In this document: piece by piece, positions 1 to 64,000 of the stretch | Numbering within the stretch: position 1 is the first letter of the stretch | Layout: each line of letters starts with the position of its first letter | Assembly: GCA_030429445.1 (NCBI GenBank) | Contig: JAUIFG010000001.1 | Span: 1-64,000 of the forward strand | Source: a bacterium | Lineage (GTDB): Bacteria; Patescibacteriota; Saccharimonadia; Saccharimonadales; Saccharimonadaceae | Direction: 5' to 3' | DNA: 64,000 nucleotides | Notes under the pieces: generated by a model | Database searches by the model: none | What the model was told of the DNA's origin: nothing | What the model saw: the letters and a program-made list of their open reading frames with translations, nothing else | Program-made: the position numbers and the translations under genes

Positions 1-2542
1 CAACGCCTATGATGGGAGTACTTCCAGTTTTTCTGTTGTATAGGTTGAAGTAGGTAACAGGGTTTGCTTCTGGCGTGATACGAATCATGTCTGCACCGCT
101 TGTGGAGTCTTTGATTGTATTTATGTTGGGTGTGGTGAGGGTTTTGTTGGTGAGGGTTTGAGTGCTCGAAACAGTAGCAACATCAACACCGTTTTCTTGC
201 AGGGTACCAGTACCTTGTAGTTCGAAGTTAAAGCCTACGTTGGTGTCTGCTCCTGCAATGTCCCAGCCAGCGTTACCGGATTCTTGCCAAGACCTTATGG
301 TACCCGTGCCTTTGCTTCGCAGTTGGAGGTCTACGTTGGCGTCGGCTCCTTGTGCTTGAATGGTGGGGGTGTTACCAGCAGTGGCATAGATTTGGAATTT
401 GCCGGTGCCTTTGGGGTTTATGGCAAGTGATATGTTCGTATCTGTACCAGCAGCGTAGAAAGATGGCGTGCCTGAAGCAGAGGCATTCTGAATGCGCACA
501 TAGTTGACAGCGGACGCTGTTGTAGCTAAGTCAAGAATGGCTACGTTATTTGCATCTCTAATCTGATTGATCTTGGGGTTATTGATTACACCATTTTCTG
601 CTCCCGCAAGTCGATGCCAACTTGTTTCGTCTGTGCGAAGAACATAAGCACCAGTTCCCGAACCATCACCAGAATCAGTAAACCTCACGATATCACCGGT
701 CGTCCAGTTTGCGGCATCTGGTGTCTCGGCATCTGCAGTCTCTTCGCCAAAACCATTGACTGAATCAACACCACTATAAGCGGACCCTACAGTACCAGAA
801 ACAATTGGATGCCCGTCAACGACAATATTTGCCCCAGATGAGCTGACTGTTACTGCGTTATCCATAGTTGGTGAGCCTTGATCATCTAATGCAATCAATC
901 CACTGATCGTTACATTATTCGCGGTACCAGAAACCCGCACCCCAGAACGTTCACAGTTATCGACAACAGCTCCCGAAATCGTTACATAGGAGCTAGAGTC
1001 TGCAATCCTAATACCATCACTTGCGCTGTCACCAGTGCCGTTATAGCAACCGCCACTTATACTGACAGCCTTTGACGCCTCACTGACAGCAAGTCCCGCG
1101 CCAGCACACCCAACCGCCGTGTTAGCACCAAATGCTACCCGACGGACATTCTGTGCCGTAAGACCCGTGCCTGCATGGTCCATACAAACGTTGCCGCTTA
1201 CAACAACATCCATTGGACCCTCCACCGAACCACTTGAGCCAATGCGAATACCGTTGATACCATAGGCAGTTGCATTGCCCGTGACGGCGATACGGCCAGG
1301 AGCTCGGGTGTTGTTCATTGGGTCATGGCGTACCACGATATTGTCATTAGAGCCACGAACTGTATTCCCGCTTATAACGCTGAAGGTCTTTGCATCTTCA
1401 TCATCGGGCAGTGTTTGAATAAAAGGTTCAAAAACAATACCTGTCTGTACACAATCGTACACATTATTGCCTGTAACTGAAGCATGCTTGGCATGAATGT
1501 TAATGCCTTCATAAGCAGCCGAATACACGTGGTTATTATGTACACCAAGATCAATGTGCCCCACTGCCGCACTGCCCATTTCCGCACACCAAATACCCAC
1601 CAGTCCTGCAACTTCATCGCCAATGCCCGTACGATCACAATCGATTATGTTGTCGATTACTTTCGCATTACGAGTATTATTCATAAAGAAACCATTATAA
1701 GAACATGCCTCGAATCGACATTCACGAATCTCGGGTGAGTCAATCGAGCCAGCCCCGTTATTATATAGCCTGATCCCCCAGCGCCATCGCTCGAAACGGA
1801 CGCGACGTGCCTTGAAGCGTTCAATATTTACGGTACTGTGCAGATTGACACCGACACCATTGCCGGATCTATCACCTACGTCGGTTGATGCTCCTCGCAT
1901 CCTCATATCTTGAATCACAAAATCATCTATTGCGGTTCCCACCCATTCAAAAAGGTTGTCATCACTAATGGTTGGTGCAGTGAAATCAATATACGTTCTT
2001 TCTCCGGCGCCACTAATGCACACATTACCTTTTACGGTGATAGTTGAGGTAACTTTATAATCTCCAGCAGGTATAAAGACGACGGAGTATGATTCGGTAC
2101 CTCCTCCATCACCTGAGGCATCAATTGCCGCCTGTATAGCGGCTGTGTCATCAGTCACGCCATCACCGACTGCGCCATAATCCTTGACGTTGTATACAAG
2201 TTCGCCCTTTGCAACTTTACCGTCCAATGCGGTCTGCGTAGCAGTAGATATCGGCTTATTGGCATCACTTGTGTTATCGAGATTACCTAGTCCTACATCC
2301 GACTTTGTTAGGGTGACATCGCCCGTTCTACTCGCAACACTCGTGACAGGTGCAACGGTATTGAGCTTTGTTTGGACGGCGCTAGCTAGCTGCGCCTCCA
2401 AGATGGAGCCATCTTGTATTTCAGCACCAGTGACGGAATTAGCCTTGAGCATCCCGTCACTTTTGTGTGACTGTGATAGATATTCATTGAGAATATCTCC
2501 CCAAGTACCATTATCACTGCCAGGTACCGGAAGACGAGCCAT
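1..2542 (-). CDS. Large beta-helix surface/tail-spike-like protein (3' end outside window)
   Basis: Open frame of about 847 codons with no stop down to the left edge, so the C-terminus is missing. Residues 1-38 are the module MARLPVPGSDNGTWGDILN... shared with the proteins starting at 29825 and 37010. Next comes a phage tail-fibre-type stretch (GDVTLTKSDVGLGNLDNT, about residue 75), then a Pectate_lyase_3-type entry (VKDYGAVGDGVTDDTAAIQ, about residue 120) and many beta-helix rungs rich in SGN/ITGN turns. The distal part has repeats of the GTGTI...ADANVDL type and the tail-fibre motif TQTLTNKTLTTPNI. There is no signal peptide. The start overlaps the upstream stop (TAATG), implying translational coupling to a membrane protein. 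Adhesin or glycan-binding function is inference. Confidence 0.85.
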   Translation of the reverse strand, partial: MARLPVPGSDNGTWGDILNEYLSQSHKSDGMLKANSVTGAEIQDGSILEAQLASAVQTKLNTVAPVTSVASRTGDVTLTKSDVGLGNLDNTSDANKPISTATQTALDGKVAKGELVYNVKDYGAVGDGVTDDTAAIQAAIDASGDGGGTESYSVVFIPAGDYKVTSTITVKGNVCISGAGERTYIDFTAPTISDDNLFEWVGTAIDDFVIQDMRMRGASTDVGDRSGNGVGVNLHSTVNIERFKARRVRFERWRWGIRLYNNGAGSIDSPEIRECRFEACSYNGFFMNNTRNAKVIDNIIDCDRTGIGDEVAGLVGIWCAEMGSAAVGHIDLGVHNNHVYSAAYEGINIHAKHASVTGNNVYDCVQTGIVFEPFIQTLPDDEDAKTFSVISGNTVRGSNDNIVVRHDPMNNTRAPGRIAVTGNATAYGINGIRIGSSGSVEGPMDVVVSGNVCMDHAGTGLTAQNVRRVAFGANTAVGCAGAGLAVSEASKAVSISGGCYNGTGDSASDGIRIADSSSYVTISGAVVDNCERSGVRVSGTANNVTISGLIALDDQGSPTMDNAVTVSSSGANIVVDGHPIVSGTVGSAYSGVDSVNGFGEETADAETPDAANWTTGDIVRFTDSGDGSGTGAYVLRTDETSWHRLAGAENGVINNPKINQIRDANNVAILDLATTASAVNYVRIQNASASGTPSFYAAGTDTNISLAINPKGTGKFQIYATAGNTPTIQAQGADANVDLQLRSKGTGTIRSWQESGNAGWDIAGADTNVGFNFELQGTGTLQENGVDVATVSSTQTLTNKTLTTPNINTIKDSTSGADMIRITPEANPVTYFNLYNRKTGSTPIIGV

Positions 2543-3018
2543 TACCGCCTTGGGGTCCTCATTGTTAGAACATCGTAGAGTGCATAGATAATACCGGCGG
2601 TAATTATAAGCGTCGTGTTATCAGAGAGGAATGTATAGATCGAAAAAGCCGTATCATCAACTGTTGGATCTAGATTGAGCGCCATACCAAGTGGCCCAAG
2701 CAAAAATGATGTCGCTAATAATGCAAAAATCCCAGCCCCAATCAATCTTTGTAGGCGTTTCGTATATGTCGGACCACTAAATAACAAAAGCACCGCAGGA
2801 GCAAGCACTAAACCAGCCGCCACCAGACTAGAGAGTGGGGGAGACAACAATTCAAAACCTGCACCGCGAATAAACGGTGTCACTTGCGCTGTCCACATTT
2901 CACTAATTAAATAACCCGCACAGAGTGCCAGACCCAAAACGCCAAAACGACGCCGGGTGACATACGTCATGGCGAATAATGTGGCAACGATAGCGATGAT
3001 AACTGCAACGAGGGTCAT
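2542..3018 (-). CDS. Polytopic membrane protein of unknown function
   Basis: 158 residues with about five hydrophobic segments (roughly 1-17, 26-42, 63-82, 92-112, 133-150) and short loops; an N-terminal TRRR patch suggests a cytoplasmic loop. No family recognised. It starts directly after the DUF192 stop (TAA then ATG) and its own stop shares one base with the start of the beta-helix protein. This makes it the middle member of a tightly coupled trio, and it may serve the export or anchoring of the downstream protein, which lacks a signal peptide; that role is inference. Confidence 0.75.
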   Translation of the reverse strand: MTLVAVIIAIVATLFAMTYVTRRRFGVLGLALCAGYLISEMWTAQVTPFIRGAGFELLSPPLSSLVAAGLVLAPAVLLLFSGPTYTKRLQRLIGAGIFALLATSFLLGPLGMALNLDPTVDDTAFSIYTFLSDNTTLIITAGIIYALYDVLTMRTPRR

Positions 3019-3471
3019 TTATACTCCTGACGGCAAGGTAACTCTGTCGCCCTTTTTTACTCCCGTCCTTTCTATTGTACCGCTTATGACTTCAATTACA
3101 TAGCGTGAATCCTCGTTCGGTTCAAAGATTGTATCAGGATAACTGGACGGCTGTGCATCCTTAACCATATGTACGACTTTATTGCTATTATTTACCCATA
3201 TGACATCAATAGAAAAGTTCATATCTTTCATCCAAATTCTCCATGTATCATCATAGGGAAACACAAAAAGCATCGCCTTATTCTTAGCTAGGCTCTTTGC
3301 ACCAGACAGGCCTCGAATGAGCTCTTTGTCGGTGCGCAAAATAGTCGCTTGAAACGAATGATTATTTAACAGAAGTTTTGTTTTTTGAGATGGTATCGAC
3401 CACCACAATCCGGCCAAACTCACAGTAACAATAACAACACAAACCGCGGCCTTTACCCACCATTTCTTCAT
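3019..3471 (-). CDS. DUF192 family membrane-anchored protein
   Basis: 150 residues. One N-terminal membrane segment or uncleaved signal (about 8-26) is followed by the DUF192 fold, recognisable from ELIRGLSGAKSL, MLFVFPYDD, IWMKDMNFSIDVIWV and the terminal KKGDRVTLP. DUF192 proteins are small extracytoplasmic beta proteins without an established activity. It lies 9 bp after rimK and immediately before the membrane protein at 3018, so it belongs to the rimB-rimK operon. The classic FWMKNM is IWMKDM here. Confidence 0.88.
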   Translation of the reverse strand: MKKWWVKAAVCVVIVTVSLAGLWWSIPSQKTKLLLNNHSFQATILRTDKELIRGLSGAKSLAKNKAMLFVFPYDDTWRIWMKDMNFSIDVIWVNNSNKVVHMVKDAQPSSYPDTIFEPNEDSRYVIEVISGTIERTGVKKGDRVTLPSGV

Positions 3472-3480
3472 GAAACCCTA

Positions 3481-4398
3481 CTACGCTCCTACTTTGTCTT
3501 TTCGATTGCGTCGTTTTGCATTCATTTCGACATATTCAATGATTGCTGCGGCAACATTTCGACCGGTAATCTTTTCAACGCCAAAACCCGGACTGGCATT
3601 CACTTCTAGCACCAGTGGTCCGCGGTGACTCCGCATCAAATCAACACCGGCAACGTTCAATCCCATTGCTTTCGCCGCCTTTAGCGCCGTTTTCTTCTCT
3701 TCATCAGTGATTTTTGCTATTGTGCCTTCACCACCCTTGTGGAGATTTGATCGAAAGTCATCATCTAAACTTTTCCGTTGCATGCTAGCAACTACACGAC
3801 CACCCACAACAATAACGCGCACATCCGTACCCGCCGATTCCTCGACAAATTCTTGTAACAAAATGTTTGTTCCATCCTGATCGGACAGGTAGAAGGCTTG
3901 CAAAACTGATTTTGCGGCTTTTTTACTCTCCGCCAAGACAACTCCATTTCCATGCGTACTTTGCGCAAGCTTGATAATCACCGGTGCATTTCCACCACCA
4001 AGTTTCTCTATCAAATCATCAATATCGGTTGAATTTCGCGATACAACCGTTTTTGGAATTTCTACACCCGCCTTTGAAAGTAACTGTAAGCTCCGCAGTT
4101 TATCGCGTGAACGTGCAATAGCAATCGAGCTAGATACGCTATAGACGCCTTGCATTTCAAGCTGACGAACAATCGCCGTACCATACCTCGTCATATAGGC
4201 AGCAATCCTCGGGATAATCGCATCGAATGTTCCAAGATCCATACCTTTATAACTCACTGTTGGGTTATCTTTTTCAATTGAGGCATAGCATTCGCGATAT
4301 TTAATAACCTTGACTTCATGGCCACGTTTTTGCGCCTCCTCCTTGAGGCGTTTTGTTGAATAGTTCCCCGGACCGTTGGATAAAATTGCAATTCTCAT
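3481..4398 (-). CDS. rimK: RimK-type ATP-grasp ligase (ribosomal protein S6--glutamate ligase family)
   Basis: 305 residues, the usual RimK length. The N-terminal pre-ATP-grasp domain (1-95) is followed by ATP-grasp with PVIIKLAQSTHGNGVVLAE, RVIVVGGRVVASMQRKS, the RSNLHKGGEG substrate loop and the metal-binding EVNASPGF near residue 265. The family adds glutamate to the C-terminus of ribosomal protein S6 or makes related peptide bonds using ATP. It follows rimB by 6 bp and has an AGAGG Shine-Dalgarno site. The rimB-rimK pairing supports a protein-modification role rather than coenzyme F420 or other ATP-grasp chemistry, but the substrate is not shown by sequence. Confidence 0.9.
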   Translation of the reverse strand: MRIAILSNGPGNYSTKRLKEEAQKRGHEVKVIKYRECYASIEKDNPTVSYKGMDLGTFDAIIPRIAAYMTRYGTAIVRQLEMQGVYSVSSSIAIARSRDKLRSLQLLSKAGVEIPKTVVSRNSTDIDDLIEKLGGGNAPVIIKLAQSTHGNGVVLAESKKAAKSVLQAFYLSDQDGTNILLQEFVEESAGTDVRVIVVGGRVVASMQRKSLDDDFRSNLHKGGEGTIAKITDEEKKTALKAAKAMGLNVAGVDLMRSHRGPLVLEVNASPGFGVEKITGRNVAAAIIEYVEMNAKRRNRKDKVGA

Positions 4399-4404
4399 GA
4401 TTTA

Positions 4405-4887
4405 TTAACCTCTTTTAACTGTGTTTTTTAGTTTTTTTCTACGTTCGAGTTCTTTTTTTATATTCGGTTTTCCACGCCTGACATCAACGATAAATTTGCC
4501 CCTTAAAACATTTCGACCAATCAAAACCGGATATGCCTGCGTTGAGCGATCGGCTAACGTAAAGGACGCTCTTATCTTTCTCCCCTTCAACACAACAAGT
4601 AATTTAACTTTGAATCTTTGTTGCACATGTCCGGTGGAATTAGAAACGGGAATTTTTGCAAACGTTCGTGTCACAACCTCATTACCAGTGTGATGATTAC
4701 TCTTCTTGTCAAACAATACGAAATGGAGTTTACCGTCGTTTTCTACGCGAATATTTGTTGCCCAAACTGATGACGTTTTTGCGCCCGTATCAATTCGAGC
4801 CGACACGTGACGCATCGCTTGATTAGGAAAATCAACGTGCTCAGCACGACCAATTAGCTTGAGGGGTTTTTCGCTATCAACCATCAT
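4405..4887 (-). CDS. rimB: RimB-like ATP-dependent 'zinc' protease (retropepsin-like)
   Basis: 160 residues. It carries the family signatures VSARIDTGAKTSSVWA (about 29-44, with the aspartic-protease-like DTGA) and YPVLIGRNVL (about 119-128), and ends in a very basic tail. This family (Zn_protease, PF05618) is regularly linked to rimK; in Pseudomonas RimB is reported to act on glutamylated S6. It is the first gene of a five-gene minus-strand operon. Two consecutive ATGs occur at the start after an AAAGAGAA purine stretch. Confidence 0.85.
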   Translation of the reverse strand: MMVDSEKPLKLIGRAEHVDFPNQAMRHVSARIDTGAKTSSVWATNIRVENDGKLHFVLFDKKSNHHTGNEVVTRTFAKIPVSNSTGHVQQRFKVKLLVVLKGRKIRASFTLADRSTQAYPVLIGRNVLRGKFIVDVRRGKPNIKKELERRKKLKNTVKRG

Positions 4888-4975
4888 TTTTCTCTTTGAA
4901 CACTATTGAAATTACATTACTTATATATTATGAATAGCGTCGTATATCCTGTCAATATCCTTACCCTTTTGAATA

Positions 4976-5010
4976 ATAGTTAACATGTTAATTATTAACG
5001 TGTTAACTAT
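4976..5010. repeat. 35-bp near-perfect palindrome of TTAACATGTTAA type at the 3' end of dnaJ
   Basis: The arms are ATAGTTAACAYGTTAAT with a central TTAT; the mismatches become G-U pairs in RNA. It begins immediately after the dnaJ stop (5011-5013) and has no clear T-run. It is closely similar to elements at 44830-44868 and 45674-45695. It may be a terminator, an RNA-stabilising hairpin or a protein-binding site upstream of rimB. Confidence 0.7.
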
Positions 5011-6108
5011 CTAGAATAGTCCGTGTTTTTTTGAACCGCTTAACTCTTTTAGTAATTCTTTTTGCTTTTTTGACAGCTTTGTCGGAGTATCAACAATAAT
5101 TGTAACGATATGCGGACCACGTGAATCACGTTGTAAATGCGGAACACCGTGCGAAGATAATTTAAAATCTGTACCGCTTTGCGTACCAGCCGGAACCTTC
5201 ATTGTGGCAACTCCATCAACCGTTTCAACATCGATTTCCGCACCAAGTGCTGCGCTCACCATGTCAACATGTTCTTCGGACAAGATAATATCGCCTTCAC
5301 GAGTGAATTTTTTGTGAGCTTTTACTCGTATGTTGACATACAGATCACCCCGTTCGCCCCCGCCAATCGCCTCACCACGTTCACGTAAGCGAATCGATGC
5401 GCCGTCATCTATTCCTGCTGGTATTTTAATCGACATCGTCTGCTTACGACGCTGTGTCCCCTTGCCATGGCAGACGCTACAGACTTTTTCTGGAACTTTA
5501 CCACGCCCCTTACAATCACCACATACAACTGCTTGCTGGATTTGACCAAAAACCGTATTTACAAGTTTGACTTGCTGGCCGCTACCACCACAAGTTGGGC
5601 ACGTCTTCATCTCATGACCAGGTTCAACCGTTGAACCCTTGCAATGTTCACATTCATCATCCATGTCAATTGTTATTTTTTCTTCTTTTCCAAATACTGC
5701 CTCTTCGAATGTTAATGTTGCTTGCACCTCAACATCACGACCGCGACGTGGCCCACGTGACTGTTGCTGACCACCACCAAAAAATTGGCTAAAAATATCC
5801 CCAAGTCCACCATCACCAAAATCAAAATTCATACTCTGACCACCGAATCCACCACCAAATGGATTTCCACCACCTCCACCACCAGATGAACCGCCAACTC
5901 CTGCATGACCAAATTGATCATACCGTTGACGTTTTTGCTGGTCCTTTAATACTTCGTAGGCTTCGTTAATTTCTTTGAATTTTGTCTCATCACCACCCTC
6001 TTTGTCAGGATGATGCTTTACAGCAGCCTTACGAAAAGCCTTTTTTATCTCGTCAGCAGAAGCACTCTTACCGACACCTAAAACTTCATAATAATCACGT
6101 TTTGTCAT
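5011..6108 (-). CDS. dnaJ: Chaperone DnaJ (type I Hsp40)
   Basis: 365 residues, full length. J domain 1-70 with HPD at 33-35; Gly/Phe-rich linker about 72-115 including a run of glycines; four zinc-finger repeats CEHCKGST, CPTCGGSG, CGDCKGRG and CSVCHGKG; C-terminal substrate-binding domains. It is the co-chaperone of DnaK, stimulating its ATPase and delivering unfolded protein. It is transcribed alone from a CIRCE-controlled promoter (-35 TTGAAT 6139-6144, -10 TATACT 6116-6121). The -10 ends 7 nt before the ATG, so the mRNA is probably leaderless. It is separated from dnaK by four other genes. Confidence 0.98.
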   Translation of the reverse strand: MTKRDYYEVLGVGKSASADEIKKAFRKAAVKHHPDKEGGDETKFKEINEAYEVLKDQQKRQRYDQFGHAGVGGSSGGGGGGNPFGGGFGGQSMNFDFGDGGLGDIFSQFFGGGQQQSRGPRRGRDVEVQATLTFEEAVFGKEEKITIDMDDECEHCKGSTVEPGHEMKTCPTCGGSGQQVKLVNTVFGQIQQAVVCGDCKGRGKVPEKVCSVCHGKGTQRRKQTMSIKIPAGIDDGASIRLRERGEAIGGGERGDLYVNIRVKAHKKFTREGDIILSEEHVDMVSAALGAEIDVETVDGVATMKVPAGTQSGTDFKLSSHGVPHLQRDSRGPHIVTIIVDTPTKLSKKQKELLKELSGSKKHGLF

Positions 6109-6115
6109 CTATATA

Positions 6116-6153
6116 AGTATATTAAATTAGCACTCGATATTCAAGAGTGCTAG
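6116..6153 (-). promoter_or_regulatory. dnaJ promoter with CIRCE operator
   Basis: CIRCE 6127-6153 reads TTAGCACTC, nine bases, GAGTGCTAG. The -35 TTGAAT lies inside the nine-base spacer (6139-6144), 17 bp from -10 TATACT (6116-6121), which is 7 nt before the dnaJ ATG. HrcA binding would directly cover the -35. The operator overlaps the last codon of the upstream amidotransferase-like gene. Confidence 0.93.
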
Positions 6154-6893
6154 CAATATTCTTGGGTTGTAGACGCTTTGATAAATGCCTTAAATAGCCT
6201 ATTCCATCGCAAACCAGAATCAGTAACTAGTTCTTCTGGATGCGCCTGGACACCAACAACAAATTCTCCGCTGCTGGCTTCAACGCCTTCGATAATACCA
6301 TCGCTACTACGTGCCGTCACAATCAAACCATCACCAACTCGATCAACGGCTTGGTGATGGAAAGAATTAGCTTGCAGTGATCTCGCACCGAGAATCCTTG
6401 ACAACTTTGTCCGCTCAACTACCGCAATGTTGTGCATCATACCGACGAGGCCAGATTCTTGATTATGTCCATCGTGATTTACTGCACCGAAAGCTTCCTG
6501 CAAAATATCCTGATACAGCGTGCCGCCATGCACAACATTAAGCATTTGCATGCCTCGGCATATCGCAAGTATTGGAATATCACGACCAAGCGAATCCTTC
6601 ATGAGTTTTGATTCATGCTCATCGCGCACACAATCTAGATCCCGTGCGTAACGAATCTCTTGACCATAATAAGAAGGAGAGATGTCATTCCCGCCTGAGA
6701 ATAATACGCCGTCTAAACAACCGAGCATGTCACTTCTTTTGGAGTCAGAGTCTACTATTGGTATGATGAACGGAATGCCACCAGCTTGGCTAATGGCATC
6801 ACAATAAGTAGAAGCTTGTCCGTACTTCACAGGATACTCAGGATGTTCTTTGTTACGCAATGTCCCACTCGTAATTCCTATGAGTGGTCTCAT
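6150..6893 (-). CDS. Peptidase C26 / gamma-glutamyl-GABA hydrolase-like amidotransferase
   Basis: 247 residues. Class I glutamine-amidotransferase fold of the PuuD/C26 type: GVLFSGGNDISPSYY near residue 64, nucleophile Cys112 in AICRGMQ, and His218/Glu220 in VQAHPEE. Members hydrolyse gamma-glutamyl amides such as gamma-glutamyl-GABA; the substrate here is unknown. ATG 6893 overlaps the upstream stop by one base (TGATG); a GTG at 6896 is the alternative start. It forms a two-gene unit with another class I amidotransferase-like protein. Confidence 0.88.
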   Translation of the reverse strand: MRPLIGITSGTLRNKEHPEYPVKYGQASTYCDAISQAGGIPFIIPIVDSDSKRSDMLGCLDGVLFSGGNDISPSYYGQEIRYARDLDCVRDEHESKLMKDSLGRDIPILAICRGMQMLNVVHGGTLYQDILQEAFGAVNHDGHNQESGLVGMMHNIAVVERTKLSRILGARSLQANSFHHQAVDRVGDGLIVTARSSDGIIEGVEASSGEFVVGVQAHPEELVTDSGLRWNRLFKAFIKASTTQEYC

Positions 6894-7492
6894 CACATTA
6901 CGGCACCTCTATTTTTATTAATCGATAGTAGGGCATCGGTGAGTTGCTTCATCATCCGGACGCACCGATCAAGATCACCGACTTCGGGATGAAATTGAAC
7001 TCCCAATAATGGCTTCGTTCGATGTCGCATCATCTCAGTAAAATTGAGGGAGGTCGCCAAAATTTCGAAATGAGGATCTGTCTCAATGATGGCGCGTGTG
7101 TGATTTTTGTGTACGGTCATCTTTTCAGGAAAGCCAATCATCTGCCGACCAGCTTTATTAACTACAATCTCCCTATCGCCACTTTGAGGTTCATCCATCA
7201 ACGGGACTGCTTGATTTACAGCAACGTGCATCAACTGCATGCCAACGCAAATACCCAATATGGGGATTGGTGCGAGCATGATAAATTGCAATTCATCCGC
7301 ATACTCGTTTAACAAATCTACTTGATCCGTGTACCACCAACCACCCGACAAAATAGCTAGGTCATAATACTCAGGATTGACAGTATGAATCAAGCTGTGA
7401 TGGACTGGTGTTACTTTATGACCGGAAGCACTGACAACTTGCTGAAGCTCACTCCAAGTATCACTATCGTTATTTACGAGTAATATATTCAT
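6893..7492 (-). CDS. Class I glutamine amidotransferase-like protein (GuaA/TrpG-type domain)
   Basis: 199 residues forming one stand-alone amidotransferase domain: LAILSGGWW (about 46-53), nucleophile Cys82 in GICVGMQ, and His168/Glu170 in VQFHPEV, so the catalytic triad is intact. It resembles the glutamine-hydrolysing domain of GMP or anthranilate synthase, but no synthase partner is adjacent. The neighbour is a C26 hydrolase overlapping by one base. The -10 TATAGT (7501-7506) sits 8 nt before the ATG, indicating a leaderless first gene. Confidence 0.85.
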   Translation of the reverse strand: MNILLVNNDSDTWSELQQVVSASGHKVTPVHHSLIHTVNPEYYDLAILSGGWWYTDQVDLLNEYADELQFIMLAPIPILGICVGMQLMHVAVNQAVPLMDEPQSGDREIVVNKAGRQMIGFPEKMTVHKNHTRAIIETDPHFEILATSLNFTEMMRHRTKPLLGVQFHPEVGDLDRCVRMMKQLTDALLSINKNRGAVM

Positions 7493-7545
7493 CGCATATC
7501 ACTATAGCACGCGATGAATACATTTCTTTGTGTAATTTATTTTTG

Positions 7546-7899
7546 TTAGAGCTCATCGTCTTGGCGGGACCCAAGAGTCAGTAGCGCTATAAGCCCCCAC
7601 ATAATGAATGCGTAGACGATGAGCGCGACAAGTGAACTTAGCTCAAAAACGGAGGCGCCGTACGTAGGAGTGTAGCTAAACATGCCATGAAATGGAGCAA
7701 CTAGCGTATTACTGATATCGTATACAAAATCAACAAATCCATTTCCTCTATTTGCCGCTAGAATCAATAGTAATATCCGCAATAATATTACAAACGTCAC
7801 AACACCATAGACAAAATAGATCAATCGGGAAACAAAAACAATCATTGGAACTGATCCTGCATGAGACTCACTATGTGCTTGCTTTTCTCTGCCTGTCAT
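7546..7899 (-). CDS. YggT-like membrane protein
   Basis: About 117 residues with two hydrophobic blocks (RLIYFVYGVVTFVILLRILL and SSLVALIVYAFIMWGLIAL) separated by a loop containing NTLVAPFHGMFS, the arrangement of YggT-family (PF02325) integral membrane proteins. I chose ATG 7899 because AAAGGAG lies 6 nt upstream; an upstream ATG at 7920 has no such site. Monocistronic, function unknown. Confidence 0.72.
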   Translation of the reverse strand: MTGREKQAHSESHAGSVPMIVFVSRLIYFVYGVVTFVILLRILLLILAANRGNGFVDFVYDISNTLVAPFHGMFSYTPTYGASVFELSSLVALIVYAFIMWGLIALLTLGSRQDDEL

Positions 7900-8019
7900 A
7901 TTTTTCTCCTTTACAGTCATCTTACATCTTAGTGTAGCTCTACTCTATCAACTAAAACTTAAAAATAGATGAGAAAAAATTCTAGTAAATATAAGCGTAT
8001 CGAGGTATACTGACCAGTG

Positions 8020-9135
8020 ATGGAAAAATTTACTCGATATCTAGGCGGCATCCTTGGAACATTGAGAGCTGAGTTTTGGCAATTATACAATCGCTACTTT
8101 GCAGGATACGAACACTTTAAGGGTGATGCGCGCCAGATTTCGCAACAAGTCGTGGACAAGCTGTGGGAAGGGGACTTTTATCGCACCAGTCTAGGCCACT
8201 TTGATTTCTTTTGGATGCGTGACTTTGGCACCGTTGCGGAATCATTAACAAAACTCGGCTACGACGAAAAAGTCCGAGACACATTGTCATGGGCTCTATT
8301 CCATTATCAACGTGCCGGCGAAGTGACTCTCTGTATCGATAAAGCAGGGCACACCTTTAATGCACCCTCTAAAAAAAGTGTCGATGCCCTACCGTGGCTA
8401 CTCCATAGCATTGTCGTCAGTAATTATCAGCTAAACGGACTGGAAAGAAGATACCTAGAAAAACAACTGCGCGGATACTGCAAGGGTTTACTCGACCAAA
8501 GAACGGGTAACCTACGCAGTGGCATCCGCTATGCTGAACTCCGTGATGCAGTCAATTACGATCGTAGCGCCTATTCGATTACACTCATTGCGCGAATGGC
8601 GGAGTGTGTCAAAATTCTCAAACTCGATGGTTTTCCATACCTTGCATCGCACTATCGCAGCGTGCTGTTAAACGATTATTGGAATGGTGACTTTTTCAAG
8701 GCAGATTTTGTTACCGATGTCTGGAGTTCAGAATGTGGATTGATGCCGTTTTATCTAGGTATTGTGGATGATAAAGAAAAAATTCAAAAAACATTCGACT
8801 ACATTGACAAAGAAAAACTAGCCGAGCCCTACCCGATGCAATACTGCAAACAAGAAGATAGGTTTAATTTTCGATGGGGAATGGGAAAATACCTGATGCC
8901 AAATTATACTGGCACGTCCATTTGGACATGGCAAGGCTCATGGTATCTACACTTGCTGAAACGTTACAATCATCCAGAGTATGAAAAACATTACAAAAAA
9001 TTCAGTGAACTGATAGAGCGTCATGGTACTTATCCAGAAATGGTCGGACCAAAAGGTGAGTGGTTCAAAACACCAATCTACAATGGCGATCCCGGCATGG
9101 TCTGGGCGGCAATATTCCTTGAATTAGATTTCTAA
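8020..9135 (+). CDS. Six-hairpin (alpha/alpha)6 glycoside hydrolase-like protein
   Basis: 371 residues, no signal peptide. The sequence has the helical-toroid look of GH15/GH63/GH100-type enzymes: FDFFWMRDFGTVAESL near residue 63 with the RD motif, VDALPWLLHSIV near 120, RDAVNYDRSAYSITLI near 175 and SIWTWQGSWYLHLLKRY near 305. This suggests cleavage of a glucosidic or fructosidic oligosaccharide in the cytoplasm; the exact family and substrate are not assignable by eye. -10 TATACT (8006-8011) is 8 nt before ATG 8020 (GTG 8017 is the alternative), so probably leaderless. A shared terminator separates it from convergent dnaK. Confidence 0.75.
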   Translation: MEKFTRYLGGILGTLRAEFWQLYNRYFAGYEHFKGDARQISQQVVDKLWEGDFYRTSLGHFDFFWMRDFGTVAESLTKLGYDEKVRDTLSWALFHYQRAGEVTLCIDKAGHTFNAPSKKSVDALPWLLHSIVVSNYQLNGLERRYLEKQLRGYCKGLLDQRTGNLRSGIRYAELRDAVNYDRSAYSITLIARMAECVKILKLDGFPYLASHYRSVLLNDYWNGDFFKADFVTDVWSSECGLMPFYLGIVDDKEKIQKTFDYIDKEKLAEPYPMQYCKQEDRFNFRWGMGKYLMPNYTGTSIWTWQGSWYLHLLKRYNHPEYEKHYKKFSELIERHGTYPEMVGPKGEWFKTPIYNGDPGMVWAAIFLELDF

Positions 9136-9146
9136 GAACCAAAAAA

Positions 9147-9177
9147 AATCCCGCGCCTCATATACGCGGGATTTTTG
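9147..9177. terminator. Bidirectional intrinsic terminator between glycosidase and dnaK
   Basis: AATCCCGCG (9147-9155) pairs with CGCGGGATT (9165-9173) around a 9-base loop. An A-run precedes and a T-run follows, so the hairpin has a U tract in both transcription directions of these convergent genes. Confidence 0.92.
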
Positions 9178-9200
9178 ATTTGCGCTCTTGTTATAGCTTG

Positions 9201-11120
9201 TTACTTCTTGTCTTTGGCGTCTTTTTTGTCTTCTTCGACGACTTCGCCTTCTACTGGCTCATCCTTTTTGCCTTTAGACTTTTCGTCACCCTCGGCTGAT
9301 TTTTCCTCAGCAGATGCCGCTTCGTACATCTTTGCACCAATCGGCATAATTTTGTCATTCAAGGCTTTGACGGCAGATTCAATTTCAGCCTTATCAGCGT
9401 CAGCATTTTCTTTGACTTTCTTAGCCTCTTCGACAGCTTCTTTGATAGTCTTTACGTCATCCTCAGAAATCTTGTCTTTGTATTCATCGGGCATTTTTTC
9501 TGCTTGATAGATCGCGTTTTCTAACTGATTACGCGAGTCGACTGCTTCGCGCTTTTTCTTATCCTCATCGGCATGTAATTCAGCTTCCTTTTGCGCTTTT
9601 TCGATGTCTTCCTTGCTCATGTTGCCACTATCCTGAATAGTCACACTGTTTTCTTTACCGGTGCCTTTATCCTTTGCGGTAACATTGAGGATACCATTTG
9701 CATCCAAGCTAAATGTTACTTCAATTTGCGGAACACCACGTGGCGCTGGAGCAATACCGTCTAGAACAAATCGTCCGAGTGATTTATTGTCGGCAGACAT
9801 TTCGCGCTCACCTTGCAAGACATGAATTTCAACTTGAGGTTGATTATCAGCAGCCGTACTAAATGTCTCCGACTTGCTGGTTGGAATAGTCGTGTTACGT
9901 TCAATTAGTTTAGTAGTGACGCTACCCATTGTTTCGATACCAAGCGACAGTGGCGTTACGTCAAGAAGCAATACGTCTTTGACGTCACCCTGCAAGACAC
10001 CACCCTGGATCGCTGCACCAACAGCAACAACTTCATCAGGATTCACACCCTTTAGCGGATCTTTACCAAAGATTTCCTTTACCCGCTCGACAACTGATGG
10101 CATGCGAGTCATACCACCAACCAGCACGATTTCATCCACTTCGCTTGCTTTGATGCCAGCATCCTTAAGTGCTTTATTAACGGGGTCAGCCAAGCGCTGA
10201 ATCAAATCTTTAACGAGGTCTTCTAGTTTACTTCGAGTTAACTTGTATTCGAAGTGTTTTGGACCATCGGCATCAGCAGTAATAAATGGAAGATTCACCT
10301 CGTACTCGTTAGTACTTGATAGTTCCTTCTTTGCCTTTTCAGCTTCATCTTTGAGGCGTTGCATAGCAGCTTTATCATTCTTCAAATCAACGCCTTGTTC
10401 GTTTTTGAAAACATCAATGAAATGATTAACGATCCGATTGTCAAAATCTTCACCACCTAAATGTGTATCACCATTTGTTGATTTAACTTCAAACACTCCA
10501 TCACCAAGCTCAAGAATAGAAACGTCGAACGTACCACCACCAAGGTCGAATACGGCAATCTTTTCGTCTTTTTTACTATCCAAACCATAAGCAAGCGCAG
10601 CGGCCGTTGGTTCATTGATGATTCGTTTCACTTCTAGACCAGCGATTTTACCTGCATCCTTAGTTGCTTGACGCTGACTATCATCAAAGTACGCAGGCAC
10701 AGTAATGATAGCTTCAGTTACTTTGTCGCCCAAGAATGCTTCAGCATCTGCTTTAATTTTACTCAGAATCATTGCCGAGACTTCTTCGGGCGTGTAATCT
10801 TTTTCACCCATAGTGACAGCCACGCCTGTACCCTTTTTGACAATTTTGAACGGCATAATCTCAATATCACGCTTGACTTCTTCATCGCTAAACTTACGAC
10901 CAATCAATCGCTTTACGCCATAGATAGTGTTTTCGGCATTAGTAACGCGCTGACGTTGTGCTACCTGACCGACCAAGCGATCACCTTTTTTATTAATAGC
11001 AACAACAGATGGCGTTGTTCGATTACCTTCAGCATTCGCAATCACTTCCGGCTTGCCGGCTACCATATGCGCAACTGCGCTGTTTGTTGTACCAAGATCG
11101 ATTCCAATAATTTTACCCAT
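9201..11120 (-). CDS. dnaK: Chaperone DnaK (Hsp70)
   Basis: 639 residues, complete. Actin-like ATPase: GIDLGTTNS at 5-13, phosphate motif [13 protein letters not shown] near 188, adenosine motif [11 protein letters not shown] near 335. Substrate-binding domain includes [14 protein letters not shown] and a C-terminal lid. The tail is Lys/Glu/Asp-rich and lacks the EEVD-like or GGxP ends. It is the ATP-driven folding chaperone working with DnaJ and GrpE. Unlike most first genes here it has a leader of about 75 nt with AAGGAAGGG before the ATG. The promoter carries two CIRCE operators (11167-11239). Confidence 0.99.
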
Positions 11121-11166
11121 TTTGTTTAAATCCCTTCCTTTTAGTATCTAATTTCTTAATTCTATT

Positions 11167-11239
11167 CTAGCACTCTAATATGTAGATTGCTAATATTTTT
11201 ATTATAGCAAAGTTAGCACTCTCGTCAATAGAGTGCTAA
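11167..11239 (-). promoter_or_regulatory. dnaK promoter flanked by two CIRCE operators
   Basis: Perfect CIRCE at 11213-11239 (TTAGCACTC, nine bases, GAGTGCTAA) holds -35 TTGACG (11223-11228) in its spacer; 16 bp further is -10 TATAAT (11201-11206). A second CIRCE-like site at 11167-11193 (CTAGCACTC, nine bases, GATTGCTAA; two mismatches) begins about at the transcription start. Double operators imply tighter HrcA repression than for dnaJ or hrcA. Confidence 0.93.
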
Positions 11240-11324
11240 CTTATTTTGCGTTTAGAGATACCGATCCGTCATTAAAGCAGGGGAATTTGTGTTACTTTTT
11301 GATTGTATACACTAATAAGCCTAA

Positions 11325-11534
11325 TTATCTACCGAATTTACTCGCACCAAAACCAGTGGTTGTTTTCTGCGCCAAAACGCTCGTTCTCTTTGACTGATTT
11401 GATGAACGAAGTAAATACGAAAGGACATTGCCTGCCCCAAACACAGCCAATAAGCCTACGCCAAATGCCCGTAAAAAATTCTGACGAGTCATCTTTTGAT
11501 CAAGCAACTCTTTTATCTGTCCCGTGTCCGCCAT
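11325..11534 (-). CDS. Small single-span membrane protein
   Basis: 69 residues. A charged N-terminus with KMTRQNFLRAFGVGLLAVFG precedes a hydrophobic stretch (about 21-40) and a Ser/Thr/Lys-rich tail. TRQNFLR resembles a twin-arginine motif with the second Arg replaced by Gln, so Tat export is possible but not supported. -10 TATACT ends 11 nt before the ATG. Function unknown. Confidence 0.7.
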   Translation of the reverse strand: MADTGQIKELLDQKMTRQNFLRAFGVGLLAVFGAGNVLSYLLRSSNQSKRTSVLAQKTTTGFGASKFGR

Positions 11535-11584
11535 TTTCTAGCATAAGTATAACCGATAACGGTAACTGAAACAATGTGCATATG

Positions 11585-12640
11585 CTAATTATTTGACTTT
11601 GACTTACGACTTTTCCCTCGTCGAAAAGCCAGATAAAGTTTACGGAGAATCATTACAATACCCGCAGCAAAAACCGCAAAGACTGCAAAGGCCACAAGAG
11701 CGATCCTCCAAGGAAACACCCAAAAGGTAGCCGTCCGCTCTATGGGAACGTCGCGCATTCCGTCATTATAGACGGCAATGAGCTTGGCTGTGTACTGCCC
11801 TATGCGAAAATCAGTTAATTTCGACCAGTCCCAATTCAAGTCTTCTTTTTCTTCATTGCCACTAACAACTGTTTCATACACCGGAAAGCCATCTGCCCAA
11901 TCACTGTCTATAACTCGCGAGCTGCCTGGTATGATATAGCCCCTCACATCGTTCACGGGGAGTGTCGAAATCGATTCTGCATCACTAGATCCTCGCTGAA
12001 TAAAGACATTGCCAAACGGTTGCACGATAACATTGCCTGTATTTTTGAACTTTGCCTTGAACCTGACTGGCAAGTACTCATAAAAAGATTGCGTCGCTTT
12101 AAAACTTGTCACCTCCAATTTGCGCACGGCACCGGGTCGATCAACATTCAAAAGGGTAAAGATTGCCACGGAACCTGCAATCGTATTGCCAGATTCTGCT
12201 TTGTCAACAACTGTACGGCTAATTACAAAGGCAAATGAATAACTAAATCCGGTGTCAGCTGGTAAATCAATCGTGATTTCTTGAGTCTGCCACTCTCCTG
12301 GCTTGATAGTAAACGTCGGGTCGCTATAGCTAATCCAATCGGCAATTTCCGCTGGAGAATTATCGCTTAAATCTACCGCGCCAGTTTCTTCGTCAATCTT
12401 AAAACTTCTCGTCTCAATCTTGAGCGTATCAGTGGAAGTTCCGATATTCTTAACCTTTAATTCTAGCTTTGATTGAACCCCGGGTTGAATTGTCGCTACG
12501 AGTGGCGAAGGCGTAACTTGTACCGAAAATCCACTTTGTTCAGACTGCGCACTCACCATGGGCGAGGCCAGACTTATCATTGTTAACGTGGCAACACTAC
12601 CACTCCAAAAAAATACTCTCTTCAGCCACGTTTTTATCAT
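11585..12640 (-). CDS. DUF916-like secreted, membrane-anchored beta-sandwich protein
   Basis: 351 residues: signal peptide (about 1-31, cleavage after VSA), two Ig-like beta domains (FSVQVTPSPLVATIQPG and FKNTGNVIVQPFGNVF as typical strand motifs), one C-terminal membrane segment (about 310-333) and a basic cytoplasmic tail (RRGKSRKSKS). This is the architecture of DUF916 / WxL-interacting proteins of Gram-positive bacteria. The WxL-like protein at 13731 is transcribed just upstream in the same direction. The -10 TATAAT (12648-12653) is 7 nt before the ATG (leaderless). A paralogue lies at 15378-16241. Confidence 0.75.
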   Translation of the reverse strand: MIKTWLKRVFFWSGSVATLTMISLASPMVSAQSEQSGFSVQVTPSPLVATIQPGVQSKLELKVKNIGTSTDTLKIETRSFKIDEETGAVDLSDNSPAEIADWISYSDPTFTIKPGEWQTQEITIDLPADTGFSYSFAFVISRTVVDKAESGNTIAGSVAIFTLLNVDRPGAVRKLEVTSFKATQSFYEYLPVRFKAKFKNTGNVIVQPFGNVFIQRGSSDAESISTLPVNDVRGYIIPGSSRVIDSDWADGFPVYETVVSGNEEKEDLNWDWSKLTDFRIGQYTAKLIAVYNDGMRDVPIERTATFWVFPWRIALVAFAVFAVFAAGIVMILRKLYLAFRRGKSRKSKSNN

Positions 12641-12690
12641 TAGGGTAATTATACATACCCCTCTTTACTATGGCAAAACACTTGATCGTT

Positions 12691-13731
12691 CTAGAACAGA
12701 CCTGCACCAGTTACGGTAATTACATCTGTGTAATCCGTAGCAGCGGGAGTTATTCCAGAGATTGTCACCTTGTTCGTCAATGTCAATACCGCAGTATCTG
12801 CCGTGCCATCAGATGTTGCAAGCGAACGAAGTGATGCATCCAGAGCACCACCATCATTGACGCCAACGCCATTAAAAGCAGCATTAACAGTAACCGTACC
12901 AGCCCCAGCGACTTGTGAACTAGTAATGCCCAGTACATACCCCTCCGTTCCTGGCGAGAGTGTCAAGTTAGAACCGGGAGTTGAAGATATAGTATGGGAT
13001 GTGTTCGCAGAGGTTAGCCCAACCGTATCCTTTCCCCATACCTGCCAGCCAGCATAAGCGTTTGTATTAATGGTAATGGTTCGAGGAGTAGGACTCGTCG
13101 TTACAGAGCTAGTACTCAAATCCCCCAACGAATCTGAGTTAGCACTCAGCGCGAATGCAAAAGCTGGAGGAACGGTCGCTGTAACATTAATCGTACTATC
13201 TGACACAGTAGCAGCGGCAAACTCTGCACTCTCGAGTAGTGTCGGATTGGAGTCGTACAGCGCTACAAGCCCATCAGCATATGTACCGGGGGTTGCATTT
13301 GTTGTAACGGCTGCAGTATTTGTCCAATTAAAACAATAGGTGGTACCGGCAGACAGAGTAGTGCTTGGAAATGTCACCTCCTGAGAAGTAACATCCGTTG
13401 CAGTACCGATACCTGGCCACGCACTGGCACCGGATGGCCACGCAAGATTAGTTGTATTGACAGTGAAGTTACCAGCTACGCCCAAGGTGTAGCCTGTCGG
13501 AAACGTCACATGCACAGAGGCCTCTGTATTTGATTGATTCGTCTCTGCACAAACCGTACCTGTCGTTGCCGTGTTCGCTGTGATGTTATCGAATCGCACC
13601 ATGACATTTGACATAGCAGCACTTGCGATACTCACACCAAACGGTGATACGATAACACCAAAGACAAATACCAATACTAACACAGAGAGCTGTAACCTCT
13701 TGACCCTCTCCACAATTAGGCGTTTTGTCAC
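12691..13731 (-). CDS. WxL-like secreted surface protein
   Basis: 346 residues: signal peptide (basic start, hydrophobic 15-36, cleavage near ASA), Thr/Ser/Asn-rich beta repeats with a Cys pair, then a C-terminal domain with AYAGWQVWGKD, GTEGYVLGI and the ending AATDYTDVITVTGAGLF. That ending parallels the 14824 protein and resembles WxL domains. No membrane anchor, so it is probably held by another wall or membrane protein, the DUF916-like neighbour being the obvious candidate. GTG start with AGGATG upstream; promoter TTGTGC-17-TATACT (-10 at 13764-13769). Confidence 0.68.
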   Translation of the reverse strand: MTKRLIVERVKRLQLSVLVLVFVFGVIVSPFGVSIASAAMSNVMVRFDNITANTATTGTVCAETNQSNTEASVHVTFPTGYTLGVAGNFTVNTTNLAWPSGASAWPGIGTATDVTSQEVTFPSTTLSAGTTYCFNWTNTAAVTTNATPGTYADGLVALYDSNPTLLESAEFAAATVSDSTINVTATVPPAFAFALSANSDSLGDLSTSSVTTSPTPRTITINTNAYAGWQVWGKDTVGLTSANTSHTISSTPGSNLTLSPGTEGYVLGITSSQVAGAGTVTVNAAFNGVGVNDGGALDASLRSLATSDGTADTAVLTLTNKVTISGITPAATDYTDVITVTGAGLF

Positions 13732-13799
13732 AAATTCATCCTCACCTATTATCTACTGCTCCCAGTATATCCAAAGCCCTTCACAAGCACAAGCGTCTA

Positions 13800-14795
13800 T
13801 CACCTGTGAAATAAGTGAAATTTACCAAACTTGTGACGATGCAGGTGTCGACCATGTTCCAAATACCATAAAAATACTAATGTCGAGAAAACACCGATAT
13901 ATATCTGCCATATATGCTGTTGGATAAAAGCTACAAACGGAGGTACTTGATTATAATGACTGTCAAGCCCTAGCCCAAAACCATTTGGCAACAAATAAGT
14001 GACAGCAACCGTTTGTAATTCTGCTGTTTGCCCCGCATTATCTCGTATTTCTATGGATATGTCGTATGTCCTTGTAGCACTATAGGTATGTGTATATGCG
14101 TGTTCTTTACGATCTGAAATAGAGTACGTGTTTTTTGTTCCATCGCCCCATTCAATACTCACTATATAGGGTAACTCTCCAGTAATGATCTTAAATTTTA
14201 ATACCACCCGACCATTGGATTGCAATGGCACAAAGTTCTGCGTTGAAATAACCTGAGGTAATAAATGAGGGTTACTGATTTGATTGGTCGATAGGCTTGG
14301 GGACTTGGCCGGCATGGGGCGGGTAAACATCACGGGTGCACTTGTCTGGCCTTCGTCATCCGTGATCGTCATGACAGTTGCAACTATAGTATGTTTGCCA
14401 TATCCAAATGTAGCCACAACAGAGAATGTTCCCCCAGCCGTACACTGTGTCGATCCACGCAATGTTGCCTTCTCATATATAACAACGATAATTGCAGGAG
14501 TAACAACCGGACATGTACCCTTGATCTGTACGTTTTGTGATGCAACTTTTATATTGTTAGTCGGACTTGTAATTACAGGTGCTTCAGTGGGGATTAACGC
14601 TGGAACAGTTGCAGAAACACTGAGATCGAGCGCGCCTGCTCGAAGATTCTCAACAAACGCCATCATTGCAATAGGCAATAACATCAGCAAAAAAAGCACT
14701 CGATAGGATGTGTGTTTGTGAGCGAGTATTTTACCTGTGTGTTTATGGTGACGCAATTTGAGCGTCTTGCGAACTGATCGATGAATGGACTTCAC
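13800..14795 (-). CDS. His-rich membrane protein with Ig-like and PKD domains
   Basis: About 331 residues. A His/Lys-rich cytoplasmic N-terminus (RHHKHTGKILAHKHT), a membrane segment (about 38-58), an Ig-like domain (APVITSPTNNIKV... ATLRGSTQCTAGG), a PKD domain (VSIEWGDG... HTYSATRTYDISIEIRD), a second membrane segment and a His-rich C-tail (HGRHLHRHKFGKFHLFHR). I place the start at GTG 14795, 6 nt after -10 TATACT (14802-14807); the frame stays open upstream but runs into the divergent gene. The His clusters might bind metal; function unknown. Confidence 0.7.
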   Translation of the reverse strand: MKSIHRSVRKTLKLRHHKHTGKILAHKHTSYRVLFLLMLLPIAMMAFVENLRAGALDLSVSATVPALIPTEAPVITSPTNNIKVASQNVQIKGTCPVVTPAIIVVIYEKATLRGSTQCTAGGTFSVVATFGYGKHTIVATVMTITDDEGQTSAPVMFTRPMPAKSPSLSTNQISNPHLLPQVISTQNFVPLQSNGRVVLKFKIITGELPYIVSIEWGDGTKNTYSISDRKEHAYTHTYSATRTYDISIEIRDNAGQTAELQTVAVTYLLPNGFGLGLDSHYNQVPPFVAFIQQHIWQIYIGVFSTLVFLWYLEHGRHLHRHKFGKFHLFHR

Positions 14796-14801
14796 TCTGG
14801 T

Positions 14802-14811
14802 AGTATATAAT
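14802..14811. promoter_or_regulatory. Overlapping divergent -10 elements
   Basis: Plus-strand TATAAT (14806-14811) and minus-strand TATACT (14807-14802) share two bases. They serve the WxL-like gene starting at 14824 and the PKD protein starting at 14795. Only 28 bp separate the two start codons. Confidence 0.75.
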
Positions 14812-14823
14812 ACAATAAGCGTA

Positions 14824-15381
14824 ATGGAAAAAATCACCATACAAAAAAAGCATCTGTCCTGGGCATTTTTCGCTCTTATTTTTTGCCTATTACTACAACA
14901 ATCAGCATATGCATCGCCTTTTGGCCAAGGAGAATTTAATGCCGATGTACCCTTTGGATCGGAAACAAGCATTGCCATGTCTTTTGATGGCGACGTAGCA
15001 TTTACCCTCTCGCCCGATGGTGAAAACTTCAGCGGCCAAGGATCACATACCGTCACTATTACATCTAACGATGTCGTGGGTTACAAGCTCTATGCACTTG
15101 CACCATCCGGCACGTCAATGAGTAGCGGTTCTGCAACTATCCCGGCTAGTGGTCACAGTAGCCCCTCTTTGCTGGCTGTTAACACATGGGGTTACAACAC
15201 TGACGGATCATCAAATTATGTTGGCATACTGACGACTCCATCACTCATCAAGGATGCTGATGGACCCTACAAAAATGGCGATAACACTACCGTCTATTAC
15301 GGTGTAATCACTGACATCACTCAAGCTGCCAGTGATTACACCGTCGATGTCACATATACAGTCGCCGGTGAATTCTATTAG
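14824..15381 (+). CDS. Small WxL-like secreted protein
   Basis: 185 residues: signal peptide (about 1-30, cleavage after YAS), then one beta-rich domain with VVGYKLYALAP, LAVNTWGYNTDG and the ending AASDYTVDVTYTVAGEFY, matching the ending of the 12691-13731 protein. No anchor. ATG 14824 is chosen because the next upstream ATG is in the divergent promoter. Its 3' end overlaps the convergent DUF916-like gene by 4 bp, giving a second WxL-like/DUF916-like pair. Confidence 0.72.
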   Translation: MEKITIQKKHLSWAFFALIFCLLLQQSAYASPFGQGEFNADVPFGSETSIAMSFDGDVAFTLSPDGENFSGQGSHTVTITSNDVVGYKLYALAPSGTSMSSGSATIPASGHSSPSLLAVNTWGYNTDGSSNYVGILTTPSLIKDADGPYKNGDNTTVYYGVITDITQAASDYTVDVTYTVAGEFY

Positions 15382-16241
15382 GATTTATGTCGATGGCGAG
15401 CACGCTTGTTTTGCCAAAACCACTTTATAATAAATAATACGAGCACGAGAGCAGCGAGTGACCATGGCGGAATATATATAATGTACGTTGTTTTGACGAC
15501 CTCATTATCGGAAACATCTGTTTTATATCCATACGTCATTTTGTATAGGCCAGGAAAAAATGGCGCTGGGATTGATCCGCCCACCGCCCTGATCGTACCC
15601 GGCAGCAACACGTGACCAACGCCAACCCTGGGTTGGTCGTAGAAAAACCCTTCTAATTGTCCGTAGAAAAATGCACCATAGTGAACATTGCCAGTATTCT
15701 TCACATTAAATGTATACGGTATGGTGCTGTCATAGACAAAAAATGGCACAATATCATCTGTGATACTGCCAGTCCTCGTTAATTTACCATCCACACTTAA
15801 ATAAAGCAGCGATGTCACGCGTGCCACCCGCTTTACTACCGCACCAGACATATCAGCACTTGCAAACAATGCAAAATAATAACCCCCAGGTGACGTAGTA
15901 TTCGGAGCATTAACCGTAAAGTTGACTTTTTTATCTTGTCCTGGCCCTAGCGTAATATACGTTTTTTCGAAAACTATCCAGTCCTTTACCGGAGTAGTAA
16001 ATTGATAGTCATATACATAGTCAATGGCCGAAAATTGCTGAACAGAAAGATTCACTGTTAACTTGTCGTCCGTATAGTTTGCCACTCTAATTGCACCCTG
16101 GGTTAATTTACCCGCAACGACCGTCATCTCTTGGCGCACGGGCGCCACAGCAAGACCTGTGCTGTTTGGCTCTTTGGCATGAGTAACTAGTGGAATAGAC
16201 GTGACTACCAAAATTGCAAGAATAATTCTAAAAAATCGCAT
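15378..16241 (-). CDS. DUF916-like membrane-anchored protein (paralogue)
   Basis: About 287 residues: signal peptide (hydrophobic 6-20, cleavage near THA), beta-sandwich domains (GLAVAPVRQEMTVVAGK, FTVNAPNTTSPGGYYFALFA, FNVKNTGNVHYGAFF), one C-terminal membrane segment (WSLAALVLVLFIIKWFW) and the tail KRARHRHKS. Same plan as the 11585-12640 protein. -10 TATAAT (16251-16256) is 9 nt before ATG 16241 and 3 nt before ATG 16247, so 16241 is preferred. Likely partner is the WxL-like protein encoded convergently at 14824. Confidence 0.75.
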   Translation of the reverse strand: MRFFRIILAILVVTSIPLVTHAKEPNSTGLAVAPVRQEMTVVAGKLTQGAIRVANYTDDKLTVNLSVQQFSAIDYVYDYQFTTPVKDWIVFEKTYITLGPGQDKKVNFTVNAPNTTSPGGYYFALFASADMSGAVVKRVARVTSLLYLSVDGKLTRTGSITDDIVPFFVYDSTIPYTFNVKNTGNVHYGAFFYGQLEGFFYDQPRVGVGHVLLPGTIRAVGGSIPAPFFPGLYKMTYGYKTDVSDNEVVKTTYIIYIPPWSLAALVLVLFIIKWFWQNKRARHRHKS

Positions 16242-16300
16242 GCTCATCCTATTATAGTCGTGACGGGCGAGATACTGAAAATTCAAATGCTGGCTTAGTT

Positions 16301-17368
16301 CTAGGTAATACTAAAACCATCAATAGACCGAACGGGGCGAGACGATGGCATTCGGCGAGAGACTGATGGTGCGTCAAAAGATGATGGTCTCTGAGGTATG
16401 ATAGAAGCCATCGAAACAGGACGTCTCGTTGAAGTCTGAGCTGTAAATCCATCAAGAGATCTTTTGGGTGCTTGTTGGATAGCTGCAAAAGCAGGCTGAG
16501 GCGCTGGAATAGAACGAGGTTGTTGTTGCTGTTTTTGCTGAGATATTTTACGTATCAACCTCTCCTGTCTGACTGCCCTTGCCGCTAATTTACTTGCCTT
16601 TCGTGAACGCAAACGGTGCCTGACAAAAACGGCAAAAGCCCCGATTTGATACACAGCAATAATTGGTACAGCAATGATAGCCATATTCATGGCATCAGGC
16701 GTTGGCGTGATGATTGCCGCAGCGACAGTCGAACCGATAACCACAAAGCGTTGTGTTGATGATATCCCCCCGGGAGGAAATGGTCGTATGTGATCAAACA
16801 AGAAAAGTAAAAGGGGTATTTGAAACAAAGCGGCCAAGCCAAGCACATACGCTACAACAAAACCAAGGTATGAATCGGCAGTCAAATTGGGAGTGACGGT
16901 ATCGCCCGCAAATGTTGTCAAAAAATTTAATGCTGCAGGAATCGCAACAAAATAACCAAATAACGTACCCGTTGCAGCGAGTAGACCCGACAATGAGATA
17001 AATATAGCAACAAATCTACGCGATGTTTTTGCCAAAAGCGGTTGCAAGAAACGATACAGGTGATAAACAGCAACTGGGATAGTTAGCAGTGCGCCAAAAT
17101 AAATACACAGTGTAAAAATGAAGCTAAAACCACCACCAGGCGTGAGGTATACCAACTGCTCGCCTTTCAGCGGAGCCATAATAACACTAATGAGCAAATC
17201 TTTGATCTGATAGCCAACGGCTGACGCAATGATAAGCGTCAGCACAACCCAAAACAATCTCGAACGAAGTTCGTAAATATGCTCTAGGAATGTCAGCTCG
17301 TTCGTCTGTTGACCGCGACTATTTTGAATCGTCTTTGCTGGTCGATTTGCTGCTTCCCTGTTTCTCAT
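16301..17368 (-). CDS. tatC: Sec-independent protein translocase TatC with long C-terminal tail
   Basis: 355 residues. TatC core about 24-250 with LTFLEHIYELRSRLFWV, six membrane segments and TPTPDAMNMAIIAVP. Typical TatC proteins are about 250 residues; here a basic Gln/Pro/Ser-rich tail of about 105 residues follows (KQQQQPRSIPAPQ, RRPVSMASIIPQRP). It starts 50 bp inside tatA in another frame with AAGGGG 7 nt upstream, so it is coupled to tatA. Together they form the folded-protein exporter; no clear RR-signal substrate is in this window. Confidence 0.92.
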   Translation of the reverse strand: MRNREAANRPAKTIQNSRGQQTNELTFLEHIYELRSRLFWVVLTLIIASAVGYQIKDLLISVIMAPLKGEQLVYLTPGGGFSFIFTLCIYFGALLTIPVAVYHLYRFLQPLLAKTSRRFVAIFISLSGLLAATGTLFGYFVAIPAALNFLTTFAGDTVTPNLTADSYLGFVVAYVLGLAALFQIPLLLFLFDHIRPFPPGGISSTQRFVVIGSTVAAAIITPTPDAMNMAIIAVPIIAVYQIGAFAVFVRHRLRSRKASKLAARAVRQERLIRKISQQKQQQQPRSIPAPQPAFAAIQQAPKRSLDGFTAQTSTRRPVSMASIIPQRPSSFDAPSVSRRMPSSRPVRSIDGFSIT

Positions 17369-17501
17369 TGCTCATCCCCTTGCGTAATTCTTGCATGGAC
17401 TGACCAACACTGCGTGCGAGTTCTGGTAGTTTTCTACCCCCAACCAATAGTAGAACAATTAGCAGTATAATAACTAGTTCTGGAGCACCTATTCCAAACA
17501 T
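17319..17501 (-). CDS. tatA: Twin-arginine translocase subunit TatA/TatB
   Basis: 60 residues: short N-terminal membrane helix (PELVIILLIVLLLVGG), the hinge GGRKLPELARSVG, an amphipathic helix and a Ser/Lys/Asp tail. Only one TatA-type gene is seen, as in minimal TatAC systems. GAGGG precedes the ATG. The last 50 bp overlap tatC. Confidence 0.92.
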   Translation of the reverse strand: MFGIGAPELVIILLIVLLLVGGRKLPELARSVGQSMQELRKGMSNEKQGSSKSTSKDDSK

Positions 17502-17597
17502 GGTTCCCTCACTTATAACTTATACATTGTTGACTCTTTAATAATATATCGATCAGGACACCAATGCAATAGGGCATCGTGATTTTTTCTAAAATAA

Positions 17598-18086
17598 CTA
17601 TTTTCGTGTTACCTTTACCATTGCCGAGCGAATTGGCTGACCATGAAGCGTATAACCAGACTGTAATTCTTCCTCGATCACCTCTTGATCACCTTCGGCA
17701 TCTTCTTGGAACTGAATCGCTTCATGCAGTTCAGGATTGAATACCGTTCCGGATTTTGCATCAATCTTTTTCAGATTCATACTATCGAGTGATTTTTCAA
17801 GATTTTTGACCAAACCGGCAACACCCTGTGCCCACTTGTCATTAGCAAGATTATCAGGAATATGCGCGATTGCTCGCTCGATATTATCAATGACTGGCAG
17901 CAGATGGAGGACGGCAGTCGCTTCACCATTCATACGTGCCATTTGTTTTTCCTGCTCAACACGTTTGCGATAATTTTCAAAGTCAGCACGAGTGCGTTGT
18001 AAGTCGGTCGTTAGCTCGTTAATACGTTGCACGAATTCTTCCGTTGAAGGTGCATCCTTTGCTGTATCTTTTTTGCCTTTCGCCAT
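17598..18086 (-). CDS. grpE: Nucleotide exchange factor GrpE
   Basis: 162 residues: N-terminal coiled coil (about 12-60, with RADFENYRKRVEQEK), four-helix region (VLHLLPVIDNIERAI) and the C-terminal beta wing (NPELHEAIQ and GYTLHGQPIRSAMVKV). It releases ADP from DnaK. It starts one base after the hrcA stop with GGAGG inside the hrcA end, so it is co-transcribed and coupled with hrcA. Confidence 0.97.
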   Translation of the reverse strand: MAKGKKDTAKDAPSTEEFVQRINELTTDLQRTRADFENYRKRVEQEKQMARMNGEATAVLHLLPVIDNIERAIAHIPDNLANDKWAQGVAGLVKNLEKSLDSMNLKKIDAKSGTVFNPELHEAIQFQEDAEGDQEVIEEELQSGYTLHGQPIRSAMVKVTRK

Positions 18087-18087
18087 T

Positions 18088-18795
18088 CTATAGTACCTCC
18101 TCTAACATTGCGCCCGCGTGCCGCACCAAGCGCATAACTTTGCCATAACTTTGACGCGTTGGACCCAACACCCCGATATAACTATGGTCACTGTATGGCG
18201 AACGAAAACGACTAATAATCATTGTTGATCCACTTGCTTTACCAATTGGATTTTCACTACCTATATACACATTCAGTGGTTCATTCGGTGCGGCCTCACG
18301 AAGCCACGGCTCTAGATTATCAAGCAAGCGTGCAACCGCCTGAGCATGATTACTTTTCAAAAACTCTGGCTGACTAAATAAATTACCGATGCCGCTCATA
18401 TACAACTCATCACCGATAGTAGCGATGCCAAGATTCTGCGTCAGCTCCACCAAACTATCGACTGCACTTCGAATCGCACGATCCGCATGATCACTATGTG
18501 TATTGACCCTTGCTTCAATCGCTCTCGCACTGCGATCCAGTTGGGGAACATTTTTTTCTTGAGACTCGGTAATTGTATTAACGTAAAAACGGTAGCCCGT
18601 ATCAGTTGGAATACGCCCCGAGCTAGTGTGTGGCTGTTCAATAAAACCAAGTTCTTCTAATTTTGCCATTTCACTACGAATTGTTGCGCTCGATACATTG
18701 AATAATTTTGCTAATGTAACGCTACCGACTGGTGAAGCCACCTCGGCATACTGCTCAATAATCGCAGCGAGGATCTGCATTTGACGCTCTGTCAT
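18088..18795 (-). CDS. hrcA: Heat-shock repressor HrcA (short form)
   Basis: 235 residues versus about 340 for typical HrcA. N-terminal winged helix (MTERQMQILAAIIEQYAEVASPVGS, then SSATIRSEMAKLEELGFIEQPHTSSGRIPT); the central dimerisation region is shortened; the end YSDHSYIGVLGPTRQSYGKVMRLV is conserved. It binds CIRCE and represses dnaK, dnaJ and its own operon. I chose ATG 18795 because the longer frame would begin inside the CIRCE operator and -10 TATAAT (18803-18808) lies 7 nt before this ATG. Confidence 0.95.
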   Translation of the reverse strand: MTERQMQILAAIIEQYAEVASPVGSVTLAKLFNVSSATIRSEMAKLEELGFIEQPHTSSGRIPTDTGYRFYVNTITESQEKNVPQLDRSARAIEARVNTHSDHADRAIRSAVDSLVELTQNLGIATIGDELYMSGIGNLFSQPEFLKSNHAQAVARLLDNLEPWLREAAPNEPLNVYIGSENPIGKASGSTMIISRFRSPYSDHSYIGVLGPTRQSYGKVMRLVRHAGAMLEEVL

Positions 18796-18802
18796 AGTAA
18801 CC

Positions 18803-18843
18803 ATTATAACGTATAACTGGCACTCGTGCAATTAGAGTGCTAA
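18803..18843 (-). promoter_or_regulatory. hrcA-grpE promoter with CIRCE operator
   Basis: CIRCE 18817-18843 (CTGGCACTC, nine bases, GAGTGCTAA). The -35 TTGCAC (18826-18831) lies in its spacer, 17 bp from -10 TATAAT (18803-18808). The geometry is identical to dnaJ, implying autoregulation by HrcA and a leaderless hrcA mRNA. Confidence 0.93.
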
Positions 18844-18859
18844 ACACGTCTAACGGTAG

Positions 18860-19600
18860 CTATTTTTCTTTGGGAACGGGTACAGCAGTAATCAAGCGCT
18901 CGTAATCGGATGACATAAACACAATTAACTGATGAGGATCCTGTTTAACGGTTTCTACGACAAGCCTTTTCATCAATATTTGTTCGTTCCTACTAATTCC
19001 GAGACTGTCCAATTCTTCCAAGTTCGTGACCTGAGTGTTCTGAATAATTTTTATACCAGATTTAACTATACCATTTCGTTCAAGCGTCTCATACACATGG
19101 GTGCCCGTACTTGCCACTTGCTGTTTCCACTCATACCGATTTTTTGTTTGGGCAATCAAGTACGAAAAAGTGCCGATAATTAAGGTGAAGAACAGGATAT
19201 AAACGGCCACCTGACCAATAGCCCAATAGTACCCCTCTTGTTGTCCAATCACAAAAAAACCAACAAACAATATAATTGATAAAATTATGACTGTTGGTAC
19301 CGCATTGTTATCATCAATTTGCCTCCATGATTGTCGATATCCATTGCCACGATCTTTTCTAACACCAATTGGTATATTAATGTAACCGTTGAGGCTAATT
19401 AGGTACCAGCTAAGGAGCACTCCTAGAATTATACTTACGACCGACGCAGTTAAACTTAAAGTTTTATCGAGGAAAAAACTATCAAGTTGAGATTGTGCAA
19501 AAAGTGGCGCAACGGCGGTAAGCGCCGACACGATTAATCCAAGCACTGAGAGTATGGGTTGCAAGAAACTGCTACTATTTTGGCTTGTTGAGATAAACAT
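18860..19600 (-). CDS. Four-span membrane protein of unknown function
   Basis: 246 residues. Hydrophobic segments at about 13-35, 45-68, 100-118 and 125-147, with a hydrophilic C-terminal half (about 150-246) ending in VPVPKEK. The long loop after helix 2 contains NIPIGVRKDRGNGYRQSW. No family recognised. Monocistronic; its stop lies close to the hrcA CIRCE. A purine-rich AGGAGGAAT precedes the ATG. Confidence 0.7.
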   Translation of the reverse strand: MFISTSQNSSSFLQPILSVLGLIVSALTAVAPLFAQSQLDSFFLDKTLSLTASVVSIILGVLLSWYLISLNGYINIPIGVRKDRGNGYRQSWRQIDDNNAVPTVIILSIILFVGFFVIGQQEGYYWAIGQVAVYILFFTLIIGTFSYLIAQTKNRYEWKQQVASTGTHVYETLERNGIVKSGIKIIQNTQVTNLEELDSLGISRNEQILMKRLVVETVKQDPHQLIVFMSSDYERLITAVPVPKEK

Positions 19601-19639
19601 TCCTCCTGACTTCTTTGAAAAATTCTATATTGGCCCCTT

Positions 19640-19849
19640 AATATATGCAAGCATTAGTACGTAGTTCTGAGGTCTGGGGCATCTGCAGCGAACGGAGATG
19701 TTTGGAGATTTGGTGCTGGAGCGACGAGGATGTCTGAGCCTGACGCGATAGCCAGTGCGAGTTCCGCAGTCGCCCAACATCAATGCGACAAATCGCCCCC
19801 GCGACGTGAAGCCGCCCCGGGGGTTTTGCTTCTTTTGGCGCAAAAGAAG
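19640..19849. other. GC-rich noncoding island ending in an inverted repeat
   Basis: About 57% GC over 19681-19850 against roughly 40% in flanking sequence. It ends with CCCCC...GGGGG (about 19796-19823) and a perfect 9-bp inverted repeat CTTCTTTTG/CAAAAGAAG (19829-19849) that abuts the -10 of the next gene. Several frames are open on the minus strand but with arginine/serine-rich, non-protein-like translations. Candidate structured RNA, interspersed repeat or acquired fragment. Confidence 0.5.
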
Positions 19850-19863
19850 TTATAATAAAAGGT

Positions 19864-20127
19864 ATGGGATTCCTATCAGATTTTACAGACTTCGCAAACG
19901 ACGTCCGCGAACTACGCGATGAAGTCACGGGAACTTTTCGTGACACTGCCCACAGTCTCGTAGAGAGCAGGGATGAGATTCAGCAATCACTGACAGACGC
20001 TGCAGACGAGATCAAAGACTCTGCCAACAACATTAAACAGACCGTCAAAGAATCAACCGACTTAACGCCCGAAACAATAAACAACGATGACACATTGCAA
20101 AACGACGACAAAGCCGATCAATCGTGA
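19864..20127 (+). CDS. Small acidic coiled-coil protein
   Basis: 87 residues, Asp/Glu-rich, predicted helical (DFANDVRELRDEV, SRDEIQQSLTDAADEIK) with an unstructured tail; it resembles YtxH/apolipoprotein-like helical small proteins. -10 TATAAT (19851-19856) lies 7 nt before the ATG and there is no Shine-Dalgarno site, so leaderless. Function unknown. Confidence 0.75.
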   Translation: MGFLSDFTDFANDVRELRDEVTGTFRDTAHSLVESRDEIQQSLTDAADEIKDSANNIKQTVKESTDLTPETINNDDTLQNDDKADQS

Positions 20128-20170
20128 CATATTAATCTGTAATGGACATAATGCTATATAATTAATGGTA

Positions 20171-20782
20171 ATGAATAACACAAAAATAATATCCGAGTGG
20201 CTCGGTAGTGGATCAATTAATGTTTTTGGGATGCCCTTTGCTGGTAAAGATACTCAGGGGAGACATCTAGCAAAAGATCTGGGTGCAGTCCGGCTAGGTG
20301 GTGGAGAAATCCTCCGCAATAGCGTTATTCCAAAACACATTACAGAATTAACAAATGCTGGAAAATTTGCTCCAACCGATGACTATATTCGTATTGTTCT
20401 CCCTTATTTGAGTAAACGCGAGTTTGAAGGTAAGCCTCTCGTGCTCAGTAGCGTCGGTCGATGGAAGGGCGAAGAAGAAGGCGTTATGAGCGCGCTAGAA
20501 GCAGCAGCGCATCCACTCAAGGCAGTCATTCATCTAGAAATCGATGAATCCACTGTCCGCGAGCGATGGCGCGAGTCATTACATATTGGCGACCGTGGCC
20601 AACGTGCCGATGATGCAGAACACCTGCTCGATACACGCCTAAATGAATACTACACAAAAACAATCCCCGTATTGGAAACATACGAAAAGCTTGGCCTATT
20701 AGAACATGTCAGTGGACTAGGTACAAAGGAACAAACCTACCAACAAATCCTAAAATTATTACAAAATAGGGCATCCGCATGA
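20171..20782 (+). CDS. Adenylate kinase-like nucleoside monophosphate kinase
   Basis: 203 residues. P-loop FGMPFAGKDTQGRHLA near residue 20 (adenylate kinases have GxPGxGKGTQ), NMP-binding region GGGEILRNSVIP, a lid-like segment and VHLEIDESTVRERWRESLHIGDRGQRADD matching the R...DD core of the family. Probably phosphorylates a nucleoside monophosphate; the Phe/Asp substitutions in the P-loop make AMP specificity uncertain. -10 TATAAT (20157-20162) is 8 nt before ATG 20171. Overlaps the next gene by 4 bp. Confidence 0.8.
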   Translation: MNNTKIISEWLGSGSINVFGMPFAGKDTQGRHLAKDLGAVRLGGGEILRNSVIPKHITELTNAGKFAPTDDYIRIVLPYLSKREFEGKPLVLSSVGRWKGEEEGVMSALEAAAHPLKAVIHLEIDESTVRERWRESLHIGDRGQRADDAEHLLDTRLNEYYTKTIPVLETYEKLGLLEHVSGLGTKEQTYQQILKLLQNRASA

Positions 20783-22290
20783 ATCTAAAAACAATTAGAA
20801 AATCAGTCGATAAGTTCGATCAAAAACTATACACCGCCCTTGCTTCAAAAAGTTTCCTTTTTGTAATCCTGATACTCTTTGGCTTATCGGCAACATGGGT
20901 CGCAACTGCCAGCCTGTATCCAATGGCTTTTGATGAAAACGTGCATATTGGTATTATCACAATATATTCACAGTACCTACTGCCCGTGCTCTCGCCTTCT
21001 CAGGATATGGCCCAATACAATGGTGTTGTTGCCGATCCTTCATACCTCTTTCACTACCTTATGAGCTTCCCTTACCGTATTGAGCGTGATGTACTGCAAA
21101 TGTCAGAGACCGCCAGTATCATTGGCCTTCGCTTTATAAATATCGGCTTATTCATAGCTGGACTGGTTGTCTTTTGGCGTGGACTATCACTGCTCGGCCT
21201 GTCGCGATTCACCAGAAATATCATCATTGCACTATGCTGCTTAATTCCTATCTCTCCGCTACTTGCCGGACAAGTCAATTATGATAATTTGCTCATGCTC
21301 GAAGTGGCTCTTTGCCTCCTCTTTACATTACGAGTTCTCAACTCTTTAAAGCAGAAAAATCGAATTCCAGTAGTCGATACAGGCTTGCTACTTCTCGCCC
21401 TGCTCGCTGGAACCGCGACAAAATATGCATTTTTGCCAATAGCCGTTGCGATTGTTGCAATAATTATCGGTGCAGTTATTTTGTCCAGCAAAAGAAAAGA
21501 GACCCTCCATTACTTCGCAAAGGAATTTAGTGCGCTAAAAACTCCGACAAAAATCGTACTTATAGCTCTCATCTGCTTGGGCGGTCTACTCAACATGCGC
21601 TACCCGAGCAACCTTATAAACTACCAGGATGTATCTCCGAAATGTGATAAGTTCTTTTCGGTTGAAGCCTGCCGAGACTTTGGACCATACGGTCGCAATT
21701 ACAATCTCAAGAACAAACTCGACTCGACCTTTGAACCAAAAAACACAATTGCTTATGTAGTTGAAGACTGGATCCCAGGCTTATCGTATCGATTATTCTT
21801 TACTGTCGCCGGACCAACAAACGGCTACGCTACTCGAGAGCCCGTCCTTTTACCGATTTTTATATATAGTGTCGGAATCATCGTTGGAGTTATGCTATTC
21901 CTTTGGCGCAACTGGAAAAAATCCCTACAAGATTCAGTAATCTGGTTGTTGCTATCTATTATTGGCATTTATTGTCTGAGTCTCTTGGCAAAATTATACG
22001 GATCATATACGGACAATGGAGTAGCGGTGGCACTCAATGGTCGCTACCTGATACCAATTGCGCCTCTCATCGGCGCGATTGTAGCACTCGGCGCGCAAGG
22101 TATTCGGCATAAAAAAAGAATAGTTGGCCTGAGTATTGTTATGTCAATCATACTGGCTGTCCTCGTCATTGAAGGCGGTGGTATCGGTACGTATATTGTA
22201 CACGGTCAACCTGAATGGTTCTGGCAGGGATGGGGCCAAGAAAGTCATCGTATCCTGCAAAATACGCTCGACCCGATTACACTCAAATAA
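20779..22290 (+). CDS. GT-C type polytopic glycosyltransferase-like protein
   Basis: 503 residues with about 11 membrane segments. The first extracytoplasmic loop holds PMAFDENVHIG, the acidic DE pair expected in lipid-linked-sugar transferases of the ArnT/PMT/GT39/GT83 type; a later loop has CDKFFSVEACRDFGPYG with two cysteines. Probably transfers a sugar from a polyprenyl carrier to a surface target. ATGA overlap with the kinase-like gene indicates coupling, although a functional link is not obvious. Confidence 0.72.
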   Translation: MNLKTIRKSVDKFDQKLYTALASKSFLFVILILFGLSATWVATASLYPMAFDENVHIGIITIYSQYLLPVLSPSQDMAQYNGVVADPSYLFHYLMSFPYRIERDVLQMSETASIIGLRFINIGLFIAGLVVFWRGLSLLGLSRFTRNIIIALCCLIPISPLLAGQVNYDNLLMLEVALCLLFTLRVLNSLKQKNRIPVVDTGLLLLALLAGTATKYAFLPIAVAIVAIIIGAVILSSKRKETLHYFAKEFSALKTPTKIVLIALICLGGLLNMRYPSNLINYQDVSPKCDKFFSVEACRDFGPYGRNYNLKNKLDSTFEPKNTIAYVVEDWIPGLSYRLFFTVAGPTNGYATREPVLLPIFIYSVGIIVGVMLFLWRNWKKSLQDSVIWLLLSIIGIYCLSLLAKLYGSYTDNGVAVALNGRYLIPIAPLIGAIVALGAQGIRHKKRIVGLSIVMSIILAVLVIEGGGIGTYIVHGQPEWFWQGWGQESHRILQNTLDPITLK

Positions 22291-22320
22291 TATTCGTTAC
22301 TACAATGTTATAATACGCTT

Positions 22321-23535
22321 ATGCAAAATGAGAAATCTAATAACCAAGATAATCAAGTACCCGATAACTCTCCAGAAAAATCAATAGAAAAAACATCTAT
22401 TACCCTCCCTATAAAGGAGCCTTCTGGTATGAGATACAAAAGGATTTTCACTATAGCATTATTGGTTGTCGTTGTTTTTGCTGTCATTGGCTGGTTGGTA
22501 TATACGCTTCTCGTTCAAACTAATTACAATCAAAATACGGAAACGTCTTTATCACCCGAAGAAATAGCGCCATCAGAAACGGCCGATGTCAAGGAATTAA
22601 AAACAACCCTGGATACCGCTAAAGATTATGGGAATAAATATGCCGACGGAATACTACCAGTCGGAGATAATAAATACACGACAGACACTGCAAAAAAAGG
22701 ACATATTTATGCCTGTTCTCAATATGCTCAAAGTTTCAAATCAGACAATATTGGCGCCGATACTCGTGGGCCATGGTTTGTAAACAATAATACCGAGTAC
22801 GACATTAACAAAAAAATCAGCGTTAAAGGAAGTGTTAGCTGGAAGGGATCCTTTAGCAATAAAATCAGTGATTCAATCAGAACTATTGTGACAAACGACC
22901 TACCCCTCGCACATAGTACCGGCACCTTTCCTGTTGCATCTTCCGACCCTGCATATTCATATGACAAAAATCCGAATTCGATTTCATCACAAGAATTAAC
23001 CTACAAATTATCTGCGCAACCAACATTTGGTGAGCCTCGATGCATGGACGGAGAAGTTGGCGTTATGTTAACGGGCGTCTCATTATTCAACGGCTTTGAT
23101 GCGGGTGCACGCGATGCCGGAGCGTGGGAAGTACAAGATGCATGTGAAGGTCATCCTCAAAAATCTGGTCAGTACCATTACCATACGCTAAGTAGTTGCA
23201 TTGATGACACAAGTGTTAGTACTGTTATAGGCTTTGCAATTGATGGCTTTCCAATTACCGGACCAAAGGTAGGGAGCAAAAACGTCCTCACAACAAGTGA
23301 CCTTGATGTGTGTCATGGTATCACGAGTGAGATAACGCTCGATGGCAAATCAGTGACAACATATCACTATGTCATGACACAGGATTTCCCTTATTCGGTA
23401 AGTTGTTTTCGTGGTGAAAAAGGTGAATCAGCAGGTACAAATGAAGGTAGTGCACAAGGTAGTCAAAATATGCCGCCTCAGAATGCTCCTAGTCAAAGTG
23501 GCCCTCCTACCGGACCGCCGCCGCCAAAACTATAA
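22321..23535 (+). CDS. YHYH-domain extracytoplasmic protein
   Basis: 404 residues: a cytoplasmic N-terminus, one membrane span (about 43-63), then a YHYH-domain region with SGQYHYHTLSSC, IGFAIDGFPITGP, LDVCHG, TYHYVMTQDFPYSVSCFRG, and a Pro/Gln-rich tail ending GPPTGPPPPKL. YHYH domains (PF14240) contain conserved His and Cys and occur in secreted proteins of unknown activity. -10 TATAAT (22309-22314) is 6 nt before the ATG (leaderless). Confidence 0.85.
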   Translation: MQNEKSNNQDNQVPDNSPEKSIEKTSITLPIKEPSGMRYKRIFTIALLVVVVFAVIGWLVYTLLVQTNYNQNTETSLSPEEIAPSETADVKELKTTLDTAKDYGNKYADGILPVGDNKYTTDTAKKGHIYACSQYAQSFKSDNIGADTRGPWFVNNNTEYDINKKISVKGSVSWKGSFSNKISDSIRTIVTNDLPLAHSTGTFPVASSDPAYSYDKNPNSISSQELTYKLSAQPTFGEPRCMDGEVGVMLTGVSLFNGFDAGARDAGAWEVQDACEGHPQKSGQYHYHTLSSCIDDTSVSTVIGFAIDGFPITGPKVGSKNVLTTSDLDVCHGITSEITLDGKSVTTYHYVMTQDFPYSVSCFRGEKGESAGTNEGSAQGSQNMPPQNAPSQSGPPTGPPPPKL

Positions 23536-23549
23536 TGCGCTTGCCTTTG

Positions 23550-24449
23550 CTACTCATTATCGAGTGTCAGTGCGACGCATCGAACAGATCCGCCACCTTT
23601 TTGAAGCTCAGGTATGTCAAGAGCAGCTGTATTTAAACCGTGTTTTGCCAAATCAAGTCGTAACTTTGGAGAGCCCTTGCTCATGATGACCGTTTCGCCC
23701 GTACTGATAAAATTACAAGCAGCCGCATCCATCGCTTCTTGCATATCAACTTCGATCTTCCTGATACCCTGAACATTTCGAATTGTCTCTTGACTCTCTG
23801 GGGTAAAAGCATCTGGACACCACGCGATTAAATCTGGCTGAACAACACCAATCGCAAGATCAATATCATAAAAATAACTCTCAGGCCACTTTGATAATTT
23901 GTTGAGCATCGGACGACCCTTTTTTACCCTAGGTATGGTTTGGACGGGTACGATATCGTACGGTTGTTTACGTCTAAATTTAAATGTATTTTCGAGCATT
24001 AAATGCATTTCCTTGTCGGTACGATAGTGACTACCTAAAAATAGTCTGTCACCACAAACAAGCGTATCACCCTGACCACTATATCGTTGCCACTTGGGCA
24101 CAAGTACTGTTTTTCCTAAGTCCCTCAATACTTGCCTGGCATAGTCTTGTTCCCCCTGCCGAACATTTGGCAAACGCGAAGCAACCGCAATATCACCGAC
24201 AGTATCTCCTGTGCAAAATGCCCAGTTTGCCACATAAACACCATCCTGACAATCAGGTGGAGATGGCTTCTCAATAACCGTCACTCCCGATGCTCGTAAT
24301 GCCGTTTTTATGGACTCGTGCTCACTCTTTGCCTTATGCAAATCTGGTTGATTCTCGTTAGCACTATACGGATTCAACTCAACAACAGAATAATTATCAG
24401 TATCCGTCATCAAGACAGTTCGATTCATGATCGGAGTTAGTTTTTCCAT
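23550..24449 (-). CDS. Amidinotransferase-fold hydrolase (DDAH / citrulline hydrolase-like)
   Basis: 299 residues of the guanidine-modifying superfamily: PPDCQDGVYVANWAF (65-79; usual PDxxFxxN), FLGSHYRTDKE (about 138), DLIAWCPDAF, and the nucleophile region GGGSVRCVAL with Cys291. Members convert methylarginine, arginine or citrulline. The next gene upstream is ornithine aminotransferase, one base apart, so a product feeding that enzyme (ornithine from citrulline, as for CtlX-type enzymes, or arginine) is the best guess. GGAGAG precedes the ATG. Confidence 0.8.
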   Translation of the reverse strand: MEKLTPIMNRTVLMTDTDNYSVVELNPYSANENQPDLHKAKSEHESIKTALRASGVTVIEKPSPPDCQDGVYVANWAFCTGDTVGDIAVASRLPNVRQGEQDYARQVLRDLGKTVLVPKWQRYSGQGDTLVCGDRLFLGSHYRTDKEMHLMLENTFKFRRKQPYDIVPVQTIPRVKKGRPMLNKLSKWPESYFYDIDLAIGVVQPDLIAWCPDAFTPESQETIRNVQGIRKIEVDMQEAMDAAACNFISTGETVIMSKGSPKLRLDLAKHGLNTAALDIPELQKGGGSVRCVALTLDNE

Positions 24450-24450
24450 A

Positions 24451-25638
24451 CTATCTCTCCAACGCTTTTTCGAATCGAGTCATTGCAACATCGAGATCCA
24501 TCGAACCGATATTGAGTGGTGGCGAAATACGAACTGTTGATCCATGAGTATCTTTGATTAAAATTCCCTCTTGCAGGGCATCTAGACACATCTGTTTACC
24601 GGTTTTTAGACTTGGATCAATATCAATCCCTGCCCATAGACCAATACTACGAAAAGCAACAATCCCAATATTCCGATTCTGCATATCACTCAACCGTTCA
24701 CGCAGTTGCTCTCCATATCTTTTAGCTTTTTCTTGAAACTCACCTCGTTGAATTAATTCGACTGCTTTTGTGCCAATTGCAGCAGCAAGTGGGTTACCCC
24801 CATATGTACTTCCATGCTCACCCGGCTTCAAAACACCGAGAAAATCTTCGTTCGCAGCAACAGCAGAAACGGGCATAATCCCACCGCCAAGCGCTTTGCC
24901 CAAAATATACATATCAGGATTAACATTCCAGTGTTCAGATGCAAATGTTTTGCCCGTGCGACCAAATCCCGATTGAATCTCATCCAAAATCAACTTGACG
25001 TTATGTTTCGTACACAACTCACGAACCGTTTGCAGGTATCCATCAGGGGGGATAATAACGCCTGCCTCACCTTGGATTGGTTCCATCAATACAGCCGCCG
25101 TGTTCTCATTTATGGTAGCCTCTAACTCTTTGACGTTACCATACTCGACAGGTATAAAGCCGGGAGTCTTTGGACCAAAGTTTTTATATGCATCTTCATC
25201 ATCAGAAAAACTAACAATTGAAATCGTCCGACCATGAAAGTTATTCCTTGCTGTAATAATTTCAGTCCGGTCTTCTGGTATACCTTTTACCAATTCACCC
25301 CATTTGCGTGCAGTCTTTAGTGCAGTCTCGACAGCCTCGGCACCGCCGTTCATTGGTAACACCAAATCCTTGCCAGTTAGTTCACTAACGGCATCAGTAA
25401 ATGCTCCGAGCCTATCATTCATAAAAGCACGGGCAGTCAAAGTAAGCGTATCGAGTTGATGATGTGCAACTTCGACAATCTCAGGATGCAAGTGGCCAAA
25501 ATTATTTGCCGAATAGCCAGCCAAACAATCAATATACCATTTTCCATCAGTATCCTTGACCCATGATCCTTTACCTTCAGCAATTGTAACTGGCATGGAG
25601 CTATAGTTTCTTGCTGTGGTTTTGCTTTCTACACTCAT
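24451..25638 (-). CDS. rocD: Ornithine--oxo-acid aminotransferase
   Basis: 395 residues, full-length class III PLP aminotransferase: MNGGAEAVETALKTARKWG, NNFHGRTISIVSFSD, LILDEIQSGFGRTGK and the PLP lysine in YILGKALGGGIMP (about 250). Closest to ornithine aminotransferases by length and motifs; it moves the delta-amino group of ornithine to 2-oxoglutarate. Expected products are glutamate semialdehyde and glutamate. AAGGAG precedes the ATG. In an operon with the amidinotransferase-fold hydrolase. Confidence 0.9.
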   Translation of the reverse strand: MSVESKTTARNYSSMPVTIAEGKGSWVKDTDGKWYIDCLAGYSANNFGHLHPEIVEVAHHQLDTLTLTARAFMNDRLGAFTDAVSELTGKDLVLPMNGGAEAVETALKTARKWGELVKGIPEDRTEIITARNNFHGRTISIVSFSDDEDAYKNFGPKTPGFIPVEYGNVKELEATINENTAAVLMEPIQGEAGVIIPPDGYLQTVRELCTKHNVKLILDEIQSGFGRTGKTFASEHWNVNPDMYILGKALGGGIMPVSAVAANEDFLGVLKPGEHGSTYGGNPLAAAIGTKAVELIQRGEFQEKAKRYGEQLRERLSDMQNRNIGIVAFRSIGLWAGIDIDPSLKTGKQMCLDALQEGILIKDTHGSTVRISPPLNIGSMDLDVAMTRFEKALER

Positions 25639-25689
25639 ATTTGCACTCCTTCCACCCTTAATATTCAGATTATACTCCGAAAGTTATAA

Positions 25690-27468
25690 TTAATCTCGTT
25701 TTAACATGACGGTAAATGCCTCTGACGGAATGTCTACTTTTCCAAAACGTTTCATGCGCTTTTTACCTTTTGCCTGTTTTGCTAAAACTTTCTTTTTACG
25801 ACTTACGTCCCCGCCATACAGTCCGGTAGTGACATCTTTGCGATATGCACTCAAATCTTCGCGCGCGATGAATCTTCCGCCAATTGCCGCCTGCAAAGCA
25901 ACTTGAAAATTCTGCCGAGGAATAACTTCCTTTAGTTTTGCTACAACTTCCCGACCTATGCGTTGAGCCTCGGAACGATGGAGCATAATACTCAATGAAT
26001 CAACCATCTCGCCAGCAACATAGAAATCAACACGCACCAAATCCTCAGGCCGATAGCCCAAAAGTTCATAATTAAAACTACCGTAACCACTGGTTACACT
26101 CTTTAACTGATCATAGAAATCAGTCAACAAATTCGCAAGCGGTGCTTCAAAACTCAAAAGCGCTCGCTCATCGATATAGCTCATATTTTTTTGAACTCCA
26201 CGCTTACTCACAATCAATTGAATAACATTGCCGACGTATTCTTGTGGTACAACAATCTCGCCCTTTATCCACGGTTCACGGATCTCTTCTATTTGGCTCA
26301 CGTCAGGTAAATCACTCGCCGATTTGATGTCCAATTCCTCACCATTTGCCAACGTAATCTGATAGTCGGTTGATGGATTAGTAACCACCAGATCCAAATC
26401 ATACTCTCGCTCCAGTCGTTCACGAACGATATCCATATGCAAGAGTCCCAAGAAACCAATACGCACACCAAAACCAAGCACGGGTGAATTCTCTGGTTCA
26501 AATTGAAGCGCCGAATCACTCATGCTGAGTTTTTCGATTGCATCCTTGAGATTATTGTAGTCTTCGTTACTCACAGGGAAAAAACCGGCGTAGACAAATG
26601 GCTGGACGTGACGATAACCGGGAAGTGGCTCTTCGGCATGATGGCGACGAACCGTCACGGTATCACCAACTCGAGCATCGCGTGTTGTTTTGAGATTGGT
26701 AACAACATATCCAATTTCGCCTGTTTTCATTTCGTTATTTGGCAACATGGTTGGTGAGAGTGAACCAACTTCAAGTGCCAATCCATGCGCGCCAGTTGCC
26801 AGCATCTCGATTGTGTCACCTTTTTTAATACTGCCGTCAATCAAACGTGTGTATAAAATCACTCCTCGGTAATCATCATAATAACTATCAAATATCAGTG
26901 CGCGCGTCGGTGACGCTTCAATTCCTTGTGGCGGCACCACGCGTTCAACAATCGCATCCAACACGTCGGGTATGCCTTCGCCTGTCTTGGCACTAATTTT
27001 CAAAATATCCGATTCATCGCATCCCAATAAATTGATTACCTCAGCACTCACTCGTGACACATCAGCTGCCGGTAAGTCGATTTTGTTAAGGACTGGAATA
27101 ATTGTTAAATCAGCTGCAAGTGCCAAATATACATTTGCGAGCGTCTGGGCCTGAATACCCTGACTCGCATCAACGACCAAGATCGCCCCTTCGCATGCCG
27201 TCAAACTGCGACTCACCTCGTAACTAAAATCGACGTGACCAGGTGTGTCAATCAAATTTAACTGACAATCCTTGTAGGCCATACGCACCGGCGCAAGCTT
27301 GATAGTGATACCTTTTTCGCGCTCCAAATCCATACTATCGAGTAGCTGTGATTTCATATCACGCTTTGTTACTGTTTGAGTTAATTCCATCAAACGATCG
27401 GCAAGTGTTGACTTGCCGTGATCAATATGAGCAATGATACAGAAATTTCGAATGTGTGACTGATCCAT
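25690..27468 (-). CDS. lepA: Elongation factor 4 (LepA)
   Basis: 592 residues. GTPase motifs AHIDHGKST (14-22), DTPGHVDF and NKIDLP; EF-G-like domains; the LepA-specific C-terminus ending MKRFGKVDIPSEAFTVML. A ribosome-associated GTPase. Monocistronic; -10-like TATAGT sits 11 nt before the ATG. Confidence 0.98.
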   Translation of the reverse strand: MDQSHIRNFCIIAHIDHGKSTLADRLMELTQTVTKRDMKSQLLDSMDLEREKGITIKLAPVRMAYKDCQLNLIDTPGHVDFSYEVSRSLTACEGAILVVDASQGIQAQTLANVYLALAADLTIIPVLNKIDLPAADVSRVSAEVINLLGCDESDILKISAKTGEGIPDVLDAIVERVVPPQGIEASPTRALIFDSYYDDYRGVILYTRLIDGSIKKGDTIEMLATGAHGLALEVGSLSPTMLPNNEMKTGEIGYVVTNLKTTRDARVGDTVTVRRHHAEEPLPGYRHVQPFVYAGFFPVSNEDYNNLKDAIEKLSMSDSALQFEPENSPVLGFGVRIGFLGLLHMDIVRERLEREYDLDLVVTNPSTDYQITLANGEELDIKSASDLPDVSQIEEIREPWIKGEIVVPQEYVGNVIQLIVSKRGVQKNMSYIDERALLSFEAPLANLLTDFYDQLKSVTSGYGSFNYELLGYRPEDLVRVDFYVAGEMVDSLSIMLHRSEAQRIGREVVAKLKEVIPRQNFQVALQAAIGGRFIAREDLSAYRKDVTTGLYGGDVSRKKKVLAKQAKGKKRMKRFGKVDIPSEAFTVMLKRD

Positions 27469-27544
27469 AAACTACTGTAACTATACCAGAAAACAGAGGT
27501 ATCAACAATGTGCTACCAAACGAAACGTAGGTAGATAATCCTAC

Positions 27545-27691
27545 TTACTTCTTTTTGCTTTGGCTCTCTTCGAGCTCTTTGAGACGCTGCTGAATGAGGC
27601 GCAAGTTATTCTGCTGCACTTCAAGTGCTTGTACGGTATCGTAAGCTAATGCTTTCAATTCTTTTTCATCAGTTACTTTAGTAATGTCCAT
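27545..27691 (-). CDS. 48-residue charged coiled-coil protein
   Basis: Short frame starting MDITKVTDEKELKAL and ending in ELEESQSKKK, wholly helical and heptad-like with Gln/Leu/Glu repeats. AGGAGG lies 8 nt before the ATG, which supports real translation. Resembles small ribosome- or chaperone-like coiled-coil peptides but no family is recognised. Confidence 0.7.
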   Translation of the reverse strand: MDITKVTDEKELKALAYDTVQALEVQQNNLRLIQQRLKELEESQSKKK

Positions 27692-27830
27692 GATAACTCC
27701 TCCTTATATTATTTCTGTACAAATACCTGTTATCCCGCCCTCAGCATACTTGCTGTTTGGATTTATTATATGGGGTAGCAAGAGGAGTGTCAAACATTTT
27801 AGATGATTTTTGATTTTTAGGGTACACTGC

Positions 27831-29342
27831 TTAACTGCCATCCCATGAATTTAATACTCGAAGTGATGACCATGGGATGTGAACCATGTCAAAATAATCC
27901 CATTCAAGTCCTGCATCAACATACACTTGCCCTGGCTCTGAACCATCATCAACGTATTCAAATATAAATGCCATCCGTGCACCACCTTTATCACCACAAT
28001 ACGCTCCATATTTTTGCAACGCCTTGGCAACTGCGATTTCTCCTTGTGTAATACCCGGTATTGCCGCCACATCAATTGATGGGTCAAGCTGAACTCTCGC
28101 ACCTTCAGGAATTGGATTCGACACCCCCGCTCCATTGTCACCATCCGTTTTACTTGCAGGATAGCGATAGTCCGTAGGATGAGTCATGTCACTACTAAAG
28201 AAAAGTGCGTGTGGAATTTCGCCCGCAGCAATTTCGTGCCCACGAATAACTGCCGCATAGCGGGATATATTGGTCGCCGTAGAGCTGCCCGACGTTTCTC
28301 GACCATCACCATGCAAACTAGCGACACCACCCCATGATGCACTCCATCCACCAGAATTAGTTGCTTGCCATAATGAATACACCTTACTAGTCGTGGGGTC
28401 AGCGACACTGATATGGCCATCACTACCTGGCGGCATTACTGTCCCATCTGGTATTGGCATGGAGTCACTTCCAAAAGGATCAGAGCCCCATGCTGGTTCA
28501 TTAGCAAATGATACATCGTAACGAGGCGTGTCGGAGGTAATACCCGACTGCCCCGCAAGCGTTACACCAAATTCATACAAATTAGCACTCCGATGCTCAC
28601 CTCCAGCTGTTTCAGCAAGAGAGACAACTATGGCAGCCGAGTCTGGATCAAGCACAGGACTATCTGGTATAGGCGACCAAAGCCAATCAGCTGTATCAAA
28701 ATAATTTCGTGAAATGATTGTTCCCCCATCAATCGCACCCATCGGTAAATGACCGACGTGCCAACCTGACGAGTACACAGGTGGTGGTACGGGTAAGTTA
28801 AGATTATCAAAGATTGCCACACCCGGTGATGGTTCCACTCCCCAAAATCCTGACATCATATATAACTGCACCGATGAAAAATCAAGAGTCGTAGTCTTAC
28901 TCCGTCGCGTTGTCCAGTTAATAGCATCTGATGATGTATCCCAATATACAATGCCGCCATCCTCGCGAATTCGCAGCCACCTATGATCTGTAGCATTATA
29001 TGTCATTGACGTGTCGCTATTGCTCGATGCAACGCATTCACGAAATATCATACTTCCATCATTCGCTTCAAAAGTGACGAAATTATCACTATCAATCCGC
29101 ACTCCAAACTGAACACTGATACTGCCATTGCCTGCATTGGCATTTTGTATAAACTCAACCAATACATAAGATGCCGTGAGCTCATACTGAGTATTTGTGA
29201 TTAAAATTGGATAGCTCGCTACAGGCGAGAGAAGTAACTGGCCACTTGATACCACTGGACTATCAGCACCATATTCACCATACCCCCACCAAGTAGATGA
29301 CTCAGTCGTAAAATTATCAGTAAAGGTGTTCGCCTTTGCCAT
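27831..29342 (-). CDS. Large secreted-type beta protein with LamG-like N-terminal and conserved C-terminal domain
   Basis: 503 residues, no signal peptide. Residues 1-185 look like a concanavalin/DUF1349-type sandwich (WWGYGEYGADSP, FGVRIDSDNFVTFEA, RWLRIREDGGIVYWD). About 195-503 is a second domain with PEGARVQLDPSIDVAAIPG, VAKALQKYGAY and IPWSSLRVLNSWDGS, which I associate from memory with actinobacterial secreted proteins (not verified). It lies 6 bp after the short MARLP-module protein, so the two are co-expressed. Polysaccharide binding or cleavage is possible; no catalytic residues are identifiable. Confidence 0.72.
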   Translation of the reverse strand: MAKANTFTDNFTTESSTWWGYGEYGADSPVVSSGQLLLSPVASYPILITNTQYELTASYVLVEFIQNANAGNGSISVQFGVRIDSDNFVTFEANDGSMIFRECVASSNSDTSMTYNATDHRWLRIREDGGIVYWDTSSDAINWTTRRSKTTTLDFSSVQLYMMSGFWGVEPSPGVAIFDNLNLPVPPPVYSSGWHVGHLPMGAIDGGTIISRNYFDTADWLWSPIPDSPVLDPDSAAIVVSLAETAGGEHRSANLYEFGVTLAGQSGITSDTPRYDVSFANEPAWGSDPFGSDSMPIPDGTVMPPGSDGHISVADPTTSKVYSLWQATNSGGWSASWGGVASLHGDGRETSGSSTATNISRYAAVIRGHEIAAGEIPHALFFSSDMTHPTDYRYPASKTDGDNGAGVSNPIPEGARVQLDPSIDVAAIPGITQGEIAVAKALQKYGAYCGDKGGARMAFIFEYVDDGSEPGQVYVDAGLEWDYFDMVHIPWSSLRVLNSWDGS

Positions 29343-29348
29343 TCCTTA

Positions 29349-29825
29349 CTAACTCCACAATACATCAACAATTACACCAGTTGCGGGTGTTGTCGAACCA
29401 ACTGAGGTCACATTTAACCGCAACATATCACCGATATTCTGAGCTTGCGAAAAACTCACTGTTGATTCAATTATGCTTCCGTCCGCAATCGATACGGTAC
29501 CGATTGTTGACCATGACGATCCATTAAAATGTTGCACCTCTGCTGTAAGTGCCGAATCGACCGGTGCGCTTGCCGTACGCATACGAGCGCCCACAAGTGT
29601 ACGAGCCACATACGCACGATCTGTTGGTGTAACCCCTAGTAACGCGGTTGCTGCTGAAAACTGAATAGGCGCATTAAATTTATTTTTGACGGTATTGGAA
29701 AGTGATGCCTCGGTGATGGAACCTTCCTTAAGCGTGCCGTCACTTTCGTGAGCCTGTAGCAAATAATTGTTGAGAATATCCCCCCAACTTCCATTATCGC
29801 TGCCAGGTATTGGTAATCTTGCCAT
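29349..29825 (-). CDS. Short MARLP-module protein with tail-fibre-like C-terminal domain
   Basis: 158 residues. Residues 1-38 (MARLPIPGSDNGSWGDILN...) are the module shared with the proteins at 2542 and 37010. The rest is a small beta domain (FNGSSWSTIGTVSIADGS, MLRLNVTSVGSTTPATG) like phage tail or receptor-binding domains. No signal peptide. It is followed after 6 bp by the 503-residue protein, suggesting a two-component surface structure. GAGG lies unusually far (about 17 nt) from the ATG. Confidence 0.78.
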   Translation of the reverse strand: MARLPIPGSDNGSWGDILNNYLLQAHESDGTLKEGSITEASLSNTVKNKFNAPIQFSAATALLGVTPTDRAYVARTLVGARMRTASAPVDSALTAEVQHFNGSSWSTIGTVSIADGSIIESTVSFSQAQNIGDMLRLNVTSVGSTTPATGVIVDVLWS

Positions 29826-29911
29826 TGATCTTCGTATATACCTCGAGAATTAGTCCCTCTATTTTTTGATAAACAGTAGCGTTACTTACTCTAATTGTAC
29901 TATATTTACCG

Positions 29912-31534
29912 CTACCGCGCACGGAAGAATAACCATTGTTTCACTCGACCGAGAATTGGGTCTGCTTCATGCAAGTTCAAGAACTTACTTGTAAATAGAT
30001 ATACTGTGCCGCTGACACTAACAATCAGCACAAACTTCGGTAAAGTCGCAAGTATACTAGCGTCTTCTCCTTGTAGCTGAAACAATTGCACCATCGCATA
30101 ACACACAACAGACGTCAGAGTTGTTGCAATTGCCATACGACCAAAGGCGCGGAGTATCCACGCATCAATCAATCCCTTGATGCGATAATTCATAATCGCA
30201 AACATGATAACAACCTCAACCACTGCAACAATCGATTGGGCATAACCAAGCCCGTATGCACCCATGTTTAAATGCATCGTAAACCATACAGCCAATACAA
30301 CGTTTAAGGCAATAGCAAACAGCGAGATATACAGTGGCGTCTTGGTGTCTTGCTGGGCGTAGAAACTACGTGCCACAATGAAATAAATTGATCGAAATAA
30401 TATTGCTACAACCAATGTACCCAAAAGCCCTGCCATCAATGCATCACCACCATTCTTGATAAAGTTAACAAGATAGCCACGAGTAAAGAACGTTACAGCC
30501 GCAACTGGCATTGCCAGCCACGCAATGACACGCACGATATTTTGTAATTCCCTGCGGAACAAATCCGTCCTACCTTGTCCAATCCGCTCGGTCATTTTGG
30601 GAAACGCCGCCGTACTAATCGCAACACCAATCAAATTAATAGGCGCCATGTGCAATACGGTCGCCTGATTGTATGCTGCCAACGTACCAGCTGCCATCCG
30701 TGATGCAAGGTTTGTCTCGACAATACCAACTAAATAATCCATACCCTGATCAATTGAGCGTGGCGGTAAAAGCCTCAATACCTGACGAAAGCCTTTATTT
30801 TTCCAATATATCTTGAACCTGTAATCAAAGTTCAAACCAATCAAGCCAATTGCACTAACAGACAGCTGTAGGATCGAGCCTAGCACGACACCAAGTGCAA
30901 CCCCCATAATTCCCCCCTCAAATACTTGCCAGCCAAACAAATTGATACCATTAGTAAATACCAACAGCCCAATAATAATACCGATGTTATACAAAATAGG
31001 TGCAAGTGCAAAGAATACAAATCTCCCAACCGCCTGCTGAATACTTGCAAAGACAGTCGCAATCGCAAACAAGAAAGGATTGACTGCAATAACTCGCATC
31101 ATACTAGTCGCGAGTGCAATACCCGATTCATTCAATCCTGGTGCAATAACATACCGAACCAATGGCTCAGCAAAGATGATGATCAGAATACTAGAAACGA
31201 GAGTGAGGGCTGCCATGAAATTAATCATGCTCGCAGAAAGTTCCCATGTTGATTTTTTGTTGCCAGATTGCAGGCGCTGATTAAAGACAGGGATAAAGCT
31301 GACGCTCAATGCACCCGATACCAGAATAAAAAACATAAAGTCTGGAACCGTGAACGCGGCGAGATACGCATCATAACCAGTTGGATAAGTATCATAGTAC
31401 GTACCATTCAATAGGCGCATGCGGAAAAAACCAAACAGCAACGACAAAAGTGTCGAGCCTGCGAGCAATGAAGCAGCGAGTTGAATCGACAGCTTTTTAT
31501 TTGCTCGGGCTACGACACTCGTGACTCGTCCCAT
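29912..31534 (-). CDS. murJ: Lipid II flippase MurJ
   Basis: 540 residues with about 14 membrane segments and MurJ/MviN signatures (RMRLLNGTYYDT near the N-terminus, FIPVFNQRLQSG, RSFYAQQDTKTPLYIS). It moves lipid-linked peptidoglycan precursors across the membrane. It lies 17 bp after ftsH with AGAGGA before the ATG, so likely co-transcribed. Fits with murC at 50695 in indicating peptidoglycan synthesis. Confidence 0.93.
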   Translation of the reverse strand: MGRVTSVVARANKKLSIQLAASLLAGSTLLSLLFGFFRMRLLNGTYYDTYPTGYDAYLAAFTVPDFMFFILVSGALSVSFIPVFNQRLQSGNKKSTWELSASMINFMAALTLVSSILIIIFAEPLVRYVIAPGLNESGIALATSMMRVIAVNPFLFAIATVFASIQQAVGRFVFFALAPILYNIGIIIGLLVFTNGINLFGWQVFEGGIMGVALGVVLGSILQLSVSAIGLIGLNFDYRFKIYWKNKGFRQVLRLLPPRSIDQGMDYLVGIVETNLASRMAAGTLAAYNQATVLHMAPINLIGVAISTAAFPKMTERIGQGRTDLFRRELQNIVRVIAWLAMPVAAVTFFTRGYLVNFIKNGGDALMAGLLGTLVVAILFRSIYFIVARSFYAQQDTKTPLYISLFAIALNVVLAVWFTMHLNMGAYGLGYAQSIVAVVEVVIMFAIMNYRIKGLIDAWILRAFGRMAIATTLTSVVCYAMVQLFQLQGEDASILATLPKFVLIVSVSGTVYLFTSKFLNLHEADPILGRVKQWLFFRAR

Positions 31535-31551
31535 GAGTTATCCTCTGCCCA

Positions 31552-33423
31552 TTAGGCGTGTAATTTTGCTTCCTTCGGTAATTCAGTATGTTCAAGTAAT
31601 TTATTGACTGTATCTTCGTCGAGTGTTTCTTCCTTTAACAATGATTCAGCGAGTTTACGCAAACTTTCCATATTGTGTTTCAACACGACCTCAGCTCGAC
31701 GCCCGGCCTCCTTGATGAGTGCCTCAACTTCTCCATCAATTTCCCTTGCAGTATCGTCGCTATATGGACGATCATGGGTCATTCTATCAAACAACATGCC
31801 GCCATTATTTTCATGGAAGACTTGATCGCGCAACTTTGCACCCATCCCCTGTTCAATTACCATGTCACGCGCAATCTCAGTCGCTTTGCGAAGATCTGAT
31901 CCAGCGCCAGTCGTAATACCATCCGCACCGTAAAGAAGCTTTTCAGCAACACGACCACCAAGCGCACTTGCCAGTTGGTCTTTGAACTCATAGATACTCG
32001 TATAACTCTTGTCCTGTGGAGGCAAAAACCATGTCACGCCACCAGTTCCACCTCGTGGAATGATTGTAACTTTGTGAACGGGATCGTTATCGGGTAGAAC
32101 GTGACCGACAACAGCATGACCAGCTTCGTGATAAGCAGTCAGCTCTTTTTCTTTTTCACTCATCACCTTTGCTTTACGCTCTGGCCCAATTGCTACCTTT
32201 TCAAACGCCTCGGTGATATCAGCATTCGTAATTTTTTTACGATTATCACGCGCTGCGATGATCGCAGCTTCATTGGCAATATTCGCCAGATCTGCACCAG
32301 AAGAACCGGCAGTTTTTGCAGCTAATTTATCGAGGTCCGTCGAATCATCAGTTGGCTTATTTTTGAAATGAACTTTCAAAATAGCCTCGCGATCTTTGCG
32401 CTCAGGCAACATAATATTTGTACGTCGATCGAATCGGCCCGGACGTAACAATGCAGGGTCAAGAACATCAGCTCGGTTAGTCGCAGCGAGAATGATGACA
32501 TTCGTATCGGTCTCGAAACCATCCATTTCGACCAAAATCTGATTGAGTGTTTGTTCACGCTCGTCATGACCACCACCCATGCCACTACCGCGCTTACGGC
32601 CAACAGCGTCAATTTCATCTATGAAGATAATTGCCGGTGCATTCTTTTTTGCTTTCTGGAACAAATCACGCACGCGACTCGCACCAACACCAACAAACAT
32701 CTCGACAAATTCCGAACCACTAATGCTAAAGAAGGGTACGTTTGCCTCGCCAGCAACAGCACGCGCCAACATTGTCTTGCCGGTTCCCGGACTACCAACC
32801 AACAAAACGCCTTTTGGAATCTTGGCGCCAACTTCTTTATATTTTTTTGGATGCTTCAAAAAGTCGACAACTTCTTCTAGGTCTTGCTTTGCGCTATCAT
32901 TTCCGGCAATATCCTCAAAGACTACCTTTTCTTTATCGATACCGTATAGTTTTGCTTTTGACTTACCAAAACCAAGTGCTTGATTATTCTGACCTTGAGC
33001 TTGTCGCATCATGAACATAAAGAATGCAATAATCAAAACAACAGGGATAAAGATAATTGCCAAGTTCCATATTGTCTCGCCAGTTTGTGATGGCGGCTCG
33101 TCCGACAACGTCTTTTTTGCCCGCTCGTTGAGAATATCATCCTTTAGTAATGTACTAACACCGCCGGTAATATACGACGTTTGCGTCGGCTGCTCCTTGC
33201 CCTTCAGCGTAATCTTTAGTTCGCTACCTGCGCCCTGAATCTTTGTCACTTCACCCTTGTTTGCCTGCTCAATAACCTGTGAAATTTCTACCTTATCTAA
33301 CTTTTCGGTTGGTGCAACAACAGCAAACAGAGTTAATGCAGCAAGGACAAGAATTGCCCAGAAAACACCAAGCCGCATCCAATTACTCACTTTGTTTTTT
33401 GAAGGCCGATTTTTTATTGCCAT
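31552..33423 (-). CDS. ftsH: ATP-dependent zinc metalloprotease FtsH
   Basis: 623 residues: two N-terminal membrane segments (about 18-37 and 117-138) around a small extracytoplasmic domain; AAA domain with [27 protein letters not shown] and [21 protein letters not shown]; protease domain with zinc site [10 protein letters not shown]. Degrades membrane and misfolded proteins. First gene of ftsH-murJ; AAAGGAA precedes the ATG. Confidence 0.98.
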
Positions 33424-33503
33424 AGTATGAACATATTCCTTTCGCTCAGCAGTTTTCTGCGTTTATCACTTCCATTATGATACCACCCCAGAGTAGTCCG
33501 CGT

Positions 33504-34349
33504 CTATTTCTCAACACTAAAATGAGTCACTGTAAACTTTAGATAGACGCCTGACGCAATTTCGTATATTTTTTGAGGATAAAAAGTCTTGATTGCGTGA
33601 AGCGCACGCCTCACTTGCGGCCTAGTAGGACGATAGCCCACTTGGTAGATAATGGCAGCACGCAGCAATTCTTCGGCCACAACAATTGGTGAACAAATGA
33701 AAAAATATCTTGAATAAGATGAGTCTTCGATCAATCTCCTTGCTTCTGTATCAATCTCTTTGCGTAAAGCAACCTGTCTATCTCTATACAAACAAAGTAA
33801 TTGATGTGTTTGGATATCCAAATCAGTCAACTTTTTACGGATGTCATTCCGCAAATACTTCGTGTCGCTATTTGTCGCATCCTCGCGCCACTCTAGCGAA
33901 TTCATACGAGCATACTCAATAATTTCGGACTTCCTTTTATTCAACAAGGGGCGCTCGATGTCCGTACTGTCTAACACCGCCAATCCACGCCAGCCGGTTC
34001 CGCGCATCAGATTAATTGTAATCGTTTCTACTACATCATCTGCATGATGGGCTGTCACAATCTTTGCATCGTGCTTTTTTGCAACATCCCGTAAAAAAGT
34101 ATACCGTCTGTTGCGCGCCAACTCTTCACTGGTGCCTTTACCCAAATCTTCACGTTTCGTTTCAAACGGTAATTCGTACTTTTTTGCCAAATCATGAACA
34201 AACATCGCATCATCAGCGGATTCATCCCTAATCCCATGATCAAAGTGCGCAATCACAAGTTTTACATGCGGAATACTACCTTTAGCAAACATATCGAGCA
34301 ACACCACCGAATCCACTCCGCCACTCACTGCTACAACATAATTCACCAT
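33504..34349 (-). CDS. tilS: tRNA(Ile)-lysidine synthase TilS (short form)
   Basis: 281 residues. N-terminal PP-loop AVSGGVDSVVLLD (8-20), VIAHFDHGIRDESADD, and TAHHADDVVETITINLMRGTGWRGL; the C-terminal domain of long TilS proteins is reduced to about 80 residues. It converts the CAU anticodon of tRNA-Ile2 to lysidine so that it reads AUA. The cognate tRNA lies at 47878. ATG 34349 overlaps the stop of a 33-residue leader frame (TGATG) with AAAAGG 8 nt upstream. Confidence 0.93.
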   Translation of the reverse strand: MVNYVVAVSGGVDSVVLLDMFAKGSIPHVKLVIAHFDHGIRDESADDAMFVHDLAKKYELPFETKREDLGKGTSEELARNRRYTFLRDVAKKHDAKIVTAHHADDVVETITINLMRGTGWRGLAVLDSTDIERPLLNKRKSEIIEYARMNSLEWREDATNSDTKYLRNDIRKKLTDLDIQTHQLLCLYRDRQVALRKEIDTEARRLIEDSSYSRYFFICSPIVVAEELLRAAIIYQVGYRPTRPQVRRALHAIKTFYPQKIYEIASGVYLKFTVTHFSVEK

Positions 34350-34450
34350 CAACCAAACCTTTTTACCAGTTTAACCCTCTGCCAAATAGGCACGAAACTA
34401 CCGATAGTATCGCTAGCAAACGCCATTAACAAAAGCAGGGACTTACTCAT
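34349..34450 (-). CDS. 33-residue hydrophobic leader peptide frame upstream of tilS
   Basis: MSKSLLLLMAFASDTI... ends in a basic KLVKRFG. -10 TATAAT (34459-34464) lies 8 nt before the ATG, matching the leaderless pattern, and the TGA overlaps the tilS ATG. It may be a genuine membrane micro-protein or simply give leaderless initiation coupled to tilS. Confidence 0.5.
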   Translation of the reverse strand: MSKSLLLLMAFASDTIGSFVPIWQRVKLVKRFG

Positions 34451-34538
34451 AGTAATTAATTATAACCCTTGGACAAACATATCTCTGGTAGATATTAATT
34501 TGGTCTCAATTTGTGAATAAAGGTATATACTATTGAGC

Positions 34539-34715
34539 ATGAGAAACCAATCACGAGAAATACCGGAACATTTAAAAGCTACATGGGATGCGGTAAATAA
34601 AGAGTTGAGCGAAGCCAGCATTGAACTACAAGAAGCGCAAGCACGCTACAACGAAGCTGTTTTGGCTCGAATAGCCCTTAATAATACTCTTAATCAAACA
34701 GTAGCCCAAGAGTAA
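34539..34715 (+). CDS. Small coiled-coil protein
   Basis: 58 residues, helical with heptads (VNKELSEASIELQEAQARYNE). ATG 34539 lies 7 nt after -10 TATACT (34526-34531); an in-frame TTG two codons earlier would fall too close to the promoter. Function unknown. Confidence 0.7.
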   Translation: MRNQSREIPEHLKATWDAVNKELSEASIELQEAQARYNEAVLARIALNNTLNQTVAQE

Positions 34716-34754
34716 TATTTATTCACGCTATACTTCCTTGAAAATACCCATAAT

Positions 34755-37010
34755 TTAATCAGCCTCACAAATCATATAATGCGCAATAACTTCAATAACG
34801 CCAGTTCCATTAAAATTACCGCCCGTTGCCGTTACCACTACGTTCTGTTCAGAGGTATAAAGCACACCTGCAGCTCCTGTAGCGGTAAAGCCCGCAGAAC
34901 CGCTAGCGGCACCAGTAGTTACAGATTCTACTGTACCCCACAAGTCATCATCCAACCCATCGCCTATTGTATAGCCTGTTACACCAGAACTGGTTCCTAG
35001 TGTAGTATTGATTCTCGTTGTCACGCCTAAAAGTAGCGCACCATCAGGGATTAGACCAATCGCAGTCACCGACGCCCCCGACACTGACGATAGAATAGCT
35101 TTTGCCTGTCGCCAAGCACTGCGCTGATAATACGCAGATGACTTTGCTGAGGTGCCGCTATTAACATAATCAGCTGAAATATCTCGAACAATAGCATTAG
35201 TACCGTTGGTTAAGACTGCACCATCAAACCTATTATTGACGACTATTGTTCCCGAAGACGCAGTATTCTCTAACAAAGAGTACGTCGAAGATGAAACGGT
35301 TGCATTGTTAGTGATGAAAGTGTCCACGCCTATAGTGACATTGATTGCTATAGATGCCGACTGGAAATGATTGCCAACAATATGCGCCCGAGTTGCTGCA
35401 TTAACCCAAACACTGTTACTTGCAACATTCTTAAAAGTATTGCCTGATATCAAACAATCAGCTCCATCGATACGAACACCATGAGAACCTTGTCCATCAA
35501 ATATGTTACCCGAAACCACACAATTAGTACTTATAATTTGAATACCAATTGTCGAGTTTCCAATAATCACGTTACTAGATACTACACACTCCGCCGAAGA
35601 GACATAGATAGCAAGAGTTCCACCAGATATGAGATTACCCGAGACAATACATCGAGTGGCAAGAATGTTCATGGCGTATGTAGTGCCATTAGTGATAGTG
35701 TTGTTGTTCACCACAGAATCAACCCCGGTAGATGCAACCTGTAGTGATACGGCCGTGGCCCCGCGAACACTATTACCATTGATAGACGCTCGTGGACCGA
35801 CAATAAGTATTCCGCTACTTCCACAATTATGAAATAGATTGTTTGAAACCGTCAGATCAGCGCAATCAGCGTCATCTAAAATACCCGAAAGACTAGCCCC
35901 AGTACAATTATTTCCGATGAACTGAGTGCGCTCAGTATTTGTACACCGAAGAGACCGTTGACAGCCACTAATAGTGTTGCCTTCGACGATATTTTCATTG
36001 GTATCCTTGATGTGAATACCAAAGTCCGTACAATCACGAATGACGTTGCCGACAATCGTATTATTACCTCTGACTCCGATGAGGACACCAGATTGATAAG
36101 TATCAATACCCGAATCGCCACAACCGACAATATTGTTTCCAGTAACTGTCGTAAAGGACGAACCATCCGATAAATGAATCCCCGTATTGTTACTGCCGAC
36201 AACCACATTCCCGACAACCACATTCCCGATAGATTCCATAGTTTGGCTACCGCCAATATTAATGCCGTCGTCTTCGCAATCTTCAATTAGACAATTCGAG
36301 ACAATGTTATTCACACTTCCGGTTAGTAGGCAGAAGCCATCATAGCCAAGATTCTTGGCGAGTACATTGTGAATCAAGCTGTTATCAACAATGTAAAACT
36401 GGACACCCCGCTGATTCGTCTTCCCGCTATCCGAGTCACCAAGCACTTGCAAATCACGAATGACTAAGTTTGACGCACTCACCGCTAGGATAACAGGGTA
36501 GTCCGACACTGTCTTGAGGATCGTAGCAGAGCGTCCCGCCCCCATAAGGGTAACATTAGAGTTATCGAGTCTGATCGAGTTAGAGACCACGTAAATCCCT
36601 TTCGGTATAAAAACAATACCACCACCAGCTGAATCGCAGGCATCGACCGCCGACTGAATTGCTGCAAGGTCATCAGTAACCCCGTCATGGATTGCACCAT
36701 AAGCTGAATCAGTAACATCAAATAAAGGCTTGCCTGATATGAATTCCCATTCTTGCGAACTAATCATATTAAGTTTGGTTTGTGTCGCAGAATCAAGCAG
36801 AGCCTCGGTGATTGAGCCATTAGCTACATTAACAGAGTTAATGCTGCCTGGAGCAATAGTAGTTGCGGTAACGGCATTGTCCTGTAGTTGAGTAGCTCCG
36901 ACTGAATCCCGCTTTAGGGTTCCGTTGCCCTCATGAGACTGTGAAAGATAATCATTGAGAATATCACCCCACGTACCATTATCCTGGCCAGGCCTAGGCA
37001 GACGAGCCAT
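34755..37010 (-). CDS. MARLP-module right-handed parallel beta-helix protein
   Basis: 751 residues. Residues 1-38: shared module MARLPRPGQDNGTWGDILN. Then a helical linker (NAVTATTIAPGSINSVNVA), a Pectate_lyase_3-type entry (DSAYGAIHDGVTDDLAAIQ near 105) and about 25 rungs with repeated ISGN/VVGN/IVGN turns (about 130-640). The C-terminal domain (about 655-751; GVTGYTIGDGLDDDLWGTV, VVVTATGGNFNGTG) resembles phage tail-fibre ends. No signal peptide and no obvious catalytic residues. Monocistronic, with promoter TTGTAA-16-TATAAT (37090-37117) and AGAGG before the ATG. Likely a surface glycan-binding adhesin or tail-spike-like protein. Confidence 0.85.
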   Translation of the reverse strand: MARLPRPGQDNGTWGDILNDYLSQSHEGNGTLKRDSVGATQLQDNAVTATTIAPGSINSVNVANGSITEALLDSATQTKLNMISSQEWEFISGKPLFDVTDSAYGAIHDGVTDDLAAIQSAVDACDSAGGGIVFIPKGIYVVSNSIRLDNSNVTLMGAGRSATILKTVSDYPVILAVSASNLVIRDLQVLGDSDSGKTNQRGVQFYIVDNSLIHNVLAKNLGYDGFCLLTGSVNNIVSNCLIEDCEDDGINIGGSQTMESIGNVVVGNVVVGSNNTGIHLSDGSSFTTVTGNNIVGCGDSGIDTYQSGVLIGVRGNNTIVGNVIRDCTDFGIHIKDTNENIVEGNTISGCQRSLRCTNTERTQFIGNNCTGASLSGILDDADCADLTVSNNLFHNCGSSGILIVGPRASINGNSVRGATAVSLQVASTGVDSVVNNNTITNGTTYAMNILATRCIVSGNLISGGTLAIYVSSAECVVSSNVIIGNSTIGIQIISTNCVVSGNIFDGQGSHGVRIDGADCLISGNTFKNVASNSVWVNAATRAHIVGNHFQSASIAINVTIGVDTFITNNATVSSSTYSLLENTASSGTIVVNNRFDGAVLTNGTNAIVRDISADYVNSGTSAKSSAYYQRSAWRQAKAILSSVSGASVTAIGLIPDGALLLGVTTRINTTLGTSSGVTGYTIGDGLDDDLWGTVESVTTGAASGSAGFTATGAAGVLYTSEQNVVVTATGGNFNGTGVIEVIAHYMICEAD

Positions 37011-37089
37011 TCATAACCTCTATATATGAAGAAATACTCACTGTCATCTCCTAAAAATCACCTCTTACCAAATATTATTTCCACTTTTT

Positions 37090-37117
37090 ATTATAGACAT
37101 TAGCAGTATAATTACAA
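37090..37117 (-). promoter_or_regulatory. Promoter of the beta-helix gene
   Basis: -35 TTGTAA (37112-37117), 16-bp spacer, -10 TATAAT (37090-37095), giving a leader of about 75 nt to ATG 37010. The rest of the 37011-37265 intergenic stretch shows only a possible -10 TACAAT (37218-37223) for the plus-strand gene at 37266. Confidence 0.6.
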
Positions 37118-37265
37118 TGAAGAGACCTATCTAAAAGTGATATTGGCTGGTTAGGCATTATCAAACTAACACTTACGCAGTTTTCCACAGCCTTTCAACA
37201 CTTGCTCAAAAACATGATACAATCTGGTACATAAGCTAATACGGTGGGCAGGAGGGTAATTCACG

Positions 37266-37769
37266 ATGGAAGTCATCGAGAAATATAAATGGTTAGTCGT
37301 TGCCGGAGTCGCCGTCATCGTACTAGGAAGTCTATTGGTCGTTAACGGTAACGAAGGGGTTGAAGTTACCACAAAAGACGACAAAACAATGACCCAAGAA
37401 GAAAAAAAGAAGAATGACGCTATGGTCAAAAAAGAAGAAGCTATGAAAATGGAACGTGAAGCTTCCCATGGTACCAACACTTACACGGCTCACTCGGGTG
37501 ATTCATATACCGTCTTGGCACGCAAGGCCGTTCAGGCTTACGGCAAAGATGCTGATAAAAATATTAGTCGAGCACAAATCGTTGCCGCCGAAACATTCCT
37601 GACAACAGAAGCAGGCTCACCAATGCTCGAAGTTGGGCAAAAAGTCACACTCGATAAAAGTGATGTTGCGAGTGCTGTCAAAAAAGCACAAGCTCTGACT
37701 TCTGCGGAACTTGCTGCATGGCAAGTCTATGTACCGTACGTTAACTTTGATACTAACCACAACAGTTAG
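37266..37769 (+). CDS. Membrane-anchored LysM-like protein
   Basis: 167 residues: one N-terminal membrane segment (about 9-26), a Lys/Glu/Met-rich charged linker (EEKKKNDAMVKKEEAMKMERE) that is probably helical, then a LysM-like domain (YTAHSGDSYTVLARKAVQAYG... SPMLEVGQKVTL). LysM domains bind peptidoglycan or chitin-type glycans, so it may link the membrane to the wall. AGGAGGG precedes the ATG. Confidence 0.75.
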   Translation: MEVIEKYKWLVVAGVAVIVLGSLLVVNGNEGVEVTTKDDKTMTQEEKKKNDAMVKKEEAMKMEREASHGTNTYTAHSGDSYTVLARKAVQAYGKDADKNISRAQIVAAETFLTTEAGSPMLEVGQKVTLDKSDVASAVKKAQALTSAELAAWQVYVPYVNFDTNHNS

Positions 37770-37883
37770 TCTAAACAAAGACTCGGTTTGTGCTTGTCTC
37801 GAACCATCTAAACATTTGTTGACGCCGACCGCCCATAACCAGTAGAGGTGTCTCGGGAGAATTTAAGGAGAGGTAATAACAAC

Positions 37884-40580
37884 ATGGCAGACAAAGAGTC
37901 GCAGATAGAACCCCTAAACCCAGAGCTCCTCACTTGGTATCAACAAAAAGATGAAGTCGTTTTTGACGTCGTGCCGCACAGTCATCTCGATTATGCCTGG
38001 TATCGTGATCGTGAAGCATCAAAAATGCGAGAAATCGAAGCATTCGTAAAAACCGTCAAAGTCGATAAATTCACGCTAGAACAAATGATTACGGCAAAAG
38101 AGTTTGTCGAAGGTGGCGGCAAACACGTTAAGCAAGATTTGCTTGATATGATTCGAGAAAAACGCATGGAGCTCATAGGCATGTACATGCAGCCGGACAT
38201 TTTTCTTAGCCCCCAGGAATTACGATTTTGGAACTTTGAATTTGGCGAAAAGATAGCCAAAGAATTGGGTGGCGTACCACCGGATATCGAATACATACCT
38301 GACACCTTTGGTTTCGATGAAAACACTCCAATGGTGCTTCAACATGCAGAGAAAAAAGCAATCGTCTTTATGCGTGGTTTTGAAGATGTAGATACGATGG
38401 GGGCAATGTTTTGGTGGCAAAGTCCTGATGGCAGCAGGGTGCTCGCAATGCCGATGCAAGGAGGCTACAGCAATGCAGGCAATCTCACAAACCCAGGAAT
38501 TGACCAAGATTCCGTTTCAGCAGAGGAATATTACACCAAACAAGTCGACATGGCGGCTCTTTCCGTACGATGTCTCATGAATCGTTTTGGCAAGCGATAT
38601 AAACAAATCGACATGCCCCACATGCTATTGATGAACGGTAACGATTTCACAAAGCCAGACCAAGGTTTGCCACAAGTTCTCGATGGTGTTCAAGAAAAAA
38701 TTCGAAATGACTTGAATATAAAAAATTTCAAAATACGGACAGGTTCACTTGGTCGATACGTTGACCTTGCAATGAAAACAATTGATCCCGACAAACTACA
38801 AACATATCGTGGTGAAATGCGTTCCGGCAAGGAACACTACGTCCTACGTGGCATTGACTCTGCGCGTATGGAGCTAAAACAGCGCATGCACGAAGTCGAG
38901 ACTCGAATATATAATGCAGGCTCGCTCATTTCGCTAACTATGCTGGCTCGTAATGCCGAGCTAATCGATGATAATGACCATGAGACATGGCAACTTATCG
39001 AAGCGTATCTCCGATCTGTCGAACAAATTCTACCCGTTGGATCACATGACACAGTGTCCGGCTGCGGCTCCGACAACGCATATCCTCTACCTCGATCCTT
39101 AATGACAGGGTCATTTGAAGCTGCTAATCAGGCTGCTCGAAATGCCATGGCTTCTCTATCAAACCGTCTCGATACCTATGGACCTTACCAACACAAAGAG
39201 CAAAAACAAACATTCGCCAACCTACTACCCTACGATAGAATCGCACTGGTCGAAGTGCCCATGCAAGGTGATCTGGAGCACGCTCGCAACCTTCTTGCCT
39301 ATGCAACTGATGGTAAGAACGAGGTGTCTATACCTGTGCAGATCATTCAAAAAGTTGATACTCGTTACGCCATTTGCGCACTGCCGATGGAAGGAATGAG
39401 CTCAACACAAGTGAGACTAGAGCCGACTGACGGTAAGCCTTTTGAAACACTCTCTCCCGAAACGCACACGTTCGAGACGAACCACTATTCATTGGATGTT
39501 TTACCAAACGGCATGCTCAATATTGTCGATAAACACTCTGGCACGCATATGCAGGGCTTGTTGTTCGAAGATCAAGGCGATCGTGGTGACGAATATACTT
39601 TTTGTCCAACTGATGATGAAATCGTGCGAACGACAAATAACTGCGAAGCAACTGTATCGGTTATTAATGATGGTGACGTGTTTACCGAACTGCAAATTGA
39701 TGTCTCGCTGACTATTCCGCAAGGTCTCGACGGACCAGAGGGTACCGTACGAGAAGTAACAAATCAATCAGATCAGATGGTAAATGTTCCAATCAGTACG
39801 CGAGTAAAGTTAATGAAGCACAACGACCGAATCGAATTTGCTACGACTATAAACAACACTGCCCGCGATCACCGCTTGCGCGTTCGCTTTGATACCCCAA
39901 ATGCCGTTGATACGGTTCGTGCAAAAGAACCCTATGGCATGACTACTCGCTCTGCCGTCCCCGTTCCTGGTGGCAAAGACTGGATGGAACCACACCCGGT
40001 CGCAACCAGTCACAATCAAGGTATTGTAACAGCAGGGGACTTGGCACTATTCAACAAGGGCCTGCCTGAATATGAAGCGTTGGCCGATGACAGTGGAACC
40101 ATCAACCAAGTTGCCTTGACACTTCTTCGTAGTGTCGGCTACCTCAGCCGCGGCAATCTATCTACACGACCCGGTTGGGCTGGTCCTGGTAGCGCTACGC
40201 CAGAAGCACAAATGATAGGCGAGCGAACCTATGAATATGCCATTAATTTCGGTGGTCAACAAAGTGCTGGTGATGTCATAGCCAATGCATACGATTACAC
40301 GCACAAGGCAGAACATGGCTTTGCAGGTGCAAACATTGACGGCCTACTAGATGTTCAGATGTCGCGAACAGTAGAAATGTCTACCCTGCGCCCGACACCA
40401 GACGGCAAGGCGATTCTCGTCCGCTTCTCTAACCCTGATGATGAACCAGCAACGATCACGCTAAACGGCGTATTCCAAAACGCTGTTCAATGTGATGCCT
40501 ACGGTAATCCGCTTGATACTGACACTGATATGCACGAATTCGAACTACCCCGTGGTATGGTTTCTATACGACTAAGCTAA
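37884..40580 (+). CDS. GH38 family alpha-mannosidase
   Basis: 898 residues, no signal peptide. Catalytic-domain motifs HSHLDYAWYRD (zinc site, about 32-42), IPDTFGFDENTP (about 137-148, nucleophile Asp), MNGNDFTKPDQ and HDTVSGCGSDNAYPL (about 388). It is followed by the beta-sandwich C-terminal half typical of the family. Hydrolyses alpha-mannosides, presumably cytoplasmic. ATG 37884 is selected for AAGGAGAGG 11 nt upstream; the frame extends to a GTG at 37848. Codon usage and GC look like the neighbours. An unusual function for a small-genome bacterium. Confidence 0.88.
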   Translation: MADKESQIEPLNPELLTWYQQKDEVVFDVVPHSHLDYAWYRDREASKMREIEAFVKTVKVDKFTLEQMITAKEFVEGGGKHVKQDLLDMIREKRMELIGMYMQPDIFLSPQELRFWNFEFGEKIAKELGGVPPDIEYIPDTFGFDENTPMVLQHAEKKAIVFMRGFEDVDTMGAMFWWQSPDGSRVLAMPMQGGYSNAGNLTNPGIDQDSVSAEEYYTKQVDMAALSVRCLMNRFGKRYKQIDMPHMLLMNGNDFTKPDQGLPQVLDGVQEKIRNDLNIKNFKIRTGSLGRYVDLAMKTIDPDKLQTYRGEMRSGKEHYVLRGIDSARMELKQRMHEVETRIYNAGSLISLTMLARNAELIDDNDHETWQLIEAYLRSVEQILPVGSHDTVSGCGSDNAYPLPRSLMTGSFEAANQAARNAMASLSNRLDTYGPYQHKEQKQTFANLLPYDRIALVEVPMQGDLEHARNLLAYATDGKNEVSIPVQIIQKVDTRYAICALPMEGMSSTQVRLEPTDGKPFETLSPETHTFETNHYSLDVLPNGMLNIVDKHSGTHMQGLLFEDQGDRGDEYTFCPTDDEIVRTTNNCEATVSVINDGDVFTELQIDVSLTIPQGLDGPEGTVREVTNQSDQMVNVPISTRVKLMKHNDRIEFATTINNTARDHRLRVRFDTPNAVDTVRAKEPYGMTTRSAVPVPGGKDWMEPHPVATSHNQGIVTAGDLALFNKGLPEYEALADDSGTINQVALTLLRSVGYLSRGNLSTRPGWAGPGSATPEAQMIGERTYEYAINFGGQQSAGDVIANAYDYTHKAEHGFAGANIDGLLDVQMSRTVEMSTLRPTPDGKAILVRFSNPDDEPATITLNGVFQNAVQCDAYGNPLDTDTDMHEFELPRGMVSIRLS

Positions 40581-40593
40581 TCTAGAAATCAAT

Positions 40594-40647
40594 AGGCCCC
40601 ATACCATCTGCAGAGGAATACTACCTACTGCAAATGATACGGGGCCT
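40594..40647 (-). terminator. Long hairpin between convergent genes
   Basis: Arms 40594-40616 and 40624-40647 with a 7-base loop; on the minus strand nearly all mismatches become G-U pairs, giving a stem of about 23 bp capped by AGGCCCC/GGGGCCT. It has no clear U tract. Likely a terminator or processing hairpin after the 40672-40941 gene. Confidence 0.6.
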
Positions 40648-40671
40648 GTACGAGAAGTTGGTCACAGAACG

Positions 40672-40941
40672 TCAAAAGAGCTTTGCTTTATTGCCAACGA
40701 GCCTATTCAGAGAAATGTCGGACCGGACCTGCATGCCACGGATAAATGCTTGTGCGTGACCTTTGGTGGCCAAAACAAACTCGCAAATAGCACCATTGGT
40801 AACACTAAAATATTCAATTTTCCAGCCAACGCTCCGATTTGGCTTGGCGCTAATAATATCTCGCGAGGCAACCATACCTTCGAGAGCAATCTTGATCTCT
40901 TTGTCCGTCATGTCGCATAACGTCGTTCTCGTTCGAGCCAT
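40672..40941 (-). CDS. Small protein of unknown function
   Basis: 89 residues starting MARTRTTLCDMTDKEIKIAL. It contains an alpha-beta pattern with GWKIEYFSVTNGAICEFVLATKGHA. ATG 40941 is chosen because AAGGGAGTTAGGG lies just upstream; the frame extends further upstream without a ribosome site. Not recognised. Confidence 0.6.
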   Translation of the reverse strand: MARTRTTLCDMTDKEIKIALEGMVASRDIISAKPNRSVGWKIEYFSVTNGAICEFVLATKGHAQAFIRGMQVRSDISLNRLVGNKAKLF

Positions 40942-41067
40942 CCCTAACTCCCTTGTTAGTAATGTACGAGGAATGTTTATATACATTAACATGTAATTAA
41001 CTATATGTAAAATATGCCTCTCTCTAGCAAACCTGTTCAAAAAATAACAGGCATGCTAGAGATGAAT

Positions 41068-41709
41068 TTATGAAGTCTTTTTACTCTGATTTTTTTGACT
41101 TATGATGTGGTCTGGGGTTAATACCGCCCGCCTTGGCATAACACCCCGTCCAGCGATAGCATCAATGCTAAACCCTCTTGCTTGAACCGAATTTTGAACG
41201 TCCTGCATTCCATCGATATCCCCAGTATTAAACGCATCGACCATGTCATCAGCGCTATCCAATAAATCCATAATTTCATGCGTGGAACGAAAGCTAGATA
41301 TATCTTCCTGATCGCCTTTTACAAATGCAGCCACACGAGAACCATCATGATTTGTTCTGATGTGTACGCCCTCCATATATGGAACTTCTCCATCATGTGG
41401 ACTAATTTTTTCTTCGTCACGACCGCAAACATCCTCACTCGTCCAGTCGGTTCTACTATAGCGTCGAGGCCTATCATCCTCATGGTTTACTGGACCAGTC
41501 ATACTATTCCATGTTTTTTGTGGAGGCGACGGCTCATGCCCATAGCGTAATTGTGTCACTATCTGCCCGCGAGATACATGAACAGGCCCCTCACAATCAT
41601 CTGCAAGCCTAGGCAGGCCACTGGTACGAGCCAAAAACCTACCAATCATCCCGTTACGAGGGCAATCTAGACACTTATTGAACGGTTCTGAGGATTTCTT
41701 TTCGGTCAT
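41068..41709 (-). CDS. Hypothetical protein with N-terminal Cys pair
   Basis: 213 residues, hydrophilic. The N-terminus has CLDCPRNG and later DDCEGPVHVSRG, possibly a small metal site of the CxxC...C type; the middle carries HIRTNHDGSRVAAFVKGD. The C-terminal half is acidic and helical. It resembles no family I know. ATG 41709 has only a weak ribosome site (GATCG AAACAT). Confidence 0.6.
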   Translation of the reverse strand: MTEKKSSEPFNKCLDCPRNGMIGRFLARTSGLPRLADDCEGPVHVSRGQIVTQLRYGHEPSPPQKTWNSMTGPVNHEDDRPRRYSRTDWTSEDVCGRDEEKISPHDGEVPYMEGVHIRTNHDGSRVAAFVKGDQEDISSFRSTHEIMDLLDSADDMVDAFNTGDIDGMQDVQNSVQARGFSIDAIAGRGVMPRRAVLTPDHIISQKNQSKKTS

Positions 41710-41806
41710 AATGTTTCGATCTTAGCATGTGTTTCGCTTTATCAAAACTGTTTATGTCCATGATCATTCAGTCAATAAAAACTGAAAATTATCTAGATTG
41801 AGTAAA

Positions 41807-41839
41807 ATAAAACCCCCACAAAAAAAGTGAGGGGTTTAT
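41807..41839 (-). terminator. Terminator of tRNA-Met
   Basis: On the minus strand AAACCCCTCAC pairs with GTGGGGGTTT around a T-rich loop and is followed by TTATTTTA, directly after the tRNA 3' end. Confidence 0.8.
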
Positions 41840-41841
41840 TG

Positions 41842-41918
41842 TGGTAGCAGCGACAAGGATTGAACTTGTGACCTTAGGCTTATGAGTCCTACGCTCTAAC
41901 CAACTGAGCTACGCTGCC
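41842..41918 (-). tRNA. tRNA-Met (elongator, anticodon CAU)
   Basis: 77 nt with encoded CCA. Acceptor GGCAGCG/CGCTGCT (one G-U), D arm GCTCAGTTGGTTAGAGC, anticodon loop CTCATAA within TAGGA/GCCTA (one mismatch or wobble), T loop TTCAATC. Unlike the initiator it has a paired first base, and it lacks the Ile2 signature. Confidence 0.92.
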
Positions 41919-41960
41919 GTAATAGGTTTGACTATCGTAAGGTGCAACCATACTGGTATC

Positions 41961-42102
41961 GACAAAGTTGACCAGTTGGTTAGAGCGTCTCGCGAACATT
42001 AATGCTGAGGGCTCTCCAACTGTGAGCTACGCTGCCGCGTCGACATCCACTTTCAGGTTTTCGCTTCCGAACAAGTTCGCCTAACTACAAGGACAAAGTT
42101 GA
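41961..42102. repeat. tRNA-derived fragments in inverted orientation, flanked by an 11-bp direct repeat
   Basis: Plus strand 41972-41988 reads CAGTTGGTTAGAGCG (a tRNA D arm). The minus strand from about 42037 reads GGCAGCGTAGCTCA, then CAGTTGGAGAGC, matching the 5' half of the neighbouring tRNA-Met before diverging. The two D-arm copies can pair with each other. GACAAAGTTGA occurs at 41961-41971 and 42092-42102. No complete tRNA can be folded. Confidence 0.6.
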
Positions 42103-42162
42103 TTGTAACAGATGAGAGCGTAGATTTCTACTCTTTGATTTGATTTTGATTTTTTATCAGGT

Positions 42163-42306
42163 TTATAGTTCGATATCAGCAACCGCTGCTTCACGTCGGC
42201 TCAAAAACTGGCGAAGTTCGCTACTCGAACGTTGCCGTTCCCATGATGCCGTACTAATCGCATCGAGTGCTTGTTCGACTGTTGTTTTGATTGATGCTTG
42301 TTTCAT
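42163..42306 (-). CDS. 47-residue helical protein
   Basis: Frame MKQASIKTTVEQALDAI... ending REAAVADIEL, with SWERQRSSSELRQFLSRR in the middle. AAAGGAA precedes the ATG by about 6 nt. Charged and helical, not recognised. Below the usual length threshold for gene calling. Confidence 0.6.
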   Translation of the reverse strand: MKQASIKTTVEQALDAISTASWERQRSSSELRQFLSRREAAVADIEL

Positions 42307-42407
42307 TTCTTTTTCCTTTTTTGTTTTCTTTTGTAACTGTCATTAATATAACATAGTCTTTACAAAAAAGCAATAGCATTTTAATACTTTTTTAATTACT
42401 ACCTGCT

Positions 42408-42436
42408 TTGACCCCCAATAACGCTTGTGGTAGAAT
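42408..42436 (+). promoter_or_regulatory. Promoter of the membrane protein/ATP-cone/flavoprotein operon
   Basis: -35 TTGACC (42408-42413), 17-bp spacer, -10 TAGAAT (42431-42436), predicting a leader of about 17 nt before ATG 42460. Confidence 0.75.
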
Positions 42437-42459
42437 GAGTAAAACGGAATAATACAAAC

Positions 42460-43185
42460 ATGACCTCAGTTGATACATACATTTCTCTCTCAGTCGTCAT
42501 CTTGGCTGCATTTATTCATGCTAGTTTTCAGTTAAGCATCAGTGTCCTCACACTCATGAGCGGACATGCATTGGGTCGAAAAACCGCACGGCATCGACTC
42601 ATCAATCTCATTGGAGGCTATTTGTTTGGTGCAACCGTCATGACCACCCTTCTCCTAACATTTGTCGCCTACCTATTCGGTTCGCTAATCACAGGGCCGA
42701 TACCAGGCTTGTGGTGGGCAATCGGGTGTGGTGCAGCAGTCGGAGTCGGCGTATCGGTATGGTTATTCTACTACCGAGGCCAATTAGGAACGGTTCTGTG
42801 GATCCCGCGTGGATTCGCCCAACATCTTGACTCTCGTTCAAAGGCAACAAAAAGCGCAACCGAATCATTTAGCCTGGGGCTTTCGAGTATTCTGTCCGAA
42901 ATGCTATTTATCTTTGCGCCAATTTTTCTCGCAGCTCTTATCTTGATCCCTCTGTCGCCCGATATGCAACTGTTCGGTATTTTGCTATACGCAACTGTTT
43001 CATTGTTGCCGTTATACATTATCGGCCTGTTAATCGGCAGTGGTCACAAAATCAGTCACATTCAGCGCTGGCGCGAGCGTAACAAGCGCTTTTTGCAATT
43101 TGCAGCGGGCAGTGGCCTGTTTCTCCTCGGCCTCTACGTCTATAACGAAAAAATTATAGTTGCCAGCATGCTAGGGGGACTTTGA
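42460..43185 (+). CDS. Six-span membrane protein (transporter-like)
   Basis: 241 residues with about six membrane segments (8-32, 46-75, 82-103, 135-160, 168-188, 207-228). Features HASFQLSISVLTLMSGHALGR and a basic cytoplasmic loop HIQRWRERNKRF. The two-times-three helix layout recalls the LysE/CcdA/DsbD-TM superfamily, but the paired cysteines of CcdA are absent. It is the first gene of a three-gene unit; its TGA shares a base with the ATG of the ATP-cone gene. Confidence 0.72.
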   Translation: MTSVDTYISLSVVILAAFIHASFQLSISVLTLMSGHALGRKTARHRLINLIGGYLFGATVMTTLLLTFVAYLFGSLITGPIPGLWWAIGCGAAVGVGVSVWLFYYRGQLGTVLWIPRGFAQHLDSRSKATKSATESFSLGLSSILSEMLFIFAPIFLAALILIPLSPDMQLFGILLYATVSLLPLYIIGLLIGSGHKISHIQRWRERNKRFLQFAAGSGLFLLGLYVYNEKIIVASMLGGL

Positions 43186-43469
43186 TGGGACGAGCCATTG
43201 ATGTGGTCAAGCGTTCCGGTAAACGAAAGTCTGAGGCCTTTGATATTGATAAACTATCTCGTAGTATCCACTTGGCTTGCATGAGTGTCCGTACGCCGGA
43301 AGGTGAAGCTGAATCAGCCACTTCACACGTAGCTGGTATCGTGACTCTGTGGGTTGAAAAAAAGCCAGCAGTCACCAGTGACGATATCCGCCGACAAGTC
43401 GCTGGACACCTGCATCGATACCATCCCGAAGCCGCATACTATTACCTACACCAACGGAGTATCCTATGA
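43185..43469 (+). CDS. Stand-alone ATP-cone domain protein
   Basis: 94 residues that are essentially one ATP-cone: VVKRSGKRKSEAFDIDKLSRSI near the start and KPAVTSDDIRRQVAGHLHRYHPEAAYYY at the end. ATP-cones bind ATP/dATP as allosteric sensors in ribonucleotide reductase and NrdR. Here there is neither reductase nor zinc finger. It overlaps both neighbours (TGATG and ATGA), so a regulatory role for the flavoprotein or membrane protein is likely. Confidence 0.82.
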   Translation: MGRAIDVVKRSGKRKSEAFDIDKLSRSIHLACMSVRTPEGEAESATSHVAGIVTLWVEKKPAVTSDDIRRQVAGHLHRYHPEAAYYYLHQRSIL

Positions 43470-44839
43470 AAAAATCAAAATTTGATTTTGACTTGATTGT
43501 TATCGGAAGTGGAGCAGGGGGGAGCGCAGCCGCAACCATCGCCGCACGCGAAGGCAAGCGAGTTGCAATCGTCGAAGCCGATACCTTTGGAGGTAATAGT
43601 CCTAATTGGGGCGACGTCCCTATCAAATCCCTCCTCCATGCCGCCCACCTGTATGATCAAGCCCGTCGAGGTTCTCGTTTCGGCATCCGATCTGGTGCAA
43701 TGAGCTATAACTATCCCAGCCTCCACAACTGGAAAAAACTCGCTGTCAAACGCACTGGTGCTGGTGATAATCGTACGTATTATGACAACCAGGGCATCAC
43801 AACCCTTCACGGTCTCGCCCATTTTTTGACCCCTCACGAAATTAATGTGAATCGTCGGCATTATTCTGCCCAATCGTTTATTATCGCGACTGGTGCTGAT
43901 TGGAAAATACCTGATATCCAAGGCAGTGATTCTACCCCGCTGATGACACCCCGCAAACTATTGGATTCGACTCGTCTGCCAAAATCACTCTATATCGTTG
44001 GCGGCGGAACGACAGGTGTTGAAATCGCCCAACTGATGTCTATTTTTGGCGTCAAAGTTATCATTGCCGACGTTGCTTCTCGCCTATTACCTGATTATGA
44101 AACAGAGGCAGGGGAGTTATTAGAAAAAATACTGGTCAAACAAAAAAACGCCCATGTACTCACCCAGGCTCGCACTGTTGCAATCGAAAAAGAAAACATC
44201 GCTCACCGCGTTACTTATAGCCGTGGCGGACACGAACATTCCCTACGTGTCGACCAAGTGCTTGTCTGCGCCGGACGTAAACCAAATGTCGATTTGGGTC
44301 TAGAAAATGCTGGTGTCACCTACACGGACAAAGGCATCGTTGTTGACGACCATCTGCGAACAACCGCCAAGCACATCTACGCGACTGGAGATGTGTTAGG
44401 TGAAGTATCAGGACACACGCATACTGCGTTGATGCAGAGCCGAATCGCCGCCCACAATATACTGACAAAGAAGAAGATATCTCCCGATTACACTGCGACT
44501 CCCCATGTTATTTTCACCTACCCATCCATCGCAAGCGTGGGCCTTACCGAAGACGATTGCCTTCGTCGTGATTTACATATTAATAAATCCCTTGTTCCTC
44601 TTTCCGTCGTTGCTCGCAGCAATGTTAGTGACTTTAACGACGGATTCGTAAAACTAATCGCAAACAAACGCGGCGTATTAATCGGCGCAACAATTATGGC
44701 GCCGGATGCGGGTGAGTCAATTCACGAATTAGCGCTAGCTATAAAGCATGGCCTGACGACAGCTGAAATCGCAAATACACCACATGCATTCCTGACATGG
44801 AGTGAAGCTATCCGAGTTGCAGCCAGCAAAATTAGTTAA
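43466..44839 (+). CDS. Pyridine nucleotide-disulfide oxidoreductase homologue lacking redox cysteines
   Basis: 457 residues with the full dihydrolipoamide dehydrogenase/mercuric reductase layout: FAD motif VIGSGAGGSAA (12-22), NAD motif YIVGGGTTGVEIA (about 172-184), HIYATGDV (about 307-314), and a C-terminal dimerisation domain. The redox site that is normally GGTCxNxGCIPSK reads GGNSPNWGDVPIK: both cysteines are replaced (Ser45, Asp50). The C-terminal catalytic His is also lost (AFLTWSE, Phe442). It should bind FAD and NAD(P) but cannot do thiol-disulfide exchange. ATGA overlap with the ATP-cone gene. Confidence 0.87.
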   Translation: MKKSKFDFDLIVIGSGAGGSAAATIAAREGKRVAIVEADTFGGNSPNWGDVPIKSLLHAAHLYDQARRGSRFGIRSGAMSYNYPSLHNWKKLAVKRTGAGDNRTYYDNQGITTLHGLAHFLTPHEINVNRRHYSAQSFIIATGADWKIPDIQGSDSTPLMTPRKLLDSTRLPKSLYIVGGGTTGVEIAQLMSIFGVKVIIADVASRLLPDYETEAGELLEKILVKQKNAHVLTQARTVAIEKENIAHRVTYSRGGHEHSLRVDQVLVCAGRKPNVDLGLENAGVTYTDKGIVVDDHLRTTAKHIYATGDVLGEVSGHTHTALMQSRIAAHNILTKKKISPDYTATPHVIFTYPSIASVGLTEDDCLRRDLHINKSLVPLSVVARSNVSDFNDGFVKLIANKRGVLIGATIMAPDAGESIHELALAIKHGLTTAEIANTPHAFLTWSEAIRVAASKIS

Positions 44840-44868
44840 CACGTTAACTATTAACATGTTAACTAATT
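44830..44868. repeat. TTAACAYGTTAA palindrome overlapping the flavoprotein stop codon
   Basis: 18-bp arms AATTAGTTAACAYGTTAA around CTA, with one mismatch (G-U in RNA). The stop TAA (44837-44839) lies inside the left arm. Same element type as 4976-5010 and 45674-45695. Confidence 0.75.
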
Positions 44869-45004
44869 TAGGGTAAATACTTTATTTTTATTCTATTTAT
44901 ATTTGCTTTTTTTATAAAAAAATATTATTGTATACAAGTCCACCGATCAGATCGGTCGCTCATTACACATGTTGCGTCGCAACACCTCCCCCGTTAGGAG
45001 CATT

Positions 45005-45307
45005 ATGAAGATCGCTATAGCCGCCACGGGCACTATTGCCCCGACGCCGCCTGGCATTCAAATCAAAAGGTTGAATAGTACTCTAAATATCAGCGGAGTA
45101 ACCAACTATAAACGGGTCCAGAAATTTGTCGGGGATTCCATCGCAAAACTCAGCGGTGGCGACGAACGTCTGTGCCAATTCGAGGCGCTTGACGATCAGT
45201 TGTTTGTTGTGTTCTATGACCCAAACCGAATAACGATCGAGGCGATTGAAAAGAACGTGTCTGAAGCACTCATAGCTTCATGCGTCCGCCAACCCAACCT
45301 CGACTAA
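45005..45307 (+). CDS. Hypothetical protein
   Basis: 100 residues starting MKIAIAATGTIAPTPPGIQ. An alpha-beta pattern with LFVVFYDPNRITIEAIEKN suggests a small ferredoxin-like fold. TAGGAG precedes ATG 45005. Its stop overlaps the next start (TAATG). Not recognised. The leader holds two short hairpins (ACCGATCAGATCGGT and GTTGCGTCGCAAC). Confidence 0.6.
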   Translation: MKIAIAATGTIAPTPPGIQIKRLNSTLNISGVTNYKRVQKFVGDSIAKLSGGDERLCQFEALDDQLFVVFYDPNRITIEAIEKNVSEALIASCVRQPNLD

Positions 45308-45582
45308 TGCGTATTGGTATAGCACTGGCATGTGCCGGCATAAATGGCCAGCAATCGACAACCTACGACTGGTTTGAGACACAAGAATCACTGGATGCTA
45401 TCAATAATCGGATTCGACAGATGGCAAGTGAATCGTATTCTCTTTTCGATCTCGAAGAGCCAATGAAGCACACCAGCCGTCCCGACACATATATGTTTGC
45501 GCTCGTAATTGCCGAAAGTGACCAAAATTTGTTTCATTGGTTCAGATTTCGACAAACGGCGATCGGGCAGGAGCAAAACTGA
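45307..45582 (+). CDS. Hypothetical protein coupled to the preceding gene
   Basis: 91 residues from MRIGIALACAGI. Contains TTYDWFETQESLDAINNRI and FRFRQTAIGQEQN. ATG 45307 shares its A with the upstream TAA; an earlier in-frame ATG lies inside the upstream gene. A terminator follows 15 bp after the stop. Not recognised. Confidence 0.55.
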   Translation: MRIGIALACAGINGQQSTTYDWFETQESLDAINNRIRQMASESYSLFDLEEPMKHTSRPDTYMFALVIAESDQNLFHWFRFRQTAIGQEQN

Positions 45583-45597
45583 CGCAACGTGAATATA

Positions 45598-45632
45598 CCT
45601 CGTTATCCAGCAGTATCGGATAACGAGGTTTT
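45598..45632 (+). terminator. Intrinsic terminator after the 45005-45582 pair
   Basis: CCTCGTTATCC pairs with GGATAACGAGG across a 9-base loop, followed by TTTTCATTTT. The rest of 45633-45867 holds the palindrome at 45674-45695 and a weak GCAGGG/CCCTGC hairpin near 45811-45835; no gene is seen there. Confidence 0.9.
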
Positions 45633-45673
45633 CATTTTGGGAATTTTTATAGCCAGCTAATAGCTATGATAGT

Positions 45674-45695
45674 ATTAGTTAACATGTTAACTAAT
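45674..45695. repeat. Perfect 22-bp palindrome with TTAACATGTTAA core
   Basis: ATTAGTTAACATGTTAACTAAT is identical to its reverse complement. It lies in an intergenic stretch, 40 bp after a terminator, so unlike its relatives it is not at a gene end, which favours a protein-binding site. Confidence 0.75.
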
Positions 45696-45867
45696 TGTGT
45701 GTAGAGAAATAATTCGCGTTGCGTATCAAATAGCTTTATTTTCTCTCTGGTTTACTCACAGGCAGTAATTAACAAAATACCAAGCGCCAATCGATACGCC
45801 CAGCAGGGTAGTTGAGTGCCCTGCCCTATTTGTTAAGCTCAAGCGACTGTAAAAAAATCCCGACTAA

Positions 45868-47067
45868 TCACTCGTATAATTTTTTCAACGCCAAAACAAA
45901 CCCGGCTTCTTTCATGCCGACGTGGTTTTCGGTAACGTAATCGTACAAATCATTCGTGGCGGATTTCATGTATTTTGCCAAGCGTTGGTTGACCTTGTCT
46001 TTGGACCACTTTTCGTCGGCGCGATTTTGTACCCATTCCAAATACGACACGATGACTCCTCCGGCATTCGCGATAATATCGGGAACCAGCACGTGCCCTT
46101 TGTCACCTAAATATTCGTGCGCGTCAAACGTCACGGGACTATTGGCCATTTCTACCAGATATTTTGCCTTTACCGCCTTCATGTTTTCTTTGCTGACGGC
46201 ATCCTCTAGCCCAGCCAACACCAACACGTCAACATCGAGTGCAATTAATTCTTCATTGGTAATTTGCTTGCCCTGTTTATAATCAGTGAAACGACCTTTG
46301 CTGTCCTTGAACTGTTGTAGTACATCAGCATCAAACCCATCGGCATTATATACGGCACCCTGCGAGTCACTAGCAGCGACCAGTGTCCAGTCTGGGCGCA
46401 TCTCGGCAACAGTAGCTGCAAAGAACGAGCCGACGTTTCCAAAACCCTGTACAGCATAGGTCAAAGGTTTTTCTCCATTACCCTCGAGCGTTAGCCACTC
46501 AATCAACGATAATACTCCTCCGCGACCTGTCGCGGCATCACGTCCTAGACTACCGCCATTTGGAATGCTCTTACCGGTAAAACTGGCTCGCGATGTGTCG
46601 CCAGTCAGCTGTTCGTATTCATCAACCATCCAGTCGATAATCGTCGAATTGGTGTTAACGTCTGGCGCTGGTACGTCCTGGTCTGGGCCGATATGCTGAT
46701 GCAAGCCACGTACATATTTGCGAGTCAGCTCTTCGAGCTCTTCTGCGCTCAGTTCGCGCGGGTTGACTTCGATTCCACCCTTACCGCCACCCAGTGGCAA
46801 ACCAACGGCTGCGGTCTTGAAACTCATCAATGTCGCCAAAGTTTTGACTTCGTCCAAAGTGACGTTTTGATGATAGCGAATACCACCCTTGTAAGGGCCA
46901 CGTTGATTGTTGTGCTGTACGCGATAGGCATTGAATGATTTGCCGTTATCCAAGTCTATTTTGAATATATGTTCGGCATTTGCCTTTTTGACTTGCTTTT
47001 GTACATTTTCGTCCAAACCTAAACGCCCAGTCGCTAGATCCAAGAATCGATGAGTGTCATCGAGCAT
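45868..47067 (-). CDS. gdhA: Glutamate dehydrogenase
   Basis: 399 residues. N-terminal domain with GPYKGGIRYHQNV, the catalytic Lys region PLGGGKGGI, PAPDVNTNSTIIDWM; Rossmann domain with TYAVQGFGNVGSF; and NAGGVIVSYLEW near the C-terminus. Interconverts glutamate and 2-oxoglutarate plus ammonia. ATG 47067 is chosen for GGAGG 7 nt upstream; the frame extends to 47115. With RocD it could channel ornithine-derived nitrogen through glutamate. Confidence 0.95.
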   Translation of the reverse strand: MLDDTHRFLDLATGRLGLDENVQKQVKKANAEHIFKIDLDNGKSFNAYRVQHNNQRGPYKGGIRYHQNVTLDEVKTLATLMSFKTAAVGLPLGGGKGGIEVNPRELSAEELEELTRKYVRGLHQHIGPDQDVPAPDVNTNSTIIDWMVDEYEQLTGDTSRASFTGKSIPNGGSLGRDAATGRGGVLSLIEWLTLEGNGEKPLTYAVQGFGNVGSFFAATVAEMRPDWTLVAASDSQGAVYNADGFDADVLQQFKDSKGRFTDYKQGKQITNEELIALDVDVLVLAGLEDAVSKENMKAVKAKYLVEMANSPVTFDAHEYLGDKGHVLVPDIIANAGGVIVSYLEWVQNRADEKWSKDKVNQRLAKYMKSATNDLYDYVTENHVGMKEAGFVLALKKLYE

Positions 47068-47142
47068 GCTACACCTCCGCTTATTTAAGAAATTCGTTGA
47101 ACCCTCATCATACACCTTTTGCGCCTAACGAGCTAGCCAAGA

Positions 47143-47175
47143 AAAAATCCCCAGCCATTTGACTGAGGGGTTTTT
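47143..47175 (-). terminator. Terminator of initiator tRNA
   Basis: AAAAACCCC and GGGGATTTTT arms around a loop, immediately downstream of the minus-strand tRNA 3' end and followed by T-rich sequence. Confidence 0.82.
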
Positions 47176-47176
47176 C

Positions 47177-47253
<77 letters not shown>

Positions 47254-47306
47254 ATATATACCATTATATAGTAGCACTTTAACTGTATTTTTACAAGTAG
47301 CACCTC

Positions 47307-47750
47307 TTAACTGGCATTGGACTTGCTATCAAACAGAAAATCCATCCATTGTTCGAAAGGAGGTTGTTTGATGGGTACTGTTGGTACAAAGGTCGAATCA
47401 GATTTATCATCAACCGCCTTTGCACGCTCGGAATTAGGTGGCAAGACTAAGACATGCTCGCCCGGACTAGCCAGTCCAAGACGACGCTTTAACTCGAGCG
47501 TCTGATACTCGGCACTCTTGAAATAACGCTGTTCAAATTGCAGATTTTCAGTTTGTAGCTCGGCAAGGTGCAACTGACGACTCTTGCCATCAATGACTCG
47601 TTGCAACTGATAATTACGCTCTACCGCCTGAACCGACGCAATCGCCCAACTAACAGCAATAACCAGAGCAACCGTTAGCACGAGATTGTTTGACGTCAGA
47701 TATTCATGCTGGAGATGATATACAATACGCTTGAGTTTTCTATTTTGCAT
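47307..47750 (-). CDS. FtsB/DivIC-like septum protein
   Basis: 147 residues: short cytoplasmic basic N-terminus, one membrane segment (about 22-40), a coiled coil (about 45-90 with LHLAELQTENLQFEQRYF), the DivIC-like RLGLASPGEHVLVLP, then a Pro-rich end. FtsB/DivIC proteins join the divisome. Monocistronic between two tRNAs. Confidence 0.78.
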   Translation of the reverse strand: MQNRKLKRIVYHLQHEYLTSNNLVLTVALVIAVSWAIASVQAVERNYQLQRVIDGKSRQLHLAELQTENLQFEQRYFKSAEYQTLELKRRLGLASPGEHVLVLPPNSERAKAVDDKSDSTFVPTVPIKQPPFEQWMDFLFDSKSNAS

Positions 47751-47877
47751 GGTCTTCTCTATTATAGCCTAAGAGCTAGTCGCTATCTAATCTGTTGCTG
47801 GTAAATTCCAACCTTAAAATTTTCATTCTAGATGTTAAAATAGATACGTATACTATTCGTTTTTTCACTCTTGGTAC

Positions 47878-47953
47878 GGGGCTGTAGCTCATCGGTTAGA
47901 GCAGGCGGCTCATAACCACTTGGTAGTAGGTTCGATTCCTACCAGCCCCACCA
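47878..47953 (+). tRNA. tRNA-Ile2 (CAU, substrate of TilS)
   Basis: 76 nt with encoded CCA: acceptor GGGGCTG/CAGCCCC, GTAGCTCATCGGTTAGAGC, and anticodon arm AGGCGGCTCATAACCACTTGG, which matches the Ile2 pattern of other bacteria rather than either tRNA-Met. It needs lysidine at C34 to read AUA. -10 TATACT at 47849-47854. Confidence 0.88.
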
Positions 47954-47988
47954 AAAGTGAGTAAATGAAAGACAACGAAATCACATGT

Positions 47989-48204
47989 CTATTGACGATC
48001 GTGTGTGCGCTTGCGACGAACTACAAATGAGGCAACGATTGCGACAACAATCATCGTGACAAGTGGCGCGATAATGGCAAAACTGGCACCATCTGTAATC
48101 TGCTGAAAATAGCCGGTATTTGGGGCTGATGGAGCCGTACAAGTATCATACGCTCCTGCGCCGTAAGCGTTATCTGGACTACCGGTACAGTTATAATTCG
48201 CCAT
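47989..48204 (-). CDS. Small membrane-anchored protein with APNTG motif
   Basis: 71 residues: a short extracytoplasmic N-terminus with two Cys (MANYNCTGSPD, AYDTCTAPS), a SAPNTG motif at residues 26-31, then a membrane helix (about 43-61) and basic tail RRKRTHDRQ. The order motif-helix-positive tail resembles a sortase signal, but no leader peptide is present. AGGAGA precedes the ATG. Function unknown. Confidence 0.65.
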   Translation of the reverse strand: MANYNCTGSPDNAYGAGAYDTCTAPSAPNTGYFQQITDGASFAIIAPLVTMIVVAIVASFVVRRKRTHDRQ

Positions 48205-48312
48205 TGTGTTTTACTTCTCCTACTACACCGATAATACCATAAACGGATAGCGATAAACCACTAAAAAGGTATTGACCAAAAAATGTATTGGTGGTTTAAT
48301 AAACATACTATT

Positions 48313-48957
48313 ATGTTCGAGAATTTACATGATGCAACAGCAACCTATGATGCCCTAGATGCTCGACCCGAGACATCAAGTGTTGCTGATTTTTTTGCCT
48401 TCGAAGAGCAAAAAGCTCAAATACTAGAGAGAATTACTGATGGCGAACAAACAAGTCACATGGAGCAATTGGCCTGTGACACCTTGGGGCATGACCGGGA
48501 TACAATCGAAGCTGCGCTTCGCGACCTCGAACGTGCAGAATTAATTCGTAAAAACTACGATAACCTCACGGCGGCCAATAACGTTATCGTTCGCTACGAA
48601 CTTGTTCACAAAATCCCAACAGACGACATTTCCATATCGCCAGTCGCTCATCCCGCAATCCTCAAAAAACTCACAAATCTCACCGATCGTGCATATGGCA
48701 CAGAGGCAGAACAAGCTCGTAATACTTACGGTGATATCAATAGTCTTGATGCAGTAGAATGGTGCCTAAAAGAAATTTTATCAAGAGCTGACAAGGCAAT
48801 TGGAAGTGGTAAACAGATTGTTAACTTCGAAGAGATTCGTCGATACATGATCGACTGCTTGTGCGATGAAAGCGTGCAAAAATGGCAACCAGCCTATGCT
48901 ACTGCCGTCCAGCAAGCTACCCAGCTTTTTGAACAGCATCTCGATAGTAACGACTAG
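48313..48957 (+). CDS. Hypothetical cytoplasmic protein with winged-helix-like segment
   Basis: 214 residues from MFENLHDATATYDAL. Residues 45-90 (HMEQLACDTLGHDRDTIEAALRDLERAELI) look like a winged helix; the rest is helical and acidic. ATG 48313 chosen over an upstream in-frame ATG (48283) lacking any ribosome site. Overlaps the convergent gene by 4 bp. Possible regulator, not recognised. Confidence 0.62.
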   Translation: MFENLHDATATYDALDARPETSSVADFFAFEEQKAQILERITDGEQTSHMEQLACDTLGHDRDTIEAALRDLERAELIRKNYDNLTAANNVIVRYELVHKIPTDDISISPVAHPAILKKLTNLTDRAYGTEAEQARNTYGDINSLDAVEWCLKEILSRADKAIGSGKQIVNFEEIRRYMIDCLCDESVQKWQPAYATAVQQATQLFEQHLDSND

Positions 48958-49439
48958 TTAGCTTGTAGCCTTTTCAGCTGTTCCTCAAACCGTTCGTGTA
49001 GCTTTCGTCGCTCTGTTAATCTTTTTTGTAATTTCGCTAACTCTAAATGATCGAGATGTGTTTGCACACCATCAATTTGCTCTTGATAGCGTTGCATTGT
49101 CTCTTCATTGCGTCTGATTCTGTCTTTTTGGGCTTGAATTGCATCTTCTTTTGACTTGATAACACTCCCGGTTCCCTCGGTAAAACCCATATTAGCATCA
49201 TGCTCTGCAACGTCCTGAAGGCGTGATACACGTGCGGCAACAGCTGGTCCGCCACGACCCTGTTGATGCATAGCAAAGACTTCGTCATTCGTTAACGTAT
49301 TAATATCAAATGGCCGACTGCTTCCTACCGTGTCATCCCATGTTGTAACGTCATCATCCTGATCTAGGTACTCATCCCTAGACAGCGCTTCGTCGAATGG
49401 TTGGCTTTGAAGGTCATATTGGTTTTGTTTGTGATTCAT
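48954..49439 (-). CDS. Hypothetical coiled-coil protein
   Basis: 161 residues. An acidic, disordered N-terminus (RDEYLDQDDDVTTWDD) is followed by a long C-terminal coiled coil (about 95-161) rich in Gln/Arg/Glu (MQRYQEQIDGVQTHLDHLE). ATG 49439 lies 6 nt after -10 TATAAT (49446-49451), so leaderless. Not recognised. Confidence 0.65.
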   Translation of the reverse strand: MNHKQNQYDLQSQPFDEALSRDEYLDQDDDVTTWDDTVGSSRPFDINTLTNDEVFAMHQQGRGGPAVAARVSRLQDVAEHDANMGFTEGTGSVIKSKEDAIQAQKDRIRRNEETMQRYQEQIDGVQTHLDHLELAKLQKRLTERRKLHERFEEQLKRLQAN

Positions 49440-49587
49440 ACGGTTATTATAGCCCACCTATCAAGAAACTCCACAAGGTGCTCTGCACATCCCTGTGGAG
49501 TTCATGACACCTGTTTGTTTGATTTTATGGTAGCATTGTTTACGCTTATGCTGCAAGCCTTCGCCATGAGTTATTTATATATATCCG

Positions 49588-49623
49588 TAAAAAACAAACC
49601 ACCCCCATACGGAGGCGATTTGT
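49588..49623 (-). terminator. Terminator of the 68-residue protein gene
   Basis: On the minus strand ACAAATCGCCTCC pairs (with G-U wobbles) with GGGGGTGGTTTGT around GTAT and is followed by six T. A second hairpin, AACTCCACA/TGTGGAGTT (about 49470-49503), lies further on; nothing else is seen in 49458-49641. Confidence 0.85.
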
Positions 49624-49641
49624 GAAATTACCTAAAAGGTA

Positions 49642-49848
49642 TTATTTCTTCTTTGAGATAGTAAGGAAACCGTTACGTGGGTTTTCCTTTACAACACGAT
49701 CTTCTGGAAGATCAGCTGGTTGACCCTTTTCGTTCTTTTCTACCTTTGCGAAAAAGTAGATTGTCTGTGGCTTGCCACCACGAAGAGTAACTGTTGTGTT
49801 GTGTAGGTAGTATGTTACGCCCTTTGAGTTAGTATGCTTGTAAGCCAT
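49642..49848 (-). CDS. Small basic protein with strong expression signals
   Basis: 68 residues, MAYKHTNSKGVTYYLHNTTV... ending GFLTISKKK: two to three beta strands with an aromatic core and Lys-rich tail, suggestive of a small nucleic-acid or ribosome-associated protein. Expression signals are unusually complete: TTGACA-17-TAATCT promoter, AAAGGAGG before the ATG, and a terminator. I recall similar short proteins in CPR genomes but cannot name a function. Confidence 0.75.
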   Translation of the reverse strand: MAYKHTNSKGVTYYLHNTTVTLRGGKPQTIYFFAKVEKNEKGQPADLPEDRVVKENPRNGFLTISKKK

Positions 49849-49883
49849 TGGTCTTATACCTCCTTTAATGCTATACAGGAGTT

Positions 49884-49912
49884 AGATTACAGGGTCGGAC
49901 GCATCGTGTCAA
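49884..49912 (-). promoter_or_regulatory. Strong sigma70-type promoter of the 68-residue protein
   Basis: -35 TTGACA (49907-49912), 17-bp spacer, -10 TAATCT (49884-49889). The leader of about 30 nt carries AAAGGAGG, in contrast to the leaderless first genes around it. Confidence 0.82.
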
Positions 49913-49933
49913 CACCTAAGAACTTGTTTGTGC

Positions 49934-50557
49934 CTATCTGTTACTCAATTCAAGGATTAGTTTTAAGATCAACAGTCCAATTAACCTCACAAAAATCATT
50001 ATGATGATAAGCACGCATATGAGGACTGACCAACCAGCAAAATCGGCTGACCACAGAGGTGAAGCAAAGCTGTGACTGTATGCATCCGGTTTTGGTAATT
50101 TGACAGTTGACTTTAGTTCACCCGACGAACCATACTGCTCGAGGTAATCCACAGTACATTGTAGATACGCCTGTGAATAACTGGTGTATCTTGGTGCACA
50201 AACGTCCTGAGCTTTTTTATATATATTGCCGTTTGGATTACTACCACCACCAGCATCATTGATAATTTGCTGACTATCCTGGTTGTATAAATGCTCGAGG
50301 TAGATAGTCCCCATGTTGGTATTCATGTGCGATGTTACAAACCGCTGTAGATCAAAAAGCCTACTTTTGATCTGATCGACATCACCGTGCGCATCTGCAG
50401 CCAATACCGCTTCGCGACGCTGTATCATGCCAACACTATTAAGACGCAGAAACGTTGCCGCCAAAAAACCAAACAACACCAGCAAAATCAGCAGTTGCCA
50501 CGTACGAACGTACTGTAAATGCCTGATGCTACGTTTTACTCCTTGATTCTCTGCCAC
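49934..50557 (-). CDS. Two-span membrane protein with extracytoplasmic domain
   Basis: 207 residues: membrane helix about 20-38, an extracytoplasmic domain (about 40-170) with a Cys pair (DVCAPRYTSYSQAYLQCTVDYLEQYG), and a second helix (about 175-197) with a short tail. No family recognised; the general type (anchored at both ends with a helical outside domain) recalls envelope or cell-contact proteins. Starts opposite murC. Confidence 0.68.
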   Translation of the reverse strand: MAENQGVKRSIRHLQYVRTWQLLILLVLFGFLAATFLRLNSVGMIQRREAVLAADAHGDVDQIKSRLFDLQRFVTSHMNTNMGTIYLEHLYNQDSQQIINDAGGGSNPNGNIYKKAQDVCAPRYTSYSQAYLQCTVDYLEQYGSSGELKSTVKLPKPDAYSHSFASPLWSADFAGWSVLICVLIIIMIFVRLIGLLILKLILELSNR

Positions 50558-50694
50558 GATCCCACCGTTTACTGGTACCAGTATAGCATGAGCGTCTCTG
50601 TTGAATATGCAAATTACTTTACTTCATTGCGAGGCACAAAAACCAAGACAACAGTGTAGCGACAAAGATGTAAGTCGAGTATACTAATGGTGTT

Positions 50695-51945
50695 ATGAAC
50701 ATATACTTTTGCGGTATCGGTGGTGTTGGAATTGGGCCATTGGCTGAAATCGCGCTTGATGCTGGTTACACCATTCAAGGATCGGACAAAAATAAGGGGA
50801 TAGTGACTCAGCATCTCGAAAGTCGTGGTATCGGCATTGATTATGATCAATCGGGAGCTCATCTGCGTGCAGTCCACGAACAGCAGCCTGTTGATTGGTT
50901 TGTTTATACTGCTAGCATTACCGACGACCATCCCGAACTAATAGCAGCAAGGTCGCTTGGCATCAGGACATCAAAACGTGACGAGCTACTAAAAACCATC
51001 GTTGAAGAAAAAGAAATGCAACTCATTGGAGTCACCGGCACGCACGGCAAAACAACGACAACAGCGATGACCGTCTGGACAATGAAGCAATTGGGCATTC
51101 CTGTTAGCTATTCAATTGGGGCAACAATGTCATTTGGACCAAGTGGACACTTCGACCCAAACAGCAGGTACTTTGTCTACGAATGCGACGAGTTTGACCG
51201 AAACTTTTTACAATTTCAGCCTGAACTTTCATTAATCACATCCATTGACTACGATCATCCAGATATTTACAAATCGCCCGATGATTACGCTTCGGCATTC
51301 CGCCAATTTATCGATCAAAGCAAATGGTGCATATTGTGGCGCAATGATGCCAGTCTTGTTGGCGAAATAAAGAATGGATGGGTACTTGGCAATGAGGATA
51401 CTTCAAAAATTAGCCTGCCCGGCCAGCACAATCGAAACAACGCTCAATTGGTCGTTAAGGCCATGGAACGACTGGGTGTTGAAGGTGATGTAGTGGGCGC
51501 AGTCAACTCATTCCCTGGCACAAACCGTCACTTTGAAAAACTGGCCCCAAACCTCTACTCAGATTATGGTCATCACCCCGCTGAAATTGCCGCAACCTTG
51601 CAGGAAGCCCGTGAGCTGAGCAGTAAAGTCGTGTTAGTATACGAACCTCATCAGAACGTACGGCAACATGAACTACGCTCTCAATACACCGACTGTTTCG
51701 AATTGGCAGATACTGTTTACTGGCTACCCACCTATCTCACACGAGAAGATCCCGAGCTAATCGTGTTAACTCCAGCCGAGCTGAGCGCAAACATTACAAA
51801 TCATGATAGCGTTATCATAGCTAATACAGACAGCAAATTATGGGAAAACATCGAAAAAGCACGCCATGAAGAAGCGCTCGTACTCGTAATGGGTGCTGGG
51901 ACTATTGATGATTGGGTCCGAAAAAAGCTCGCTGAAAAAAATTAG
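50695..51945 (+). CDS. murC: UDP-N-acetylmuramate--L-alanine ligase-like Mur ligase
   Basis: 416 residues, slightly short for MurC (about 450-490). N-terminal Rossmann GIGGVGIGPLA (7-17), P-loop IGVTGTHGKTTTTAM (about 104-118), and MurC-type DYGHHPAEIAATL (about 290). Adds L-Ala to UDP-MurNAc with ATP. Mpl-type ligases are the alternative, but length and DYGHHPAE favour MurC. -10 TATACT (50680-50685) ends 9 nt before the ATG. Confidence 0.88.
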   Translation: MNIYFCGIGGVGIGPLAEIALDAGYTIQGSDKNKGIVTQHLESRGIGIDYDQSGAHLRAVHEQQPVDWFVYTASITDDHPELIAARSLGIRTSKRDELLKTIVEEKEMQLIGVTGTHGKTTTTAMTVWTMKQLGIPVSYSIGATMSFGPSGHFDPNSRYFVYECDEFDRNFLQFQPELSLITSIDYDHPDIYKSPDDYASAFRQFIDQSKWCILWRNDASLVGEIKNGWVLGNEDTSKISLPGQHNRNNAQLVVKAMERLGVEGDVVGAVNSFPGTNRHFEKLAPNLYSDYGHHPAEIAATLQEARELSSKVVLVYEPHQNVRQHELRSQYTDCFELADTVYWLPTYLTREDPELIVLTPAELSANITNHDSVIIANTDSKLWENIEKARHEEALVLVMGAGTIDDWVRKKLAEKN

Positions 51946-52283
51946 CGATTATCGCCACTGCCTTTTGTTTTACCTCGTGATTTGCGACTGAGAACTTTGT
52001 CGAGATTTAACTGAGCAACTTCATCCAGCGAACTGCCCAAAAGCACGGAAACAGCATTGATATACCATAAGATATCACCCAGTTCTTTGACTATTTCTTT
52101 CTTTGTTTCTGGTGTCAATACACCTTGCTGATCACGAATAATTTTTTTAAACTTTTCGGCCACTTCACCACTCTCGCCAACAAGACCCAACACTTGAGCC
52201 ATGAATTTGGCGTCAATATCACCATATGCATGATCCTTCGTGAGAGTTGTCATTGCCTGATTAGAATATTCCTCTATCTTCAT
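51942..52283 (-). CDS. MazG-family nucleotide pyrophosphohydrolase
   Basis: 113 residues, a single-domain MazG: GLVGESGEVAEKFKK (ExxE) and EIVKELGDILWYIN (ExxD) are the four metal-binding acidic positions. Removes pyrophosphate from (d)NTPs, possibly house-cleaning. Convergent 4-bp overlap with murC. It follows the NUDIX gene after 11 bp on the same strand. Confidence 0.88.
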   Translation of the reverse strand: MKIEEYSNQAMTTLTKDHAYGDIDAKFMAQVLGLVGESGEVAEKFKKIIRDQQGVLTPETKKEIVKELGDILWYINAVSVLLGSSLDEVAQLNLDKVLSRKSRGKTKGSGDNR

Positions 52284-52294
52284 AGTTGTTTATA

Positions 52295-52966
52295 CTACCA
52301 GTTTTCTCTGAACTCCTCAAAAAAGAATGGGTCTTTAAAAAATGTTCGCGTAGCAATTTGCTCGGCGCATGGTGCCAAATCATAATTTGCCAACTTGTGC
52401 GGGCGTACCCATTGAGTATCCTTGTTTGTCGGAATGTCATCACGGTTAAATCGAAAGACGTGCGCCAGTGTAACTGTCATCTGCTGACCATCCTGGCTTA
52501 CCCACATATAGCAGTCACCAGCATGCACTATTTCCTGTTGATTGACTTTTAATTTCTCTTTCGCTTCACGCCTTGCGGCATCAAAAAGTGATTGATCATC
52601 AATGTGTATTTTACCGTTTGGAAGTGACCATGTGTCGATATAGGGCTGTCTACTTCGACGTTGCAATAGTAAATCGCCATTACTATTTTGAATGACAAAC
52701 ATTGTCACTATTTTAGGCTGATGACGAATGAATAATTTTTCGGTATTTAAACGATCGACATAAATCAGTCCTGCCGTATCGAGCGTATAGCCGTCATCGA
52801 TTTTTTTGACCAAGCCACTCTTGATTAGTTTTGTCAGGTGATAGCTGTACAAGTTTGTATCGACTCGTGGCGGTCGCATATCACGAAATCGTGCGATTTT
52901 TTGATGCAACAAAATACTCAATATATTTTTTTGTATATTGTGTTTTACTTCTGTTTGCTCAATCAT
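52295..52966 (-). CDS. NUDIX hydrolase with N-terminal winged helix
   Basis: 223 residues. About 1-80 is winged-helix-like (YSYHLTKLIKSGLVKKIDDGYTL). About 83-210 is a NUDIX domain with GKIHIDD...RREAKEKLKV. The NUDIX box is degenerate: Asp in place of the first Glu position and Lys for the last Glu of REUXEE. It may be a metabolite-sensing regulator rather than a hydrolase. Co-directional with the MazG gene. Confidence 0.78.
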   Translation of the reverse strand: MIEQTEVKHNIQKNILSILLHQKIARFRDMRPPRVDTNLYSYHLTKLIKSGLVKKIDDGYTLDTAGLIYVDRLNTEKLFIRHQPKIVTMFVIQNSNGDLLLQRRSRQPYIDTWSLPNGKIHIDDQSLFDAARREAKEKLKVNQQEIVHAGDCYMWVSQDGQQMTVTLAHVFRFNRDDIPTNKDTQWVRPHKLANYDLAPCAEQIATRTFFKDPFFFEEFRENW

Positions 52967-53060
52967 ATTTGACTCAAATTATTTTGTCTAGATATTTATA
53001 TGGTACCACGTTATGCTAGTAATGTAATTGCCTATCTCGTACGGAAAGTGAGCGTCTATT

Positions 53061-53327
53061 TTGCCAAATCATGAAAACCCTGGATATCATTTGCGAAAAA
53101 TACCGCGAGGCATCGTGGGAGAATCGAGCAAAATCCTAGAAGAAGTACTTGAACTCCAAGACGCTGAGTCTCAAGAATGTAAAGTCATGGCACTTGTCGA
53201 ACTATCAGACCTGATTGGTGCCATCGCATTATATTTGGAAAAACATCACCCCGAAACAAGCCTTGAAGATCTCGTTGTTATGTCACAAATCACCAGAAGA
53301 GCTTTCAAAAATGGACATCGATCCTAA
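53061..53327 (+). CDS. Second MazG-like protein
   Basis: 88 residues, PNHENPGYHLRKIPRG then GESSKILEEVLELQDA (ExxE) and ALVELSDLIGAI (ExxD), the MazG/PRA-PH metal pattern in shortened form. The start is uncertain: TTG 53061 fits best, with no ATG upstream. Overlaps the SerRS-like gene by 17 bp. Confidence 0.72.
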   Translation: MPNHENPGYHLRKIPRGIVGESSKILEEVLELQDAESQECKVMALVELSDLIGAIALYLEKHHPETSLEDLVVMSQITRRAFKNGHRS

Positions 53328-53877
53328 CTATTCTGAACCTCCAGCTATTGATTACCGGAAATTATCCACTGGACTCGAGCATTATGAATCGCTCGGCTAT
53401 CAATACAGGGAAGTGCCCTGGGTGGTCAGCCGAGAAGCAATGGACGTAACACGACCCCCTGAGTTACCCGCTACATCCGTTCAATATGGTGATTTAGTTG
53501 CTAGCGGAGAGCAGGGTTTTATAGAATTAATGCAACGCGGTGAAGCCGTCTTAAAGGCATGTTGTATAACACCATGCTTTCGGATAGAAAAATCATATGA
53601 CGAACTCCATCACCCTTACTTTATGAAGTTAGAACTTATTCACACTCATGTGACAGAGGAAAATCTACAACAAATGCTCTATGATGCTCAAAATTTTTTT
53701 GAAAAGTATACGGACGTTCAAGTCAAAAAAATAAAACCCTCTACTTATGATATCGTTGACAAGCAACAAAAAATTGAACTGGGATCATATGGAGTCCGTT
53801 CGCTCAATAATCAGAAGTTTATCTACGGAACAGGAGTCGCCCTGCCCCGACTAGATACTGTTTTGAATATGCGCTAG
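53311..53877 (+). CDS. Mini class II aminoacyl-tRNA synthetase-like protein (SerRS-like core)
   Basis: 188 residues. TPCFRIE (87-93) followed by YFMKLELI (103-110) matches SerRS motif 2 (TPCFRxE...FxKVEL), and ELGSYGVR (157-164) plus YGTGVALPR (172-180) match motif 3, where Gly-x-Gly and the closing Arg bind ATP. The N-terminal tRNA-binding arm and about half of a normal SerRS catalytic domain are missing. It could activate an amino acid for a carrier or be a remnant. Overlaps the MazG-like gene. Confidence 0.7.
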   Translation: MDIDPNYSEPPAIDYRKLSTGLEHYESLGYQYREVPWVVSREAMDVTRPPELPATSVQYGDLVASGEQGFIELMQRGEAVLKACCITPCFRIEKSYDELHHPYFMKLELIHTHVTEENLQQMLYDAQNFFEKYTDVQVKKIKPSTYDIVDKQQKIELGSYGVRSLNNQKFIYGTGVALPRLDTVLNMR

Positions 53878-53883
53878 ATAGCG

Positions 53884-54543
53884 CTAGTTATTTTCAACAC
53901 TAGGCCTTGCTGAAACAAAATTTATAAATAGGCCTTCACTCATCCACCTCATCTCATACGTTGTTTTTATCTTATAATCATCTGGTAGGCTCGAGTTGTG
54001 TAAATCGGTTGTTTTTTCAATAATCTTCCATCCTTCATGTAGCAATTGCTCGAGGCTCCAATCAAAAAAAATACGGTTGTCATGTTTTAGCAAAAAAGAA
54101 CCGTTTGGTCGAATGAGCCCCGCATAAAGTTGGAGAAATTTCGGATGAGTTAGTCGACGATTTTCTGAACGTTCACGAGGAAAAGGGTCGGGAAATGTTA
54201 CCCACAACAATTCAATTGAATTCTTGGTTGTCACTTGATCAAGCTGATCGGCGCGAGCGCGGACAAAACTAATATTTTTCAACTTTCTTTCGTCGGCTTC
54301 ACATGCGCCTTTTTGTAAACGATCCGCTTTAACGTCAACTGCAACAAATTTTTTATCAGGATATCGTGATGCCAACTCGACGGCAAAAAGTGCCGTGCCA
54401 GCTCCTAGCTCAACAACATCAACGGCTTTTTTCTTCCATTCATCCAACTCAAAACACAGTGGATTATTCCGAAATATTGCGAACCTGTACTTCTTTCGTT
54501 TGCGTGAAATAATAAAGTCATTTGGATCGACTGTAGCGGTCAT
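53884..54543 (-). CDS. trmB: tRNA (guanine-N7-)-methyltransferase
   Basis: 219 residues. SAM site VELGAGTALFAVELA (about 42-56) and the TrmB signature TFPDPFPRERSENRRLTHPKFL (in two parts: TFPDPFPRERS and NRRLTHPKFL). Makes m7G46 in tRNA. The C-terminus is extended relative to the core. Monocistronic. Confidence 0.93.
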   Translation of the reverse strand: MTATVDPNDFIISRKRKKYRFAIFRNNPLCFELDEWKKKAVDVVELGAGTALFAVELASRYPDKKFVAVDVKADRLQKGACEADERKLKNISFVRARADQLDQVTTKNSIELLWVTFPDPFPRERSENRRLTHPKFLQLYAGLIRPNGSFLLKHDNRIFFDWSLEQLLHEGWKIIEKTTDLHNSSLPDDYKIKTTYEMRWMSEGLFINFVSARPSVENN

Positions 54544-54555
54544 TAACGTATAACC

Positions 54556-54918
54556 CTATGGTGCATCGATACCTAGTGCATTGTCCGCCAGCGCGCTCTC
54601 AGAAAATGCGTCGGTACTATTCACCCGCTTGGTTTGCTTGTCATACAAATCGAGAAATTCATCAATTACCCCCTCATCAACTTCACCAGTTGGAGAAAAA
54701 CTTTCGAATGAAGTCGGCTCTACTTTGTCTTGTACTGACTTATAACCGGGCCGACTAATATCTAACTGTGCCGTGCCGCCAGAGGCATAGAGTGCCAATG
54801 CGATAGACACTAATGTTAGTGCAATAGTAATACTACCTACAACAAGAACGAGAAGTCGATGTCGATACCACGGTGCTTTCACTAATGCACTATCGTGAGA
54901 TTCGTTAATGTTATCCAT
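54556..54918 (-). CDS. Single-span extracytoplasmic protein
   Basis: 120 residues: cytoplasmic N-terminus, membrane helix about 22-46, then an acidic Ser/Asp/Glu-rich extracytoplasmic tail (EVDEGVIDEFLDLYDKQ). Not recognised. Starts 8 bp inside the preceding secreted-protein gene, so coupled to it. Confidence 0.65.
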   Translation of the reverse strand: MDNINESHDSALVKAPWYRHRLLVLVVGSITIALTLVSIALALYASGGTAQLDISRPGYKSVQDKVEPTSFESFSPTGEVDEGVIDEFLDLYDKQTKRVNSTDAFSESALADNALGIDAP

Positions 54919-55444
54919 TTGAATCTCCTAGTTTTTCTGCCTTAAAGGTTTTTACATCAACTCGATACTGCTTGAGAAGTTGATGCAATCGAACAACGGC
55001 ATCATGAACCTTAACCCGCTGCTCTCGTGCCGTTGCCACTTTATCATAAAATGTGACCGGAGCACGCAAACAGTCTGTGCGTACTAGCTCGGACATTGTT
55101 TCTTCGTATGTTTTATACACGGATCGAAATTTTGACAAAGCAACATTATAATCACTCGCTGTTTTGACAAGCTTACTCGCATCATACTTATTGAGAGTAA
55201 GCCTACTATTTAGATGCGCCATCAACTTATCACCTATCGAATAATACGTTTGGTTACTGTTAATAAACTGTGGTGCGTCATTAACGTGAATCCTACCCAC
55301 TATTCCCAGAGCAAGCGTGCAGTTCGTTTTTATCTTTGCAATGTGCGAGTCTGTCATAATTGAACTCTGCGCATACACGGAGACAGCCGATAGGAATACC
55401 ACAAAAGCCATACATGCAACAAAGCTATTGATTATTAATTTCAT
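54911..55444 (-). CDS. Secreted helical protein
   Basis: 177 residues: signal peptide (1-25, cleavage after VYA), then a helical domain with a Cys pair (KTNCTLALGIVG and VRTDCLRAPVTFYDKV), ending in a basic segment. Not recognised. Forms a two-gene unit with the acidic membrane protein; GATAAT lies 7 nt before the ATG. Confidence 0.65.
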   Translation of the reverse strand: MKLIINSFVACMAFVVFLSAVSVYAQSSIMTDSHIAKIKTNCTLALGIVGRIHVNDAPQFINSNQTYYSIGDKLMAHLNSRLTLNKYDASKLVKTASDYNVALSKFRSVYKTYEETMSELVRTDCLRAPVTFYDKVATAREQRVKVHDAVVRLHQLLKQYRVDVKTFKAEKLGDSNG

Positions 55445-55468
55445 TGTTTCTATTATCTCGTCTGTTGG

Positions 55469-56260
55469 TTATTTGGTCAAATGAAGTTTATTGCCAGTAC
55501 GCGTCACTAGTTTGTCTTTAATGAGCCCCGTAAGTGCCCCGTCAAAACGATGATCCGCCTCAATTTTTTTATACAAGTCGTCCTGAGTTAAATCACCTCG
55601 AGACAAAGCCCGAACAATCTGACCACGTACCTCACGGATACTACCCTTGAGGGGTGTTTGTTTTTTGTAATGTCGACTACGCCCCGGTCCAACACCCTGC
55701 TTTTTTAACCATGTTCCGTAATCCATGAGAGCCCAATAAAATTCCCGCGGATGCTTGTCATCAATCGTCTGCTTGAGCAATTCACGAATCTCACTATCAT
55801 CAACCTCGTGTTTTTTCGCAAAAAAATGAGCAATATAGACTGCACGAATGTTGGTTTCGATAAATAATTCTGGCAAGTTGTACGCATACGCCAAGATTGC
55901 ACCCGCTGTATTTTCACCAATACCCGGCAAACTAACCAGCTCTGCTCTCGTACGAGGAAACTTGCCCTTCGCCACAATCGCCTTCGCAGTCTCGTGTAAA
56001 TATTTCGCTCGACGATTATAGCCAAGCCCCTGCCACTCATGTAACACATCTGCCAAAGAGGCCTTTGCGAGTGCCTTTATGTTTGGAAAAGTGAGAACAA
56101 ATGATTCGAACTTTGGAATAACCCTAGGCGCCTGTGTCTGCTGCAACATTACCTCGCTCACCAATACATAATATGGCGTCGGACTAGTACGCCATGGCAT
56201 GTCACGATACAGTTCGTGACCACGTCGTACTACTTCACTTACAAATTCGTCATGATTCAT
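55469..56260 (-). CDS. MutY/HhH-GPD DNA glycosylase lacking the Fe-S cluster
   Basis: 263 residues. SEVMLQQTQAPRV (35-47, the MutY adenine-glycosylase motif with Glu36) and hairpin LPGIGENTAGAILAYA (111-126). The catalytic Asp of MutY (LDGNVxR) is Glu here (FIETNIRAV, 133-141), and the four Fe-S cysteines after MDYGTWLKKQGVGPG are absent. Probably removes A opposite 8-oxoG or has shifted specificity. ATG 56260 lies 7 nt after a -10 shared with divergent msrA. Confidence 0.85.
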   Translation of the reverse strand: MNHDEFVSEVVRRGHELYRDMPWRTSPTPYYVLVSEVMLQQTQAPRVIPKFESFVLTFPNIKALAKASLADVLHEWQGLGYNRRAKYLHETAKAIVAKGKFPRTRAELVSLPGIGENTAGAILAYAYNLPELFIETNIRAVYIAHFFAKKHEVDDSEIRELLKQTIDDKHPREFYWALMDYGTWLKKQGVGPGRSRHYKKQTPLKGSIREVRGQIVRALSRGDLTQDDLYKKIEADHRFDGALTGLIKDKLVTRTGNKLHLTK

Positions 56261-56267
56261 TACAACT

Positions 56268-56275
56268 AGTATAAT
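56268..56275. promoter_or_regulatory. Shared symmetric -10 for mutY-like gene and msrA
   Basis: AGTATAAT reads TATAAT (56270-56275) on the plus strand and TATACT (56273-56268) on the minus strand. Spacing to the start codons is 6 nt (ATG 56282) and 7 nt (ATG 56260), so both transcripts would be leaderless and compete for polymerase. Confidence 0.78.
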
Positions 56276-56281
56276 GGATAC

Positions 56282-56812
56282 ATGATGAAACTGACTCTCG
56301 CTGGTGGATGTTTTTGGTGTCTCGATGCAATTTATCGACAAGTGAGGGGTGTTAAAAACGTTGTTAGTGGCTATACAGGTGGCGATACACCAACCCCATC
56401 ATATGATCAGGTTTCAATGGGAACAACTGGACACGCCGAAGCTGTGCAGATTACATTTGATGAGTCCATCGTTCCCGCAGATGTCATCTTGGATTTGTTT
56501 TTCCTCATTCACGATCCAACCACACTAAACCGTCAAGGCAATGACGTTGGAACCCAATATCGTTCAGCAATGTTTTACATTGATGACAAGCAAAAAAAGC
56601 TATTCGAGGCTGCAAAGGAACGAGCAAAAAATCAATGGGATGATCCAGTTGTAACCACACTATCAGCTCTTGGCATGTTTTACCCTGCCGAGAATTATCA
56701 TCAAGATTATTTCAACCAAAATCCGGGCAACGGATACTGTTCAGTTGTTATTGCACCGAAAATAGTCAAGGCACGCAAGGCCTACAAAAAATGGTTTCAA
56801 TTGGAAGATTAG
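56282..56812 (+). CDS. msrA: Peptide methionine sulfoxide reductase MsrA
   Basis: 176 residues: GGCFWCLDAIYRQVRGV with catalytic Cys10, GYTGGDTPTPSYDQVS, TGHAEAVQI, FFLIHDPTTLNRQGNDVGTQYRS and YHQDYFNQNP. Reduces methionine-S-sulfoxide in proteins. No fused MsrB. Paired divergently with a DNA-oxidation repair glycosylase. Confidence 0.97.
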   Translation: MMKLTLAGGCFWCLDAIYRQVRGVKNVVSGYTGGDTPTPSYDQVSMGTTGHAEAVQITFDESIVPADVILDLFFLIHDPTTLNRQGNDVGTQYRSAMFYIDDKQKKLFEAAKERAKNQWDDPVVTTLSALGMFYPAENYHQDYFNQNPGNGYCSVVIAPKIVKARKAYKKWFQLED

Positions 56813-57163
56813 TTAATCTTTTTTGAAATGCTTTTCAGCATCAGTCTTGATTGCTCCAGCCGTACTTTTCGCATCTTTACTCACGCGACGAGCTCGAGTA
56901 CGTGCCTCTCCGCCAAGCTCTGCTGCTTCTGCTGCGATTTTTTCTGCCGTTGCCTTTGCGCTGCGGCCAAATTCTGCCGCTTCCTTTCTAACAGAACCTG
57001 CACCCTTCTTGAAAGTACCCTTTCCTTCTTCGGCGGCACTTTTCACTTCATTTGCCTTCTTCTTTAAATCTTCTCGGGTCTCTTTGCCACTCTTTGGAGC
57101 AACTAAAATACCAGCAACAAATCCTGTTACTGTTGCAACTGCTAGTTTAAATAGCTTTGACAT
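56813..57163 (-). CDS. YtxH-like membrane-tethered helical protein
   Basis: 116 residues: N-terminal hydrophobic helix with the YtxH-type GFVAGILVAPKSGKETREDL, then a Lys/Ala/Glu-rich coiled tail. YtxH/gas-vesicle-type stress proteins are linked to envelope stress in other bacteria; no direct function is assignable. It follows the 57395 gene on the same strand (13-bp gap) and abuts msrA end to end. Confidence 0.8.
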   Translation of the reverse strand: MSKLFKLAVATVTGFVAGILVAPKSGKETREDLKKKANEVKSAAEEGKGTFKKGAGSVRKEAAEFGRSAKATAEKIAAEAAELGGEARTRARRVSKDAKSTAGAIKTDAEKHFKKD

Positions 57164-57176
57164 ATCTGCGCCTCCT

Positions 57177-57395
57177 TTATTTACGAAATAAATCTATAAC
57201 TGTCGATAGAAGCTTAACGGGGCTGAACCATTCAGTTGCTTCAACGACATTGTCTGATACTTTTTCTATATTCTTGGCAATACGATTCACTCGTACGACC
57301 AAAAGCGTAACGGTTGCCAACAGTGCGACAATAACAACTGACAGCAATATTACTGATATCGTGAGTAGGACGATAATTGTTGATGAATCTTCCAT
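57177..57395 (-). CDS. Small DUF948-like membrane protein
   Basis: 72 residues: one membrane helix (about 6-32) followed by an amphipathic helix VNRIAKNIEKVSDNVVEA and a short basic end, as in DUF948/YtxG-type proteins. It precedes the YtxH-like gene, the same pairing seen in Firmicutes. -10 TACAAT (57402-57407) is 6 nt before the ATG (leaderless). Confidence 0.75.
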   Translation of the reverse strand: MEDSSTIIVLLTISVILLSVVIVALLATVTLLVVRVNRIAKNIEKVSDNVVEATEWFSPVKLLSTVIDLFRK

Positions 57396-57431
57396 CCTTT
57401 TATTGTAATCCTTTTTGTTTTTTGTGTCATT

Positions 57432-57463
57432 GTTAAATTAACATCATTTGATGTTAATTTAAC
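57432..57463. repeat. 32-bp perfect inverted repeat after aspS
   Basis: 15-bp arms GTTAAATTAACATCA around TT, 10 bp after the aspS stop, with no T tract. It shares the TTAACAT half-site with the palindromes near 4976, 44830 and 45674. Confidence 0.72.
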
Positions 57464-57472
57464 TACACTAAG

Positions 57473-58786
57473 CTATGGTGTTAGTCGATTGATATCTCGT
57501 GGAAATAGCGTTGCTTCTTTTACGTTTGATAGGCCTATTGTCTTTTCAACAAGCCGATCAATACCAAAACCACAACCACCATGCTGCGGCAAGCCGTACT
57601 TAAACGCCTGTAGATAGTGCTTGAAGCCATCATGTGTTACGTCCAGACCTGCAGTCGTCATTTGCTCAATCATCTTTTCATAATTATTCTCACGCAGAGG
57701 AACCGTTGCAATCTCGAGTCCGCGGAATAATAAATCTCCCCAAGCCACCGTATCGTTGTCTTTAAATTTGTGATAGAACTTGCCAGCAGACTTTGGAAAA
57801 TCAACCGCATAAACCAAGTCACTCCCCAACTGTTTGCGAGCATGCTCTGATATCCATCTTTCCTCATCGGGAGTTAGGTCTTTTTCTTGAGTTGTGTCAT
57901 TTTTTGTAGCACGAGTATACATCTCATGAATCTCGGCAATTGTAAACCGAGGTATCTTACCGTCTTCTGGTAATTTTAATTCTGGGGCATTTAGTGATTT
58001 CAGATCACCAGCGTGCTCCTCATATACACGCTCCAGAACGGCCTGTGTCATCTCGCCTACTGTGTCGAGGACTTCATCATGATCTTCAACAAAGCCCATT
58101 TCGATATCTAGCATTGTGAGTTCGGTTAAATGACGAGTTGTTGCACTCGGTTCGGCACGATAGCTATGTCCAATCTCATAGACTCGCTCAAATGCACCGA
58201 CCATAATTTGTTTATAAAATTGCGGGCTTTGCGCCAACGTTGCAGTCTTGCCAAAATAATCGAGCTTGAACACTTCGGCACCGCCTTCAGTTGCTTCGGC
58301 AAGAAGTTTCGGGGTATCTATTTCGACGAATTCTCGTTCGCTCAAAAACTCACGGATATATCGAGTTAGGCTAGCACGAATTTTAAAAATCTTTTGTTCC
58401 TGCAAGTTGCGTATGTTCAACACACGATATTCAAATAAGGTATCGAGATTTTCAGGTCGATGACTAATCGGTTTGTCAATTTCAATTGGTGGTTCATCAG
58501 TCACAGGCACTTCGATTTCTACGCTCACATCATGAAGCTCTGCGCCACCAGGTGCACGCTCATCAGCGACGACCGTACCCGTAAACTTCACTACCGTGCC
58601 AATTTGTAGCCCCCGTAATTTTTCAATTTCATCTTTATCTTCGATCAAACTTTGTGCCAAACCACTACGATCGCGAACCGTTAGAAAGTTTAAACCGCCA
58701 AGCAAACGCTTTTTGTGTAACCAACCATGAATAGTCACTGTCTGGTCAATTTTTTGTGATAAATCTCTAATAAGTGTTCTTGTCAT
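57473..58786 (-). CDS. aspS: Aspartyl-tRNA synthetase, archaeal-type (possibly non-discriminating)
   Basis: 437 residues; bacterial AspRS is about 590 with a GAD insertion that is absent here. OB-fold anticodon domain 1-105 (TIHGWLHKKRLLGG), class II motif 2 (YEIGHSYRAEPS, TRHLTELTMLDIEMGF), motif 3 (HGGCGFGIDRLVEKTIGL) and the AspRS ending FPRDINRLTP. AsnRS is less likely because of that ending. If Asn-tRNA is made by GatCAB, this enzyme would also charge tRNA-Asn. -10-like TAAGAT is 9 nt before the ATG. Confidence 0.92.
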   Translation of the reverse strand: MTRTLIRDLSQKIDQTVTIHGWLHKKRLLGGLNFLTVRDRSGLAQSLIEDKDEIEKLRGLQIGTVVKFTGTVVADERAPGGAELHDVSVEIEVPVTDEPPIEIDKPISHRPENLDTLFEYRVLNIRNLQEQKIFKIRASLTRYIREFLSEREFVEIDTPKLLAEATEGGAEVFKLDYFGKTATLAQSPQFYKQIMVGAFERVYEIGHSYRAEPSATTRHLTELTMLDIEMGFVEDHDEVLDTVGEMTQAVLERVYEEHAGDLKSLNAPELKLPEDGKIPRFTIAEIHEMYTRATKNDTTQEKDLTPDEERWISEHARKQLGSDLVYAVDFPKSAGKFYHKFKDNDTVAWGDLLFRGLEIATVPLRENNYEKMIEQMTTAGLDVTHDGFKHYLQAFKYGLPQHGGCGFGIDRLVEKTIGLSNVKEATLFPRDINRLTP

Positions 58787-58848
58787 ATCTGGAATATCTT
58801 ACCATTTACTCAGTAAATTCGCCAGTCGCAACGCCCAATTTTGAAATA

Positions 58849-59748
58849 CTATCTTCCAAGTAACGAGCTAGTAATGTCTGTTAGTGTTAGCATGCCTTCA
58901 GTCCTGCCCTCATCATCAACGACGACGAGAACGTGTTGGTGACTTTTTTGTAATAGCTTCATTGCTACTGGTAGCGAATCCTCCCCTTTTATCCGCAGTA
59001 CCTGTGGCACCATAATTTTTTCAACAATTTGCGATTTTCGATTACCATCTATTTCTAGCAAATCAGTAACGTTGAGAATACCAATAATCGCATCGATGGA
59101 TTCCTCTATAACTGGAAATCTCGTGTGTCCACTACGATGCAAGTCATCGAGCACTAGTGGACCCAGCAACTCCTTGTGCTTCACGCTCCTGATCGATTCA
59201 CGCGGTGTCATAATGTCACGAACGGGCGTACTATGCCAGTTAACGCTACGCTTGATAATCATTTGTTGCTGTGTCGATAAAATATGCCCAGCCGATTCAA
59301 CCAAATGAACCAGCTGATCAGTCGATTCGAGATGTTGATCACGTGGAACGTACCGCTCACTACCAAATAGCTTGCCAACAATTGAGAATTTTTCGACAAA
59401 ATCCAACAGTCTTCCCTCGTAAGGCGTGTAGGCTTTTGTCATAACTCGCTGGAATCTGCGATGCGATGCCATCATCATTGCAAAAAATAGCGCAATGACA
59501 ACCACCCCAAGCCCACCCCATTGCCACAGTACAAATGATGTGATTGCTAGTAGTAAAATTAAGAGGTGTACACAAAAGCGAAGAACTGCATTGATGTCGT
59601 TCAATAATCTCTCGCGGCGCATCGCCTTTTGATCGTTGCCTCTTTTTAATTCAAACCAGCTGTGACGAGAGCGCTCGGGTCGAATCGCCATCAGAAGCAC
59701 CAAGGAAAAAAACAGGGTACCCCACATGATTAGCAATAGCACTGTCAT
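58849..59748 (-). CDS. CorC/HlyC-type CBS-domain membrane protein
   Basis: 299 residues: two or three membrane segments (1-20, about 55-95), then a cytoplasmic CBS pair with VRDIMTPRESIRSV (about 175), SGHTRFPVIEESIDAIIGI and MLTLTDITSSLLGR at the end. The MTPR motif is typical of hemolysin C/CorC proteins linked to Mg/Co efflux. Leaderless: -10 TATAAT (59755-59760) lies 6 nt before the ATG. Divergent from the DsbA-like gene. Confidence 0.85.
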   Translation of the reverse strand: MTVLLLIMWGTLFFSLVLLMAIRPERSRHSWFELKRGNDQKAMRRERLLNDINAVLRFCVHLLILLLAITSFVLWQWGGLGVVVIALFFAMMMASHRRFQRVMTKAYTPYEGRLLDFVEKFSIVGKLFGSERYVPRDQHLESTDQLVHLVESAGHILSTQQQMIIKRSVNWHSTPVRDIMTPRESIRSVKHKELLGPLVLDDLHRSGHTRFPVIEESIDAIIGILNVTDLLEIDGNRKSQIVEKIMVPQVLRIKGEDSLPVAMKLLQKSHQHVLVVVDDEGRTEGMLTLTDITSSLLGR

Positions 59749-59754
59749 GGTACT

Positions 59755-59762
59755 ATTATAGT
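59755..59762. promoter_or_regulatory. Shared -10 region of CBS-protein and DsbA-like genes
   Basis: ATTATAGT reads TATAAT (59760-59755) on the minus strand and TATAGT (59757-59762) on the plus strand. The minus transcript is leaderless; the plus transcript has a short leader with GGAGG. Confidence 0.7.
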
Positions 59763-59791
59763 ATAGTAGTGATAGTTAATGGAGGATACTT

Positions 59792-60463
59792 GTGAGTAGA
59801 AATGCATGGATAATTTTTGTTGTTATTTGCGTGACCGTTTTGGGTGGGCTTATATTCGTCTCGCGTCAGGAAAAAGTTGAAGTAGGTGATATAAAAACCC
59901 ATCAAATCGTCAAGCCGAGTGCCTCAAACGGTAATATTGGTGACCATGTATTTGGATCTAGCGAGGGCAAGGTTGTACTTGTTGAATATGGTGATTTCCA
60001 ATGTCCTGCCTGTAAAAGCGCTCACCCTATCCTGCAGGAAATTAAAGAGGAATACAAAGATGATTTGACATTCATCTTTCGCAATAATCCAATTACACAA
60101 ATTCATCCGAACGCAAAGGTCGCTGCGGCCGTAGCAGAAGCGGCAGGCCTACAGGGTAAATATTGGGAAATGCATGATATTTTGTACGAGCAACAAAACA
60201 CCTGGGCTAATTCAACAATAGATGAACGCCAGTCACTTCTCATAAATCTCGCCGAGGAAATCGAGGTACCCGATATTGATCAGCTCAAAACCGATATGAG
60301 TAGCAAGGAAATTAACGATAAAATTAACTTTGATTTAACACTCGGTCGAAAAGACAACGTAAGCGGTACTCCAACTATCTTTTTGAATGGCGAACGGGTC
60401 GAAAGCAATATTTGGGCTGACCTTGTTAAATTTAAAGAGTTAATCGAAAAAACCATCGGATAA
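59792..60463 (+). CDS. Membrane-anchored DsbA-like thiol oxidoreductase
   Basis: 223 residues: N-terminal membrane segment (7-24) then a thioredoxin-fold DsbA domain with EYGDFQCPACKSAHP (CPAC active site, about 71-74) and the cis-Pro region VSGTPTIFLNG. Catalyses disulfide exchange outside the membrane. Start is GTG 59792 with GGAGG 7 nt upstream. A strong terminator follows. It could serve Cys-containing surface proteins encoded nearby. Confidence 0.92.
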   Translation: MSRNAWIIFVVICVTVLGGLIFVSRQEKVEVGDIKTHQIVKPSASNGNIGDHVFGSSEGKVVLVEYGDFQCPACKSAHPILQEIKEEYKDDLTFIFRNNPITQIHPNAKVAAAVAEAAGLQGKYWEMHDILYEQQNTWANSTIDERQSLLINLAEEIEVPDIDQLKTDMSSKEINDKINFDLTLGRKDNVSGTPTIFLNGERVESNIWADLVKFKELIEKTIG

Positions 60464-60475
60464 AAATTTCAAATC

Positions 60476-60511
60476 AAAAATCGCTCCGGTGCCTTGGAGC
60501 GATTTTTATTT
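60476..60511. terminator. Bidirectional terminator
   Basis: AAAAATCGCTCC pairs with GGAGCGATTTTT around an 8-base loop with A- and T-runs on both sides; it serves the DsbA-like gene and, on the minus strand, the 30-codon micro-gene. Confidence 0.95.
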
Positions 60512-60522
60512 CCCTTGTGGGA

Positions 60523-60615
60523 CTATTGTGCTATGTATAGCTGCCATTCGGCAGGCACCACATCCACCGCGATCTGTTTGCGTCGTGTTGACACAAACTT
60601 GATGGCTATTGGCAT
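60523..60615 (-). CDS. 30-residue micro-gene with its own promoter, leader and terminator
   Basis: Peptide MPIAIKFVSTRRKQIAVDVV... ending QLYIAQ, basic and beta-prone. Upstream lie TTGACT-17-TAAGAT (60715-60743), a leader of about 90 nt that can pair GTGTCTC with GAGACAC, and AGGAAAAAAGGGAG about 11 nt before the ATG. The terminator at 60476-60511 follows. Complete signals argue for a real small protein or a regulatory RNA; not recognised. Confidence 0.55.
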   Translation of the reverse strand: MPIAIKFVSTRRKQIAVDVVPAEWQLYIAQ

Positions 60616-60714
60616 GAGGTTATTTACTCCCTTTTTTCCTAACAACACGTGTCTCGTTTTGATTCGACCAAAATCTTATGTTTTTATTGCGTACCCACTT
60701 GAGACACAAGATTA

Positions 60715-60743
60715 ATCTTAGCAATATTTACATATAGAGTCAA
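60715..60743 (-). promoter_or_regulatory. Promoter of the micro-gene
   Basis: -35 TTGACT (60738-60743), 17-bp spacer, -10 TAAGAT (60715-60720). The remaining 60744-60859 shows no further feature. Confidence 0.75.
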
Positions 60744-60859
60744 CACTTTTAACAGGGGTAATGCTCATGCTTGCGCCATATATCTGATAAAAGCACAAGA
60801 CTTAAAAGAGTGGCCGATGTCCGTTCTAGCTACCTTAAAAAATACGTCAAGTTATTACC

Positions 60860-61375
60860 TCATTTGTCTGATGAGCTAGGTGAAACATACTGCCAATGCC
60901 AATACTCTTCACCCTTGAGTGGTCGACGCATCATATACTCTAACTGTTGCGAGAAGTTATTCGCATATCGCCATGCTTGCTTACGCGTTTCTTTATCGAC
61001 AAATTCATCCTGTGACAATGCATCCAGTTCGTCACGCACATTACGGAACCTGTCAACATGAGACATATGTAATGGTTCATTAATGTCACAAAGTGCCAAG
61101 ACAATCTTGACGAATAATTCATTTGGTAACGCTCGCGTACCGTCGATCTCGTGTGACAGTGGATAAATGTCTTTATCATGATGAAGACCATCTTTGTTTT
61201 TTCGTCGGACAGATGACCCATGGTCATACCTGTTCATGGGGATTATCATAACCTGATGGTTACGAAGCTCCCTTGTGTCTTCACGACTCTCAAAATGACG
61301 CCTATAGAATAGTGCGTGGTGACCGTCATAGTTCCTTGGAATTCTTAGCGGCGATTGACTTGGTGAGTCTTCCAT
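60860..61375 (-). CDS. Hypothetical protein
   Basis: 171 residues, hydrophilic, rich in Arg/His/Asp. N-terminal HHALFYRRHFESREDTRELRN could be a beta strand plus helix; the C-terminal half is helical (KETRKQAWRYANNFSQQLEYMM). Not recognised. The 5' leader carries TATAAT and a small AGCC...GGCT hairpin between it and the 826-residue gene upstream. Confidence 0.6.
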   Translation of the reverse strand: MEDSPSQSPLRIPRNYDGHHALFYRRHFESREDTRELRNHQVMIIPMNRYDHGSSVRRKNKDGLHHDKDIYPLSHEIDGTRALPNELFVKIVLALCDINEPLHMSHVDRFRNVRDELDALSQDEFVDKETRKQAWRYANNFSQQLEYMMRRPLKGEEYWHWQYVSPSSSDK

Positions 61376-61418
61376 TACGCTTTTTGAGCCTTTCGGGGCT
61401 TATTATAACAGAGGAGTA

Positions 61419-63899
61419 CTAAAAGTCTTTTCCAAGATTGCCAGTGCGATCAATACTGTAGGATGCCTGCCTGCTCAATTGAAGTACTTTTTTCTGTAAT
61501 GCACTCTTTGGATACCGGTCGTCTAAATATGGGGTGTGTTTGCTTATATCAAAACCTTTGTCATCGCGGAAGCCATCATTGGCACGAAGTCCCTTGTCGC
61601 TATAAGGACCATCTGGGATCTTATAGTTGTTGATTGCTTCTTCACTGATTACCTCTATAGTTGGTGGCTGACCTGGAGCCATATGAAGCGCAACGATCGA
61701 ACTAGCCGAACGAAGACCACGATCGTATTCAAATCCAGTTATGCCATTCAACGAGCCAGCACCAACGTACAACTTGTTGCCACCGAGCATATACGATGCA
61801 TGATGATAATGCCCAAATATACCAACATCAATATCTTTACGCACTTCACCCAATCCAGTAGTCTGATTAAAGCCAGTGAACGCCGGTGGTTGCCCGCCCG
61901 TACCACGACCCGCACCAAAGAAGTGACTCAGGCTAACTCCTATCTCACCGATACGAAATACAGTTTCATATGTCTTGAACGGTTCACCACGATCAGTAAC
62001 CAATGTGTCTTGGATGTGTACACGGTCACGAATCTCACTTAGGTTAAATCCTTTTTTGGCATAGGCAATTTTATAGGGATCAATGAGTGGCTCAAAGAAC
62101 GAATAACCATTCCATTTGAGCGTTCCGCTATTATACTCGTGATTACCTATAGTAGCCTCAATGAATAGATTTTCCATCTGCTCTCTACTAAGTTGATCGA
62201 GTGACCCTTCTACCATTAGTCTGACGAACTCGAACTGCTGATCCATAGCACCGAGACCTGTACGTCCACTCTCACGGTTGTAGTCAGAATAATTACGCCC
62301 CTCTACATGGTCACCCCCAAGGGCAATGTACAAAACACCCTCACCTAATCGTCGGTTTATTATATCCAGCTGTTTCAATTGTAAATCTGGACGAGATGCT
62401 ATGTTGCCCGCCTGCCAGTCGCATTGCAACATTATGCTCACGGGCTCAGTCAAGCTCTCTGATAACTCCATGAGATGCTTGTTATAAATCTTAACGAATT
62501 GCGTGCCATCATCCAGGCGCTCTATCGATGTTGCACTTGCCGGATGGAAACGTTTGCGACCCAGGACTTCACGACCAGCTTGATTGGACGGCGACGTCAA
62601 TATGTAGCCCTTTGATCGAGCTGCCTTACGCGCATCCTGCAACCCACCAATGGAGTGAATCGCTTCATTGTTAACGCCAAACACTCCTGCCGCTTCACGC
62701 TGTCCAGTCATGATGATGTTGTCATACGGGTCCTCGCCGTCGGCTGCCATTTGTTTGCGAATTTTAGTAGGAGCACTGAAATAATTTGCCACAGGAAGTT
62801 TTGTCGTCTGAAACCTATGTCGTATGAGGTCTGTGTACTCTCGACCGCGAGTTTTAGTATTCATCTCAAAGTCTTCAACCACTTGTAGGGAGTCACTATT
62901 TCTGAGCGCATCCATGTCTAGAATATTCCGATGTTTTGCGGTAAGACGCCGACCATTCGCTTGACGCTTGTACGCATCATATAAAATTTCTCGTTCCGGC
63001 ACATCATACTCACCGCTAGCAACATCAGCTTTTAGCTTTTCAACTTGATCACTCACGCGAGTAGCCTCATCAGCACTGAGTTTACCGCTAGCCAACTGAC
63101 CCTCTAAATCATGAATACGGCCCCAAACTGCACTACCTACCTGCTCGGTCGTCTTTAGCGCTCGACCACTTCGTACGCAATACGGAAACGCAACTTCTTG
63201 TGTAAACCTATAGTATTCAGGCCAGTTTGGATTTGCTTTTGCTTTTTCTAACCTGGACAATTGCCTCTTAACATCATCGCTGTCTTGATTTTCGCGAGCG
63301 TGCTTCTTTGCCAGCTGATGCATCTGATCAAATGCTTCAAATGTCATTTCTTCGACAATATCAGTATCATTGTCACTCATACTATATACAATCGGTATGC
63401 CTATTTCTGTCTTGATCTGGTCTAGCTTTTCTTTACCGTGATGGAACTGTTCATCCAAACTACGAAGTCCATTCTTGAGCATCCAGCGACTATTTTTCTT
63501 GCGTCCACCAAAATCTCCCATATAAAGACCTGCTATGACAACTTGATCGGGCTTTTCGCCCTTGGGCAAAGAACCAACTCTTTCAACAATCTCATTAAAC
63601 AGTTCATTATCACTAAACTTGCTACCTACGAGTAGATCAGCCATGAACAATGTGTGTTCTGATTTTTGGCGCCCAAGTTTACGATCTATAGACTGAATAT
63701 CGTCTAAATCCGCATCCTGCGACATTTTTTCATCGTAACTCATGCCCTCAAAATCTTCTTTGTTTGTCAAATAACCAAACGCGTTTAGAGCTTTCGGGTC
63801 AAGGACCACCTGTTCATTGGAACTATCGCTTTCATCAAAGCCCTGCGCTGATTCCCCCGACTTTGTAAATCTACCGTTGCTTCCCCTATTTCGTTCCAT
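61419..63899 (-). CDS. 826-residue protein with two calcineurin-like phosphoesterase regions
   Basis: The C-terminal part (about 490-770) has metallophosphoesterase motifs: LGGDHVEGRNYSDYN, IEATIGNHEYNSG and DVGIFGHYHHASYM. The N-terminal part (about 80-190) has a weaker set: FMADLLVGSKFSD, VVIAGLYMGDFGG and VYSMSDNDTDIVEE, where the usual GNHD is SDND, so it may be an inactive copy. A helical linker (about 200-330) lies between. No signal peptide. Resembles no named nuclease or phosphatase; a nucleic-acid or nucleotide phosphoesterase is likely. Confidence 0.75.
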   Translation of the reverse strand: MERNRGSNGRFTKSGESAQGFDESDSSNEQVVLDPKALNAFGYLTNKEDFEGMSYDEKMSQDADLDDIQSIDRKLGRQKSEHTLFMADLLVGSKFSDNELFNEIVERVGSLPKGEKPDQVVIAGLYMGDFGGRKKNSRWMLKNGLRSLDEQFHHGKEKLDQIKTEIGIPIVYSMSDNDTDIVEEMTFEAFDQMHQLAKKHARENQDSDDVKRQLSRLEKAKANPNWPEYYRFTQEVAFPYCVRSGRALKTTEQVGSAVWGRIHDLEGQLASGKLSADEATRVSDQVEKLKADVASGEYDVPEREILYDAYKRQANGRRLTAKHRNILDMDALRNSDSLQVVEDFEMNTKTRGREYTDLIRHRFQTTKLPVANYFSAPTKIRKQMAADGEDPYDNIIMTGQREAAGVFGVNNEAIHSIGGLQDARKAARSKGYILTSPSNQAGREVLGRKRFHPASATSIERLDDGTQFVKIYNKHLMELSESLTEPVSIMLQCDWQAGNIASRPDLQLKQLDIINRRLGEGVLYIALGGDHVEGRNYSDYNRESGRTGLGAMDQQFEFVRLMVEGSLDQLSREQMENLFIEATIGNHEYNSGTLKWNGYSFFEPLIDPYKIAYAKKGFNLSEIRDRVHIQDTLVTDRGEPFKTYETVFRIGEIGVSLSHFFGAGRGTGGQPPAFTGFNQTTGLGEVRKDIDVGIFGHYHHASYMLGGNKLYVGAGSLNGITGFEYDRGLRSASSIVALHMAPGQPPTIEVISEEAINNYKIPDGPYSDKGLRANDGFRDDKGFDISKHTPYLDDRYPKSALQKKVLQLSRQASYSIDRTGNLGKDF

Positions 63900-63954
63900 G
63901 TTACCCCCTCTATTGTTTGTCAGCCTATTTTTTTATCCTTAATATTTATGTTGC

Positions 63955-63993
63955 TAAAAAATAAAACAGCCTCTCGCAGTCCCTGCGATGGCC
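63955..63993 (-). terminator. Intrinsic terminator of a transcript entering from the right edge
   Basis: On the minus strand GCCATCGCAG pairs with CTGCGAGAGGC around GGA and is followed by TGTTTTATTTTTT. No coding frame is recognisable in 63994-64000. Confidence 0.82.
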
Positions 63994-64000
63994 ACCCTAT

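Follow-up and report, generated by a model that had tools for sequence, protein, structure and literature searches.

A shared N-terminal module of tail-spike-like proteins in Patescibacteria and its proposed export on a small Tat-type carrier

Three genes in the 64,000-nucleotide window analysed here encode proteins that begin with nearly the same ~35 residues and continue as tail-type bodies, which raises the question of what so constant an N-terminus is for, and of how such proteins could reach the surface of a bacterium that is probably an epibiont of other bacteria. We propose that the shared segment, called the module below, is a docking tag for twin-arginine translocation (Tat), through which its bearers would be exported piggy-back on a shared, membrane-anchored carrier; we put the probability of this reading at roughly two in three. 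The module genes of the window, with the gene that follows one of them, are these:

34755..37010, minus strand: module protein of 751 aa, with the module, a linker, a beta-helix tail-spike-like body and a low-confidence C-terminal part
36894..37010, minus strand: putative docking module of the 751-aa protein (its first 39 residues), an extended MARLPxPGxDNGxWG stretch and then a short helix
2..2542, minus strand: module protein of at least 847 aa, open at the contig end, with a Pect-lyase/beta-helix body and LTNKT tail-fibre repeats
29349..29825, minus strand: module protein of 158 aa, first gene of a two-gene operon
27831..29342, minus strand: tail-like protein of 503 aa with neither module nor signal; its gene follows the 158-aa module gene after 6 bp

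A sequence-only reading of the window had described three genes with near-identical N-termini, and all three are present at the coordinates listed; the alignment of their first 39 residues has 24 invariant columns, with 72% identity to the first sequence. The other copies of the MARLP type in the same genome (G000; 826 kb in 13 contigs, 97.5% complete) match with E-values of 1e-12 to 7e-17 over about 45 residues, so the sharing is not due to chance. The genome has six members rather than three: the three of the window, which lie on contig C4, and those at C6:109221, C3:17883 and C3:29368 (more divergent); it holds both of the module types distinguished below, MARLP and QRLP. Signal peptides had been said to be absent, and within residues 1–60 the complete module proteins indeed have no hydrophobic stretch of signal-peptide strength. 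The module itself gave no match in Pfam, in PHROGs or among PDB chains.

The first base of the window is also the first base of contig C4, so the gene running leftwards from 2542 is cut and its body is incomplete. The three bodies had been called unrelated; that of the 158-residue protein does differ, but the other two belong together, since the proteins of 2..2542 and 34755..37010 match each other over about 440 residues (E 1e-24, module included) and are both Pect-lyase_RHGA_epim/Beta_helix proteins in Pfam. The module-less tail-like gene behind the 158-residue gene had been missed; its product matches phrog_14065 (E 1e-20) and the minor tail family phrog_17388 (E 4e-11).

The beta-helix body of the 751-aa protein spans about residues 85–570, and matches Beta_helix (E 3e-29) and Pect-lyase (E 4e-15) in Pfam and a tail spike family in PHROGs (E 5e-24). 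Its AF2 model (overall pLDDT 57) has a module helix at residues 13–25, a body with pLDDT of 60–93 and a poor C-terminus; Foldseek matches to the model include mannuronan (AlgE) epimerases, phi29 gp12, the Sf6 and CBA120 tailspikes, and many viral tail proteins and fibres. Pfam search of 97 module proteins found the pectate-lyase-like beta-helix (11), DUF5907 repeats (10), Beta_helix (6), phage lower-baseplate BppL_N (5), GDSL lipase (4), two instances each of DUF2961, collagen, phage tail repeat and a chitin-type carbohydrate-binding module, and single cases of phage tail or depolymerase domains. PHROGs matches of module proteins are chiefly to minor tail, tail fibre and tail spike families. 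The bodies resemble receptor-binding proteins that bind or cleave glycans, and seem to have come from phages. DUF2961 is family GH172, some members of which are reported to cut mycobacterial D-arabinan (PMC10115798); bodies of this family fit actinobacterial hosts, which is only a hint. Genomes with the module have 1–20 module genes with many kinds of body, which strongly supports the earlier proposal that a constant short N-terminus, serving for anchoring or assembly, is reused on different receptor-binding-like bodies.

Given beta-helix and other tail-type bodies that match PHROG tail families, the module proteins could be particle fibres (prophage, tailocin or contractile injection), and the module does occur in viruses: Streptomyces phages BRock, GiJojo and relatives carry it (E 1e-5 to 8e-3), in GiJojo on a pectate-lyase body, and a single viral contig that also has portal and terminase-like genes encodes it. 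However, no phage particle genes (capsid, portal, tube) adjoin the window members, and members are scattered among housekeeping genes, the window module pair adjoining ftsH and murJ, and rpoB/rpoC lying between two members on C3; moreover, the presence of the module tracks TatC (below), not phage genes. The prophage or tailocin reading was rejected on the absence of particle genes beside the members, and we consider particle fibres of any of these kinds very improbable. As to the earlier comparison with phage or injection-machine fibres, the phage link is supported, the module being shared with Streptomyces phages, while an injection machine is probably not involved, given the housekeeping neighbors. 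Module proteins resemble phage tail spikes and fibres in joining a short constant N-terminus to variable beta-helix, lipase, collagen or lectin-like bodies; unlike them, they are encoded by single chromosomal genes beside housekeeping or Tat genes. The module genes of the Streptomyces phages (L076:11381-12337 and L077:12407-13894) lie within a tRNA gene cluster, away from capsid genes. No module was found on plasmids.

The membrane protein at 2542–3018 had been suggested as a partner of the module; it is not conserved beside other module members. Neighborhoods of module genes yielded a different candidate, which we call the carrier: tatA, tatC, a small ORF and a module gene follow one another at one locus (L048), and a small ORF precedes module genes at others (L072 among them). 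The corresponding genes of the source genome are:

11325..11534, minus strand: candidate carrier of type B, 69 aa, with a TRQNFL Tat-type motif, one membrane helix and the C-terminal tail GFGASKFGR
C6:50350-50535 (L146:4324-4581): second candidate carrier of the genome, of type A
16301..17368, minus strand: tatC, 355 aa with a C-terminal extension (PF00902, E 1.5e-45); E15 is kept and the E103 position is Ser
17319..17501, minus strand: tatA (PF02416, E 6e-14)

Carriers (67 distinct sequences) are about 67 residues long: a charged N-terminus and the motif [TDS]R[KRQ]xFL are followed by one membrane helix, and the conserved C-terminal tail reads G[FY]Gxxx[FY]G. A tail of the form [FYS]Gxxx[FY]G is found in 63 of the 67; among 5864 other short ORFs only 8 have one. 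The first arginine of the signal is invariant and its F and L are kept; the second position is K in 40, R in 11 and Q in 8 of 64 carriers, and the RK or RQ of most carriers is non-canonical for Tat. Distant carriers read SRRDFLK exactly and have weak Pfam TAT_signal matches. The carriers showed no recognisable signal peptidase site, and no carrier was found in phages. A single detected carrier may accompany many module genes: 20 in the 1.2-Mb genome G502, 15 in G559 and 13 in G457.

All ten carriers tested match NCBIfam NF038009 (TatB_1, 'twin-arginine translocation system-associated protein') over nearly their whole length, with E-values of 1e-7 to 4e-17 (2e-10 for the window carrier); all, however, fall under its curated cut-off of 100 bits, the best carrier reaching 62, and the name of the family implies no link to tail-like proteins. 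Most carriers are beside tatC, and the operons of these genomes show TatA and TatC. On these grounds the small protein might belong to the translocase in the manner of TatB, recognising the module as a new kind of Tat targeting signal. We think this unlikely: the motif and layout, from a charged N-terminus through R[RKQ]xFL and a membrane helix to a short polar tail, fit a Tat signal and not TatB, large bodies carry the same signal as a fusion in two genomes (G542 and G439), some genomes have two or more carriers beside different passengers, and the module has no hydrophobic stretch.

We examined how the three parts are distributed in an even sample of the phylum (380 genomes) and in a sample of the class (230 genomes). 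The module is present in 21 of the 380. All 21 also have the carrier and TatC; at the cut-off used, one carrier genome lies beyond them. In the class sample, 65 genomes have the module, 64 the carrier and 68 TatC; 62 have module and carrier, 64 carrier and TatC, and 64 module and TatC, with module alone in 1 and TatC alone in 4 for the last pair (Fisher p 8e-51; pairwise values of 1e-49 to 1e-52, all of which ignore kinship). TatC is found wherever carrier and module occur together, in 64 of 64 carrier genomes and 64 of 65 module genomes. The carrier went undetected in three module genomes (G420, G406 and G492), and G492 also lacks TatC.

Because the Fisher values ignore kinship, comparison was also made inside genera. 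Each of six genera (g2, g6, g8, g10, g11 and g315) contains some genomes with the full set and others entirely without it; in one g2 genome the carrier alone went undetected, and two g8 genomes whose TatC is truncated or diverged have neither carrier nor module. All three parts being patchy in the class, they might also be retained together by lifestyle, with no joint function. COX1, a respiratory gene that is itself patchy, is present in 58 of 161 genomes, and 32 of those 58 are module-positive, which is above average; it nonetheless tracks the module far less well than TatC does. The module–TatC link persists among the 58 genomes with COX1 (32 with both, 25 with neither, 1 mismatch; p 1e-15), and a plain lifestyle correlation was rejected by this test. 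Lifestyle would also hardly explain the near-perfect nesting, the tight synteny, the matched types or the loss of E103 (below), and we find co-retention without joint function scarcely credible.

Carrier and tatC are on one contig in 61 genomes, at most 700 bp apart in 46 and at most 6 kb apart in 53. The carrier is often directly upstream of module genes; 33 such adjacent pairs were found, in many of which the gap is -3 to 30 bp, and in the pairs a signal-less protein is encoded with a partner bearing a Tat-type signal. In the window itself carrier and module genes are not adjacent, and share only the genome. The 33 pairs also match by type: 13 of 15 modules of the QRLP...KEH...NGGH type stand behind carriers ending in [KR][FY]G+1, and 0 of 14 MARLP modules do so, being behind other carriers (p 2e-6, a value that ignores shared ancestry although the types form lineages). 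Both carrier types occur at L048, L067 and L068, and at L048 each precedes its own module type; the source genome likewise has one carrier of each type, A and B. Exceptions to strict matching are likely: G345 has modules of the QRLP type, yet its complete carrier is of type A.

Two genomes, G439 and G542 (the latter with TatC but no module), have the carrier signal fused to a repeat-rich body of about 350 aa. The fused bodies have no Pfam match and no PDB relative by profile, and an AF2 model has repeated short strands at pLDDT 47, with none of the structure matches listed being significant; a beta-helix is therefore likely rather than proven. None of 133 module ORFs combines carrier signal and module in one protein. 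Behind the membrane helix the fused proteins (L253-L255) share AAT and an EPENG...ASGxxAIKFG stretch; this resembles a carbohydrate-binding module, with no Pfam match.

TatC of the class has a C-terminal extension of about 100 residues (about 350 aa in total); other CPR TatCs are about 245 aa and lack it. At two loci (L268 and L269, of G549 and G571) TatC is cut at the contig end or N-terminally diverged, and carrier and module are lost. For a survey of the E103 position, 63 TatCs were aligned with what we take to be the sequence of E. coli TatC. That sequence agrees at H12, L13, E15, F94, Y100 and E103 with the published account, in which E15 meets the first arginine of the signal and E103 the second (PMC13323110). 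E15, H12 and F94 are kept across the aligned TatCs. E103 is present in the seven CPR TatCs that have no carrier, in those of three genomes with SRR, TRR or TKR carriers, and in that of G542. The remaining TatCs, about 50, have lost it, and each of them either comes from a genome with carrier or module or is a decayed copy. G542 is an exception, keeping E103 although its signals read RK. The loss of E103 together with the relaxed second arginine of the carriers suggests that carrier and TatC are physically tied.

On the docking-tag reading, the carrier of about 67 aa would keep an uncleaved Tat-type signal anchor and expose its C-terminal G[FY]Gxxx[FY]G tail, which would bind the module of a tail-spike- or tail-fibre-like passenger in the cytoplasm. 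The signal-less passenger would fold there and then cross the membrane through TatA/TatC, often with a second, module-less tail-like protein of the same operon travelling along, and would stay outside on display, held by the membrane helix of the carrier. One or two carriers per genome would serve up to 20 passengers. Tat would suit tail spikes, since these fold in the cytoplasm. The want of a recognised cleavage site in carriers, whereas the fused proteins share AAT after the helix, and the conserved motif near the C-terminus would also suit a carrier that Tat inserts purely as a membrane anchor, with passengers leaving the cell otherwise and docking onto its tail from outside. This would take a second, additional exporter for very large signal-less proteins, and an N-terminal module, often encoded right behind the carrier gene, suits cytoplasmic assembly; we hold docking from outside to be quite unlikely.

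Piggy-back export through Tat has precedent in hitchhiker complexes, in which a signal-less folded partner crosses bound to a subunit with a Tat signal, as with E. coli HybO-HybC and PaoABC (PMC4273604). The docking-tag reading likewise has a signal-less passenger cross on a Tat-signal partner. There, however, each signal subunit has one fixed enzyme partner, whereas here a carrier of about 67 aa, with no catalytic domain, apparently takes many unrelated passengers by means of one tag.

Module proteins may in turn carry further subunits along, because module genes are found in operons with tail-type ORFs. Downstream of 64 of the 97 complete module genes with room there, a same-strand ORF of at least 100 aa begins at -120 to 80 bp. 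On visual inspection the majority look signal-less and tail-type, and some have Mtd_N or GDSL domains. The arrangement of a module gene with a tail-like, module-less gene is found in about half of module genes elsewhere. We propose that the 503-aa product of 27831..29342 is such a second passenger, carried by the 158-aa module protein.

To our knowledge, host recognition by Patescibacteria is little understood beyond type IV pili, and it is not known what their Tat systems export. The present analysis gives concrete candidates for both, in a shared carrier, a portable tag and a list of passengers of up to 20 per genome. If the docking-tag reading is correct, Tat secretion would here be modular, with new binding proteins added by fusing a 35-residue tag; signal recognition in a Tat variant would have changed in step with its substrate; and phage tail spikes would have been made into cell-surface tools by bacteria living on bacteria. 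The bodies may serve contact with host bacteria, and the module proteins could make up a repertoire of host adhesins. More tentatively, a dedicated Patescibacteria branch of Tat, with a TatC lacking the pocket for the second arginine, might act as a general display system, in which one anchored carrier exports whatever protein has the 35-residue tag. On this view the tag was grafted onto a changing set of phage-derived receptor-binding proteins, which would supply these epibionts with a repertoire for host recognition. For the saccharibacterium Candidatus T. rhizospherense, tatBC were reported, with substrates mostly unknown (Starr 2018, PMC6031116); substrates were sought there with a twin-arginine finder, and the available part of that report describes no carrier–passenger system.

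Between the carrier and tatC, the window has a cluster of secreted-protein genes (11585-16286), whose products include WxLIP-like, Fn3-like and PKD-like proteins and one with PFGQGxFxADVPFG; gene order is similar at L043, L067, L068 and L145. This cluster may belong to the same surface system.

Across 84,980 species, one genome each, a scan with a single conserved peptide pattern found 36 module loci, nearly all from Saccharibacteria or bacterial MAGs, plus one Mycolicibacterium contig (M. agri NZ_PDCP01000087.1). On this contig a segment of about 0.8 kb (L049:7450-8250), with a GC fraction of 0.51 against 0.60-0.66, has a surface-type gene with YGxGxYG, a frameshifted carrier and a truncated module gene, with mycobacterial genes on either side. 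It represents either transfer from an epibiont to a host-type genome or a chimeric assembly.
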